Of a stretch of DNA of 45,474 nucleotides, positions 1-45,474 are shown piece by piece. The notes beneath the pieces were generated by a model. The model was given only the letters and a program-made list of their open reading frames with translations, was not told the origin of the DNA and made no database searches. Origin of the DNA: Tsukamurella spumae (GTDB taxonomy: Bacteria > Actinomycetota > Actinomycetes > Mycobacteriales > Mycobacteriaceae); the NCBI RefSeq assembly GCF_012396015.1, contig NZ_JAAXOQ010000031.1:1-45474 (forward strand). The letters run 5' to 3'. The first letter of the stretch is position 1. The number at the start of each line of letters is the position of its first letter. The position numbers and the translations under genes were made by a program.

Positions 1-1
1 C

Positions 2-106
2 CTCGCCCGCGCCTGGACCCGAGTGATCTACCGCTGCTGGCAGACCCGCACGCCCTACGACCCCACCCTCCACGGAGCCGCCAGAATCATGCAATCCGCG
101 GCCTGA
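2..106 (+). mobile_element. C-terminal end of an IS110-family transposase (partial)
   Basis: An open frame runs in from the left edge and ends at TGA 104-106, giving 34 residues starting LARAWTRVIYRCWQ and containing TPYDPTLHG. This Trp/Arg-rich tail followed by a PYDP..H segment resembles the C-termini of IS110-family (DEDD) transposases. The body of the protein, including catalytic residues, lies outside the window. The element ends about 60 bp beyond the glmM stop codon, in the opposite orientation. IS110 elements usually lack terminal inverted repeats, so its exact end cannot be placed here. A family call from 34 residues is tentative. Confidence 0.55.
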
Positions 107-169
107 GGTTGACTCAGGAAGTGTCATACCCACACGGTACCGGTTATGAAAACGTTTCGATAGGCCTCG

Positions 170-1504
170 TCAGGAGATGAGACCGGCGAGGCGCTCGGCG
201 GTGCCCCGCGCGACCTCCTCGGTGGGCGCCTCGACCATGACGCGGACCAGCGGCTCCGTACCCGAGGGGCGCAGCAGGATGCGTCCTTCCTCGCCCAGCG
301 CCGCCTCCTCCGTGGCGAGCGCCGCGACCAGGTCCGACGATGCCATCGCCGCGGTCTTGTCGACCACCTTCACGTTCACCAGTACCTGCGGCAGCACCGT
401 GAGCACCGACGCCAGCTCGGCCAGCGACGAGCCGGTCTGCGCCATCCGCTCCATGAGCTTGAGCCCGGTGAGCACGCCGTCGCCCGTGGTGCCGAGGGCC
501 GGAAGCACGATGTGCCCCGACTGCTCGCCGCCCAGGGCGTAGCCGCCCGTGCGCAGCTCCTCGAGCACGTACCGGTCGCCCACCGCGGCGGTCCGCAGCG
601 TGATGCCCGCGGCCTTCATCGCCAGGTGCAGTCCGAGGTTGCTCATCACGGTCGCGACCAGCGTGTGCTCGGTGAGCTCGCCCGCCTCGTCCATCGCGAT
701 GGCGAGGATCGCCATGATCGCGTCACCGTCGATGGTCCGGCCGTCGGCGTCGATGGCGAGGCAGCGGTCCGCGTCTCCGTCGTGGCCGAGCCCCAGGTCG
801 GCCTCGTGCGCGAGGACCGCCGCGCGCAGGCTCTCCAGGTGCGTCGAGCCGCAGTCCCGGTTGATGTTGAGCCCGTCGGGCGCGTCGTGGATCGCGATCA
901 CCTCGGCGCCCGCGTCGCGGTAGGCCTTGGCGGCCACCGTCGAGGCGGCGCCGTTGGCGGCGTCGACGACCACCTTGAGCCCGGCGAGGGGGACGTGCAC
1001 GGCCGACTCCAGGTGCGCGACGTACCGGTCGACGGCGTCGAAGGCGCGCTTGACGCGGCCGATCGCGGCGCCCGTCGGGCGGGGCGGAGCGGGGTCGTCG
1101 AGGGCCGCCTCGATGGCGTCCTCCTGCGCGTCCTCGAGCTTGTGCCCCCCGCGCGCGAAGAACTTGATGCCGTTGTCGGGCATGGGATTGTGCGAGGCGG
1201 AGATCATCACGCCGAGCGCCGCGTCGTACTCGGCCACCAGGTGCGCGACGGCCGGCGTGGGCAGGACGCCCACGAGCAGAACGTCGACGCCGGCACTGGT
1301 CAGGCCCGCGGAGACCGCCGCGGACAGCATCTCCGACGATGCCCTCGGGTCCCAGCCGACGACGGCGAAGGGCCGCGCGGGCCCCTCCGGATCGTGCGCC
1401 CCCAGCGTCGCCGCCGCGGCCGCGGACAGCCGCAGCGCCAGGTCGGCGGTCAGCTCCTCGTTGGCCAGGCCGCGCACACCGTCGGTCCCGAACAGACGCC
1501 CCAT
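170..1504 (-). CDS. glmM: Phosphoglucosamine mutase GlmM
   Basis: The 444-residue protein interconverts glucosamine-6-phosphate and glucosamine-1-phosphate in the cytoplasmic route to UDP-GlcNAc and peptidoglycan. The N-terminus [12 protein letters not shown] is the family signature. The active-site loop [12 protein letters not shown] carries the phosphoserine at S104. The metal-binding loop DGDADR provides D242, D244 and D246. The C-terminal phosphate-binding loop [12 protein letters not shown] is intact. Length matches the family. It starts at ATG 1504, with GAGG about 9 nt upstream. It lies downstream of rpsI in the same direction, as in M. tuberculosis (Rv3441c-Rv3443c), but a strong hairpin separates the two, so it may have its own promoter. 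Confidence 0.97.
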
Positions 1505-1545
1505 GGATCAGTACCTCACAAGTAGAGAAGGGTGGAAACGAGACC

Positions 1546-1581
1546 AGGGCAGGCGCCCGCACGGATGCGGGTGCCTGCCCT
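1546..1581 (-). terminator. Hairpin terminator after rpsI
   Basis: A 16-bp stem (AGGGCAGGCGCCCGCA pairing with TGCGGGTGCCTGCCCT, one G-T pair) closes on the 4-nt loop CGGA. It lies 16 bp past the rpsI stop codon and 42 bp before glmM. There is no strong U tract, as is usual in actinobacteria, so it may only partly end transcription. Confidence 0.7.
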
Positions 1582-1596
1582 GATGAGAGGCTGCAA

Positions 1597-2100
1597 TCAG
1601 CGCTTGCTGTACTGCGAAGCCTTGCGGGCCTTCTTCAGGCCGTACTTCTTGCGCTCCACGGCACGCGGGTCACGCGTGAGGAAGCCGGCGCGCTTGAGCG
1701 CGGGGCGATCCTCGGGCGAGACCTCGATCAGCGCGCGGGCGATGGCGAGGCGCAGCGCGCCGGCCTGGCCCGACGGGCCGCCACCGGTGAGGTTCGCGGC
1801 GATGTCGAAGGACTCGAGGCGCTCGACGGTGACCAGCGGCGACTTCACCAGCTGCTGGTGCAGCTTGTTGGGGAAGTAGTCCTCGATGGTGCGGCCGTTC
1901 AGCACGAAGTTGCCGGTGCCGGCGGTCAGGCGCACGCGGACGACGGCCTCCTTGCGGCGGCCGACGGTCTGGATGGGACGCTCGACGACCACGGGGCCAC
2001 GGGGGGCGCGGGTCTCGGCAGCGGCCTCGGGGGTCTCGGAGGTGTACTCGTTCAGTACGACCTCGGCGTCGCCCTCGACGTTCTCGATGGTCTCGCTCAC
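1597..2100 (-). CDS. rpsI: 30S ribosomal protein S9
   Basis: This is a 167-residue S9 of the small ribosomal subunit. The conserved core begins near residue 45 ([14 protein letters not shown]), includes [19 protein letters not shown], and ends in the universal SKR tail that reaches the P-site tRNA. The first 40 or so residues are an acidic, alanine-rich extension common in actinobacterial S9. It starts at GTG 2100, whose G-T-G-A overlaps the TGA stop of rplM, so the two are translationally coupled. Confidence 0.97.
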
Positions 2101-2543
2101 TGGGCCACCTGCTTGATCTCGTAGGGAACCGGCTGCTGCGCGGTGTGGGGGTGGTTCGGGCCGGCGTAGACCTTCAGCTTGCCGCCGATGGCGTTGCCCA
2201 GCTTGTTCTTGGGGATCATCCCCAGAACGGCCTTCTGCACCACGCGCTCCGGGTTCTTGGAGCCGAGCACCTCAGCCATCGTGCGCGAGCTGAGACCGCC
2301 CGGGAAGCCCGAGTGGCGGTAGTGCCGCTTGTCGGTGAGCTTGGCGCCCGAGAGGGCGACCTTCTCGGCGTTGATGATGATGACGTAGTCGCCGCCGTCC
2401 ACGTTGGGGGCGAAGGTCGGCTTGTGCTTGCCGCGCAGCAGGGTTGCAGCTGCGACAGCGAGACGGCCGAGCACCACGTCAGAAGCGTCGATGACGTACC
2501 ACTGCCGGGTCACGTCACCCGCCTTCGGGGTGTAAGTAGGCAC
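2097..2543 (-). CDS. rplM: 50S ribosomal protein L13
   Basis: This is a 148-residue L13. Conserved stretches are [17 protein letters not shown], the [19 protein letters not shown] segment, and the C-terminal [15 protein letters not shown] 2543 is chosen because it gives the family N-terminus PTYTPKAGD with AGAGGA just upstream; longer readings of the frame add non-homologous sequence. It heads the rplM-rpsI operon. The 256 bp between it and the divergent membrane-protein gene at 2800 must hold both promoters; I could not assign either core promoter with confidence. Confidence 0.96.
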
Positions 2544-2799
2544 AGGAGATCCTCTGCTCGATGGTTCGGTGCCGGTCCATGCGCGGCGAGAGCACCCCCG
2601 GCGACCAACGGAGACCCGGGACTCGACTCCGCTCCACCCGTTCGGGCAGCGCGGCGCCACACACCAGCGGACCAGAGTACGCGGGAACAAGGGTGCAGGT
2701 CAAAACGCCCGACGGTCCGCCGCACCCCGGCCCGGAATCAGGGTGCGGCCCAGGGTCGTCCCCGATGTGGCCGGCACCGTCGGAACATAGGTTCCAGAC

Positions 2800-4137
2800 A
2801 TGACCTCCCCGACCGTGGAGGCGGCACCGTCGGCGCCCGAGACCGCGCCCGTGCCCGCCTGGACCACCGCCCAGAAGATCGGCTTCCGCCTGCTGTTCAC
2901 GATCGGCGGTGGGCTGACCCTGCTCGCCGTGTTCGGCAGCCTGCAGCTGGGCCCGGTGATGCCCGCCGTGCAGGATCCGTTCGCCCGCCTCGGGGCGCTC
3001 GTCACGGGCACCGAGCCGCAGCTCCTGGCGCTGCGCGGCGCCGGCGACTCGCTGGGGATCTGGCAGTACCACATCGGGTGGGCGGTGACGGCCGTCGTGA
3101 TCACGGCGGTGTGGACGCTGCTCGATCGCGGGCGGCGCGACTACCGCGCCCTGGGCGGCCTGCTCTGGCAGGTGGGGCGCATCGCGCTGGCGAGCGGCAT
3201 GATCTTCTACGGCCTGGGCAAGGCGATCCCCGTCCAGATGGCGTACATGGAGCTGCCGACCTACGCGCTGCAGCCGGCGGGCGACATCAGCCGGATGAAC
3301 ATGCTGTGGGGCTTCATGGGCGCCTCCGACGGCTACTCGATCGTCACTGGCCTCGTCGAGCTGATCTCCGGCCTGCTGCTGCTCTCCCGGCGCACCTGGG
3401 TGCTGGGCGCGCTCGGCTCGATCGTCTCGATGGTCCAGGTGGTGCTGATGGACACCTTCTACAACGTGCCGGTCAAGTTCCTCTGCTTCGAGTTCCTGCT
3501 CATCGCGATCGGCCTCCTCGCGCCCCAGTGGATCAACCTGGTCCGCGTCGGATTCGGCCGCGCCGCCGGGCCGATGCCCGCCCTCTGGCCCGCCGCGGGG
3601 GCCGACCTGACCTGGCTGCGCCGCACCGGCAAGGTCCTCGCCGTGCTGGCGATCGCATCGATCTCCGCGCTGGGGCTGTACTCCGGGGTGAGCACCAAAG
3701 CCGCGCTCGCCGAGACCCGCAGCGACATCGACGGCGTCTGGCACGCGACCTCCTTCCGCGTGAACGGCGTCGAGGCGACCCTGGCGACCGACCCCGCATG
3801 GATCAACATCGCGATCACCTACCGCGGCCGCGGGATGTGGGAGTCCACCGGCGACGGCTACACCTCGTTCGTCACCCAGGACGCCGCCGCCCGCGCGACG
3901 CCCTGGGTCCTCGAGGTCGACGATGCCTCCCTCACGATCAAGCCGCGCAAGTCCGGCCCGGAGACGGTGCTGCGGTACACCCAGCCCGACCGCGACCACC
4001 TCACCCTCGCCGGCCGCGTCGACGGCCGGGAGATCACCGCGGCGTTCGAGCGCCGCCCGATGAAACGCGCCTCGGAGGACCTGCGGTTCACCCACCCGAT
4101 CCCGGACGAGGACGCGCCGAGCCTCGACTTCCCCTGA
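2800..4137 (+). CDS. DoxX-like integral membrane protein with C-terminal soluble domain, copy 1
   Basis: The protein has 445 residues. Hydrophobic segments lie near residues 29-49, 90-112, 122-143, 180-217, 222-245 and 278-297. The central part (FYGLGKAIPVQM, LWGFMGAS, VTGLVELISGLLLLSRRT, MDTFYNVPVKF) has the pattern of DoxX-family membrane proteins. The last 145 residues after the final membrane segment form a beta-rich domain (GVWHATSFRVNG, LTLAGRVDGREITAAFERRPM) that should face one side of the membrane. The gene at 4170 has the same layout and many identical motifs, so the pair arose by tandem duplication. Its function is unknown; DoxX proteins have been tied to thiol and redox roles in mycobacteria, but nothing here shows that. 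Confidence 0.6.
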   Translation: MTSPTVEAAPSAPETAPVPAWTTAQKIGFRLLFTIGGGLTLLAVFGSLQLGPVMPAVQDPFARLGALVTGTEPQLLALRGAGDSLGIWQYHIGWAVTAVVITAVWTLLDRGRRDYRALGGLLWQVGRIALASGMIFYGLGKAIPVQMAYMELPTYALQPAGDISRMNMLWGFMGASDGYSIVTGLVELISGLLLLSRRTWVLGALGSIVSMVQVVLMDTFYNVPVKFLCFEFLLIAIGLLAPQWINLVRVGFGRAAGPMPALWPAAGADLTWLRRTGKVLAVLAIASISALGLYSGVSTKAALAETRSDIDGVWHATSFRVNGVEATLATDPAWINIAITYRGRGMWESTGDGYTSFVTQDAAARATPWVLEVDDASLTIKPRKSGPETVLRYTQPDRDHLTLAGRVDGREITAAFERRPMKRASEDLRFTHPIPDEDAPSLDFP

Positions 4138-4169
4138 CATCCGGTTACATCTGTCACTAGGAGGCACTC

Positions 4170-5585
4170 GTGAGTGAGCCATACGATTCGGTCATGAGCG
4201 AACCCCAGAGCCACGGAACGCAGTCGTCGCCGGCCCCGGCCGCTCCGCAGCCCTCCGCTCCGCAGGCGTCCGTCCCTGAGGCGCGGTGGTCGGGAGCGCA
4301 GAAGCTGGCCTTCCGGTTCCTGTTCGTGATCGGCGGCGGCATCCTGCTGCTCTCGCTCTACGGCAACGTCGGACTGGCGCTCCTCTGGAAGGTCAGCGGG
4401 ATCTGGTGGCTGCTCGCCCAGATCGGCAGCTACGCGGCGCGCGGGCGGGGCGTGGACATCGTCCTCACCGCCGGCGGGGACAACCTGTGGCAGTGGTGCA
4501 TGCACCTCGGCTGGATCATCGTCGGCGTCGTGATCGTGGCGGTGTGGACCGCGCTGGACCGCAACCGCCCGAACTACCGCTCGCTGCTGGGACTGCTCGG
4601 GGTCCTCGCCCGGTTCTGCCTCGCCCTGTCGATGATCATCTACGGCCTCGCCAAGGTGATCCCCACGCAGATGGGATACATGGCGCTGCCCTCGCAACAG
4701 CTGCAGCTCACGGGCGACACCAGCCTGTTCACGACGCTCTGGGGCTTCATGGGCGCCTCCGTTCCGTACATGGTGGCCACGGGCCTGATCGAGCTCGTCG
4801 CGGGCGTGCTGCTGCTGTGGCGGCGCACGGCGCTGCTGGGCTCGCTACTGGCGATCGTGGCGATGGCGCAGGTGTTCCTGCTCAACCTGTTCTACGACGT
4901 CCCGGTGAAGATCGTGGCCGGCGAGCTGCTCGTCGTGGCGGTCGCCCTCACGGCGCCGTACCTGCCGAACCTGCTGCGGGTGGTGTTCAACCGCCCCGCG
5001 CCGACCCCGGTGCCGCCGCTGCCCGTGGCCGGGGCCGGTCCGGCGTGGTCGCGGATCACCGGGGTGGTCCTCAAGTTCGCGGTGGCGGCGCTGATGCTCG
5101 TCGCGCTGACCGCCACCGGGGCGATGACGGTGTACGTGATCCACACTCCGCGTTCGGGCCTCGACGGGATCTGGCGTGCGACCTCATTCACGATCGACGG
5201 CGCGCCGGCCGGGGTCACCCAGCGCGATCCGGCGCCGTGGTCCAACGTGGCGATCACCTTGCGCGGCAGCGAGAGCAACGCCGTGCTGAGATCCTTGGGC
5301 GAGGGCTACGACAGCGTCGTGACCCAGGAACCGTCGGGGAAGACGGTCGCGTGGCAGCTCGCGAAGAAGGGCGAGGTCCTCGAGCTGCGCAAGCACAAGG
5401 ACGACGCCCCGCTACTCGTCACCGCCCGCCTCGAGGGCGACCGGCTGCACCTGTCCGCGACCGTCGACGGGAAGCGGATCGAGGGCGTCTACGAGCACCG
5501 GTTCATGGAGCGCGACCGCTCGCACTTCCGCCTCGTCCAGCCGGACGGCGACGGCGATCCCGGCCCCGAACGGGGAGGTCCCTGA
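4170..5585 (+). CDS. DoxX-like integral membrane protein with C-terminal soluble domain, copy 2
   Basis: The 471-residue protein is a paralogue of the preceding gene. Shared landmarks are FRFLFVIGGGILLL, IIYGLAKVIPTQMGYMALP, LWGFMGAS, TGLIELVAGVLLLWRRT, LFYDVPVKI and the C-terminal GIWRATSFTIDG and LHLSATVDGKRIEGVYEHRFM. It begins with a Pro/Ala/Gln-rich leader of about 35 residues. GTG 4170 is chosen because AGGAGG (4159-4164) lies 5 nt upstream; an in-frame ATG at 4194 has no such site. Only 32 bp separate it from copy 1, so they are probably cotranscribed. The two copies may form a heteromer. Function unknown. Confidence 0.6.
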   Translation: MSEPYDSVMSEPQSHGTQSSPAPAAPQPSAPQASVPEARWSGAQKLAFRFLFVIGGGILLLSLYGNVGLALLWKVSGIWWLLAQIGSYAARGRGVDIVLTAGGDNLWQWCMHLGWIIVGVVIVAVWTALDRNRPNYRSLLGLLGVLARFCLALSMIIYGLAKVIPTQMGYMALPSQQLQLTGDTSLFTTLWGFMGASVPYMVATGLIELVAGVLLLWRRTALLGSLLAIVAMAQVFLLNLFYDVPVKIVAGELLVVAVALTAPYLPNLLRVVFNRPAPTPVPPLPVAGAGPAWSRITGVVLKFAVAALMLVALTATGAMTVYVIHTPRSGLDGIWRATSFTIDGAPAGVTQRDPAPWSNVAITLRGSESNAVLRSLGEGYDSVVTQEPSGKTVAWQLAKKGEVLELRKHKDDAPLLVTARLEGDRLHLSATVDGKRIEGVYEHRFMERDRSHFRLVQPDGDGDPGPERGGP

Positions 5586-5684
5586 CCCCACGGCGCGACT
5601 GCGCGACCGGGTGGAGCGGGCCCGGCCCGGTGCCCGTCCGCGATCGTCCCGGCGTTCCCGGCCCGCGCGGCGCATGATGGAGGC

Positions 5685-6014
5685 ATGCGCCCCGAACTCA
5701 GATCCGTCCCCGGTGCCCCCGCCCCGACCGGGGTGGTGTTCGCCGATCCGCACGTGACGCCCGACGGGACGACCGTGATCGAGGTGTCGCGCGTGCGGCG
5801 CCGACGTGGCGGCGAGCTGCGCACCTCCGCGCTCGGTGTCTACGCGATCCGGGACGGCAAGGCCGTCTGGTCGCCCGCCGTCGACGCGGACCGGATCGCG
5901 CTGATCGGGGTGGCCACCGGTTTCGTCGCCGCGACCCTGGCCACCCTCGCCGTGCTGCGGCAGCCGCCGTGGCCGGCGCTGACCGGGACCATCAGTAGGG
6001 CGCTCGATCGCTGA
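5685..6014 (+). CDS. Small GerW/YtfJ-like protein with C-terminal membrane anchor
   Basis: The protein has 109 residues. The N-terminal part (VVFADPHVTPDGTTVIEVSRVRRRRGG, then LGVYAIRDGKAVWSPAVD) has the pattern of the sporulation protein YtfJ/GerW family: a short beta-rich unit built around a TTVIPV-type motif and a basic/glycine stretch. A single membrane segment follows (IALIGVATGFVAATLATLAVL, about residues 75-95). No sporulation is expected in this order, so the family name says little about its job. It converges on eccC with 12 bp between the stop codons. Start ATG 5685 has GGAGG unusually close, and a CATGAT -10-like box 6 nt upstream, so it could be leaderless. Confidence 0.45.
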   Translation: MRPELRSVPGAPAPTGVVFADPHVTPDGTTVIEVSRVRRRRGGELRTSALGVYAIRDGKAVWSPAVDADRIALIGVATGFVAATLATLAVLRQPPWPALTGTISRALDR

Positions 6015-6026
6015 GCCCCGCCCCGG

Positions 6027-9000
6027 TCAGGTTCCGCCCGGCTCGTCGACCATCGCGACCTGCACCAGCTCGACGCCGCGAGCGCGGGAGACCCAGGTGC
6101 CGCGACCGGGCGGCAGCGGGCACATCTTGACGGTGCCGAGGACGGTGCCCTCCTCGCGGGAGCCGCTCATCACCAGGCCGTCCGCGGCGAGGTCGCGGAT
6201 GCGGGCGAGGAAGGTCTCGTACAGGCCGCGCGCGAGGCCGCCGCTGCGCCGGGCGATGACCACCTTGAGCCCGATGTCCCGCGCCTGCGGCAGCAGATCC
6301 AGCAGCGGCGCGAGCGGGTTCCCGGTGGCGCTCGCGACCAGGTCGTAGTCGTCGACGATCAGATAGATGTCGGGCCCCGTCCACCACGAGCGTTCCTTGA
6401 GCTGCTGCGGCGTGACATCCGGACCCGGGCAGCGGTCGCGGAGGATCTGCACCAGGTGCGCGACCATCGGCACGAGCGCGTCCGACGACGACGCGTACCC
6501 CGCGAGGTGATCGCCCTCGATCACGCCGAGCAGCGTGCGGCGGTAGTCGACGAGCAGGACCTTGGTCTGCCGCGGCGTGCCGCCCGCGACGAGGGAGGCG
6601 ATCAGCGTGCGCAGCGTCTCGGTCTTGCCGCACTCGCTGTCGCCGAGCACCAGGAAGAAGGGCTGCGACTCGAACTGCAGTGTCGCCGCGGCCAGCTCGG
6701 ATTCGCCGACGCCGAACACCGCGTGCGTCGGCAGCGCGTCGCGGCGCCCGGGGATGCGGTCGCGGAGCACCAGGTCGGGCAGCATCCGCACCGCGGGGGC
6801 ACCCTCGGTGTACTGCGCGGCCAGGCCCGCGACGACCGCGTCCTGCGCGGCGGGGAGGTCGTCCGACGGTGCGCCGCACGGCAGCGCGACCAGCATGTGC
6901 AGCTGCTCGGAGGTGATGCCGCGGCCGGGCCGCCCCATCGGGACCAGCCCCGCGACCCGGCGGCCCATCTCCGAGTCCATCGGGTCGCCGAGCCGCAGCT
7001 CGATCCGGGTGCCGAGCTGGTCCTTGACCGCGGGCCGGATCTCCCCCCACCGTGACGCGGCCACCACGAGGTGCACGCCGTACGAGAGCCCCTGGGCCGC
7101 TATCGCGTTCACCTGCGGCTCCAGCACCTCGAACTCCGTCCGCAGCACCTGCCAGCCGTCGATGACGAGGAAGACATCGCCGAACGGGTCCGCGGCGGCC
7201 GCCGGATGCGCGCGGTACTGCTCCATCGACTGCACCCCGTGCTCCCGGAACGCCGCCTCCCGCCGCCGGATCAGTCCGGACACCTCGGCGACGGTGCGCC
7301 GCACCCGATCCGGATCCAGCCGACCCGCCACCGATCCCACGTGGGGCACGCCCGCCAGGCCGGCGAGCGAGCCGCCGCCGAAGTCCAGGACGTAGAACTG
7401 GATCTGCCGCGGCGTGTGCGTCAGCGCCGCGGACACCACTAGGGTCCGCAGCGCGGTGGACTTGCCGGACTGCGGGCCGCCGACCACCGCGACATTGCCC
7501 TGCGCACCGAACAGGTCCACCACCAACAGGTCCCGCCGCTGGTCGTAGGGGCGGTCGACCACGCCGATCGCGACCCGCAGCGGCGTCGCATCGTTCCGGC
7601 GGAGGTGTTCGGCCAGTTCCCCGACCGCCGCGGACTCGTCGAGCGGTGGCAGCCACACCTCGTGCGCGGGGAGCCCGTGCCCGGACAGCCTGCCGACCAT
7701 CGTCTGCAGGAGCGACGGTGCGCCCTGCGTCCCGCCCGGCGGGTTCGGTACGCCCGGTCCGGCGGCGGACGGCCGCACCGGGTCACCGGGCTGCGCCGGG
7801 ATCCGCTGCAGGCCCGCCGGAAGTCCGGAGGCGCGCCGCTCGATCGGGGCGGCCGCGTTGCGGTACTCGCGCACCGTCGCGCTCCCCACGCTCGCTCGTC
7901 GGGCCGCCGCGGGTCCCGCGCTGGGCGGCACGTACTCGCCGGAGACGTAACAGGCGTGGAAGCGGCGCGGCGGGTCGGCATCGAACTTGAGGTAGCCCGC
8001 TCCCGGCGTGGACGGCAGGTGGTAGGCGTCCGGGACGCCGAGGACGGCGCGGGATTCGCTGGCGGAGAAGGTCTTGAGGCCGATCCGGTAGGACAGGTGC
8101 GAGTCGAGTCCGCGGAGCTTGCCCTCCTCCAAGCGCTGCGAGGCGAGCAGCAGGTGGATGTGCAGCGACCGCCCGAGGCGCCCGATGGCGACGAACAGCT
8201 CCGCGAAATCGGGCTTCTGCGCGAGCAGTTCGGAGAACTCGTCCACGATGACCACGAGCGCCGGCAGCGGGTCGAGCGGGGCGCCCGCGCGGCGCGCCTT
8301 CTCGTACTCGCCCACGTTGGCGAAGTTGCCCGCCCGCCGCAGCAGTTCCTGCCGGCGGTTCATCTCGCCGGAGAGCGCATCGCGCATGCGGTCGACCATC
8401 GCGATCTCCTCCTCGAGGTTCGTGATGACCGCGGCGACGTGGTGCAACGACTCCAGGCCGAGGAAGGTGGCGCCGCCCTTGAAATCGACGAGAACGAGGT
8501 TCAGCGCTTCCGGCGGGTGCGTGGCGACCATCGACAGCACGAGTGTGCGCAGGAACTCTGATTTTCCGGAACCCGTTGCGCCGATGCACAGCCCGTGCGG
8601 CCCCATGCCGTTCTCCGCGGCCTCCTTGAGGTCGAGCTCGATCGGCTCACCCTGCGGCCCCACTCCGATCGGGACGCGCAGCCGCTCACGCGCGGTGCGC
8701 TCGCGCCACACCGACTGGGGCGTGATCGCCGCCGCGTCGGCGATTCCGATCAGCGCCGGCAGGCCGGGATCGGACGGTCCGCGCTCACCGTCGAAGTCCA
8801 GCAGCTCGGCCATCGACGCCGGCCGGAACCGCCCGATCCGCCGCGCCGTGACCTGGGCGGCGCCCGCGGTGACGGCATCGGGCCGGGCGAAGAACTCGAC
8901 TCCCGCGGCGCTGCGCGCCCCGAGTCGACGCGAATCGTCCACCACCAGCTGGAGGCCGGAGCGAACGGCGAGCGAGTCGGGTTCCGGGGCCAGGTCGATC

Positions 9001-10067
9001 ACCGTCACGCCGTCGATGCCGACCGCCGCGTCGAGGGCGCCGCCGGGCGTCACCGCGATGCCCCGGTCCAGCAGGATCACGTGGTGGCTGCGCCCGGGGT
9101 CGACGGGGGTCGCGCGCGCGAAGGCACCGCGATCGGCGAGGTCCGGTGCGATCGCCTCCTCGAGCTCCGCGGCCGATCCGTAGACGGTGCGGACCGGGCC
9201 GAGGGCGTCGCACTGCGTCGGATGCGCCACGTGCGGCAGCCATTTGAGCCAGCCCCATTCGGCGGAGTCCACGTCGGTGGTCGCGACGGCGATCCGCACG
9301 TGGTCCGGACCGTGCAGCAGCGCCAGGCTCAGCAGCATCGCGCGGGCGGTGTCGAAGACCTCGGCCCGCGGACCGTCGAGCCCGACGGCGGGGAATCCGC
9401 GCAGGGCGACCGCCACCGGCAGGCCCGGCACGGACGCGCCGTGCCGGACGAACCGGCGCAGGGCCACCGTCGACACCGGTTCCAGGTCCTCGAGCGGCCC
9501 CGTCTCCGGCGGCACGAGCCGCGTGGCGAGCCGCTGGCCACCGACGCCGACCCGCACGTGCAGGAAGTCCGGATCCGCCGGGCGCCGCTCCCACATGCGC
9601 CGCGTCCCGACGCACCCCGGCAGTGCCTCCGGGTCCGGATGGATCCATTCCAGCGCCGCGCGTTGTTCGGTGCGGGTGCGGTCCACCTGGCCGCGGATCT
9701 GCCCCAGGTAGCGCAGGTAGTCCTTGCGGTCCTCGTTGAGCTCGGCCGCGGACGCGCCGTTGCCCCGGTTGTTCATGCCGTACATGCCGAACATCGACAT
9801 CAGCATCATCAGCGGGAACATCATCATGTACGGGCTCTGCATCATCGCGCTGCCCGAGGTGAACATCAGCGCGATCATGCCCACCACCGCGACCACCATC
9901 ACCACGGGCAGCAGCTTCCCGAGCAGGCCGCCCGGGACGGCGCGCGGGATCTCGGGCGGCGCCTGCAGCGCCACCTCGCCGCCCGGCGTGCGCGGCGGCG
10001 CGAGTCGCTGCTTGCGTGCGAAACCCTCTGTGACGGGCTCGAAGACCACGTCCGTCGTGTCGGCCAC
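6027..10067 (-). CDS. eccC: ESX type VII secretion ATPase EccC
   Basis: This 1346-residue FtsK/SpoIIIE-type ATPase powers and gates ESX secretion at the inner membrane. Two membrane segments lie near residues 45-95 (LLPVVMVVAVVGMIALMF and MMMFPLMMLMSMFGM). Three ATPase domains follow: the first has Walker A GATGSGKSEF and Walker B LVLVDFKGG/LVVIVDEF; the second GGPQSGKSTAL with FLVIDGW; the third GDSECGKTETL with YLIVDDYD. The first site is fully canonical. The frame stays open far upstream, but the start is placed at GTG 10067, where GGGGGAGG lies 7 nt upstream and the sequence ADTTDVVFEPVTEGF begins. It is divergent from eccD, as in the ESX-4 locus (Rv3447c/Rv3448). Confidence 0.95.
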   Translation of the reverse strand: MADTTDVVFEPVTEGFARKQRLAPPRTPGGEVALQAPPEIPRAVPGGLLGKLLPVVMVVAVVGMIALMFTSGSAMMQSPYMMMFPLMMLMSMFGMYGMNNRGNGASAAELNEDRKDYLRYLGQIRGQVDRTRTEQRAALEWIHPDPEALPGCVGTRRMWERRPADPDFLHVRVGVGGQRLATRLVPPETGPLEDLEPVSTVALRRFVRHGASVPGLPVAVALRGFPAVGLDGPRAEVFDTARAMLLSLALLHGPDHVRIAVATTDVDSAEWGWLKWLPHVAHPTQCDALGPVRTVYGSAAELEEAIAPDLADRGAFARATPVDPGRSHHVILLDRGIAVTPGGALDAAVGIDGVTVIDLAPEPDSLAVRSGLQLVVDDSRRLGARSAAGVEFFARPDAVTAGAAQVTARRIGRFRPASMAELLDFDGERGPSDPGLPALIGIADAAAITPQSVWRERTARERLRVPIGVGPQGEPIELDLKEAAENGMGPHGLCIGATGSGKSEFLRTLVLSMVATHPPEALNLVLVDFKGGATFLGLESLHHVAAVITNLEEEIAMVDRMRDALSGEMNRRQELLRRAGNFANVGEYEKARRAGAPLDPLPALVVIVDEFSELLAQKPDFAELFVAIGRLGRSLHIHLLLASQRLEEGKLRGLDSHLSYRIGLKTFSASESRAVLGVPDAYHLPSTPGAGYLKFDADPPRRFHACYVSGEYVPPSAGPAAARRASVGSATVREYRNAAAPIERRASGLPAGLQRIPAQPGDPVRPSAAGPGVPNPPGGTQGAPSLLQTMVGRLSGHGLPAHEVWLPPLDESAAVGELAEHLRRNDATPLRVAIGVVDRPYDQRRDLLVVDLFGAQGNVAVVGGPQSGKSTALRTLVVSAALTHTPRQIQFYVLDFGGGSLAGLAGVPHVGSVAGRLDPDRVRRTVAEVSGLIRRREAAFREHGVQSMEQYRAHPAAAADPFGDVFLVIDGWQVLRTEFEVLEPQVNAIAAQGLSYGVHLVVAASRWGEIRPAVKDQLGTRIELRLGDPMDSEMGRRVAGLVPMGRPGRGITSEQLHMLVALPCGAPSDDLPAAQDAVVAGLAAQYTEGAPAVRMLPDLVLRDRIPGRRDALPTHAVFGVGESELAAATLQFESQPFFLVLGDSECGKTETLRTLIASLVAGGTPRQTKVLLVDYRRTLLGVIEGDHLAGYASSSDALVPMVAHLVQILRDRCPGPDVTPQQLKERSWWTGPDIYLIVDDYDLVASATGNPLAPLLDLLPQARDIGLKVVIARRSGGLARGLYETFLARIRDLAADGLVMSGSREEGTVLGTVKMCPLPPGRGTWVSRARGVELVQVAMVDEPGGT

Positions 10068-10154
10068 GTATGTGCCTCCCCCGGAGTGCGGCGCGCCCCC
10101 ACGCGCCGTCGTGGCACCACCATGCACCGCGCGGCCCGCCGACGGAAGGGGTTC

Positions 10155-10167
10155 GACGAAGTTCGTC
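10155..10167. promoter_or_regulatory. Palindrome in the eccC-eccD intergenic region
   Basis: GACGAA-G-TTCGTC is a perfect 6+1+6 inverted repeat. It lies 7 bp upstream of the -35 box of the eccD promoter and inside the divergent eccC leader, so a bound protein could act on both genes. No regulator is known; it is a candidate operator only. Confidence 0.35.
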
Positions 10168-10173
10168 CGAAGG

Positions 10174-10203
10174 GGAACCGATCGCGGGGCCGGTGCGTCT
10201 AAT
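10174..10203 (+). promoter_or_regulatory. ECF sigma-type promoter of eccD-mycP
   Basis: GGAACC (10174-10179), a 16-bp spacer and CGTCTAAT (10196-10203) form a promoter of the extracytoplasmic-function sigma class. The last spacer bases CCGGTG and the CGTCTAAT box recur at the PE-like gene promoter, and a close variant precedes the EspC-like gene. The eccD start codon lies about 50 bp downstream. In M. tuberculosis the ECF factor SigM controls ESX-4 genes; a SigM orthologue is inferred here, not seen. Confidence 0.7.
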
Positions 10204-10253
10204 TCATATCGGGCCCGGTGCGGGCCCGCCGGAGGGCATGCGAGGGGAGCGTC

Positions 10254-11753
10254 ATGACCGACATCGACATCGCGGAGGAGACGGCGGCGGAGGTGGCCCG
10301 GCTGAGCCGGGTCTCGGTGCTGTGCGGCGGCGCACAGGTGGACGTCTCCCTGCCGTTGCTCACGCCCACCGAGGTGCTCATCCCGGAGCTGGTGCGGCTC
10401 TTCGGCGATCGCATCGGCGAGTCGGCGGAGTCCGCCTGGTCGCGGCCGTGGCGATTGGCCCCCGTCGGCGGGGAGCCCTTGCCCGGCCCGCAGACCCCCG
10501 CGGACAGCGGCATCACCGACGGTGCGCTGCTGGTCCTGTTCGTGGCCGACGCGCCGCCCCCGCCGCCGGTGTTCGACGATGTCTTCGATCGGACGGCGGC
10601 CGACCTGACGGCCGGCGGGCGCTGGGACGAGCGGGCCGCGACGATCGTGGGCCTCGTAGTGCTGGTCCTCGCGGTCCTCGCGACCGGCGCGGTCTCCCTG
10701 CGGCTCGGTCTCGCGCCCCGCAGCGCCGACGGCAGCGTTGCGGGCGCCGACCGGGTGTTCGCCCAGCTGTGGTGCGGCGCAGGCGCAGTGGCGCTGATCA
10801 CCGGATCGCTGCTGACGGCGCGCCGGATGCGCTCGGCCGGGCCGGTTCCCACGGTGCTCGCGGCGAGTGCCGCGGTGCTGGCCGCGGCCACCGGCGCGCT
10901 CACGGTGCCGCTCGGCGCCGACGGCCGGTACGGCGCGGCGCACGCGCTGCTCGGCTGCGCCGCCGCAGCGGTCACCTCTCTCGTCGCGCTGCGCTTCACC
11001 GGCCGCGGCATCGCCGTCCACACCGCGGTGCTCACGGCGGCGGCAATCGCGGGCCCCGCGATGTTCGCCGCGATGTGGCTGCCCGGCCACCGGGCGCCGA
11101 TCGGGGCCACCGTCGCGATCATCTCCTATCTGGTGCTGGTCTTCGCGGCCCGGATCGCCGCCGTCGCGGCCCGGATCCCGTTGCCGCACGTGCCGGCCGC
11201 GGGGGAACGGATCGACCCCATCGACGACGACCCGCCGCCCACCGTCGCCGGTGTCGGTGCGGTGGCGTCCGGGCTCGTGGACGAGCAGGCCGAGGTGCCG
11301 CGCTCGGGCTTCGCCCAACTGATCTGCACCGGGATCACCGTCGGGGCAGCGGCAGCGGGAACCGTGGCGGCCCTGACCGTCGGCGCCGGTGACCGCGAAC
11401 TGCCCGGCCAGCACCTGGCATTCGTGCTCGTCGTCGCCATCGCGTTCTGCCTGCGGGGCCGCACCCACGCGGAACCGATCCAGGCGAGCGCCGGGGTGCT
11501 CGGCGGCGCGGCCATCGCGATCGGCACCGCCACGAGCCTGGCCTGGGGCTACGGGGCCTGGCCCGCGATCGGTCTCGTCGCGCTGGCCGCGATCGCCGGC
11601 CTGGCCCTGGCCTGCGGCGCGGCCGCTCCGCGCATCACGTTCAGTCCCGTCCAACGCCGGCTGGCGGAGGTCGGCGAGTACCTCACGATCGCCGCGGCCG
11701 GGCCCCTGCTGGGCTGGGTGTGGGACGTGTACGCCACGGTCCGGAATCTCTGA
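10254..11753 (+). CDS. eccD: ESX type VII secretion membrane channel protein EccD
   Basis: This 499-residue subunit is the multi-spanning component of the ESX inner-membrane complex. Residues 15-100 form the ubiquitin-like cytosolic domain (VARLSRVSVLCGGAQVDVSLPLLTPTEVLIPELV). About eleven hydrophobic segments follow, from IVGLVVLVLAVLATGAVSL near residue 130 to the C-terminus. ATG 10254 is chosen because GGGGAG lies 4 nt upstream and the protein then opens MTDIDIAEE. Its TGA overlaps the ATG of mycP (TGATG), which indicates translational coupling. Confidence 0.95.
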   Translation: MTDIDIAEETAAEVARLSRVSVLCGGAQVDVSLPLLTPTEVLIPELVRLFGDRIGESAESAWSRPWRLAPVGGEPLPGPQTPADSGITDGALLVLFVADAPPPPPVFDDVFDRTAADLTAGGRWDERAATIVGLVVLVLAVLATGAVSLRLGLAPRSADGSVAGADRVFAQLWCGAGAVALITGSLLTARRMRSAGPVPTVLAASAAVLAAATGALTVPLGADGRYGAAHALLGCAAAAVTSLVALRFTGRGIAVHTAVLTAAAIAGPAMFAAMWLPGHRAPIGATVAIISYLVLVFAARIAAVAARIPLPHVPAAGERIDPIDDDPPPTVAGVGAVASGLVDEQAEVPRSGFAQLICTGITVGAAAAGTVAALTVGAGDRELPGQHLAFVLVVAIAFCLRGRTHAEPIQASAGVLGGAAIAIGTATSLAWGYGAWPAIGLVALAAIAGLALACGAAAPRITFSPVQRRLAEVGEYLTIAAAGPLLGWVWDVYATVRNL

Positions 11754-13006
11754 TGGGGCGGCGGATCCGGGCCGTCACCGTCGCCGCGGTGGCCGCTCTG
11801 GCGATGCCTGTCGTTCCGGCCTCCGCCGATCCGCCACCGGCGGACGGCGCGCCGCGCGGGCCGGTGGCCCCACTCGCGCCCACCGTCCAACGGACGCAGT
11901 GCAACACGCTGCGCACGCAGGCCGGCACCGACTACGGCCGCGCCGATCACGCCGCGCGCGCCCTGCGCTTCGACCAGGCGTGGCGATTCACTCGCGGTGA
12001 GGGACAGAAGGTCGCGGTGATCGACACCGGCGTCACACCGCACCCCCGCCTCGGGGAGGTGATCGCGGGCGGGGACTACGTCTCCTCCGGCGACGGGCGC
12101 GATGACTGCGACGCCCACGGCACCGCCGTCGCCGGGATCATCGCCGCCCGTCCCGCCCCGGGGGACTCCTTCGCGGGCGTGGCGCCCGCGGCGTCGATCA
12201 TCGCGATCCGCCAGGCCAGCGCGGCCTTCGAGCCGCAGCAGCGCGGCGTCAACAGCCACGGCAACGTGACCACGATGGCGTACGCGGTGGTCCGCGCCGT
12301 CGACCTCGGGGCCACCGTCATCAACATCTCCGAGGTGGCGTGCGGGCGATCGGCCGCCGAGCTCGGCGACGACGCTCTCGGCCGAGCCGTGCGCTTCGCC
12401 GCGGAACGGGACGTGGTCGTGGTCGCGTCGGCGGGCAATGTCGGGTCCGGCGGGCCCTGCGCGGAGCAGAACACCGATCCCGCGGCGCCCCTGACGATCG
12501 CGTCGCCCGCCCGCTTCGCCGAGCACGTGCTCGCCGTCGGCGCCACCGAGCCCGATGGGCGGCCGGCGGCGTTCTCGCTGGCGGGGCCGTGGGTCACCGT
12601 CGCCGCGCCGGGCACCGACGTGACCACGCTCGAGCCGCGCGGCGCCGGCCTGGCCAACGCGCAGCTGACCCGCGAGGGCACCGGCCCACTCGCCGGCACC
12701 AGCTTCGCCGCGCCCTACGTGGCGGGGGTCGCCGCGCTGGTCCGATCGCGCTTCCCGCACCTCACCGCGGCGCAGGTCCGCGCCCGGATCATCGCGACCG
12801 CGCGGCGATCGGCGGGGATGGGCGGCGCGGGCATCGTCGACCCCGTCGCGGCCGTCACCGCGGAATCGCCCGGCGAGCTCGCCGCCCCCGGCCGCCTCGA
12901 CATCGCGGCGGTGCCGGCACCGGACCACGGGCCGCGCACCGTCTCGCTGGGCGGCCTCGGCATCCTGCTCGTCGCCGCGGTCGCCGCGTGCCTCACCCGC
13001 CGCTGA
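11753..13006 (+). CDS. mycP: Mycosin, ESX-associated subtilisin-like protease MycP
   Basis: This 417-residue membrane-anchored serine protease belongs to the S8 mycosin family, which is needed for stability of ESX membrane complexes. A signal peptide spans residues 1-25 (AAVAALAMPVVPASA). The catalytic triad is D91 (VAVIDTGV), H122 (DCDAHGTAVAG) and S317 (LAGTSFAAPYVAG), with oxyanion N229 (ASAGN). A C-terminal membrane segment (LGGLGILLVAAVAACL) is followed by the short basic tail TRR. The start overlaps the eccD stop codon. It converges on eccB, with a shared hairpin between them. Confidence 0.96.
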   Translation: MGRRIRAVTVAAVAALAMPVVPASADPPPADGAPRGPVAPLAPTVQRTQCNTLRTQAGTDYGRADHAARALRFDQAWRFTRGEGQKVAVIDTGVTPHPRLGEVIAGGDYVSSGDGRDDCDAHGTAVAGIIAARPAPGDSFAGVAPAASIIAIRQASAAFEPQQRGVNSHGNVTTMAYAVVRAVDLGATVINISEVACGRSAAELGDDALGRAVRFAAERDVVVVASAGNVGSGGPCAEQNTDPAAPLTIASPARFAEHVLAVGATEPDGRPAAFSLAGPWVTVAAPGTDVTTLEPRGAGLANAQLTREGTGPLAGTSFAAPYVAGVAALVRSRFPHLTAAQVRARIIATARRSAGMGGAGIVDPVAAVTAESPGELAAPGRLDIAAVPAPDHGPRTVSLGGLGILLVAAVAACLTRR

Positions 13007-13033
13007 GCGGCCCGTTCTCCTTCGGGCTCAGCG
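13001..13033. terminator. Bidirectional hairpin between mycP and eccB
   Basis: CGCTGAGCGGCCCG (13001-13014) pairs with CGGGCTCAGCG (13023-13033) across the loop TTCTCCTT, leaving a 3-nt bulge in the left arm. Both stop codons lie inside the stem. It could end transcription from either side. Confidence 0.55.
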
Positions 13034-14446
13034 CGACACCGTGATCCGCGTTCCGTCGCGGGTCACCGCGGCGGCGCCGCGCGTGAGGTCCGGTCCCGCG
13101 GGCAGGGCCGAGAGCACCGACCAGGCCACGGGCCGCGGCTGGTGCAACAGGCCCAGGATCTGCGCGGTCGCCGGGTCGGGTACGCCGAACCGCACGCCCG
13201 AATCGGAGACGTAGAACAGTCCGTCACGGCGCTCGCCGCCCGGCTGCGCCGAGATCACGTACTCACCCGATCCGGACGGCACGAGCGCCGCGTCCAGTGC
13301 GTCGCCGGCACCGTCGGCCCCGGCGAGCGCGACGGGCGCACCGGACCCGGGCGGCGCGGTGAAGGTGCGCAGTTCGACGGTGCCCCCGCCCTTTCCGTCG
13401 GCGGAGGCAGCGGCGCAGACGACGGGCGCCTCCTGCAGCGTGCGGACGACGGGCCGCCTGTCCGGTAGGTCCCCGACGGGCACCGAGCGCCGGACGGGCG
13501 CGGCGGCGACGACCGAGGCGGGCACGGTGGCGATCGGCCCGCCCACCGGGTCACCCGCGCGGATGAGGTCGGCCGCCCATTGCCCTACCGGCTGCACCCC
13601 GTCAGCGAGGACGGCGTAGAGGCGGTCCCGGTCGGCATCGGAGACCCGAACGATATCGCCCACATGCGATCCGGGGACCGCTGCAGCAGCTTGGCCGCGG
13701 CCGGGGATCTGCGGGACGGCGATGTCGTCGATCCGGGCGAAGGCGTTGAGCACGGGCGCGCTGACCGAGCGGGCCTGCGTGCCGTCGATGCCCGCGAGCC
13801 GCCGGACCACCGGGTCCGCGGGATCGACCGGCGCTCGGAAACCCCGCAGCAGCAGGAAGTACCGGTCATCGCGGCGCACCAGCACCGCGCCCTCGTCGGC
13901 GGCCCCCTCGTCGACGGAGGTGACCATCGTGTCGAGCGCGTCCCGCGCGGCGGGCTTGTCCGGCGGCGCCGGGCGCGTGCGGTCGCAGAGCAGCCACGGT
14001 GACGCGCCGTCCTTCCAGGCCGATACCGGTCCGAGGATCTGGGCCGGTGCGCCGACGATCCCCACCTCGGGGCCCCGCCGGAAGTCGCTGAGCCGCTTGT
14101 CCTTGACCGCGGTCGGCGAGGCGGCCTCGCCGACCACCAACCGGGCGGACGCGAGGCCGGTGACGGGATGCAGCACGTCGTCCACGCGGACGTACAGTGC
14201 GCCGGACTCCTTCGCCAGCACGATCTTCGCGTTCCCGACGGCGCCCTGCGGGCGGAGCAACGCGAGGACCCCGCAGCCGCCGGTGACCACCAACGCCAGG
14301 ATCAGGCCCACGACGAGAGAGCGGGACTGCGAGGCCATGGGATCCGAGATCATCCGCGGATCGCGCCGCAGCAGCGCGTGATCCATGCGCCGCAACACGA
14401 ATCGGTACCCGCTGACCTGCGCGCGGGTGGTCAGTTGTTTACGCAT
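13028..14446 (-). CDS. eccB: ESX type VII secretion protein EccB
   Basis: This 472-residue core subunit has a short cytosolic N-terminus with the family opening MRKQLTTRAQVSGYRFVLRRMDHALLRRD, a single membrane segment near residues 43-66 (SLVVGLILALVVTGGCGVLALL), and a long periplasmic region of repeats. The periplasmic cysteines in WLLCDRT and VVCAAASAD match the conserved disulfide of the family. GGGGGAGGG lies upstream of ATG 14446. It is divergent from eccE across 135 bp; I found no ECF-type promoter there. Confidence 0.95.
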   Translation of the reverse strand: MRKQLTTRAQVSGYRFVLRRMDHALLRRDPRMISDPMASQSRSLVVGLILALVVTGGCGVLALLRPQGAVGNAKIVLAKESGALYVRVDDVLHPVTGLASARLVVGEAASPTAVKDKRLSDFRRGPEVGIVGAPAQILGPVSAWKDGASPWLLCDRTRPAPPDKPAARDALDTMVTSVDEGAADEGAVLVRRDDRYFLLLRGFRAPVDPADPVVRRLAGIDGTQARSVSAPVLNAFARIDDIAVPQIPGRGQAAAAVPGSHVGDIVRVSDADRDRLYAVLADGVQPVGQWAADLIRAGDPVGGPIATVPASVVAAAPVRRSVPVGDLPDRRPVVRTLQEAPVVCAAASADGKGGGTVELRTFTAPPGSGAPVALAGADGAGDALDAALVPSGSGEYVISAQPGGERRDGLFYVSDSGVRFGVPDPATAQILGLLHQPRPVAWSVLSALPAGPDLTRGAAAVTRDGTRITVSR

Positions 14447-14581
14447 TTCTCGCTCGCCCTCCCCCGGGGTGCGTGCCGATCCGCTTCCCCCGAAGCGGTC
14501 GTACTGTCGCCGAGAATACGGTACTTTCTCAGCACTGCAGGACGTTTCGGGGGAGACGGCCGGGCTCGAGGGGGAGCATTC

Positions 14582-16030
14582 ATGGATCAGTCACTACCGT
14601 CGACCGGACTCGCCGCTCCCGGGAGATGGAACCGCTCGGCCTGGCCGGGCACCGGCGCGGTGCTCCTCGCGGAGCTGGGCGCCGCTGCCGCCGGTCTCGG
14701 CACCGCGGCGCTCGGCGGGCCGCACTGGGCCGCCGCCGGCGCCGCGCTCGTGGTCGGGGGCGGGGCGCTGACCCGGGTGCGCGGCACCGCCGGTGCGGAG
14801 TTCGTCGCGGACCGGCTCGCCCTGCGCGCGGCGGCCGGGGTCCGGGTCGAGGCCGCGCCGTATCCCGGCGGCGGCGACATCGGGGTACGGCGCAGCGGCG
14901 ACGGCCTGACCGCGTTCGTGCGCATCGCCGCGTCGACGCCGCAGGTGGTCGCGTTGCTGCGGCGGGACGACCCGGCCGTACCGCTGGGCGTGCTCGCGGC
15001 GCTGCTCCGCCACGGCGACACGCCCGCGTCGCGGATCGACGTGCTGCTGAGCGGCGGTCGTGCGCCCGGCGAGCCGCCCGCCCCGTACCTGCGGTACCGG
15101 CACCTCCTGGGACCCGTGAACCGGTGGGCCGCGGTCGACGTGCTCATCGGCATCACGGTCGATCCGCGCGCATGTGCCGCGGCGTGCCTACGGCGGGGCG
15201 GCGGACCGTCGGGCGAGGGACGGGTCGCCGCGCTGGCGGCGCAGCGGGCGATGGACCTGCTGCGCGCCGCGGGCGTCGACGCGGCCGTGGTTCGCCCGGC
15301 CGAGGCGGCGCACCTGGATGCCGCCCCGCCGCCCGGGGCCGAGTATCTGGACCCCGAGATCCTCGCCCGCGGCGGGCTCGGCGCCCTGTTCCACGCGGAC
15401 GCTCCGGGCACCGCCGGCGTGACGCTGCGCGCCGGTGCGGATCGCGGAGTCCGACTGGGCGCGTGGTGCAGTGGGGCCGGATCGGGCCGCCACCCGCGGC
15501 GCGGCGATCACGAGGCGACCGGGGCGGCGAGCGCCCTGGAATCCCTCCACATCCCCGTGAGCGGGGCCGGTCAGATCCTCGGGTCCGATGCGGCCGGCGG
15601 GCCGGTGGGAGTGCGCCTCCACGGTCCCGGCGTGCGGACGGTCTGGGCCGCGGTCGCCGACGATCCGGCCCGCCAGCTCGTCGAGCGCGCCGTCGCGACC
15701 GGCGCGCGGGTACTCGTCGTGACGGGCCGACCCGCGATGTGGGAGCCGCTCGTCTCCTGGGTGGGATCGCCGCGGCACCTGTGGATCTCCGGCTGGCGGT
15801 ACCCCCATCCGATCGCGCCCCTTCCCGCCGACTACACGGTGACCGTGCTCGACGGCACCGCGATCGGGCTGCCGCCGGGCTCGGTCGAGCCCGCGGGCAC
15901 CGTCTGGCGGGTCGAACAGGCCGGGATCTCGCCGGTCTCCGAAGCGGACGTGGTGCTCAGCCAGCCGATGCCCGGGATGCTCACCGTGCGCACCGACGGT
16001 GCCGCCGCGACCCTGCGGCTCGTCGCCTGA
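14582..16030 (+). CDS. eccE: ESX type VII secretion protein EccE
   Basis: The 482-residue protein has two N-terminal membrane segments (residues 24-44, AVLLAELGAAAAGLGTAAL, and 47-62, HWAAAGAALVVGGGAL) followed by a long soluble domain. This layout, its length and its place beside eccB identify EccE, the outer subunit of the ESX membrane complex. EccE is absent from the ESX-4 locus of M. tuberculosis but is reported in ESX-4 loci of other actinobacteria. ATG 14582 has GGGGGAG 5 nt upstream. A hairpin follows the stop codon, where it meets the esxT-like gene. Confidence 0.8.
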   Translation: MDQSLPSTGLAAPGRWNRSAWPGTGAVLLAELGAAAAGLGTAALGGPHWAAAGAALVVGGGALTRVRGTAGAEFVADRLALRAAAGVRVEAAPYPGGGDIGVRRSGDGLTAFVRIAASTPQVVALLRRDDPAVPLGVLAALLRHGDTPASRIDVLLSGGRAPGEPPAPYLRYRHLLGPVNRWAAVDVLIGITVDPRACAAACLRRGGGPSGEGRVAALAAQRAMDLLRAAGVDAAVVRPAEAAHLDAAPPPGAEYLDPEILARGGLGALFHADAPGTAGVTLRAGADRGVRLGAWCSGAGSGRHPRRGDHEATGAASALESLHIPVSGAGQILGSDAAGGPVGVRLHGPGVRTVWAAVADDPARQLVERAVATGARVLVVTGRPAMWEPLVSWVGSPRHLWISGWRYPHPIAPLPADYTVTVLDGTAIGLPPGSVEPAGTVWRVEQAGISPVSEADVVLSQPMPGMLTVRTDGAAATLRLVA

Positions 16031-16047
16031 CGCTCTCCCCCGCACGA

Positions 16048-16081
16048 CGGGGCCCGGCGACCGATCGGCCGCCGGGCCCCG
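16048..16081. terminator. Bidirectional hairpin between eccE and the esxT-like gene
   Basis: A perfect 12-bp stem (CGGGGCCCGGCG with CGCCGGGCCCCG) closes on a 10-nt loop. It lies between two convergent stop codons and is the likely end of both the eccE transcript and the PE-PPE-espG-esxU-esxT transcript. Confidence 0.7.
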
Positions 16082-16093
16082 CCTCCGCTCCCG

Positions 16094-16390
16094 CTACACC
16101 TGCCAGCCCTGTGCCGCCTGCGCGTTGGTCGTCTGCATCGACTGGACCGCGTTCTCGGCGGCGGTCTTGACGCGGGCCAACAGCGAGGTGATCTCCTCGA
16201 AACCCGAGTTCCACTTCGTCTGCACCGCCTGGTACGCGGTCGCGGAATCCGGGTCCTCCCAGGCGCCCTCGAACTTCATCTGCTCCGTGCGGATGCCCTC
16301 CGCCTGCTGGAGCAGCACCGTCGTGCGGGTGGCGATGTCGTCGAGCGCGCCGCGGATCGTGGCGTAGTCGTACCGGATGTAGTCACTCAT
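16094..16390 (-). CDS. esxT: WXG100-family protein, EsxT-like
   Basis: The 98-residue helical-hairpin protein is the last gene of a minus-strand ESX operon. The turn between the two helices reads GAWEDPDSATAYQ: W44 is present, but the glycine of WXG is replaced by D46. M. tuberculosis EsxT also has a W without the glycine, which fits orthology. No C-terminal YxxxD/E signal is visible. It probably forms a heterodimer with the upstream EsxU-like protein, 26 bp away. AAGGGGGAA lies just upstream of ATG 16390. Confidence 0.85.
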   Translation of the reverse strand: MSDYIRYDYATIRGALDDIATRTTVLLQQAEGIRTEQMKFEGAWEDPDSATAYQAVQTKWNSGFEEITSLLARVKTAAENAVQSMQTTNAQAAQGWQV

Positions 16391-16416
16391 GATGTTCCCC
16401 CTTGTTGGTTCTCTGC

Positions 16417-16728
16417 TCAGACGTTCAGCACGCCGCCGAAACCGGCGTTGATGTCGGAGACGTTCTGTTCCTCCTGCGCGCCGTAGCTCGCGGTGTTGGC
16501 CGTGAGCATCGCGCTGATGTCGTTCAGCGCGGTGTTGATCTTGGCCGCGCTCTCGTCCCAGCGCGCCATCACGCCGAGGAACGCCACCTGCGCGGCGCCG
16601 GCCCACACGCCCTGCGTGGCCTCCACGTCGCCCCGCAGCTGTCCGAGCGTGCCCTTCATCTGAGCGCCGAGGTCGTCCAGCGTCCCGGCACTGGTCTTCA
16701 TCGCCGCGAGTTCGGCCTTGGTCGTCAT
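16417..16728 (-). CDS. esxU: WXG100-family protein, EsxU-like
   Basis: The 103-residue member of the ESAT-6 family has the turn motif W42-A43-G44 (GVWAGAAQVAFLGVMARW). Near the C-terminus Y82 and E86 (YGAQE) make a YxxxE type VII export signal. It is thus the partner expected to be recognised by EccC, while the downstream EsxT-like partner lacks a signal. ATG 16728 has GGGGAGGAG upstream. Gene order esxU then esxT matches Rv3445c-Rv3444c. Confidence 0.9.
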   Translation of the reverse strand: MTTKAELAAMKTSAGTLDDLGAQMKGTLGQLRGDVEATQGVWAGAAQVAFLGVMARWDESAAKINTALNDISAMLTANTASYGAQEEQNVSDINAGFGGVLNV

Positions 16729-16797
16729 GTCGTACTCCTCCCCGCCGGACGTGCCGGCACGTCGCGACCCGCACCGGTTGGCGTGGGCCGTCCCCGG

Positions 16798-17532
16798 TCA
16801 CGGCGTCCAGCCGCCCCCCGGAAGTTCTTCGCAGGCGCTCCGCAGCGCCCTGCCGATCCGATGCGTGCTCCCCTCGGCCACCGCCATCCACGCCCCGGCA
16901 CCCGTCCCGCCCGCCGTGCGGACGACGATGCAACCACTCGGCGCGTCGATCACCGCGACCGCACCCGCACAACGGGATTCGCCCGCGTGCACCGTGAACT
17001 CGACGCTGCGCCGCGACTGTGTGAACACTCTCGCGATCAGTCGCGCGGGATCCGCCCCGACCCCGATCGCGCGGAGTCCCGCGGCGACGGCGGACGCGTC
17101 CCCCGCGCACAGGGCCTCCCTCCCCGGCGCGGCGGGAAAGGAGGCCGCGACAGCGGGATCCGCGGGTGCACCCGCGCCGAGGAGCGGCGCCACGAGCGCA
17201 CCGAGACGATCCGCGGAGCCATCGCAGTGCGGCAGGTCCACGGTCGCCGTACCCGCACTGCGGATCACCCGCGCCGTGCGCGGCCCCGAACGGGCGAGGC
17301 ACAGCCGCGACCCCAGCGCATCGGACGCGCGTCCTTCGATCCGCACCTCCGGTGCGGCGAGGACGCCCAGGGCCGCGAGCTCGTCGTCGTCCAGGACGGG
17401 ATCCGCCCCCGACTGCTCGGGCACCGGTCCGCCGGGTTCGACGGTGCGCCGCGGGTCCGGCGGCGTCCACAGCACGGGCGGCACCTCGGTACCGAACCGT
17501 GCCGTCAGCGCGGCCACCGCGTGCACGCTCAC
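16798..17532 (-). CDS. espG: EspG-like ESX secretion chaperone
   Basis: The 244-residue cytosolic protein resembles the EspG family (PF14011 type), chaperones that bind PE-PPE heterodimers and deliver them to their ESX system. Supporting features are the N-terminal LDDDELAALGVL helix, the central ARVIRSAGTATVDLPHCDG strand region, and the C-terminal GAWMAVAEGSTHRIGRALRSACEEL helix. It directly follows the PPE-like gene: its GTG start overlaps that gene's TGA (GTGA). A chaperone coupled to its presumed client fits the role. ESX-4 of M. tuberculosis has no EspG. Confidence 0.65.
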   Translation of the reverse strand: MSVHAVAALTARFGTEVPPVLWTPPDPRRTVEPGGPVPEQSGADPVLDDDELAALGVLAAPEVRIEGRASDALGSRLCLARSGPRTARVIRSAGTATVDLPHCDGSADRLGALVAPLLGAGAPADPAVAASFPAAPGREALCAGDASAVAAGLRAIGVGADPARLIARVFTQSRRSVEFTVHAGESRCAGAVAVIDAPSGCIVVRTAGGTGAGAWMAVAEGSTHRIGRALRSACEELPGGGWTP

Positions 17533-18500
17533 AGCTCCTCCACCAGGCTCTCGCCGTGCGCACCGAGCACCGCGGGCGCGGCGTGCACCACGAAGGCGTC
17601 CGGGGCGTCCTCGTCGCTCGCGGAGGGCACGGCCCCCGGCGTGTGTCCGGACGCGTGCTTCGCCGCCGCCCCGGCGGCCGCCGCACCCATGAGTCCCGCG
17701 GGCATCATCGGGAACCCACGACCACCTGCTGCGGCGTTGTTCCCCGCCGGCGCCGGCCGGGCGCCGGCGGAGGCCTGCTCACGCTGCAGGGCGCTCACGG
17801 GGAACGCGGACAGCGGCGTCGCCGGGACCCCGACACCACCGGCTCCGCGGCCCGCCCCGGTCCCGGTGCCGGTGCCGGTGCCGGTGCCGGATCGCTTGTC
17901 CTTACCCGGCTTCTCGCGCCCCGCGTCCGCCTTCGGCGGCGGGGCGAGATCCCAGGGCACCCGCAGCGGCTCCGCGGCGCGTTCGAAGCCCACCATCACG
18001 GCGGCGGCGGTGCCGTGCGCCTGCTGCTCGGCCCGTTCGGCGTCCACCGCGGCACCGACCAGCGCCGCCACCGCGGGCTCGGCACCGCCGGCGTCCGCGG
18101 CGGCCCGCGCGTTCTCCCGATCCGTGCGCATCCGCGTGGCGTCCGCCACCGAGGGCATCGCCCGCGCCGCCGTCTCGTAGGCGGACGCCTGGCCCGCGAG
18201 CTTCGCTGCGTACTCCGCGAGGTCGGCCGCGTGCCGGGCCAGCCAGCGTGCGTACTCCGGGAGGGGGCCGGTGCGCCGGGCATCGGTATCCGCGCGCCCC
18301 GTGTCCACCGCACCGTCGAGCTGCACGACGAGCCGATCGAGCTGGACCGCGGCGGCGCCGTACGCGGACGCGAGCCGCGCCGTCTCCTGCGCGGCAGTGG
18401 TGAGCGGCTGTGCGCCCGCGCCGCCCAACAGCTCGGTCGCGAGTCGCTCAGTGGGGCGGGAGTACCAGTCGACCCCCGTGAACCCCGGATCGCGCGGCAC
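17529..18500 (-). CDS. PPE-like ESX substrate
   Basis: The protein has 323 residues. The N-terminal part (GFTGVDWYSRPTERLATELLGGAGAQPLTTAAQE) followed by long alanine-rich helices to about residue 180 has the pattern of PPE-like domains in non-mycobacterial Mycobacteriales, without the literal Pro-Pro-Glu. The C-terminal half is low-complexity: a charged linker, a Thr-Gly repeat, and a Met/Gly/Ala stretch (GFPMMPAGLMGAAAAGA) before an acidic end. It starts at GTG 18500, two bases after the PE-like stop codon, and overlaps the EspG start. It should pair with the PE-like protein. Confidence 0.6.
   Translation of the reverse strand: MPRDPGFTGVDWYSRPTERLATELLGGAGAQPLTTAAQETARLASAYGAAAVQLDRLVVQLDGAVDTGRADTDARRTGPLPEYARWLARHAADLAEYAAKLAGQASAYETAARAMPSVADATRMRTDRENARAAADAGGAEPAVAALVGAAVDAERAEQQAHGTAAAVMVGFERAAEPLRVPWDLAPPPKADAGREKPGKDKRSGTGTGTGTGTGAGRGAGGVGVPATPLSAFPVSALQREQASAGARPAPAGNNAAAGGRGFPMMPAGLMGAAAAGAAAKHASGHTPGAVPSASDEDAPDAFVVHAAPAVLGAHGESLVEEL
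17863..17890. repeat. Hexanucleotide tandem repeat in the PPE-like gene
   Basis: CCGGTG is repeated four times plus a partial fifth copy. It encodes alternating Thr-Gly in the linker of the PPE-like protein. The 6-bp unit keeps frame, so slippage would change linker length without breaking the gene. Confidence 0.9.
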
Positions 18501-18502
18501 CG

Positions 18503-18814
18503 TCAGACCGCCAGACCGACGACCGCCGCGAGCTCCTCGTCACTGCGCTGGACGGCCGAGACGTGCCCGTTCACGGCCTCGCCGAGCCGGCGCAGATCGG
18601 CGGCGGCGGTCTCCGCGGCGCGGGACTGGGCCTCCCCCATCCGCCGCGCCGTGTTCGCCACCGCGACCGACACCTCGTCGCGCCCCGTGGCGGGCGGTGC
18701 GGCGTGCGCCGCGAACCGCTTCTGCGCGTTCTCGAGATCGACGACGATCCGCTCGATGCCGCGGGCGATCTCCCGCGCCTCGCGCGGATCCATGCTGAGC
18801 CTGGTACCTGTCAT
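18503..18814 (-). CDS. PE-like ESX substrate
   Basis: The 103-residue all-helical protein has a first helix (REAREIARGIERIVVDLENAQKRFAAHAAP), a turn with D46-E-V-S matching the DEVS motif of PE proteins, and a long second helix. It has no tyrosine, so the C-terminal YxxxD/E export signal typical of PE proteins is missing. ATG 18814 is chosen because it follows GGGGGGAG by 9 nt and sits about 30 bp below an ECF-type promoter. It is the first gene of PE-PPE-espG-esxU-esxT, and its order before the PPE-like gene supports the call. Confidence 0.6.
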   Translation of the reverse strand: MTGTRLSMDPREAREIARGIERIVVDLENAQKRFAAHAAPPATGRDEVSVAVANTARRMGEAQSRAAETAAADLRRLGEAVNGHVSAVQRSDEELAAVVGLAV

Positions 18815-18849
18815 GGTCGTGCACTCCCCCCGAAGTTCTTCCCTCATTC

Positions 18850-18879
18850 ATTAGACGCACCGGCCCCCGGCGCGGTTCC
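18850..18879 (-). promoter_or_regulatory. ECF sigma-type promoter of the PE-PPE-espG-esxU-esxT operon
   Basis: On the minus strand GGAACC (18879-18874), a 16-bp spacer ending GGCCGGTG, and CGTCTAAT (18857-18850) match the eccD promoter base for base in both boxes and in the last eight spacer bases. Transcription should begin about 30 nt before the PE-like start codon. Confidence 0.75.
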
Positions 18880-18885
18880 ACCCCG

Positions 18886-20241
18886 CTACAGGCGAAGTTC
18901 GACATCGGGCCCGGAAAGGTCGGCGGACGGCGATGCATCGCCCACCACCTGCGGCCCGACCAGCGGCAGATCCCCGAGCACCGCCTCGCCGTTGTCACTG
19001 GTGACGAGGTAGTCGGGCACCGAGTGCTCCGCCCCCGTGGCCCGGGCCCCCGCGGCGCCCGCCGCCCCCATCGGCATCATGCCGCCGCCCATCCCGGTGC
19101 GGGTCAGCACTTCCGAGGCGGGGACCGTACGCGCGCCGCCGTCGACGACGGGGGTGCGCGACACGGGCGTTCCCGAACTCGGCTGCGCCAGAGCGGCGGA
19201 CGCCGCGCCGAGGCCGGCGCCGGTGAGGCCGACGGCGCCTACGCCACCGCCGCCTCCGCCGGTACCCGCGCCCGCGCCGCCGGCGGTGCTGGTCGTGGCC
19301 ACCGGGAAGGCGTCCCGGTCGGCGTCGGGCGCGCGGGCCCCCTCGGGCTCCGCGGTCGAGTCGGCCGATCCGCCGATCGCCTCCGCCGCCGAGCTCGCCA
19401 CGCTCACGGCTGTTTTCACGGCACCCGAGACGGTGTCGGTGGCGAGCTTCGTCACGCCCGTGAGGGCGCCCGTGACCGCGGAGACGACGCCGGGCACGAT
19501 CGACGCAGCGGCCTGCGCCGCCGTCGTCGCCGCCGTCATCGGCGGCGCCGCCACCGGCACCTTGCGGCCCGCTGCGCCCACCTGCGCGCTGAGCCCCGAG
19601 AGCTGACTCTTCGTGCGCGCCACCACCTCCGTGGCGTGCGCCAGATGCTCCTCGGCGGCCGCTACCGCCGCCGCCTGCCCGGGCGGGAGCCAGAGCGACG
19701 GTCCGAGCGCCGCGATCACGGACATGAACGAGTCGATGATCGCCTGCAGCTCCGCCTCACCCGTGCCGACGACGGTGGCGGCCTCGCCGACGGCGGTGGA
19801 GAGCTCCGCGCCCTGCTCCGCGGCCAGACCCGTACCGGTCGCGGCCTCGAGCCCCTTGCCGGTGGCCGCCGTCGCCGCGGGTCCCTGCCATACCGAGGAG
19901 AGCTGCCCGAGGGCCTGCATCCCCGTCGACACCCCCTGCTCGAGCGCCTTCGACGCCCCGGACAGTGCCGCCGACGGGTCCAGCCCGCTGAAGCTGCCCG
20001 AACCGAAGGTGGACAGCAGATCCGTCATGGGTTTGACGAGGCCCGCCACGTCGAATCCCGGGAACTCCGGCGCCTCCGGCACGCCCTTCGGGGCGGGCGG
20101 AAGCTCCTGCTGCGGTGGCTTCTCCGGCGCTGTGGGCACCGGCGGCAGGCCCAGCGCGGCGAGGACCTCGTTCACCGGCCGGTCGAGCAGCGCCCGGATC
20201 GCCGGGTCGAGCCCGCCGTCCGGCGTCGCGGGTTCGGACAT
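18886..20241 (-). CDS. Large EspA/EspB-like ESX substrate with WXG motif
   Basis: The 451-residue protein begins with a Pro-rich segment (residues 30-60), followed by a helical domain containing the turn SSVWQGPAATAATGKG near residue 118, a WXG motif. Further Ala/Val-rich helices are followed by a glycine-rich linker (residues 325-345). The C-terminal GMGGGMMPMGAAGA and VPDYLVTSDNGEAVLGDLPLVGPQVVG tail is of a kind seen in EspA/EspE-like and PPE-like proteins of this order. It follows the EspC-like gene by 3 bp, as espC and espA pair in M. tuberculosis. Whether it is an exported effector or part of the machinery is not shown. Confidence 0.6.
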   Translation of the reverse strand: MSEPATPDGGLDPAIRALLDRPVNEVLAALGLPPVPTAPEKPPQQELPPAPKGVPEAPEFPGFDVAGLVKPMTDLLSTFGSGSFSGLDPSAALSGASKALEQGVSTGMQALGQLSSVWQGPAATAATGKGLEAATGTGLAAEQGAELSTAVGEAATVVGTGEAELQAIIDSFMSVIAALGPSLWLPPGQAAAVAAAEEHLAHATEVVARTKSQLSGLSAQVGAAGRKVPVAAPPMTAATTAAQAAASIVPGVVSAVTGALTGVTKLATDTVSGAVKTAVSVASSAAEAIGGSADSTAEPEGARAPDADRDAFPVATTSTAGGAGAGTGGGGGGVGAVGLTGAGLGAASAALAQPSSGTPVSRTPVVDGGARTVPASEVLTRTGMGGGMMPMGAAGAAGARATGAEHSVPDYLVTSDNGEAVLGDLPLVGPQVVGDASPSADLSGPDVELRL

Positions 20242-20244
20242 GGC

Positions 20245-20550
20245 CTACAACACCGCCGAGGTCAGTCCCGCGACATTCGCCACCTCAGTGGCACCGTAGG
20301 CCGCGACGGTGGCCGCCGAGGACGCAGCGATCCCGCCGTAGAGCACCGCCAGCTCCGCGACGGACTCGACGTGGACCGCCTGCGCCGCGGTGAAGGCCGC
20401 GAGGAAGTCCTGCCCGATCAGGCCCAAGGCCGGGTTCAGCGCCGCGACATTGGCCGCCGCGTCCACCGAACCCGCCGTCGCGACCGCCACCCCGATGCCG
20501 GCGTTGGCGGCGCCGAACGCCGCGATCGCCGAATTGACCGCCATGAACAT
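20245..20550 (-). CDS. EspC-like small ESX-associated protein
   Basis: The protein has 101 residues, or 99 if it starts at the second ATG (20544). The helical, alanine-rich sequence ALNPALGLIGQDFLAAFTAAQAVHVESVAELAVLYGG, followed by AAYGATEVA, has the pattern of the EspC family (PF10824 type), small ESX substrates. GGGGGAG lies 4 nt from the first ATG and 10 nt from the second, so the start is uncertain. It is preceded by an ECF-type promoter and followed 3 bp later by the large EspA/EspB-like gene. Confidence 0.55.
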   Translation of the reverse strand: MFMAVNSAIAAFGAANAGIGVAVATAGSVDAAANVAALNPALGLIGQDFLAAFTAAQAVHVESVAELAVLYGGIAASSAATVAAYGATEVANVAGLTSAVL

Positions 20551-20598
20551 CTTTCTCCCCCATCGTGTCCCCGGGCCCGGTGCGCGAGGCCCTCATCA

Positions 20599-20628
20599 AT
20601 TGGACGCACCAGCTCGGGAATCGGATCC
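20599..20628 (-). promoter_or_regulatory. ECF sigma-type promoter of the EspC-like operon
   Basis: On the minus strand GGATCC (20628-20623), a 16-bp spacer ending GGTG, and CGTCCAAT (20606-20599) form a variant of the promoter at eccD and the PE-like gene. The -35 differs at one base (GGATCC for GGAACC). The start codon lies about 50 bp downstream. Confidence 0.65.
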
Positions 20629-20659
20629 CGAAATCTTTTCGCGCCTCCGCGTCGCCCCC

Positions 20660-20962
20660 TCAGCCGGCCGCGATGTCGGCGTGGAAGCGCTCCATGACCG
20701 CCCCGCGGCGAGCCGCGACCTCGCGCGCCGCGACGGCACAGACGTCGACGATGCGCCGGCCGAGCGCGGCACCGTCGGACCTGCATGCCGACGAGGTAAG
20801 CGTGAGGCCGACCAGGGCGCAGACCCCGTCCAGCTCCACGCGGATCGCGCCGTCCGGGCTGGACACGGAGACCCGGACCTCGTCGAGCTCGATCCTGGTG
20901 CGGCGCAGCACCCGCAGCTGCTCGTGCGCGCGGGCCTCGATGCGGTCCATCTCCTCGCTCAT
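20660..20962 (-). CDS. YbaB/EbfC-family protein of the ESX locus
   Basis: The 100-residue protein has an N-terminal helix (MSEEMDRIEARAHEQLRVLRRTRIELDEVRV) followed by a strand set (VSVSSPDGAIRVELDGVCALVGLTL) and a C-terminal helix (LGRRIVDVCAVAAREVAARR), the fold pattern of YbaB/EbfC nucleoid-associated proteins. Such paralogues are common in ESX loci of this order. A DNA-binding role is not shown. It starts 4 bp after the stop codon of the preceding small gene, so it belongs to the operon led from 22492. Confidence 0.65.
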   Translation of the reverse strand: MSEEMDRIEARAHEQLRVLRRTRIELDEVRVSVSSPDGAIRVELDGVCALVGLTLTSSACRSDGAALGRRIVDVCAVAAREVAARRGAVMERFHADIAAG

Positions 20963-20966
20963 CGGC

Positions 20967-21260
20967 TCAGACCCGCCGCAGCCAGGTGCCGACCGCGTCG
21001 TCCGGCCGCTCCTGCGGAGCCGGCGGGTCCGGCAGACGCATCGCCCGGAGCACCTCCTCGGCGACGCCGGCGCGTTCGAGTTCGGCGCGGCGCCGGAGCC
21101 CCGCCGTGGTGGCGGCGTCCCGGCACAGCCGGACGATCGCGTCCGCGAGATCCTGCGGCTCGCGGCGCAGTTCGGTCCGCTCGATGGTGATGTGCAGCGG
21201 CGTGCCCTGGTCGTTCGCGCGCACCCGCAGCCCACCGTTGGTCGATGTGGCGATGGTCAT
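20967..21260 (-). CDS. Small conserved ESX-locus protein of unknown function
   Basis: The 97-residue protein reads from MTIATSTNGGLRVRANDQGTPLHITI through a helix (PQDLADAIVRLCRDAATTAGLRRRAELERAGV) to a proline-rich tail ending TWLRRV. The strand-then-helix layout echoes YbaB-like and EspH-like (DUF2694-type) proteins but I do not recognise a named family. GGGGGAG directly precedes ATG 21260. It lies 17 bp after the Rv3446c-family gene and 4 bp before the YbaB-like gene, so the three are one transcription unit. Confidence 0.6.
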   Translation of the reverse strand: MTIATSTNGGLRVRANDQGTPLHITIERTELRREPQDLADAIVRLCRDAATTAGLRRRAELERAGVAEEVLRAMRLPDPPAPQERPDDAVGTWLRRV

Positions 21261-21277
21261 CTCTCCCCCTTCATGAT

Positions 21278-22492
21278 TCATTCCTCCCGCACGGTGCCGA
21301 CGGCACGTTCGCACGCCCCCGCCAGCGGTGCCGCGGTACGCCCGGCCTCGCAGCCCACGCTGAGCTGCGCCGCCCCCGCGACGACCACGTACCAGTCCAC
21401 GAACCGTTCGGCATCGAGCTGCTCGCGGTAGCCGATCACCTCCCGCCCCGCGACCCGGGCGGCCGGGTTCAAGTCGGTGATCCTGCGGTCGCCGCGCCGG
21501 GCGAGGGCTGCCTCGAGATCCGCTGCCACCGCGGCGGCGTCCGACGGCGCCCGCAACCTGGTCCGCACCACGGTGACTCGGCGGCCGTCGTCGGCCTGCG
21601 CGAGCCTGCGGCCCGGGGCGGGTTCGGTGAGCGCCCAGCCCTGTGGGAGGTCGACGACGGCACCGTCGAAGGCGACGCGGACGAAGGTCTCCGCGGGCGG
21701 CACCGGCCGCTCCGGCGCGGACGGCGGCGTCCCGGGCAGGCACGCGACCGCGCCCACGGCGATCATCCCCACGGTGCCCGTTCCCGCGGCGACCAGCGGC
21801 CACACCCGGTGGCGCGGTTCTTCGGTCACGGAGACCGAGGATCGTGGGGGTTCGTGACCGATGTGCGCGGGCGTGGGCGCGGGCCCGGAGGCCGCGAGGG
21901 TCTCGAGCACCTCGGCCGGGTCCGTCCGGACCACACGCCAGAGCTTCTGCGCCGCCAGCGCGGCGCGGACGGCCTCGTAGACCTCGGGCGGACCGTCGAC
22001 CAGGGCCTGATCCACCCGGTCGTCGAGGACGGCGCGCACCGCCCGCACCGGATCCGGGTGCGACGAGGCGGCGACGGGACGCCAGGCCCCGTCGGTGGAT
22101 TCGAGGACGTGCGCCTGCGCCACCGGACCGCGGCACTCGAGGATCAGCGCCCGCCGGCAATCGAGGAGGCCACTCGCGCGGACGAGCGCCTCGGCGCGCG
22201 GGAGGACCTCCGCCGCGACGCCGAGGGATCCCGCGGCCGCTGCGACGAGGCTCCGGCGGGGTGCGCCGAAGACGCTGGGCGCCAGCACCGTCCAGCGGCG
22301 AGACGGCGCGCTGCCGCTCGCCGCATCGGCGAGCCACTGCGCCCACCGGCGGGTCGCCTCGGCGGGCGCCGTGAACTCGCCCGTGGCCGCCGGAGCGGCC
22401 AGGGCGTGCACGGCACCGTCGGGCCCGCGTACGTACCATTCATCCCCCGCGCAATCGATGAAACTGCGCTTCGGGTCCCCCAACCCGATCAT
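21278..22492 (-). CDS. Type VII secretion-associated protein, Rv3446c family
   Basis: The protein has 404 residues, close to the size of M. tuberculosis Rv3446c, the gene beside esxU in ESX-4. The N-terminal two thirds is a soluble domain with an actin-like feel (RRALILECRGPVAQAHVLE). A membrane segment lies near residues 229-252 (VWPLVAAGTGTVGMIAVGAVACL). The outer C-terminal domain (VRVAFDGAVVDLPQGWALTE to FVDWYVVVAGAAQLSVGCEAG and CERAVGTV) matches the conserved end of this family. ATG 22492 has no clear ribosome-binding site and lies 10 bp after the DedA stop codon. Its biochemical role is unknown. Confidence 0.7.
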   Translation of the reverse strand: MIGLGDPKRSFIDCAGDEWYVRGPDGAVHALAAPAATGEFTAPAEATRRWAQWLADAASGSAPSRRWTVLAPSVFGAPRRSLVAAAAGSLGVAAEVLPRAEALVRASGLLDCRRALILECRGPVAQAHVLESTDGAWRPVAASSHPDPVRAVRAVLDDRVDQALVDGPPEVYEAVRAALAAQKLWRVVRTDPAEVLETLAASGPAPTPAHIGHEPPRSSVSVTEEPRHRVWPLVAAGTGTVGMIAVGAVACLPGTPPSAPERPVPPAETFVRVAFDGAVVDLPQGWALTEPAPGRRLAQADDGRRVTVVRTRLRAPSDAAAVAADLEAALARRGDRRITDLNPAARVAGREVIGYREQLDAERFVDWYVVVAGAAQLSVGCEAGRTAAPLAGACERAVGTVREE

Positions 22493-22502
22493 GCGAGGGA
22501 GG

Positions 22503-23147
22503 TTAGCGCGCGGCGGTCTCCTGCGGAGCCGGTTCCGCGGATTCGCGTTTGCGGGCGCGGCGGCGGCTGATCACCGTGACGGCGATGGGGACGATGATCG
22601 TCAGCGCGGAGCCGATGAACAGCACCTCGAGGTGGTCGCGCAGCAGCGGGATCCCGCCGAGGAAGTAACCCAGCAGCACGATCCCGTCGCACCACAGGAT
22701 CGAGCCGAGCACCGAGAACAGCGTGAACCTGCGGTGATCCATCTTCGAGAAGCCCGCGAGCACCGGGACCAGCGTGCGGACGATGCCGATGAACCGCGCG
22801 AAGAGCACCGTGAAGGGGCCGTACCTGTCGAAGAAGGCGTAGGTCTTGTCCACCGGGTCCTGGCCGATGAAGCGCATAACCCTGCCGCGCATCACCTTCG
22901 GCCCCGCGTACCGGCCGAGCGCGTAACCGCACTGGTCGCCGAGGATCGCCGCGATCGGCAGGAACAGCAGCAGCTGCCAGAGGTGGGCGAAGGGCTGCGG
23001 CTGCGCCGCGAAGATGCCGGCGGTGAACAGGATCGAGTCACCCGGGAAGACGAACCCCACCAGCAGACCGGTCTCGATGAAGATCAGCAGCACCAGGCCG
23101 ATCAGGCCCGCGGAGCCGAGGAAGCCGGTGATGTCGAAAGGGTTCAC
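22503..23147 (-). CDS. DedA-family membrane protein
   Basis: The 214-residue protein has the DedA/SNARE-associated (VTT) pattern: ETGLLVGFVFPGDSILFTAG near the N-terminus, GDQCGYALGRYAG, the amphipathic FFDRYGPFTVLFARFIGIVRTLVPVLAG re-entrant segment with its conserved RF.P-like arginine, and a final membrane helix before a basic tail. DedA proteins scramble or flip lipids such as undecaprenyl phosphate and support envelope integrity. It starts at GTG 23147 with a weak ribosome-binding site and sits between truA and the ESX locus in the same direction. Nothing links it directly to ESX. Confidence 0.9.
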   Translation of the reverse strand: MNPFDITGFLGSAGLIGLVLLIFIETGLLVGFVFPGDSILFTAGIFAAQPQPFAHLWQLLLFLPIAAILGDQCGYALGRYAGPKVMRGRVMRFIGQDPVDKTYAFFDRYGPFTVLFARFIGIVRTLVPVLAGFSKMDHRRFTLFSVLGSILWCDGIVLLGYFLGGIPLLRDHLEVLFIGSALTIIVPIAVTVISRRRARKRESAEPAPQETAAR

Positions 23148-23216
23148 ACCAGCCGAGTATCCACGCGCCGGGCGTCGGAGCAGTGAACTGCGGGCGAACG
23201 GATCCGCAACCCGTCG

Positions 23217-24044
23217 TCAGTCGCCGCAGCAGCCGCCGGCGGCACCGTCGACCTCGCGCTTCTCCCGGGTGATCAGGTTGCGCTCGGCGAGCTCGTCGTC
23301 CGCGGGGTAGTCGACGCGCACCAGCGTCAGGCCGCAGGCGGCGGCGACGTTGATGGCGCTGGAACGCTCGCGCTCGTCGAGGAGCCCGGCGACCCAGTCG
23401 GCGGACCGTCGGCCCTCCCCGACCGCGGCGACGGCCCCGACGAGGGAGCGCACCATCGACCAGCAGAAGGCGTCGGCGGAGACCTGCGCGGTGAACACCC
23501 CGTCGGCGTCCTGCGACCACGAGAACCGCTGCAACTCGCGGACCGTCGTCGCGCCCTCGCGGCGGCGACAGAAGGCGGCGAAGTCGTGCAGGCCGAGCAG
23601 GCGGTGGCTCGCCTCCTGCATCCGCGCCAGGTCGACGGGCCGCCGCCACGGCGCGGTGTCGCGGGCGCGCAGCGGGTTCGCGCCGAAGGGCGCATCGGTG
23701 AGGCGGTACTCGTAATGCCTGCGCAGCGCGGAGAAGCGCGCGTCGAACTCCGCGGGGGCGATGCCGACCGCGGTGACCCGGACGTCCTGAGGGAGCATCC
23801 GCGCGAGGCGGCGCACCAGGCCGTCGGGGATCAGCACCGGGTCCGGCAGGTCGAAGTGGGCCACCTGCCCCGTGGCGTGCACGCCCGCATCGGTGCGGCC
23901 CGCGACGGTGAGCTGCACGGCGGTCCGCAGCACCGTCGAGAGGTTCTCCTCCAGCACGCCGCACACCGTGCGCAGCCCGGGCTGGCGGGCCCAGCCGCTG
24001 AAGTCGGTGCCGTCGTAGGCGATGTCGAGGCGGTAGCGAGTCAT
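23217..24044 (-). CDS. truA: tRNA pseudouridine(38-40) synthase TruA
   Basis: This 275-residue enzyme isomerises uridines in the tRNA anticodon arm. The catalytic aspartate is D52 in [18 protein letters not shown]. Other signatures are [25 protein letters not shown], and [21 protein letters not shown]. In M. tuberculosis truA follows rplQ directly. Here the start ATG overlaps the stop of a GntR-TetR regulator gene (ATGA), so translation may depend on that upstream gene. A C-terminal GGCCGD tail is unusual but plausible. Confidence 0.95.
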
Positions 24045-24931
24045 GTCGCCGGAGACTCTACCGGGGCGAGCCCCGCCGCCAGGCCGTCCAGGTAGCGGGT
24101 GAGCGCGGTGTCGAGCAGCACGTCGATGTCGTACGGGTAGCTCGTGTGCAGCATCTCCGCCATCACCGGGAAGCGGTCGGCGGGCGCCACGGCGCGCAGC
24201 TCGCCCAGCCGGGTGTCGATCCACTCGTCCTCGGTGACGCCCGTCGCCGCGCGGTCGGCGAGCTCGGGCTCGATCGTCGCGCCCAGGCCGCGCACCAGGT
24301 TGAGCAGGCAGAGGTACTCGGTGAACGCGGCTCGCGGCGGTAGGCCCGCGGCGCGCAGGGCGCCGAGCAGGTGCTCCGACATCGGCATCGCGCCGGGCAG
24401 CACCGCCGGCCGGGTCATGGACATCGCGGCGGCGAGCCACGGGTGGGCCTTCATGCTCTCCCACAGGGAGTGGAGCAGCGCCTCGACGTCGGTGCGCCAG
24501 TCCGTCGTCCGGGGCGGGATGGGCAGGTCCGCCAGCACGCGGTCCAGCATCGCCGCCTGCAGCTCGTCGCTGCTGCGGACGTAGCGGTAGACGGCCATCG
24601 TCGGGATCTCCAGGGCCGCGGCCAGCCGGCGCATCGAGACCGCCTGCATCGACTCGGCGTCGGCGATGGCGACGGCCGCGGCGATCACGTCGGCGGCGGT
24701 CAGCTCGGGGGCGCGCGGGCGGTCCGGGCTCAGCACCACGCTCCCCCTGCCCGGGGCGGAGTCGATCAGGCCGTCGGCCTGCAGCAGGGTCAGCACCTTC
24801 GAGGCCGTCGCCATCGCCACGCCGTGATCGCGCATGATCGCCCGCGTCGACGGCGCCCGGTCCCCCGGCCGCAGCCGGCCCGACGCGATGCGCTCGCGGA
24901 GCACCGCCGCGATCTCCTCGGCGCGCGTCAC
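24041..24931 (-). CDS. Transcriptional regulator with fused GntR and TetR DNA-binding domains
   Basis: The protein has 296 residues. Residues 1-68 form a GntR winged helix ([62 protein letters not shown]). Residues 76-125 form a TetR helix-turn-helix ([45 protein letters not shown]), and the rest is a TetR-type C-terminal ligand domain. Such hybrids exist in actinobacteria, but the double DNA-binding head is uncommon. It is divergent from the FAD monooxygenase, the classic arrangement for a repressor and its target, with a perfect palindrome between them. It begins at GTG 24931 without a clear ribosome-binding site. Confidence 0.85.
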
Positions 24932-24942
24932 GCCGAGCTCGA

Positions 24943-24954
24943 TGCACTAGTGCA
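24943..24954. promoter_or_regulatory. Candidate operator of the GntR-TetR regulator
   Basis: TGCACTAGTGCA is a perfect 12-bp palindrome 12 bp upstream of the regulator start codon. It covers the likely -10 of the regulator promoter (TTGACG, 17 bp, TGCACT on the minus strand). The half-site GTGCACTT seen here (24950-24957) recurs at 24990-24997, just upstream of the monooxygenase -10. This suits a repressor controlling both genes. Confidence 0.5.
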
Positions 24955-25006
24955 CTTCGTGAAACAATCCACGTCAACACTGTAGCGCGGTGCACTTGAT
25001 ACGGCG

Positions 25007-25012
25007 TACGTT
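25007..25012 (+). promoter_or_regulatory. -10 box of the FAD monooxygenase, probable leaderless start
   Basis: TACGTT fits the TANNNT pattern and ends 6 nt before ATG 25019, with no Shine-Dalgarno sequence between them. Transcription should begin at or next to the start codon. Confidence 0.4.
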
Positions 25013-25018
25013 CGCACT

Positions 25019-26203
25019 ATGAATCAGCTCCGAATCCTCATCAGCGGCGCCTCCATCGCCGGTCCCGCCGCCGCCCCCCTCCTCGCCCGCCAGGGCCACC
25101 GCGTGACGATCGTCGAACGCGCACCGTCGCTGCGGGCGGGCGGCCAGACCGTCGACCTCCGCGGCGCGGGCCGTACCGTGATCGACCGGCTCGGCCTCGG
25201 CACCGCCAGCACCGAGCGGCTGCTCGACCAGCGCGGCATCGTCAAGGTGGACGGTCGTGGGCGGCGCGGCGCGAACATGCCCGTGGAGGCCTTCGGCGGC
25301 AACGGCATCGTCTCCACCCGCGAGATCCTTCGCGGCGACCTCGCCGAGGTGCTCGTCGACGCCGTCCCCGACGACGTCGAGTACCTGTGGGACGACACCG
25401 TGACGGCGATATCGCAGAGCGGGGACCGCGCGCACGTCGAATTCGAGTCCGCGCCGCCCCGGGAGTTCGACCTCGTCGTCGGGGCCGACGGCCTCGGCTC
25501 CGCCGTGCGGCGCGCCGCCTTCGGGCCGGACCGGGAGGCCCTGCGCCCCATCGGGCTGCGGTACGCCTGGTTCACCGCCGAGATCGACGAGGACACCCGC
25601 GGCTGGTACCTGATGCACACCGCCCGCCGGGGCCGCGTGGTCTCCGTCCGGCCGTCGCGCACCGACGGCACCGTCAAGGCCGGGCTCGCGGTCCGCGGCA
25701 CCGACGCGCGCCGACTGACCCGGGAGGAGCAGTTCGCGCTGTTCGAGCAGGAGTTCGCCGACGTCGACTGGGTGGCACCGCAGCTCCTGCGCGCGATGCG
25801 CACCGCGGACGACTGGGCCTATCAGGACCTCGCGCAGGTTCGGCTCGACTCGTGGACCCGCGGTCGGGTCGCGCTCATCGGCGACGCCGGCTACTGCCCC
25901 ACCCCGCTCACCGGACTCGGCACCACGCTGGCCCTCGTCGCCGCGTACGTCCTCGCGGGAGAGCTGGGCCGGGCCGACGGTGACGTTCCCCGCGCGCTCG
26001 CGCGGTACGACGCGGTGATGCGGCCGTTCGTGGCCAAGGCGCAGGAGCTGCCGCCCGGCAGTCCCGCAGGCTTCGCCCCGGTGGGCCGGATCGGCGTCGC
26101 GCTCGGGGACCTCACGTACCGGACGGCCATGATATGGCCGATGCGGCTGGTCTGGGCGGCGCAGTTCGCGAAGGCCGATGGGATCGACCTGCCGGACTAC
26201 TGA
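25019..26203 (+). CDS. FAD-dependent aromatic hydroxylase-type monooxygenase
   Basis: This 394-residue class A flavoprotein monooxygenase has the N-terminal Rossmann motif ILISGASIAGPAAAPLLARQGHRVTIVER (glycines G10 and G15, serine in the middle), the mid DG motif LVVGADGLGSAVR, and the GD motif RVALIGDAGYCPTPLTGLGT. Length matches the TetX/PHBH-like single-component group, which uses NADPH and O2 to hydroxylate small substrates. The substrate cannot be told; detoxification of an aromatic or drug is a guess. It is divergent from the GntR-TetR regulator and followed by an SRPBCC gene. Confidence 0.9.
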   Translation: MNQLRILISGASIAGPAAAPLLARQGHRVTIVERAPSLRAGGQTVDLRGAGRTVIDRLGLGTASTERLLDQRGIVKVDGRGRRGANMPVEAFGGNGIVSTREILRGDLAEVLVDAVPDDVEYLWDDTVTAISQSGDRAHVEFESAPPREFDLVVGADGLGSAVRRAAFGPDREALRPIGLRYAWFTAEIDEDTRGWYLMHTARRGRVVSVRPSRTDGTVKAGLAVRGTDARRLTREEQFALFEQEFADVDWVAPQLLRAMRTADDWAYQDLAQVRLDSWTRGRVALIGDAGYCPTPLTGLGTTLALVAAYVLAGELGRADGDVPRALARYDAVMRPFVAKAQELPPGSPAGFAPVGRIGVALGDLTYRTAMIWPMRLVWAAQFAKADGIDLPDY

Positions 26204-26207
26204 GTCG

Positions 26208-26283
26208 GCTCACGATGTCGGGTTCTGGGGGCGTGCGCGTGCACTGGAACACCTCCACGCGCGCAGAAGCCGAGATCGTGAGC
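26208..26283. repeat. Long imperfect inverted repeat between monooxygenase and SRPBCC genes
   Basis: The left arm (26208-26241) and right arm (26256-26283) pair over about 28 positions with three mismatches and a 6-nt asymmetric bulge; the loop is 14 nt. The outer 9 bp (GCTCACGAT with ATCGTGAGC) are perfect, and the inner part pairs TGCGCGTG with CACGCGCG. It ends 17 bp before the SRPBCC start codon and begins 4 bp after the monooxygenase stop codon. It may be a terminator, an attenuator or a small palindromic repeat element. Confidence 0.7.
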
Positions 26284-26287
26284 GGCG

Positions 26288-26293
26288 TAGCGT
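26288..26293 (+). promoter_or_regulatory. -10 box of the SRPBCC gene, probable leaderless start
   Basis: TAGCGT fits TANNNT and ends 7 nt before ATG 26301. There is no Shine-Dalgarno sequence. This suggests its own transcript beginning at the start codon, independent of the monooxygenase upstream. Confidence 0.4.
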
Positions 26294-26300
26294 CGGGCCC

Positions 26301-26762
26301 ATGACCGAAACCGCGCAGACCGTCACCGTGTTCGCCGATGTCCCGCCGGCCGTGCTCTTCGCGACGCTGGCCCGCCCCGCGGTGCACGCGGCGGCCGACG
26401 GCTCCGGCATGTTGCGCGGCGTCTCTGTCGATACCCCTGAGACGATCACCGGCGTCGGCCAGACCTTCGGCATGGAGATGACCGACGAGCAGGGCCGCCC
26501 GTACTCGGTCGACAACCACGTCACCGCGTTCGAGCCGGGCACGCGGATCGCGTGGCTGCCCGCCGGTCGGGGGAAGCCGCCCGTCGGCGTCGAATGGTCG
26601 TGGACGTTCACCCCGGAGGGAGACGGGACACTCGTCGCCGTGACCTGCGACTGGTCGCGCGTGACCAACGAGGCCTATCTCGCGAAATTCACCCTGCCGC
26701 GGGTCTCGGAGGAGAAGGTGCGGCGCACCGTCGACGCCGTGATCGCGACGATCCGCACCTGA
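26301..26762 (+). CDS. SRPBCC-superfamily (START/Bet v1-like) protein
   Basis: The 153-residue protein starts MTETAQTVTVFADVPPAVLFATLARP, the opening strand and helix of polyketide cyclase/dehydrase-type SRPBCC folds. It continues with the strand VDNHVTAFEPGTRIAWLP, then VEWSWTFTPEGDGTLVAVTCDWS, and ends in a long C-terminal helix (EEKVRRTVDAVIATI). Such proteins bind hydrophobic ligands in a cavity. Its neighbour, an FAD monooxygenase, may share a substrate, but a hairpin and a separate -10 box argue against simple cotranscription. Confidence 0.8.
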   Translation: MTETAQTVTVFADVPPAVLFATLARPAVHAAADGSGMLRGVSVDTPETITGVGQTFGMEMTDEQGRPYSVDNHVTAFEPGTRIAWLPAGRGKPPVGVEWSWTFTPEGDGTLVAVTCDWSRVTNEAYLAKFTLPRVSEEKVRRTVDAVIATIRT

Positions 26763-26841
26763 CCCGAGGGTAGGTAGCACCGGTCGCAGCGGAAGTCCGA
26801 GGTCACCATCTGGGCTAACGCTGTTATGTCGGGAACGACGA

Positions 26842-26871
26842 AGCCCGCCACCTGCGTGCAGGTGGCGGGCT
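26842..26871. terminator. Terminator of the rplQ operon
   Basis: A perfect 13-bp stem (AGCCCGCCACCTG with CAGGTGGCGGGCT) closes on the tetraloop CGTG. It lies 15 bp past the rplQ stop codon and about 80 bp past the convergent SRPBCC gene, so it can serve both strands. Confidence 0.85.
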
Positions 26872-26886
26872 CGCGTACGTGGGTGA

Positions 26887-27567
26887 CTACTCCGAGTCGG
26901 AGTCGTCGTCCTGCTGCGACGGCGGCAGCGAGTAGCCCGCAGCCTCGGCCGAAGCATCGTCGGCGAACCAGATCTCGGCGACCGTCGAGTCGAAGAAACG
27001 CGTACCGGGACGGTGGTACAGCTTCGAATCGGCGTTGCCCTTGATCGGGAAGCCCTCGGGGGCCTCGTCGGCGTCCTCGAGCGGCGCGTGCGCGCCGGCG
27101 GGGAGGTCCGAGGTCTCCTCGACGATCTCCGCGGCCTCGACGGCGGCGGACTTCGCAGCGGCCTGCGAGGCGGCGACACGAGTGGCGCGCGACGCCTCGG
27201 TGGCGGCGAGCTGCTCGGTCACGATCTCGATGACGGCCATGGGGGCGTTGTCGCCCTTGCGGTTCTCCGTCTTGATGATCCGGGTGTAACCGCCCTGACG
27301 GTCGGCGACCGCCGGAGCGATCTCCGCGAACAGCACGTGCACGACGTCCTTGTTGCGGATCTCCTTCATGACCTCGCGGCGGTTGGCCAGTTTGCCGTGC
27401 TTGGCATGGCTGATCAGCTTCTCCGCGTAGGGGCGCAGGCGCTTGGCGCGGGACTCGGTGGTCTCGATGCGGCCGTGCTCGAAGAGCGCGGTCGCGAGGT
27501 TCGCCAGAATGTGCTTCTGGTGCGAGGCCGAGCCGCCCATCCGGGCGCCCTTAGTGGGCCTAGGCAT
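26887..27567 (-). CDS. rplQ: 50S ribosomal protein L17 with C-terminal sunset-type domain
   Basis: Residues 1-117 are a normal L17 ([37 protein letters not shown] through APMAVIEIV). An Ala/Glu-rich linker follows. Residues 172-216 ([43 protein letters not shown]) carry the IKGN..S..YH.PG....TVAE..F motif known as the sunset domain, a short unit found at the ends of various actinobacterial proteins. At 226 residues it is far longer than the roughly 120-residue bacterial norm. It is last in the rpmJ-rpsM-rpsK-rpsD-rpoA-rplQ block. Confidence 0.93.
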
Positions 27568-27601
27568 TGTTTCTCCTGTGGGTGTTTACGAGCTCTTCAG
27601 C

Positions 27602-28660
27602 TCAGAGCTGCTCGGTCTCGGCGTAGTCCTGATCGCCATCGGCGTCGCCCGAGAACGACGCGTCGTCGCTCCAGGTACCGGTGGCCGGGTCGTACCCGTC
27701 GACCTGCGACGGATCGAACGACGCGGGGCTGTCCTTGAGGGCCAGACCCAGCGTGTGCAGCTTGACCTTGACCTCGTCGATCGACTTCTGACCGAAGTTG
27801 CGGATGTCGAGAAGATCGGACTCGGTGCGGGCCACGAGCTCGCCCACGGTGTGCACACCCTCGCGCTTGAGGCAGTTGTACGAGCGCACCGTCAGGTCGA
27901 GGTCCTCGATCGGCAGCGAGAACGCCGCGATGTGGTCGGCCTCGGCCGGCGACGGCCCGATCTCGATGCCCTCGGCCTCGACGTTGAGCTCGCGCGCCAG
28001 GCCGAACAGCTCGACCAGGGTCTTGCCGGCCGAGGCCAGCGCGTCCCGCGCGGTCATCGAGTTCTTGGTCTCGACGTCCAGGATCAGGCGATCGAAGTCG
28101 GTGCGCTGCTCGACGCGGGTGGCCTCGACCTTGTAGGTCACCTTCAGCACGGGCGAGTAGATCGAGTCGACCGGGATACGGCCGATCTCGGCGCCCGACG
28201 CCTTGTTCTGCACGGCCGGCACGTAACCGCGGCCCCGCTCGACGACGAGCTCGATCTCGAGCTTGCCCTTGTCGTTCAGGGTGGCGATGTGCAGGTCGGG
28301 GTTGTGGACGGTGACCGACGCCGGGGGGACGATGTCGCCCGCGGTGACGGCGCCCGGACCCTGCTTGCGCACGTACATGGTGACCGGCTCGTCATCCTCC
28401 GACGAGACGACCAGGCCCTTGAGGTTCAGGATGATGTCGGTGACATCCTCCTTCACGCCGGGGACCGTGGTGAACTCGTGCAGCACACCGTCGATGCGGA
28501 TGCTGGTCACGGCCGCGCCCGGGATGGACGACAGCAGCGTGCGGCGGAGCGAGTTGCCCAGCGTGTAACCGAAGCCCGGCTCCAGCGGCTCGATGATGAA
28601 CTTCGAGCGCGCCTCGGAGATGACCTCTTCGCTGAGAGTGGGTCGCTGCGAGATGAGCAT
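27602..28660 (-). CDS. rpoA: RNA polymerase alpha subunit
   Basis: This 352-residue alpha subunit nucleates RNA polymerase assembly. The N-terminal domain has [25 protein letters not shown]. The C-terminal domain (residues 250-315) has [25 protein letters not shown] and [16 protein letters not shown], which contacts upstream promoter DNA and activators. An acidic tail of about 35 residues follows. It is separated from rpsD by 85 bp that hold two hairpins, and from rplQ by 34 bp. Confidence 0.98.
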
Positions 28661-28678
28661 TGAGTATTCCTTCTCTCT

Positions 28679-28735
28679 GGGCGTCCGCTATTTGACGCCC
28701 GTAGAAGGTCGCCGGCGGCGAATCCGCCGGCGACC
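28679..28735 (-). promoter_or_regulatory. Two consecutive hairpins between rpsD and rpoA
   Basis: On the minus strand a perfect 12-bp stem (28735-28707, GGTCGCCGGCGG with its complement, 5-nt loop) is followed at once by a 7-bp stem (28700-28679, GGGCGTC with GACGCCC, 8-nt loop). The rpoA start codon lies about 20 nt further on. They could attenuate transcription into rpoA or mark a processing site. Confidence 0.6.
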
Positions 28736-28745
28736 GATGCACTAC

Positions 28746-29351
28746 TTACTTCGAGTAGTACTCGACGATGAGCTGCTCCTGGAAGGGCACGACGATCTGC
28801 TCACGCTCGGGCACGCGGTGCACGAGGATGCGCAGGGTCGACGGGACCACCTGAAGCCATGCCGGAGCGGTGCGCTCGGCGGCGGTCTCACGCGCGATCT
28901 GGAACGGCGTGGTGCCGAGCGACTTCGGGCGCACGTCGATGATGTCGTACTGCGAGACGCGGTACGAGGGAACATCCACGCGGACGCCGTTCACCGTGAA
29001 GTGACCGTGGGTCACCAGCTGGCGGGCCTGACGGCGGGTACGCGCCAGGCCGGCGCGGTACACGACGTTGTCGAGGCGGGTCTCGAGGATCTGCAGCAGG
29101 GCGTCACCGGTCTTACCGGTGGCGGCCTTCGCCTCCTTGTAGTAGCGGGAGAACTGCTTCTCCATCACGCCGTACATGAAGCGGGCCTTCTGCTTCTCCT
29201 TGAGCTGCAGGAGGTACTCGGACTCCTTGATCCGCGCGCGGCCGTGCTGGCCGGGCGGGTAAGGACGACGCTCGAACGCCTCGGAACCGCCGACGAGGTC
29301 GACGCCCAGACGACGGGACTTACGGGTGACAGGGCCGGTATAACGAGCCAT
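28746..29351 (-). CDS. rpsD: 30S ribosomal protein S4
   Basis: The 201-residue S4 begins MARYTGPVTRKSRRLGVDL and contains the S4 RNA-binding domain near residues 91-150 (ETRLDNVVYRAGLARTRRQARQLVTHGHFTVNGVRVDVPSYRV). The N-terminus lacks the four-cysteine zinc site, so it is the C-minus form. It starts at ATG 29351 and follows rpsK by 21 bp. Confidence 0.98.
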   Translation of the reverse strand: MARYTGPVTRKSRRLGVDLVGGSEAFERRPYPPGQHGRARIKESEYLLQLKEKQKARFMYGVMEKQFSRYYKEAKAATGKTGDALLQILETRLDNVVYRAGLARTRRQARQLVTHGHFTVNGVRVDVPSYRVSQYDIIDVRPKSLGTTPFQIARETAAERTAPAWLQVVPSTLRILVHRVPEREQIVVPFQEQLIVEYYSK

Positions 29352-29372
29352 GGTTTCTCTCTCCTACCTTCC

Positions 29373-29786
29373 CTAGACCCGACGCCGCTTGGGCGGACGG
29401 CAGCCGTTGTGCGGCTGCGGCGTCACGTCGGAAATGGTGCCCACCTCGAGGCCGGCGGCCTGCAGCGAACGGATGGCGGTCTCGCGACCCGAACCCGGGC
29501 CCTTGACGAAGACGTCGACCTTCTTGACGCCGTTCTCCTGCGCCTTGCGAGCAGCGTTCTCGGCGGCGAGCTGCGCGGCGAACGGGGTGCTCTTACGCGA
29601 GCCCTTGAAGCCGACGTGGCCCGAGGAGGCCCAGCTGATCACGTTGCCGTTGGGGTCGGTGATCGAGACGATCGTGTTGTTGAACGTGCTCTTGATGTGC
29701 GCGTGGCCGTGCGGAACGTTCTTCTTTTCGCGACGACGCGATGCGCCCTTCTTCGCGCCGGTGGCGGCGCGCGACTTCGGAGGCAT
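29373..29786 (-). CDS. rpsK: 30S ribosomal protein S11
   Basis: The 137-residue S11 carries [48 protein letters not shown] and ends [16 protein letters not shown]. Its ATG overlaps the rpsM stop codon by one base (TAATG), so the two are translationally coupled. Confidence 0.98.
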
Positions 29787-30157
29787 TACTTCTTCTTTCC
29801 GGCGATGGTCTTCTTCGGACCCTTACGGGTGCGAGCGTTGGTCTTGGTGCGCTGGCCACGCACGGGCAGGCCACGACGGTGGCGGATGCCCTGGTAGCAC
29901 TGGATCTCGATCTTGCGACGAATGTCGGCCTGCACCTCGCGGCGCAGGTCACCCTCGACCTTGTAGTCCGTGCCCTCGATGAAGTCGCGGAGCTTGGTCA
30001 GATCCTCGTCGCTGAGGTCCTTGCTGCGCAGATCCGGGCTCACACCGGTCTCGGCGAGAATCTCAGTCGCGCGGGTACGGCCGATGCCGTAGATGTAGGT
30101 CAGTGCGATCTCCATGCGCTTCTCGCGCGGGAGGTCGACACCCATGAGACGTGCCAT
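29786..30157 (-). CDS. rpsM: 30S ribosomal protein S13
   Basis: The 123-residue S13 opens [34 protein letters not shown] and has the conserved [31 protein letters not shown] tail that enters the decoding region. It lies 182 bp after rpmJ. That spacer holds GC-rich hairpins (for example CCGGCG-N6-CGCCGG and GAGGCC-GG-GGCCTC) and no gene. Confidence 0.98.
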
Positions 30158-30339
30158 TCTTGGCGGTTTCCTTTTCTCGTTCGGAGGTCTGCTCCCCGCC
30201 CGTCCTCGCTGGTTCCGGCGCTTTCACGCCGGCCGAGGCCCCGGCCTCCGAGCCGGGGGTCCCACAGGGGCCGTATGCCCCCGCTGGTGCGGAGAGGTCA
30301 TCAAGTGTTCCAAGCGGCGAACCGCTCGAAGCGCGGTGA

Positions 30340-30453
30340 CTAGCCCTGACGCTGCTTGTGACGCAGGTTCTCGCAGATCACCATGACCCGACCGTTACGG
30401 CGGATCACCTTGCACTTCTCGCAGATCGGCTTGACGCTGGGGTTGACCTTCAC
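30340..30453 (-). CDS. rpmJ: 50S ribosomal protein L36, zinc-binding form
   Basis: The 37-residue L36 reads [19 protein letters not shown] and ends [11 protein letters not shown]11, C14, C27 and H32 are all present, so it is the zinc-binding C-plus form. It starts at GTG 30453. Infa normally lies just upstream in this order; here a protease gene on the other strand comes between, so rpmJ needs its own promoter in the 227 bp before the protease start. Confidence 0.96.
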
Positions 30454-30487
30454 GTCAGTCCTATCCAGTTGTTTCCGTGTTTTTCCA

Positions 30488-30513
30488 CGCCGCACCGGAT
30501 ATCCGGCACGGCG
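30488..30513. promoter_or_regulatory. Palindrome upstream of rpmJ
   Basis: CCGGATATCCGG is a perfect 12-bp palindrome, flanked on both sides by CA and then by CGCCG/CGGCG arms that also pair, giving a 26-bp near-palindrome. With no loop it looks more like a protein-binding site than an RNA hairpin. It lies 35 bp upstream of the rpmJ start codon, near where its promoter should be. Confidence 0.4.
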
Positions 30514-30680
30514 CCACTGCACGCACGACGAAGCCGCGCACGCACGCGATGATCCAGTCTACGCTGCGCGCGCCGCGCTCCCAAATCCGCCGCCGAGCAG
30601 CGCCCGTGCTAGCCTCAGGCGCACGCGTGACATGCACTATCCGTCACCGATGATTCCCAATGATTCGATAGGACCAAGAC

Positions 30681-31406
30681 ATGCGCCTGTCCCTCGCTCG
30701 CCGACTCAGCGTCGCCGCGACCGCCGCCGTCGGCGTCGCAGCGTCGTTGCTGGTCACCGCCGCCCCGGCTACGGCCGCCCCGCGCATCGTCGTGGGCCCC
30801 GGCTCCGAGATCGACGTGGTGCAGAAGCGCACCGGCGAGGGGATCGAGGTCTCCGCCTGCACCCTCGGCGTCCTCGCGATCACGCCGAACGGCGAGCGCG
30901 TCGGCGTCACCGCCGGCCACTGCGGACGCGCGGGCCAGGACGTCGCGGTACCCGTACCCGGCACCGAGCGCACGATCACCTCGGTCGGCACGATCCGCCA
31001 GTCGTCCAACCCGAAGGTGAGCAAGGACGGGCGGATCGCGGACTTCAACGCGCCCGACTGGGCCACCATCACCTTCAAGAAGGCCGTGCCGCTGAGCACC
31101 TCGCTCGGCCGCGTCAAGCCCACCCGCGTCGCGCGCGCCGTCGTGGGCGATCGGGTGTGCCGCCAGGGCCGCACCACCGGCTGGCAGTGCGGCAAGGTCG
31201 TCGACGTCGCACCGACGCGGATCCTCACCGACCTCAAGGGCGATCACGGCGACAGCGGCGGCCCGCTCGTCCGGCTGTCCGACGGTGCGGCGCTCGGCCT
31301 CACGACCGGCGGCATCCAGCTGTCGACGAGCAGCGGCCTGATGTCGGAGTTCATCGACCTGCAGTTCGTGTTCGCCCAGGCCGGCGGCCTGCGACTGGCG
31401 GTCTGA
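30681..31406 (+). CDS. Secreted chymotrypsin-like (S1 family) serine protease
   Basis: The 241-residue precursor has a signal peptide to about residue 33 (two arginines, then VAATAAVGVAASLLVTAAPATAA). The catalytic triad is H80 (TAGHCG), D126 (APDWATI) and S192 (GDHGDSGGPLV). Cysteine pairs C60-C81 and C160-C170 are placed as in actinobacterial S1 proteases. There is no long pro-region. AGGA lies 7 nt before ATG 30681. It sits between rpmJ and infA on the opposite strand, an unusual position, with a long palindromic terminator between it and infA. Confidence 0.88.
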   Translation: MRLSLARRLSVAATAAVGVAASLLVTAAPATAAPRIVVGPGSEIDVVQKRTGEGIEVSACTLGVLAITPNGERVGVTAGHCGRAGQDVAVPVPGTERTITSVGTIRQSSNPKVSKDGRIADFNAPDWATITFKKAVPLSTSLGRVKPTRVARAVVGDRVCRQGRTTGWQCGKVVDVAPTRILTDLKGDHGDSGGPLVRLSDGAALGLTTGGIQLSTSSGLMSEFIDLQFVFAQAGGLRLAV

Positions 31407-31430
31407 ACCCCGTAACCCCGGTCACCGGGA

Positions 31431-31468
31431 ACGAGAAGGGCCCACCCCGCGGGGTGGGCCCTTCTCGT
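31431..31468. terminator. Bidirectional terminator between the protease and infA
   Basis: A 38-nt perfect palindrome: ACGAGAAGGGCCCACCCC meets its complement around a central GC. The effective hairpin has a stem of about 17 bp. It lies between two convergent genes, 24 bp past the protease stop codon and 15 bp past the infA stop codon. Confidence 0.85.
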
Positions 31469-31483
31469 CGGTGCGCTACGCGG

Positions 31484-31705
31484 TCACTTGTACCGGTAGA
31501 CGATGCGCCCGCGCGTGAGGTCGTACGGAGAGAGCTCCACGACCACCCGATCCTCGGGCAGAATACGAATGTAGTGCTGCCGCATCTTGCCGCTGATGTG
31601 TGCGAGCACCTTGTGCCCGTTCTCCAGCTCGATGCGGAACATTGCGTTGGGGAGCGGCTCGACGACGCGGCCCTCCACCTCGATGGCTCCGTCCTTCTTC
31701 GCCAT
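31484..31705 (-). CDS. infA: Translation initiation factor IF-1
   Basis: The 73-residue single OB-fold protein reads [54 protein letters not shown] and matches mycobacterial IF-1 in length and sequence. ATG 31705 is chosen on homology; GGAGG is only 2 nt upstream, and an in-frame GTG at 31714 would add three residues. It is cut off from rpmJ by the protease gene and appears to be monocistronic. Confidence 0.96.
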
Positions 31706-31802
31706 ACCCTCCACGATCCTGTTGTCTTCAGCGGACGCCGTGTGCGACCTGTGCCCCTCCGCGAGCGGCCGGGCATGCGGCCGAACGCCGCGCTACCCAT
31801 CT

Positions 31803-31832
31803 ATTCTACGCGCTCACGACCCTCCGACCGAA
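31803..31832 (-). promoter_or_regulatory. Probable promoter of infA
   Basis: On the minus strand TTCGGT (31832-31827), an 18-bp spacer and TAGAAT (31808-31803) make a plausible housekeeping promoter. It overlaps the end of the NUDIX gene and leaves a leader of about 90 nt. Confidence 0.5.
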
Positions 31833-32362
31833 TCCTGGCCGAACGCCCCGTCGGAACCGCCCCCGCGGCTGACGAGGTGCAACGCGAGTTCGACCGAGTC
31901 GGGGACGAAGTCCGCGGGGTCCGCGGCCACCGCCGCGAGGAGCTCGCGCGGGGTCATCCACCCTCCGCTCGCGACCTCCTCCGGTTGGTGGACGAGCGCA
32001 CCGTCGTACGTGCAGACGTACTGGAAGCAGACGAACCGGGTCCGCGGGTCCGCGTACGAACGGACACCGACGGGGCGCAGCCGCACCCCGTGCACGCCCA
32101 GTTCCTCGAAGACCTCGCGGGCGGCACCGTCGTCCGGCGACTCCCCCGCCAGCAGCACCCCGCCCGCGCAGAAGTCGCGCAGGCCCGGGTAGAGGTCCTT
32201 GACGACGGTGCGCCGGTGCACGTAGATGCGGCCGGCGCCGTCGAAGACGAGGATCGCCGTGGCGCCGTGGCGGAGGTTCTCGGCGCGCACCCGCGAGCGG
32301 GGCGCCGATCCGGTTTGGTGCCCGGCCTCGTCGAACAGCCCGACGATCTCGTCCTGCGGCAT
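31814..32362 (-). CDS. NUDIX hydrolase, YfcD-like
   Basis: The 182-residue protein carries the NUDIX box GGVLLAGESPDDGAAREVFEELGV (GX5EX7REVXEELG), which binds the metal used to cleave nucleoside-diphosphate-type substrates. The flanking pattern (VGLFDEAGHQTGSAPRSRVRAENLRHGATAILVFDGAGRIYVHRR and FVCFQYVCTYDG) resembles the YfcD/isopentenyl-diphosphate isomerase-like branch. The substrate is unknown. AAGGGAGG lies 3 nt before ATG 32362. It is divergent from metY across 70 bp. Confidence 0.88.
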   Translation of the reverse strand: MPQDEIVGLFDEAGHQTGSAPRSRVRAENLRHGATAILVFDGAGRIYVHRRTVVKDLYPGLRDFCAGGVLLAGESPDDGAAREVFEELGVHGVRLRPVGVRSYADPRTRFVCFQYVCTYDGALVHQPEEVASGGWMTPRELLAAVAADPADFVPDSVELALHLVSRGGGSDGAFGQDSVGGS

Positions 32363-32396
32363 GCGCCTCCCTTTTCCCACAGTATGAGTCAAACCC

Positions 32397-32425
32397 TGGA
32401 CATCGGGGCGGCTGTGCACTTGTAT
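32397..32425 (+). promoter_or_regulatory. Promoter of metY, probable leaderless start
   Basis: TGGACA (32397-32402), a 17-bp spacer and TTGTAT (32420-32425) precede ATG 32433 by 7 nt. The spacing puts the transcription start at the start codon. No riboswitch fits in the remaining space. Confidence 0.5.
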
Positions 32426-32432
32426 CGGGGCC

Positions 32433-33734
32433 ATGAGCAATCCGGACAGCCCGAACTGGCACTTCGAGACCACGCAGATCCACGCCGGGCAGACGCCCGA
32501 CAGTGCGACCAATGCGCGTGCGCTCCCGATCTACCAGACCACGTCGTACACGTTCGACAACACCGATCACGCCGCGGCGCTGTTCGGGCTGGCCGAGCCG
32601 GGCAACATCTACACCCGCATCATGAACCCGACCCAGGACGCCGTCGAGCAGCGCATCGCCGCGCTCGAGGGCGGTGTCGCGGCGCTCCTCGTCGCCTCCG
32701 GCCAGGCCGCCGAGACGCTCGCCATCCTCAACATCGCGGAGTCCGGCGACCACATCGTCAGCTCGCCCTACCTGTACGGCGGCACCTACAACCTGCTGCA
32801 CTACACCCTGGCCAAGCTGGGCATCGAGGTCACCTTCGTCGAGAACCCGGACGATCTGGAGCAGTGGCGCGCCGCCATCCGCCCCACCACCCGCGCGTTC
32901 TTCGCCGAGACCATCTCCAACCCGCGCGGCCACGTGCTCGACATCGCCGGCGTCTCCGGCGTCGCGCACGAGAACGGGCTGCCGCTCATCGTCGACAGCA
33001 CGGTCGCCACCCCGTACCTGCTCAACCCGCTCGCCCACGGCGCCGACATCGTGGTGCACTCCGCCACCAAGTACCTCGGCGGCCACGGTTCCGCGATCGG
33101 CGGCGTCATCGTCGACGGCGGCAGCTTCGACTGGACGCAGGGCCGGCACCCGAACTTCACCACCCCGGACCCGTCGTACCACGGCGTCGTCTTCGCCGAT
33201 CTCGGCGCGCCCGCCTTCGCCCTCAAGGCCCGCGTGCAGCTGCTGCGCGACCTGGGCCCCGCGATCTCCCCGTTCAACGCCTTCCTGCTGTCGCAGGGCA
33301 TCGAGACGCTGAGCCTGCGGGTCGAGCGGCACGTGGCCAACGCCCAGAAGGTCGCCGAGTTCCTCCAGGGCCAGGGCACCGTGACCGACGTGATCTACGC
33401 CGGCCTGCCGTCCTCGCCCTACTACGACCGCGCTCGGGAGCTGCTGCCCAAGGGCGCCGGCGCCATCGTCGCGTTCGAGCTCGCGGGCGGCGTGCCCGCG
33501 GGCAAGGCCTTCGTGGACGCGCTGCAGCTGCACAGCCACGTCGCCAACATCGGCGACGTGCGCTCGCTGGTGATCCACCCCGCGTCCACCACGCACAGCC
33601 AGCTCACCGAGCAGGAGCAGCTCGAGGCCGGCGTGACCCCGGGCCTGGTGCGCCTGGCCGTGGGCATCGAGCACATCGACGACATCCTCGCCGACCTGCA
33701 GCTGGGCCTCAAGGCCGCCGCGGACGCGTCCTAG
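32433..33734 (+). CDS. metY: O-acetylhomoserine sulfhydrylase MetY
   Basis: This 433-residue PLP enzyme of the Cys/Met metabolism family joins O-acetylhomoserine and sulfide to give homocysteine. The PLP lysine is K213 in HSATKYLGGHGSAIGG. Other marks are FETTQIHAGQTPDSATNARALPIYQTTSYTF, YTRIMNPTQDAVEQRIAALEGG and SLVIHPASTTHSQLTEQEQ. The length and long C-terminus match the sulfhydrylase branch and not cystathionine enzymes. In mycobacteria metX usually follows; here only a small open frame and a terminator do. Confidence 0.95.
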   Translation: MSNPDSPNWHFETTQIHAGQTPDSATNARALPIYQTTSYTFDNTDHAAALFGLAEPGNIYTRIMNPTQDAVEQRIAALEGGVAALLVASGQAAETLAILNIAESGDHIVSSPYLYGGTYNLLHYTLAKLGIEVTFVENPDDLEQWRAAIRPTTRAFFAETISNPRGHVLDIAGVSGVAHENGLPLIVDSTVATPYLLNPLAHGADIVVHSATKYLGGHGSAIGGVIVDGGSFDWTQGRHPNFTTPDPSYHGVVFADLGAPAFALKARVQLLRDLGPAISPFNAFLLSQGIETLSLRVERHVANAQKVAEFLQGQGTVTDVIYAGLPSSPYYDRARELLPKGAGAIVAFELAGGVPAGKAFVDALQLHSHVANIGDVRSLVIHPASTTHSQLTEQEQLEAGVTPGLVRLAVGIEHIDDILADLQLGLKAAADAS

Positions 33735-33744
33735 GAGTCCGGCG

Positions 33745-33837
33745 ATGCGCGCGCTGAGGTGGTTGCGCCGGGCCGTCCGATCGGTTCTCGCCGGCGACGA
33801 CGCCTGGACCGCGGCCGTGCAGCGCGGTTGCACGTAG
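33745..33837 (+). CDS. Possible 30-residue small protein after metY
   Basis: An open frame encodes MRALRWLRRAVRSVLAGDDA, ten more residues and TAG. AGGAG lies 7 nt before the ATG, ten bases past the metY stop codon. The strongly basic N-terminal half could form an amphipathic helix. It loosely recalls the start of YbdD/DUF466 small proteins, but it is too short to say so. The terminator hairpin follows 17 bp later, so it would be part of the metY transcript. It may be a remnant. Confidence 0.35.
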   Translation: MRALRWLRRAVRSVLAGDDAWTAAVQRGCT

Positions 33838-33854
33838 ACCGGTACGACCAGCGA

Positions 33855-33895
33855 AGGCACCCCCGACACCGTGAACGACGGAGTCGGGGGTGCCT
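33855..33895 (+). terminator. Terminator of the metY unit
   Basis: A perfect 13-bp stem (AGGCACCCCCGAC with GTCGGGGGTGCCT) has a 15-nt loop and is followed by CGTTCTTGTG, a modest T-rich stretch. Confidence 0.8.
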
Positions 33896-33930
33896 CGTTC
33901 TTGTGTGCTCTCGGATCTTGTCCGATTCGG

Positions 33931-33974
33931 ACTGGGATTTCACTGGGATCGGATTGGGATACGACTGGTAATGT
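33931..33974. promoter_or_regulatory. Four 11-bp direct repeats over the vapBC promoter
   Basis: ACTGGGATTTC, ACTGGGATCGG, ATTGGGATACG and ACTGGTAATGT follow each other without gaps. The last contains the -10 box TAATGT (33969-33974), which ends 6 nt before ATG 33981, so the transcript should be leaderless. One repeat per helical turn on the same DNA face suits cooperative binding by the VapB antitoxin or VapBC complex. Confidence 0.7.
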
Positions 33975-33980
33975 GGTCCC

Positions 33981-34220
33981 ATGGAAGCAACAGTGGATTC
34001 CGTGGGCCGGATACTGGTCCCGAAGCAGCTCCGCGACGCGCTCGGCATCACCCCCGGATCGGTGGTCGACATCTCGTGGTACGGCAGCGGCGTTCAGATC
34101 ACGCCCGGTGGCCGCACCGCGAAGCTCGAGCGCGACGATGACGGTCGTCTGGTCGCGGTCGGCGACACCCCCTTCGATGACGACGTGCTGTTCGCGCTGA
34201 TCGACGCCGGCCGCAGATGA
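33981..34220 (+). CDS. vapB: VapB-type antitoxin, AbrB/MazE (SpoVT-AbrB) fold
   Basis: The 79-residue protein's N-terminal half (MEATVDSVGRILVPKQLRDALGITPGSVVDISWYGSGVQITP) is a swapped-hairpin AbrB-type DNA-binding domain. The C-terminal tail (FDDDVLFALIDAGRR) should wrap around and block the toxin. Its stop codon overlaps the toxin start codon (ATGA), the usual coupling for such pairs. Four direct repeats lie upstream. Confidence 0.9.
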   Translation: MEATVDSVGRILVPKQLRDALGITPGSVVDISWYGSGVQITPGGRTAKLERDDDGRLVAVGDTPFDDDVLFALIDAGRR

Positions 34221-34639
34221 CGTCGGCCGCACTCATCGCGGTCGATACGTCCGTCGCAGTCCCCCTCTTGTCCACCCAGCACCGGCAACACGAAGCCGTC
34301 GCCATGTGGGCGTCCGGGAAACGGCTGGCATTGAGCGGTCACGCGCTTGCCGAGACCTATTCCGCGCTCACCCGGCTCCCGGGCGGGTCACGGGTCGCCC
34401 CCACCGATGCGACGGACCTCATCGACGCGAACTTCGAGCAGATCCTCACGCCGTCGCCCCGCACGACGACCGAGATCCACCGATTGTGCGCGGAGCTGAA
34501 CATCGCAGGAGGTCCGGTGTACGACGCGCTGGTCGCGTTCGCCGCCCATGACAACGGCGCCGTACTGGCCACCCGCGACGCCCGGGCGCGTGGCATCTAC
34601 AGCCTGGTGGGCGTCACGACGACCTTCGTCGCGCCGTAG
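34217..34639 (+). CDS. vapC: VapC-type toxin, PIN-domain ribonuclease
   Basis: The 140-residue PIN-domain protein has the four acidic metal ligands D10 (IAVDTSV), E46 (HALAETYSAL), D103 (VYDALVAF) and D121 (LATRDARAR), all intact. VapC toxins cut specific RNAs, often tRNA, when the antitoxin is lost. It converges on the next gene with only 5 bp between stop codons and no room for a separate terminator. Confidence 0.92.
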   Translation: MTSAALIAVDTSVAVPLLSTQHRQHEAVAMWASGKRLALSGHALAETYSALTRLPGGSRVAPTDATDLIDANFEQILTPSPRTTTEIHRLCAELNIAGGPVYDALVAFAAHDNGAVLATRDARARGIYSLVGVTTTFVAP

Positions 34640-34644
34640 CCCGG

Positions 34645-35310
34645 CTACCGTTCCAGGGCGGACCGCACCTGGCGCTCCAGGGCGACGGTGGCGGATCTCG
34701 GCAGGTCGATGAGGCCGTCGAGCTCGGACCGCGCCCGCTGATAGGCCTGCCGGCGCTCCGGGCCCGTGGCGGCACCGTCGAGCGCGACGGTCAGGAGGCG
34801 CTGCGCCTTGGCGAGGCGCTCCTGCTCGATCGGCGAGAAGTCGCCCCGGCGCCGGCGGCGCGCCTCCTGCTCGGCGACGTCGAACGCGGCGGCGTAGGCG
34901 TGCACCGCGGCGCGGTACTCCTCCACCCCGTCGACCTGTTCGGGGCCGTCCGGGCGGAGCAGGTCGGCGCGCCGCTTCGCCTTGTGGAAGTCGACGGTGA
35001 GCGGCTCCCGCATGTCGACCATCATCGGGAAGTCGAGGATGGTCGACAGGTCCGTCTCGTACTCGAACCAGCGGGTGTCGACGGCGTCGTGGTCCGCGAC
35101 CGCGCGGGCGAGTTCCTGCCGCACCTCGGCGGCGTCGACCTGCGCGCGGCCCTTCGCCTGCGCCATCGCGGCCTTCGTCTCGTGCTTGATGCGGTACCGC
35201 TCGAGCCGACGGTCCGCCCGCCTGTCACTCCAGCTGACCGCGCCCTTGACGCCGGCCGCGATCACGCCGCTGAACGGGAAGATCAGCCACCAGAAGTTGA
35301 GCCACTCCAC
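34645..35310 (-). CDS. Membrane-anchored coiled-coil protein of unknown function
   Basis: The 221-residue protein has one N-terminal membrane segment (residues 2-25, EWLNFWWLIFPFSGVIAAGVKGAV), followed by highly charged helical sequence rich in Arg, Glu and Ala that is likely coiled coil (DRRADRRLERYRIKHETKAAMAQAKGRAQVDAAEVRQELARAV). A conserved-looking middle, DTRWFEYETDLSTILDFPMMVDM, follows. I do not recognise a named family. Most of the chain should lie in the cytoplasm. Confidence 0.7.
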   Translation of the reverse strand: MEWLNFWWLIFPFSGVIAAGVKGAVSWSDRRADRRLERYRIKHETKAAMAQAKGRAQVDAAEVRQELARAVADHDAVDTRWFEYETDLSTILDFPMMVDMREPLTVDFHKAKRRADLLRPDGPEQVDGVEEYRAAVHAYAAAFDVAEQEARRRRRGDFSPIEQERLAKAQRLLTVALDGAATGPERRQAYQRARSELDGLIDLPRSATVALERQVRSALER

Positions 35311-35377
35311 GTGACCAGAGTAGCGCGATGATTCGGACCGCTCAGGAGATCGTCTCCGCCCCCGAGCCGCCCGGAAA

Positions 35378-36154
35378 TCAGCTCCGCTGCTCCGCGTTCG
35401 CGACGATCAGATCGTGCACGTACCGGGCGAGCCCGGGGGCGATGTCGTCGTAGTGCTTGGTGAACCGCTCGTCCGCGAGGTACATCTGCGCCAGGCAGAC
35501 CTGCATCGGGTAGTCGCAGTCGTAGAACTTCTCGATGCTCGCCCGATGCCGCTCGGCGAGGGCATCGCCCTCCGGTGAGCCGGGCGCGACGCCCCGGGCC
35601 AGACCGTCGGCGAGGGCGGCCTCCAGCGCGTCGGTGTCGGCCTTGACCTGCTTCCAGTCGTCCTTGCTCATCGAGGCGGTGCGGTCCGAGCTCTGCTTCC
35701 ACTGGTCGGTCTCACCCCAGCGCTCCTGCGCCTCCGCGGCGTACTCGTCGCCCCGCCAGTCGTCGCCGAAGATCTCGCTCTGCTCCTCGGCGGTCAGCGC
35801 GATGCCCTGCTTCTTGCTGTTCATCATGTCCTCCACAGCCGCGACCATCCGGCGCAAACGGTCGATCCGTTCGGTCAGGAGACTGTGTTGCTGCTCCAGG
35901 TGCGCCATGGCGTCGGCCGACGGATCGTCGAGCAGGGTCGCTATCTGCTCGAGGGGGAAGCCCAACTCCCGGTAGGTCAGCACGCGGTGCAGCCGTTCGA
36001 CGTCGACATCGGAGTAGGCCCGGTAGCCGGCGCCGGTGCGCGCCGACGGCGGGACCAGCCCGATCTCGTCGTAGTGGTGCAACGTGCGGACGCTCACCCC
36101 GGTCATCCGCGCGACGGCGCCGACCGGGTGGAACCGATGCTTCCCCTCGTTCAC
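35378..36154 (-). CDS. MerR-family regulator with TipAS antibiotic-recognition domain
   Basis: The protein has 258 residues. The N-terminal MerR winged helix (FHPVGAVARMTGVSVRTLHHYDEIGLVPPSARTGAGYRAYSDVDVERLHRVLTYRELGFPLEQI) is followed by a dimerisation coiled coil and a C-terminal TipAS domain (from about residue 130, ending YDCDYPMQVCLAQMYLADERFTKHYDDIAPGLARYVHDLI). TipA-type proteins bind thiopeptides and other drugs and activate their own promoter. GTG 36154 is preferred over GTG 36163 because the -10 box overlaps the latter and ends 7 nt before the former. Confidence 0.9.
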   Translation of the reverse strand: MNEGKHRFHPVGAVARMTGVSVRTLHHYDEIGLVPPSARTGAGYRAYSDVDVERLHRVLTYRELGFPLEQIATLLDDPSADAMAHLEQQHSLLTERIDRLRRMVAAVEDMMNSKKQGIALTAEEQSEIFGDDWRGDEYAAEAQERWGETDQWKQSSDRTASMSKDDWKQVKADTDALEAALADGLARGVAPGSPEGDALAERHRASIEKFYDCDYPMQVCLAQMYLADERFTKHYDDIAPGLARYVHDLIVANAEQRS

Positions 36155-36161
36155 AGCGACC

Positions 36162-36192
36162 ACACTGCGGCCTCACGTCGCGTGAGGGTCAA
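36162..36192 (-). promoter_or_regulatory. MerR-type autoregulated promoter with 19-bp spacer
   Basis: On the minus strand TTGACC (36192-36187) and CAGTGT (36167-36162) are 19 bp apart, the stretched spacing typical of MerR-activated promoters. The dyad CCTCACG-CGA-CGTGAGG (36187-36171) fills the spacer. Together they indicate that the TipA-like protein activates its own gene by untwisting this promoter. Confidence 0.75.
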
Positions 36193-36213
36193 GCGGGACG
36201 ACATCACCGCAGG

Positions 36214-37011
36214 TCAGGGGCGAGGCGTGAGGATACGCGGACCGTCGGCGGTGACGGCGACGGTGTGCTCCCAGTGCGCGGCGCGGGCACCGTCGTCCGT
36301 GACGACGGTCCAGTCGTCCTCGAGGACGGAGGTGTCGGGGGTGCCGAGCGTGAGCATCGGCTCGATGGCGAGCGTGGACCCCACGACGAGCAGCGGGCCC
36401 TTGCCCGGGTCGCCCTCGTTGGCGAGGAAGGGCTCCATGTGCATCTCGCGGCCGATGCCGTGGCCGCCGTAGCCGTCGACGATGGCCAGGTCGCGACCGA
36501 GCCGCGCGGCCTGCGCGTAGGTGGCGGTCTCGATGGCGTGCGAGACATCGGTCAGGCGGTTGCCGTCGATCATCGCGGCGATACCGGCCTCCATGGCCAG
36601 GCGGGTGGCCTCGGAGAGGTCCGCGTCCTCCGCCGACAGCTCGCCGACGCCGAAGGTCCACGCCGAGTCGCCGTGCCAGCCGTCGAGGATGGCGCCGCAG
36701 TCGATGGACACCAGGTCGCCCGCGGCGAGCACCGTCGACCGATCCGGGATGCCGTGCACGACGACCTCGTTGACCGAGGAGCAGATCGAGCCGGGGAAGC
36801 CGTGGTAGCCCTTGAACGAGGGCACCCCGCCGGCCTCCCGGATCACCGTCTCGGCGACCTCGTCGAGCTCGAGCGTGCAAACGCCGACGCGGGCGGCATC
36901 GCGGACCGCGACGAGCGCGCGGCCCACGACGGCGCCCGCGGCGGCCATCGCATCGAGCTCTCCCGCGGAGCGGAAGGGCACGGTCTTCTTCTTGAGGCGG
37001 AAACGACTCAC
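36214..37011 (-). CDS. map: Type I methionine aminopeptidase
   Basis: This 265-residue enzyme removes N-terminal methionine. Metal ligands are visible in [20 protein letters not shown] (two Asp), [15 protein letters not shown] (His), LAIEPML (Glu) and [10 protein letters not shown] (Glu). The GTG start overlaps the adk stop codon (GTGA). It is last in the secY-adk-map unit, which is the standard order. Confidence 0.96.
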
Positions 37012-37553
37012 TTGTCGAGCTGCGCGGTGACCCGGCCCAGCACCTCGTCGACGGTCCCGAGGGCGTCGACGTGCGTGACGAAGTCCCCGTAGTAGTCGAG
37101 CAGCGGCGCGGTCTGGTTCGCGTAGACCTGCATGCGGTTGCGGATGACCTCTTCGGTGTCGTCCGCGCGGCCGCGGGCGAGCATGCGCTCGACGACGGTG
37201 TCCTCCGGGACGTCGAAGGAGATCACGGCGTCGAGCTTCTCGCCGCGCTCAGTGAGGATCTCGGCCAGCGAATCGGCCTGGTCCGTCGAGCGCGGGAAGC
37301 CGTCGAGGATGAAGCCGTTCTTCGCGTCGGGCTCGGTCAGCCGCGACCGCACCATGTCGACGGTGACCGACGACGGGACCAGCTCGCCCGCGTCCATGTA
37401 CGTCTTGGCCTGGACGCCGAGCGCGGTGCCCTCGCTGATGTTGGCACGGAAGAGGTCGCCGGTGGAGATGTGCGGGATGCCGTACTTCTCGGACAGCCGC
37501 TCGGCCTGCGTACCCTTGCCCGCGCCGGGAGGGCCCAGAATAACCAGTCTCAC
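37008..37553 (-). CDS. adk: Adenylate kinase
   Basis: The 181-residue enzyme has the P-loop [10 protein letters not shown] (residues 7-16), the AMP-binding [10 protein letters not shown] and GFPRSTDQA motifs, and the short LID form ([16 protein letters not shown]) typical of actinobacteria. It interconverts ATP plus AMP and two ADP. Its GTG start overlaps the secY stop codon (GTGA), and its own stop overlaps map, so the three genes are translationally coupled. Confidence 0.97.
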
Positions 37554-38869
37554 TTGAGGAATCCTTCGTAGTTGCGTTGCATCAGTTGACTCTCGATCTG
37601 CTTGGTGGTGTCGAGCGCCACCACCACGATAATGAGGATCATCGTGCCGCCGAAGGGCAGGTTGCTCGTGCTCGAGCCGCCGCCCATCTCGAGGAACAGG
37701 TTGGGGAGAATCGCGATGATACCGAGGTACAGCGAGCCCGGCAGGGTGATCCGCTGCAGGACGTAGTTGAGGTAGTCCGCGGTCGGCTTACCGGGACGAA
37801 TGCCCGGGATGAAGCCGCCGAACTTCTTCATCTCGTCCGCGCGCTCCTCCGGGTTGAAGGTGATCGCCACGTAGAAGTACGTGAAGAAGATGATCAACGC
37901 GAAGTACACGACGATGTGCCAGGGGCTGGCCGGGTTGACCAGGTTGTTCTGGATCCACACCACCCAGGTCGACGTCGAGCCGTTCGCGACCAACTGGATC
38001 ACCAGCTGCGGCAGGTACAGCAGCGAGGACGCGAAGATCACCGGGATGACGCCCGCGGTGTTGACCTTCAGCGGCAGGTAGGTCGACGAGCCGCCGTACA
38101 TCTTGCGGCCGACCATGCGCTTGGCGTACTGCACCGGGATGCGGCGCTGGCCCTGCTCGACGAAGACGACCGCGACGAGGATCACCACGACCGCGACGCA
38201 CACGAGGCCGAAGACGAGGCCGCCCTGGCTCTGGAGGATCTTCTGGCCGTCGGCGGGCAGACGCGAGGCGATGCCCGCGAAGATGAGCAGCGACATGCCG
38301 TTGCCGATGCCGCGCTCGGTGATCAGCTCGCCGAACCACATCACGAGGATCGCGCCGGCGGTCATCACGACCACGATCGTGACCAGGCTGAACAGGCCCT
38401 TGTCCGGGAGGATCGGCTTATCGTCCGGGCAGCCCTGCAGCAGCTGGCCGCGCGAGGCCATCGCGACGATCGCGGTGGCCTGCAGCAGTGCCAGCGCCAC
38501 GGTGAGGTAGCGGGTGTACTGGGTGATCTTCGCCTGGCCGGCCTGACCCTCCTTGCGGAGCGTCTCGAACCGCGGGATGACCACCATCAGCAGCTGGATG
38601 ATGATCGAGGCCGTGATGTACGGCATGATGCCGATCGCGAACACCGACAGCTGCAGCAGCGCGCCGCCGGAGAACATGTTGATCAGCGAGTAGACATCGG
38701 CGTTCGCGCCCTTGCTGACGCTGTCGATGCACTCACTGACGTTCTTGAAGTCCACGCCGGGCGACGGCAGGGTCGCGCCGAATCGGTAGAGCACGACGAT
38801 GCCCAGGACGATCAGAATCTTCCGCCGCAGATCCGGGGTCCGGAAGATCGGGACTAGGGCCGAAAGCAC
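37550..38869 (-). CDS. secY: Preprotein translocase subunit SecY
   Basis: This 439-residue channel subunit of the Sec translocon has ten membrane helices. Marks are [48 protein letters not shown] and [26 protein letters not shown] 38869 is chosen because it follows AGGAGG by 4 nt and matches mycobacterial SecY length; the frame stays open upstream but without family similarity. It begins a unit separate from rplO. Confidence 0.97.
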
Positions 38870-39201
38870 ACATCCTCCTGGCAGCCGGGCTACCCCGACG
38901 GGGTGCCCCACGCTCGTGGACACGTCCTCCACCCGCGGCGGAGTGCCGTGTCCTCATGGGTAATCCTGCAAACGTATGAAACTCTAACAGCCGCTCTCGA
39001 AGTGGCTGTTCAGGGTGGGTGGCGGACCGCATGCGCGGTGACCAGCCCGCGCGGTACGCGGCCCGCGGGTTAGGAGAGCGTACCGCCCGGCGGAGGCGGG
39101 CGGTCACCGTCGAACCCGCGAAACGAGAGCCGCGGTAGGCACCGGTGACCGGCGCCTACCGCGGCGTCCACGTTCCTCACGCTGGCGCGTAGGCCTGAGG
39201 A
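38870..39201. other. 332-bp intergenic region between rplO and secY
   Basis: No gene is supported here. Read on the minus strand it holds the rplO terminator (39165-39129), then a 10-bp stem-loop at 39010-38986 (AACAGCCGCT with AGTGGCTGTT, loop CTCGA), then an AT-richer stretch around 38940-38985 that contains TAGAGT and TACGTT and is the likely secY promoter zone. Open frames across it are shadows of the secY 5' end. Confidence 0.7.
39129..39165 (-). terminator. Terminator after rplO
   Basis: A 12-bp stem (GCCGCGGTAGGC with GCCTACCGCGGC) continues, after one mismatch, into an inner CCGG-TGA-CCGG stem. It lies 37 bp past the rplO stop codon and separates the spc-type ribosomal unit from secY. 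Confidence 0.8.
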
Positions 39202-39660
39202 CTAGGCCTCGGCCGACGGCTTCAGCTCGGTGGTCGAACCACCGGCGGCCTCGATCTTGGCCTTGGCGGCGCCGGTGACCTTGGTCGCCGTCACGTCCAC
39301 CTTGACGCTGATCTCGCCGTCGCCGAGCACCTTGACGACACGGTTCTTGCGAACCGCACCGGCGGCGACGAGCTCGTCGATGCCGATGGTGCCGCCCTGC
39401 GGGAACATACGGGCGATGTCGCCCACGTTCACGACCTGGTACTCGACCCGGTTGCGGTTCTTGAAGCCCTTGAGCTTCGGCAGCCGCATGTGCAGCGGCA
39501 TCTGCCCGCCCTCGAAGTTCACGGGGACGTTCTTGCGGGCCTTGGTGCCCTTGGTGCCGCGACCGGCGGTCTTGCCCTTGGAGCCCTCACCGCGACCCAC
39601 GCGGGTCTTCGCGGTCTTCGCGCCCTTCGCGGGACGGAGATCGTGCAGCTTGATAGCCAT
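39202..39660 (-). CDS. rplO: 50S ribosomal protein L15
   Basis: The 152-residue L15 reads [42 protein letters not shown] with the glycine- and arginine-rich N-terminus that threads into 23S rRNA, followed by the globular domain with [18 protein letters not shown]. It starts 3 bp after the rpmD stop codon and is last in its operon. Confidence 0.98.
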
Positions 39661-39663
39661 TGC

Positions 39664-39843
39664 TTACACCTCCTCCACTTCCACGAGATGCGACACGACC
39701 TGGATCAGGCCGCGGTTGACGGGGTTGTCCTCGCGGACGACCTGCTTGCGGATGCCCTTGAGGCCCAGCGTCCGCAGGCTGTCGCGCTGGTTCTGCTTGA
39801 GCCCGACCAGGCCACGCGTCTGGGTGATCTTCAGCTGTGCCAT
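39664..39843 (-). CDS. rpmD: 50S ribosomal protein L30
   Basis: This 59-residue L30 begins [20 protein letters not shown], continues [18 protein letters not shown], and ends [11 protein letters not shown]. Size and sequence match the bacterial family. It starts 3 bp after the rpsE stop codon and ends 3 bp before rplO. Confidence 0.96.
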
Positions 39844-39846
39844 GAC

Positions 39847-40494
39847 TTATGCTCCCTGACCCGCACGAGCGCGGAGCATGCCGGCCGGGGCGACGTCCTC
39901 GACGGGCAGGCCGCGACGAGCCGCGACCTCCTCGGGACGCTGCAGCTCCTTGAGAGCCGCCACGGTCGCGTGCACCACGTTGATGGCGTTGTCCGAGCCC
40001 AGGCTCTTGGCGATGACGTCGTGGACGCCGGCCGCCTCGAGCACGGGACGCACGGCGCCACCGGCGATGACACCGGTACCCGGGCTGGCGGGACGCAGCA
40101 GCACGACGCCGGCCGCGGCCTCACCCTGCACCGGGTGCACGATGGTGTTGCCGATCATGGGGACGCGGAAGAAGTTCTTCCGAGCCTCCTCGACACCCTT
40201 CTGGATGGCCGCAGGAACTTCCTTGGCCTTGCCGTAACCGACGCCGACCATGCCCTGGCCGTCGCCGACGATCACGAGGGCGGTGAAGCTGAAGCGACGA
40301 CCACCCTTCACGACCTTCGAGACGCGGTTGATGGTGACAACCTTCTCGATGTAGTTGCTCTTCTCGGCCTCGTTCCGACCACCGCGCTGATCGCGGTCGC
40401 GGCCGCCACGGCCGCCGCGGCGGTCGTTCGAGTTCTCGGGGCCGTTGTTACCGGCGGGCCCATTGCCGCCGTCACGACGCTGACGTCCGGGCAT
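39847..40494 (-). CDS. rpsE: 30S ribosomal protein S5
   Basis: This 215-residue S5 has the core motif [46 protein letters not shown]. The first 45 residues are a low-complexity Gly/Arg/Asn/Asp extension, found in related actinobacteria. ATG 40494 is chosen for the GGAGAGG upstream and the family-like opening [10 protein letters not shown]. Confidence 0.97.
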
Positions 40495-40537
40495 CAGGCT
40501 GCCTCTCCTTCGATGGAAAAGATGGTGGTACAGGTCA

Positions 40538-40942
40538 TCAGAACTCCAACCCGCCTTCGCGAGCGGCGTCAGCGAGCGCAGCGATCCGGCCGTGGTACTT
40601 GTTGCCACCACGGTCGAACACGACGGCGTCCACACCGGCTGCCTTGGCACGCGCGGCGATGAGCTCGCCGACCTTCTTCGACTGGGCCGACTTGTCGCCG
40701 CCCGCAGCCTTGACGTCCGCCTCCAGCGTCGACGCCGCGGCCAGCGTGTGGCCCTTGAGGTCGTCGATCAGCTGCACGTGGATGTGCCGGCTGGAGCGCT
40801 TGACGACGAGACGCGGACGGGCCGCGGTGCCCTCGATCTTCTTGCGCAGGCGGAAGTGACGGCGGGCCTTCGACGTGCGACGACGAGTCGAGACGTCCTT
40901 GCCCACCGGGACCCGCTTGTTGTTCTCGGTCTGAGTTGCCAT
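40538..40942 (-). CDS. rplR: 50S ribosomal protein L18
   Basis: The 134-residue L18 contains [41 protein letters not shown] and ends [28 protein letters not shown], the 5S rRNA-binding signature. It follows rplF by 3 bp. Confidence 0.98.
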
Positions 40943-40945
40943 GAG

Positions 40946-41485
40946 TTACTTACCCGTCTTTCCGACCTTGCGACGGATCTGCTCACCCTCGTACCGCACG
41001 CCCTTGCCCTTGTAGGGGTCGGGACGACGGAGCTTGCGGATGACCGCCGAGATCTGGCCGACCTGCTGCTTGTCGATGCCGGACACGGAGAACTTGGTGG
41101 GGCTCTCCACCGCGAAGGTGATGCCCTCGGGCGCCTCGATCGGCACCGGGTGGCTGAAGCCCAGGGCGAACTCGAGGTCCTTGCCCTTGAGCGCCACGCG
41201 GTAACCCACGCCGTAGATCTCCATCTTCTTGGTGTAACCCTCGGTCACACCGGTCACCATGTTGGCGACCAGGGTCCGCGACAGACCGTGCAGCGCGCGG
41301 TTGCGCCGCTCGTCGTCGGGACGGGCCACCACGACGGCGCCCTCTTCGTTCTTCGACACCGAGATCGGCTCGGAGACGGTCAGCGACAGCTGGCCCTTGG
41401 GGCCCTTGACGGTGACGTCCTGGCCGGCGATCTGCACGTCGACGCCCGCGGGAACGACCACGGGGTGCTTACCAATACGCGACAT
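40946..41485 (-). CDS. rplF: 50S ribosomal protein L6
   Basis: The 179-residue L6 opens [37 protein letters not shown] and has the C-terminal signature [27 protein letters not shown]. It starts 14 bp after rpsH. Confidence 0.98.
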
Positions 41486-41499
41486 AAGTTTGTGTCCCC

Positions 41500-41898
41500 T
41501 TACCAGACGTAAGCGAGGACTTCGCCGCCCACGCCCTGCTTGGCTGCCTGGCGATCCGTGAGGAGGCCCGAGGACGTGGAGATGATCGCCACGCCCAGGC
41601 CACCGAGGACCTTCGGCAGGTTGGTGGACTTCGCGTACACGCGCAGACCGGGCTTCGACACGCGGCGCAGGCCGGCGATCGAACGCTCACGGCTGGGGCC
41701 GTACTTCAGCGAAACGACGAGGTTCTTGCCCACCTCGGCGTCCTCGGTACGGAAGTCGGTGATGTAGCCCTCACGCTTGAGGATCTCGGCGATGTTCGCC
41801 TTGATCTTCGAATGCGGGAGCGTCACCTCGTCGTGGTACGCCGAGTTGGCGTTGCGCAGACGGGTCAAGAAGTCCGCGATCGGATCAGTCATGGTCAT
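41500..41898 (-). CDS. rpsH: 30S ribosomal protein S8
   Basis: The 132-residue S8 reads [45 protein letters not shown] and ends [26 protein letters not shown], nearly the mycobacterial sequence. The frame stays open to 41934, but the conserved start is ATG 41898. In other genomes rplE and rpsN lie directly upstream; here the next gene is an OsmC protein, so the spc operon is split before rpsH. Confidence 0.97.
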
Positions 41899-41953
41899 GA
41901 CAGATTCGTCTACCTTTCTCGCAGCGGTTCCCATGCATCGACGGCGGTCTGGT

Positions 41954-42135
41954 GCCCTGACGAATCAGGGCCTGGAACGTCCGACGGTGGGCCTACTACG
42001 AAGCAAACCGTCCTGCAATACCGTTGCACTGCAGGGATTCCGGACCGGCGAACCGGTTCGGGGATGTGCGCCGGGCGTGCTCGAAGCACGACAGGCAACC
42101 TCACTAGTGTAGAGAAAGTCCCGGTCAGAGTCGAA
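41954..42135 (-). promoter_or_regulatory. Promoter and structured leader of the rpsH operon
   Basis: On the minus strand TTCGAC (42135-42130), an 18-bp spacer and TACACT (42111-42106) look like a housekeeping promoter, giving a leader of about 200 nt. The leader holds a CGTGCT-TCG-AGCACG hairpin (42090-42076), a GAACCGGTTC palindrome, and a GCCCTGA-TTCG-TCAGGGC hairpin with a stable tetraloop (41971-41954). No gene is supported in this 292-bp gap. A long folded leader before ribosomal genes suggests feedback control. Confidence 0.5.
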
Positions 42136-42190
42136 TCGGCGCTGTTCGGCGCCGTCGTCCCCCGCGCCGCACCGATTCCCCCACCGTGCG

Positions 42191-42706
42191 TCAGTTCACC
42201 CGCAGCGTCGTCGTCACCGGAGTGGGGTTCTGCGTCAGGTCCAGGACCGGGCAGTGCGCGTCGACGGTGTCGGTCAGCTCGCGGTAGCGCTCCTCGCCGT
42301 CCGGGCCGGTGATGTCGACTGTGACCCGGACGGCCGTGAACCCGGGGCGGACGGCGTCGTCGAGGCCGAAGAAGCCGCGCACGTCGAGGTCGCCCTCGGC
42401 GCTGAGCTTCAGCTCGTCGATGGTCAGGCCCAGCTTGTCGGCGTAGAAGCGGTAGGTCACCACCTGGCAGGACAGCAGGGCGCCCAGGTACGCCTCGACC
42501 GGGTTGATCGCGGTGTCGGCGCCGCCGAGCGTCGGCGGCTCGTCGACCTCGAGGACGTGCCGGCGGGCCGTCGTGACGCTGCCGACGGTGCCCTGCGGCA
42601 CCGCCGTCGCCGAGAACACCACGTGCGCGTTGGCGACATTGCGTGAGACCGCCTCGGCGGTCGCGTCGATGATGGCGGAGAGGGTTCCGGTGGCGGAAGC
42701 GGTCAT
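42191..42706 (-). CDS. OsmC/Ohr-family peroxiredoxin
   Basis: The 171-residue OsmC-family protein has the two redox cysteines C80 (LGALLSCQVVTYRFYA) and C152 (VDAHCPVLDL), the pair used to reduce organic peroxides with thiol donors. Other marks are NPVEAYLGALLSC and the C-terminal TPVTTTLRV strand. AAGGAA lies 7 nt before ATG 42706. It ends about 290 bp before rpsH in the same direction and is probably transcribed alone. Confidence 0.9.
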   Translation of the reverse strand: MTASATGTLSAIIDATAEAVSRNVANAHVVFSATAVPQGTVGSVTTARRHVLEVDEPPTLGGADTAINPVEAYLGALLSCQVVTYRFYADKLGLTIDELKLSAEGDLDVRGFFGLDDAVRPGFTAVRVTVDITGPDGEERYRELTDTVDAHCPVLDLTQNPTPVTTTLRVN

Positions 42707-42806
42707 GGGAGAGTTCCTTTCGAGGGCGAAAGACAATACCTGCGCGAACGGTATGTCCGTTTCCCCCGGCGCGCACTGGTTGCGCTCAGCCTGATTCGCA
42801 GGCCGA

Positions 42807-42812
42807 TACCCT
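42807..42812 (+). promoter_or_regulatory. -10 box of the membrane protein gene at 42819, probable leaderless start
   Basis: TACCCT fits TANNNT and ends 6 nt before GTG 42819, without a Shine-Dalgarno sequence. Confidence 0.4.
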
Positions 42813-42818
42813 GGGACC

Positions 42819-44048
42819 GTGCCCACCTCCCTCACGATCGCCCTGCTCGCGGTGCTCACCACGGTGGGCCTGGTCGGGTCCGTCGTGTCCGACGGTGCCG
42901 CCCCCCTCGTCTGGGCCGTCGCGACCGTCGTGGTCGCGGGGCTGCTCGCGTGGCGCCTACGGTCCGCGCCGCCCGGCGCATCGCTGATCGCGGCGTTCGC
43001 GACGGGGATCCTCGTCGTCTCGGCGGGCCTCCCCGCGGCGATCGTGCTCACCGAGAGCGCACCCGGCCGCTCCCCCACCTCGAACTCGGCGCTCGGCGCA
43101 TCCGACCGCGCGGCCGCGGTCGATCCGTCGGCCGAGCTGCGCAGCGCTCTGCAGAAGGCCGACGAGGTGCTCCCGGGCGGATCGCAATCGCTGCTGAGCA
43201 TCCGCATCGGCGAGTCCAGCACCCAGGTCGGCCTGCTGGACCTCGCGAAGGGCCAGCGGGTGTGGTTCCAGTACTCGCGGTCGAGCGGGAAGTGGTACGA
43301 GCCCAGCCGCAGCGCCACCAACGACCGCCAGGACGCGGTCTTCCGCGCCGCCGACCTCGCCGCGCTGGACCTGACGGCGGCCGCCGCGAAGGCGACCGCC
43401 GCCGCCGATCGCATCGCGATCGACCGCACCAACCGGCACGCCGACGACGGCATCCAGATCGAGCGGCGCTATCAGGACCGCAAGCTGATCGTCGAGTTCC
43501 ACATGTCCGGCAAGGAGATCCACGCCGACCAGGCCGGCGAGCTGCCCGACAATCTCGCACTGGCGAAGCTCGACGGCCTCCTCCCCACCGCCGAGCGCGC
43601 GCTCCGCGACAACGGCATCGACCCCGCGCAGCCCTTCCTCAGCGGGCTCGAGTACCGGGTGTTCGCCCCGAACGCCACCGCGGTATCGGGCGACCAGGGC
43701 CGTCTCAGGCTCAGCATCCAGGGCGGCGGCCGGAGCGGGACCATCGAGGTCACCGTCGGGCGGTTCCCGATCGTGAGCCTGCGGCCCGGCACCGGCACCT
43801 CGTCGAACCCGTTCGCCCTGACCGCGCTCACCGCGGCCGGGCTGGAGCACGCCCGCGCCGATCTGGCACAGCGCTCCGCCGTCCCCGCGATCGACGCGAA
43901 CGCCGTCAGCCTGCAGGTGGAACGGGACCTCGCCTCGTCCTCCCTGCGCTCGCGCGGCGCCCCGCCGATCCTCAACCTCGGCCTCGGCCCGAAGGCCGAG
44001 GCGTACTACACGTTGGGCGGCGACTTCCTGCGGAGCACCCGGACCTAG
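42819..44048 (+). CDS. Membrane-anchored protein of unknown function
   Basis: The 409-residue protein has three N-terminal hydrophobic segments (residues 5-22, TIALLAVLTTVGLVGSVV; 28-46, PLVWAVATVVVAGLLAWRL; 55-75, SLIAAFATGILVVSAGLPAA), followed by a soluble domain of about 330 residues without a motif I recognise. The soluble part has WFQYSRSSGKWYEPS near residue 150 and repeated mixed alpha/beta stretches. It faces the GH5-like gene across a tail-to-tail junction whose stop codons share bases (44045-44048). Confidence 0.65.
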   Translation: MPTSLTIALLAVLTTVGLVGSVVSDGAAPLVWAVATVVVAGLLAWRLRSAPPGASLIAAFATGILVVSAGLPAAIVLTESAPGRSPTSNSALGASDRAAAVDPSAELRSALQKADEVLPGGSQSLLSIRIGESSTQVGLLDLAKGQRVWFQYSRSSGKWYEPSRSATNDRQDAVFRAADLAALDLTAAAAKATAAADRIAIDRTNRHADDGIQIERRYQDRKLIVEFHMSGKEIHADQAGELPDNLALAKLDGLLPTAERALRDNGIDPAQPFLSGLEYRVFAPNATAVSGDQGRLRLSIQGGGRSGTIEVTVGRFPIVSLRPGTGTSSNPFALTALTAAGLEHARADLAQRSAVPAIDANAVSLQVERDLASSSLRSRGAPPILNLGLGPKAEAYYTLGGDFLRSTRT

Positions 44049-45214
44049 ACCTTGCCGGTCAGGCGGCGCACCGTCGACACCTCGGACTCCCGGTAGGCGC
44101 GCCCGTCCGGCCAGAGCAGGTCGTGGAACCACTGCGCGGGCTGCCGCGCCCCCACGTAGGGCTGCTTCCACGAGTCCCACGGGTAGTAGGTCTGGCTGCG
44201 GCCGGCGACGAAGCCCCACTGATAGGCGTCGATGCCGAGCTCCTTGCAGATCGGCAGGATCGTCTCGATCGTGCTGCCCTGCGGGCGGGCCATGTACTCG
44301 GTGAGCAGCATCGGCCGGCCCTGCTTCGCGAGGTCGGCGGCCATCGCGCGGAACTTCTCCGGCGGATCGTAGCTGTGGAAGCTGATCACGTCGGACTGGG
44401 CGAGCTGGATCGCGCGGATCTCCGGGCGGGTATCGGCCCAGACACCGCTGGTGAGCGGCTGCGTCGGACCGCCCGCGCGGGCCCACTCGAAGGCCTTGGG
44501 CAGCAGCTGCGCGACCCGGGCCACCTTGTCCGGCGGGCTCAGCGGGTAGGAGTCGGCGAGGTTCTCCGGCTCGTTCCACACGTCCCACGCCACCACGCGG
44601 GGGTCGCTCGCGAAGGCCTTGACCACGCCGGTCGCGTAGGCCTGCAGCTTCGAGGTGTCGGGGTCGGTCAGTCCGGCGGCGCCGGGGCTCTGGACCCAGG
44701 TCGAGTTGTGCACGCCGGGGGTGGGCTCGCGCTGGACGCCGGGCTTCGGGTTCGGGTCCCAGCACGAGTCGAACAGCACGAACATGATCTTGATGCCGTT
44801 GGCGTTCGCGACGGTGAGGAACTGGTCGAGCCGCGCCACGAAGCCGGTCGGATCGGCGGTCCACAGCTGGTCCTGCAGGAACACGCGCATCGTGGTCATC
44901 CCGAGCGCCTTGGCCCAGCCGAGCTCGAGGTTCATCCGCACCGGGTCGAAGGTCTGCGCCTGGAACATCTCGAACTGGTTCCCGGCGTTGGCGTTGATGA
45001 AGTTGCAGCCCACCATCCAGCCGACCTGCTGGCGCCACTGCTGCGCGCGCTCCGGCGTCCAGCGCGTCGCCGCAGCGGCGGGGGCCGCACCGGGAGTACC
45101 GGGCACCGTCCCGCCCGAGCCGGGTCCTGATCCGGGGTCGGCAGCCGCCCGCGCGGCGAGCATCGTCGCCGGAACGGTGGCTGCCGCCATGGCGAGCATC
45201 GCCCTGCGCGTCAT
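44045..45214 (-). CDS. Tat-exported GH5-like glycoside hydrolase
   Basis: This 389-residue protein starts MTRRAMLAMAAATVPATMLAARAAA, a twin-arginine signal peptide, followed by a Gly/Pro/Ala linker. The catalytic TIM barrel has the acid/base E215 in AWDVWNEPEN and the nucleophile E306 in PMLLTEYMARP, as in clan GH-A cellulase-like enzymes. Other marks are TTMRVFLQDQLW and ISFHSYDPP. The sugar substrate is unknown; cell-wall or plant polysaccharide is possible. An alternative GTG start at 45220 has a TATGGT box exactly 6 nt upstream. Confidence 0.85.
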   Translation of the reverse strand: MTRRAMLAMAAATVPATMLAARAAADPGSGPGSGGTVPGTPGAAPAAAATRWTPERAQQWRQQVGWMVGCNFINANAGNQFEMFQAQTFDPVRMNLELGWAKALGMTTMRVFLQDQLWTADPTGFVARLDQFLTVANANGIKIMFVLFDSCWDPNPKPGVQREPTPGVHNSTWVQSPGAAGLTDPDTSKLQAYATGVVKAFASDPRVVAWDVWNEPENLADSYPLSPPDKVARVAQLLPKAFEWARAGGPTQPLTSGVWADTRPEIRAIQLAQSDVISFHSYDPPEKFRAMAADLAKQGRPMLLTEYMARPQGSTIETILPICKELGIDAYQWGFVAGRSQTYYPWDSWKQPYVGARQPAQWFHDLLWPDGRAYRESEVSTVRRLTGKV

Positions 45215-45311
45215 ATCCACACCAACACCATACGCAACATCAGTCACATACGTAACAAACCTTCACACGCGCGTCGCATTCGCACGACGGTCGGTTCGAG
45301 GATCGAACGGA

Positions 45312-45474
45312 CTATCCCTCGATGGCCTTGCGGGCGCGGCTCTCCAGTTCCGCGCGCAGAGCCGGGGTGCGGGTGATCACGCCGCGATCCACCAGCCGGT
45401 CCACCGTGGACACCACCTGATCGAGGTAGGCGGCGCGTTCCGCGGCCTGCGCCGCCTGCGCGTGCCGGTCCAGC
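45312..45474 (-). CDS. C-terminal end of an unidentified protein (partial)
   Basis: An open frame enters from the right edge and ends at TAG 45314-45312. The 53 visible residues (LDRHAQAAQAAERAAYLDQV, then VDRLVDRGVITRTPALRAELESRARKAIEG) are helical and charged. There is too little to name a family. Codon use is normal for the window, so it is probably a real gene. Confidence 0.55.
   Translation of the reverse strand, partial: LDRHAQAAQAAERAAYLDQVVSTVDRLVDRGVITRTPALRAELESRARKAIEG

Follow-up and report, generated by a model that had tools for sequence, protein, structure and literature searches.

Probable SigM-type promoters and split control at an ESX-4EVOL-like locus of Tsukamurella spumae

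The window analysed here, a stretch of 45,474 nucleotides from Tsukamurella spumae, harbors an ESX secretion locus and three promoter-like sites (Table 1). An earlier note on this DNA had spoken of ESX-4; because PE, PPE, EspG and EccE are all present, we refine this to an ESX-4EVOL-like locus, distinct from the minimal ESX-4 locus of M. tuberculosis which, to our knowledge, has none of the four. The 451-residue protein is 37% identical over 223 columns to a protein (the L195 product) from another genus, where its gene has the same promoter type.

Table 1 Genes and candidate promoters of the ESX locus in the window
Feature	Position	Strand	Evidence and remarks
eccC	6027..10067	-	TIGR03924/TIGR03925 over cut-off; divergent from eccD; without SigM-type site
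Candidate SigM-type promoter 1, GGAACC-N16-CGTCTAAT	10174..10203	+	before eccD-mycP; exact match; 52.0 bits
eccD	10254..11753	+	TIGR03920 234.3 bits (cut-off 94.95); PF19053, PF08817
mycP-like subtilase (approximate start)	11864..13006	+	PF00082 142.5 bits
eccB	13028..14446	-	PF05108 462.8 bits; without SigM-type site
eccE	14582..16030	+	PF11203 39.7 bits (cut-off 23.7); without SigM-type site
Esx (WXG100)	16094..16390	-	PF06013 37.7 bits (cut-off 27.3)
Esx (WXG100)	16417..16728	-	PF06013 55.5 bits (cut-off 27.3)
EspG	16798..17532	-	PF14011 58.6 bits (cut-off 27)
PPE protein	17529..18500	-	PF00823 44.1 bits (cut-off 26)
PE protein (start 18793 or 18814)	18503..18814	-	PF00934 39.7 bits (cut-off 22)
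Candidate SigM-type promoter 2	18850..18879	-	before PE-PPE-espG-esx-esx unit; exact match; 43.2 bits
Probable secreted partner, 451 aa	18886..20241	-	WXG100 16.7 bits, below cut-off
EspC-like small protein, 101 aa	20245..20550	-	PF10824 20.7 bits, below cut-off of 23.5
Candidate SigM-type promoter 3, GGATCC variant	20599..20628	-	before EspC-like and 451-aa genes; 49.3 bits

The earlier note had described the three sites as matching ECF-type promoters with an identical spacer and a shared sequence before the -10 box, placed at the heads of three separate units. The sites are indeed found at the positions in Table 1, two as exact matches and the third with the two differences from the strict motif that the note had given; the spacer is N16 at each, and GGTG lies directly 5' of CGTC in all three. 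GGAACC, CGTC and AAT of the first site are retained at all 13 aligned Tsukamurella loci (two of them identical in sequence), a site lies upstream of the PE gene in all five species compared, and the third site has an orthologous counterpart in four of five. Each site heads a unit, but the word separate has to be weakened: the 18879 site lies just 3' of the stop of the 451-residue gene and would thus be a promoter internal to a single long cluster on the minus strand, so that units may overlap in transcription. Within the window a loosened motif is unremarkable: allowing up to three mismatches yields 4 matches where 1.64 are expected, a count attained in 9 of 100 shuffles. A weight matrix built from 85 sites of the genus finds the three sites only and, barring the same sites one base off register, nothing else above 11 bits; it has no matches in the reversed window.

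A genome-wide scan of the kind proposed in the earlier note shows that the strict motif is special and that the three window sites belong to a larger set. GGAWCC-N16-CGTCYAAT has 21 exact matches in the 4.46 Mb genome and 0 in the reversed control. When the spacer was varied from 10 to 22, N16 gave 21 matches, N17 one and every other length none (control, 1). The slightly looser GGAWC-N17-CGTCYAAT with up to one mismatch has 29 matches, 22 of them exact, and the seven with one mismatch do not rise above noise, the controls giving 5. Conservation extends to positions outside the search pattern, such as C17, G19-G20-T21-G22 and T34. The motif is not equally frequent inside coding regions: almost all of the sites fall between genes, most of them where a gene starts, and only 2 of the 21 lie wholly within predicted genes in a genome that is 87% coding (binomial P 4e-15). 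Among the 85 sites of five species, 63 have a called first ORF, which in 26 cases starts exactly 4 nt past AAT; the other 22 have none under the automatic rule, some of them standing before low-GC or missed genes and one before a decayed gene.

Targets beyond the window include probable EspC/WXG-type pairs, an NlpC/P60 hydrolase, AbiEi/DUF559 nuclease-like genes and DUF6802/FG-GAP genes, while four targets in this genome (L021, L023, L028 and L029) received no assignment. The products of L206, L207 and L208 score 21.6, 21.9 and 24.5 bits with DUF559 (cut-off 20.6). A small RNA was considered at the ORF-less L024 site and rejected; the stretch matches the 315-residue L208 product in pieces and in different frames, and is therefore read as a decayed DUF559-type gene. 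A second WXG100 pair, on contig C22, was dropped as a regulon member because its examined loci have no site.

The genome has 27 sigma region-4 loci, 23 of them over the family cut-off, and only one, the SigM locus, has a site within about 1.5 kb. The SigM product scores 219.3 bits with model NF007225 (cut-off 190). This model was rejected as a clean SigM marker, since 125 of 200 genomes of the order have a match over the cut-off and in genus g5 its top score falls on an ECF gene that is not near trxB. The gene order is sigM, probable anti-sigma gene, trxB, trxA and cwlM-like gene (the last three named by eye), in agreement with what we take to be the M. tuberculosis order of sigM, anti-sigma gene, trxB, trxA and cwlM. 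The sigM orthologue anticipated in the earlier note is present, and the probable anti-sigma gene adjoins it and has the site before it. Neither Pfam nor NCBIfam gives a match for the probable anti-sigma protein, which has a hydrophobic stretch by eye and is conserved in 5 orthologues; its predicted structure, from 5 sequences, has low confidence scores (mean pLDDT 57.8, pTM 0.45) and is too weak for use. A SigM promoter before sigM itself was discarded: among the best two matches in the L041 locus there is no second site above 26 bits, and the one site lies behind sigM.

All 16 Tsukamurella genomes have 13–27 sites with the slightly looser pattern and zero in the controls, and 26 of 200 genomes of the order match it, most having none. 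A site directly before eccD is absent at 27 eccD homologues from other genera, by a strict scan of the loci and a relaxed one reaching at most 700 nt upstream (some 150 nt at L082). A conserved eccD site outside the genus was thus not found, and sites lie elsewhere in ESX-4 neighbourhoods. In genomes G226 and G248 the same motif stands 5.6–5.7 kb from eccD and also upstream of WXG100 genes, and in G233, G306, G335 and G326 it stands upstream of WXG100 genes. Such genes lie behind the motif in two other genera.

The notion that one factor switches the whole apparatus fails for three of its genes. The matrix scan finds no SigM-type site for eccC (start 10067, minus strand), eccB (14446, minus) or eccE (14582, plus), and footprints at these genes, over 13 and 12 Tsukamurella loci, reveal other conserved elements. 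Only part of the apparatus would therefore be under direct control.

The SigM promoter consensus is of the GGAAC/CGTC type, which the sites match with fixed spacing. The earlier reading of the sites as ECF promoters served by SigM draws strong support from the genome-wide set, the near-single spacer, the conservation in the genus and the site at the sigM locus, and we consider it very probable that the three sites are promoters of SigM, a stress-type sigma factor, in a regulon with split ESX-4EVOL control. That they are a chance triplet in GC-rich DNA, as the ordinary window count at three mismatches might suggest, is scarcely credible given 21 sites against 0 genome-wide and their presence throughout the genus. 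Conserved operators or dispersed repeats would account for conservation that runs past the two boxes; such elements are very improbable, however, for ECF-like boxes with essentially one spacer that stand mostly in fixed orientation, at short distance, before the starts of different genes.

A single ECF regulon read by another ECF factor, or by several overlapping ones, is unlikely but has more to commend it: GGAAC is a common ECF -35 element, and the genome has many candidate factors. Promoter overlap has also been published among C. glutamicum ECF factors, as far as the excerpts available go. Against it, no other sigma locus carries a site, and the regulon members fit the SigM targets given in the published excerpts.

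If SigM is the factor, a probable membrane-anchored anti-sigma protein, encoded next to sigM, would let SigM go, and RNA polymerase with SigM would recognise GGAACC (-35) and CGTCYAAT (-10). The holoenzyme would simultaneously transcribe eccD-mycP, the EspC-like/451-residue pair and the PE-PPE-EspG-Esx-Esx unit of the ESX-4EVOL system, together with probable EspC/WXG-type pairs scattered over the genome, one of which is accompanied by a peptidoglycan hydrolase; products of these genes may be secreted. It would also transcribe AbiEi/DUF559 genes, mostly as leaderless mRNAs with the start codon at the predicted start site, and the anti-sigma gene itself, closing a negative loop. EccC, EccB and EccE would be made from other promoters, so SigM may supply substrates and the EccD/MycP part to a machine that already stands in part.

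A contact-activated SigM/ESX-4 response has reportedly been described in M. smegmatis recipients by Clark in 2018. According to the excerpts available, control of ESX-4 by SigM has been published for both M. tuberculosis and M. smegmatis, and in M. tuberculosis the factor acts on ESX-4 genes as well as on type VII genes not linked to them, with esxE/esxF among its dependents (PMC8593097, PMC10117145). As in that regulon (ESX-4, esxF-esxE-cpnT), the Tsukamurella sites are found at ESX genes and also at probable EspC/WXG-type pairs that are not linked to these; unlike it, the Tsukamurella ESX locus has PE, PPE, EspG and EccE, its eccC lacks its own site, and AbiEi/DUF559 and DUF6802/FG-GAP genes are prominent. 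The direct SigM targets of M. smegmatis listed in an excerpt from a review (PMC9514802) are ESX-4, a hydrolase of the cell wall and a nuclease, and the NlpC/P60 and DUF559 genes with sites in Tsukamurella resemble these by description. ESX-4EVOL, an ESX-4-related cluster reported in T. paurometabola, includes eccE, espG, pe and ppe and resembles our locus, which joins ESX-4 components to the same four genes; the part of PMC4791881 available describes no regulation of that cluster. The SigM–ESX-4 wiring was thus already known in mycobacteria, and the Tsukamurella regulon, its membership and its split control are new.

Direct SigM-type control of eccD, mycP and substrates is hereby set apart from the site-less eccC, eccB and eccE, and in two genera a nuclease-like family is linked with a secretion regulon. 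ESX-4-type substrates are poorly known, and a sharp 30-base promoter with 13–27 sites per Tsukamurella genome yields a list of co-expressed candidates. We tentatively raise the possibility, doubtful as it is, that SigM in Tsukamurella and its relatives directs a three-armed cell-contact programme: the ESX-4EVOL conduit, a set of EspC/WXG-type effectors with a wall hydrolase among them, and an expanded AbiEi/DUF559 nuclease-like family handling incoming DNA. If so, ESX-4-linked DNA exchange, as in M. smegmatis, would count as an older trait common to the family, and unknown effectors could be recognised by the promoter itself.

The three matching ECF-type promoters that the earlier note had described at the ESX locus are present exactly as claimed, and in sequence they look like ECF promoters. 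Within the window the loose pattern is not unusual (four matches against 1.64 expected, a count reached in 9 of 100 shuffles). Genome-wide the strict pattern is unusual: the proposed scan of the 4.46 Mb genome (G000, 79 contigs, the window being contig C25) gave 21 matches against 0 in the control, the same motif searched reversed. Allowing spacers of 10-22 gave 22 matches, all N16 except for one N17 case on contig C39; the control gave one. GGAWC-N17-CGTCYAAT with one mismatch gave 29 against 5, 22 of the 29 being exact. Surroundings were fetched for all 22 exact sites, three of which are those of the window. Equal frequency in coding regions, which the earlier note had named as speaking against a regulon, was not what we found. 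On gene calls from a simple coding-potential script, with 87% coverage by genes computed from the same fetched regions, two of 21 sites lie wholly inside a predicted gene (binomial P 4e-15; the 22nd site, L065, is outside that table). In both cases the gene is the upstream one on the same strand and the site falls at its 3' end; one further site shares 2 bases with a gene.

Alignment of the 22 SigM-type sites revealed conservation at positions absent from the search pattern, namely G7 (20/22), C17 (22/22), G19 (20/22), G20 (19/22), T21 (18/22) and G22 (21/22), with A33 (17/22) and T34 (19/22) downstream. Across five species we collected 85 sites (G000, G203, G204, G206 and G207; for the last four, exact sites among the matches listed). 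An automatic rule assigned a first ORF to 63 of them and none to 22. The ORF starts exactly 4 nt after the AAT at 26 of the 63, and a transcription start 9 nt after CGTC would make such messages leaderless. All 16 genomes of the genus in the analysis carry 13-27 sites each, with zero reversed controls (one genome is 83% complete). An orthologous first gene stands behind a site in all five species for eccD, PE, a DUF6802 gene, an FG-GAP-like gene and the probable anti-sigma gene; for the window EspC-like gene and the gene that leads L034 this holds in four of five. In the eccC/eccD intergenic region both boxes are kept in 13/13 Tsukamurella loci, two of them identical in sequence, amid much variable DNA.

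The ESX locus, flanked by glmM/rpsI/rplM-type and ribosomal genes (named by eye), contains eccC, eccD, a mycP-like subtilase gene, eccB, eccE, two WXG100 genes, espG, PPE and PE by Pfam/NCBIfam assignment. The EspC-like gene scores below its family cut-off; for the 451-aa protein neither database gives a family over cut-off. A scan with EccD as its single query, whose reach is limited to close relatives, gave seven named relatives, all from Tsukamurella (closest T. pseudospumae, 92%), which places the genome in this genus. Newton-Foot et al. (PMC4791881) use the name ESX-4EVOL for ESX-4 clusters extended by eccE, espG, pe and ppe; T. paurometabola is one of the carriers they name. The view that the whole apparatus is switched together proved too wide, because the window scan found no site before eccC, eccB or eccE. 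An inverted repeat near eccC, kept in most of 13 Tsukamurella loci, may belong to the eccC promoter or leader. The eccB/eccE intergenic region has no SigM-type box; its palindrome and a further block are each kept in most of 12 loci. Upstream of the eccD -35 box, a TTCG-CGAA block largely kept in 13 loci is a possible operator.

Sigma region 4 had 27 genomic matches at E 0.001, of which 23 exceed the family cut-off; only one of the 27 loci (each ~3 kb) has a site. Its sigma protein scores 219.3 bits against the SigM equivalog model (cut-off 190) and is the sigM orthologue sought. The gene order here is sigM, a 209-aa gene, then trxB, trxA and a cwlM-like gene (these three by eye), with the site between the first two genes. 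The candidate for an adjacent anti-sigma gene is the 209-aa gene, which adjoins sigM; its product has no family match in Pfam or NCBIfam. Five orthologues are 57-65% identical and share one hydrophobic stretch (by eye), beyond which C136 and C184 are invariant; a structure prediction of low confidence adds nothing. Such a protein would fit a membrane anti-sigma candidate, and redox sensing via the two cysteines, with thioredoxin genes nearby, is conceivable. In M. tuberculosis, according to parts of PMC10117145 and PMC8593097, sigM deletion lowers esx-4 expression and SigM overexpression strongly induces esxU, esxT, esxE and esxF.

Among the remaining own-genome sites, the type VII substrate label is weak for some of the six operon-like units. 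In L030 a WXG100_2 protein passes its cut-off (30.6 against 27) and the first gene is YbaB-type, and the larger protein of L027 bears an NlpC/P60 domain (74.0 bits, cut-off 23). For the large proteins of L034 and L025-minus, matches to WXG100 models stay under the cut-off. The small proteins of L027, L030 and L034 have no family match; in one alignment they are 33%, 24% and 23% identical to the window EspC-like protein. L025-plus and L036, also without a family match, were classed by mutual likeness and position. DUF559 has 11 genome matches, five with a site in the fetched locus (one the N17 site) and six without. The second WXG100 pair, which may mark another ESX locus, has no site in the fetched 3 kb.

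Positions of sites and other features, with the genes behind sites (L, fetched locus; C, contig; G, genome; g, genus)
Feature	Location	Remarks
Site before eccD-mycP	window 10174-10203 (+)	
Site before PE	window 18850-18879 (-)	
Site before EspC-like gene	window 20599-20628 (-)	with the two preceding, 3/22 own-genome sites
GGCGCG-CCCCCA-CGCGCC	window 10090-10107	eccC/eccD intergenic
TTCG-CGAA block, TTCGACGAAGTTCG	window 10152-10165	
eccB/eccE intergenic region	window 14447-14581	CGCTTC-CCCC-GAAGCG; TACGGTACTTTC
Probable anti-sigma gene	L031:8859-9488	1/22 own-genome sites; adjoins thioredoxin genes
Six units resembling type VII substrate operons	L025 (two sites), L027, L030, L034, L036	L036 site directly behind recA-recX pair (by eye)
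Five AbiEi/DUF559 genes	L026, L033, L035, L065, L024	L024 decayed
Site before decayed DUF559-type gene	L024:9893-10339	open leaderless orthologues in L206, L207, L208 (other species)
Two DUF6802/FG-GAP-type genes	L022, L032	
One DUF6459 gene	L037	
Four own-genome sites without an assigned gene class	L021, L023, L028, L029	
Second WXG100 pair	C22 of G000, ~53.3-54.0 kb (L186/L188)	
EspC + NlpC/P60 pair	g5	EspC (PF10824) over cut-off; 64% identity over 143 residues to L027
EspC-like + 313-aa pair	g5	37% over 223 columns to window 451-aa protein
Two AbiEi/DUF559-type genes	g5	
FG-GAP-like gene	g5	41% to L032; no Pfam match
125-aa gene	g5	
101-aa + 186-aa pair	g5	
Small gene before trxB	g5, G136 (L192/L204)	anti-sigma-like by eye only; one unrelated Pfam match below cut-off
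Site 56 nt before recA (by eye)	g5, G136 (L190)	

Outside the genus, GGAACC-N16-CGTCYAAT occurs at least once in 81 of 151 genomes and 21 of 31 genera of a family sample, with zero reversed controls in 151 rows; a looser pattern matched 26 of 200 genomes of an order-wide sample, where a few reversed controls match too. For genus g5 we read 10 sites, 7/8 of G136 and 3/3 of G074; L191 of this genus and L200 (G160, g4) have no ORF behind the site by the automatic rule. The best SigM-type gene of both g5 genomes is located away from trxB, is 45-48% identical to own SigM and has own SigM as its best match among own sigma loci. In G136 the trxB-side small gene has a site though that SigM-type gene is on another contig. 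At least 24 non-Tsukamurella genomes among the matches listed have both a place for eccD and a site (by eye), and in at least six of the 24 (G223, G226, G248, G021, G233, G074) eccD and its nearest site are 5.6-9.6 kb apart, against ~0.2 such genomes expected by rough estimate. DNA was read around five of these six and three more (G306, G335, G326). In genera g73 and g80 a site is followed by WXG100 genes that pass the cut-off (L215, L216, L217, L220, L221 and L222), and second sites in L217 and L222 precede small proteins matching EspC below cut-off. Both ORFs of L219 have no family match, and L218 has no ORF under the automatic rule.

Our literature searches (Tsukamurella with ESX-4 plus type VII secretion or with sigma factor plus secretion; pairs among AbiEi, DUF559 and type VII secretion), most subscription papers being outside their scope, returned no publication titled on this regulon. 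For mycobacteria, a review (PMC9514802), citing Clark 2018, places the ESX-4 apparatus, a cell wall hydrolase and a nuclease under direct SigM regulation upon physical contact, and in M. smegmatis recipients contact induces esxU/T, apparently via SigM, as a portion of PMC10906988 relates. The Tsukamurella NlpC/P60 and DUF559 genes appear alike in kind to the hydrolase and nuclease targets. At the level of DNA the sites form one SigM regulon, and we infer that they would also be transcribed as one.
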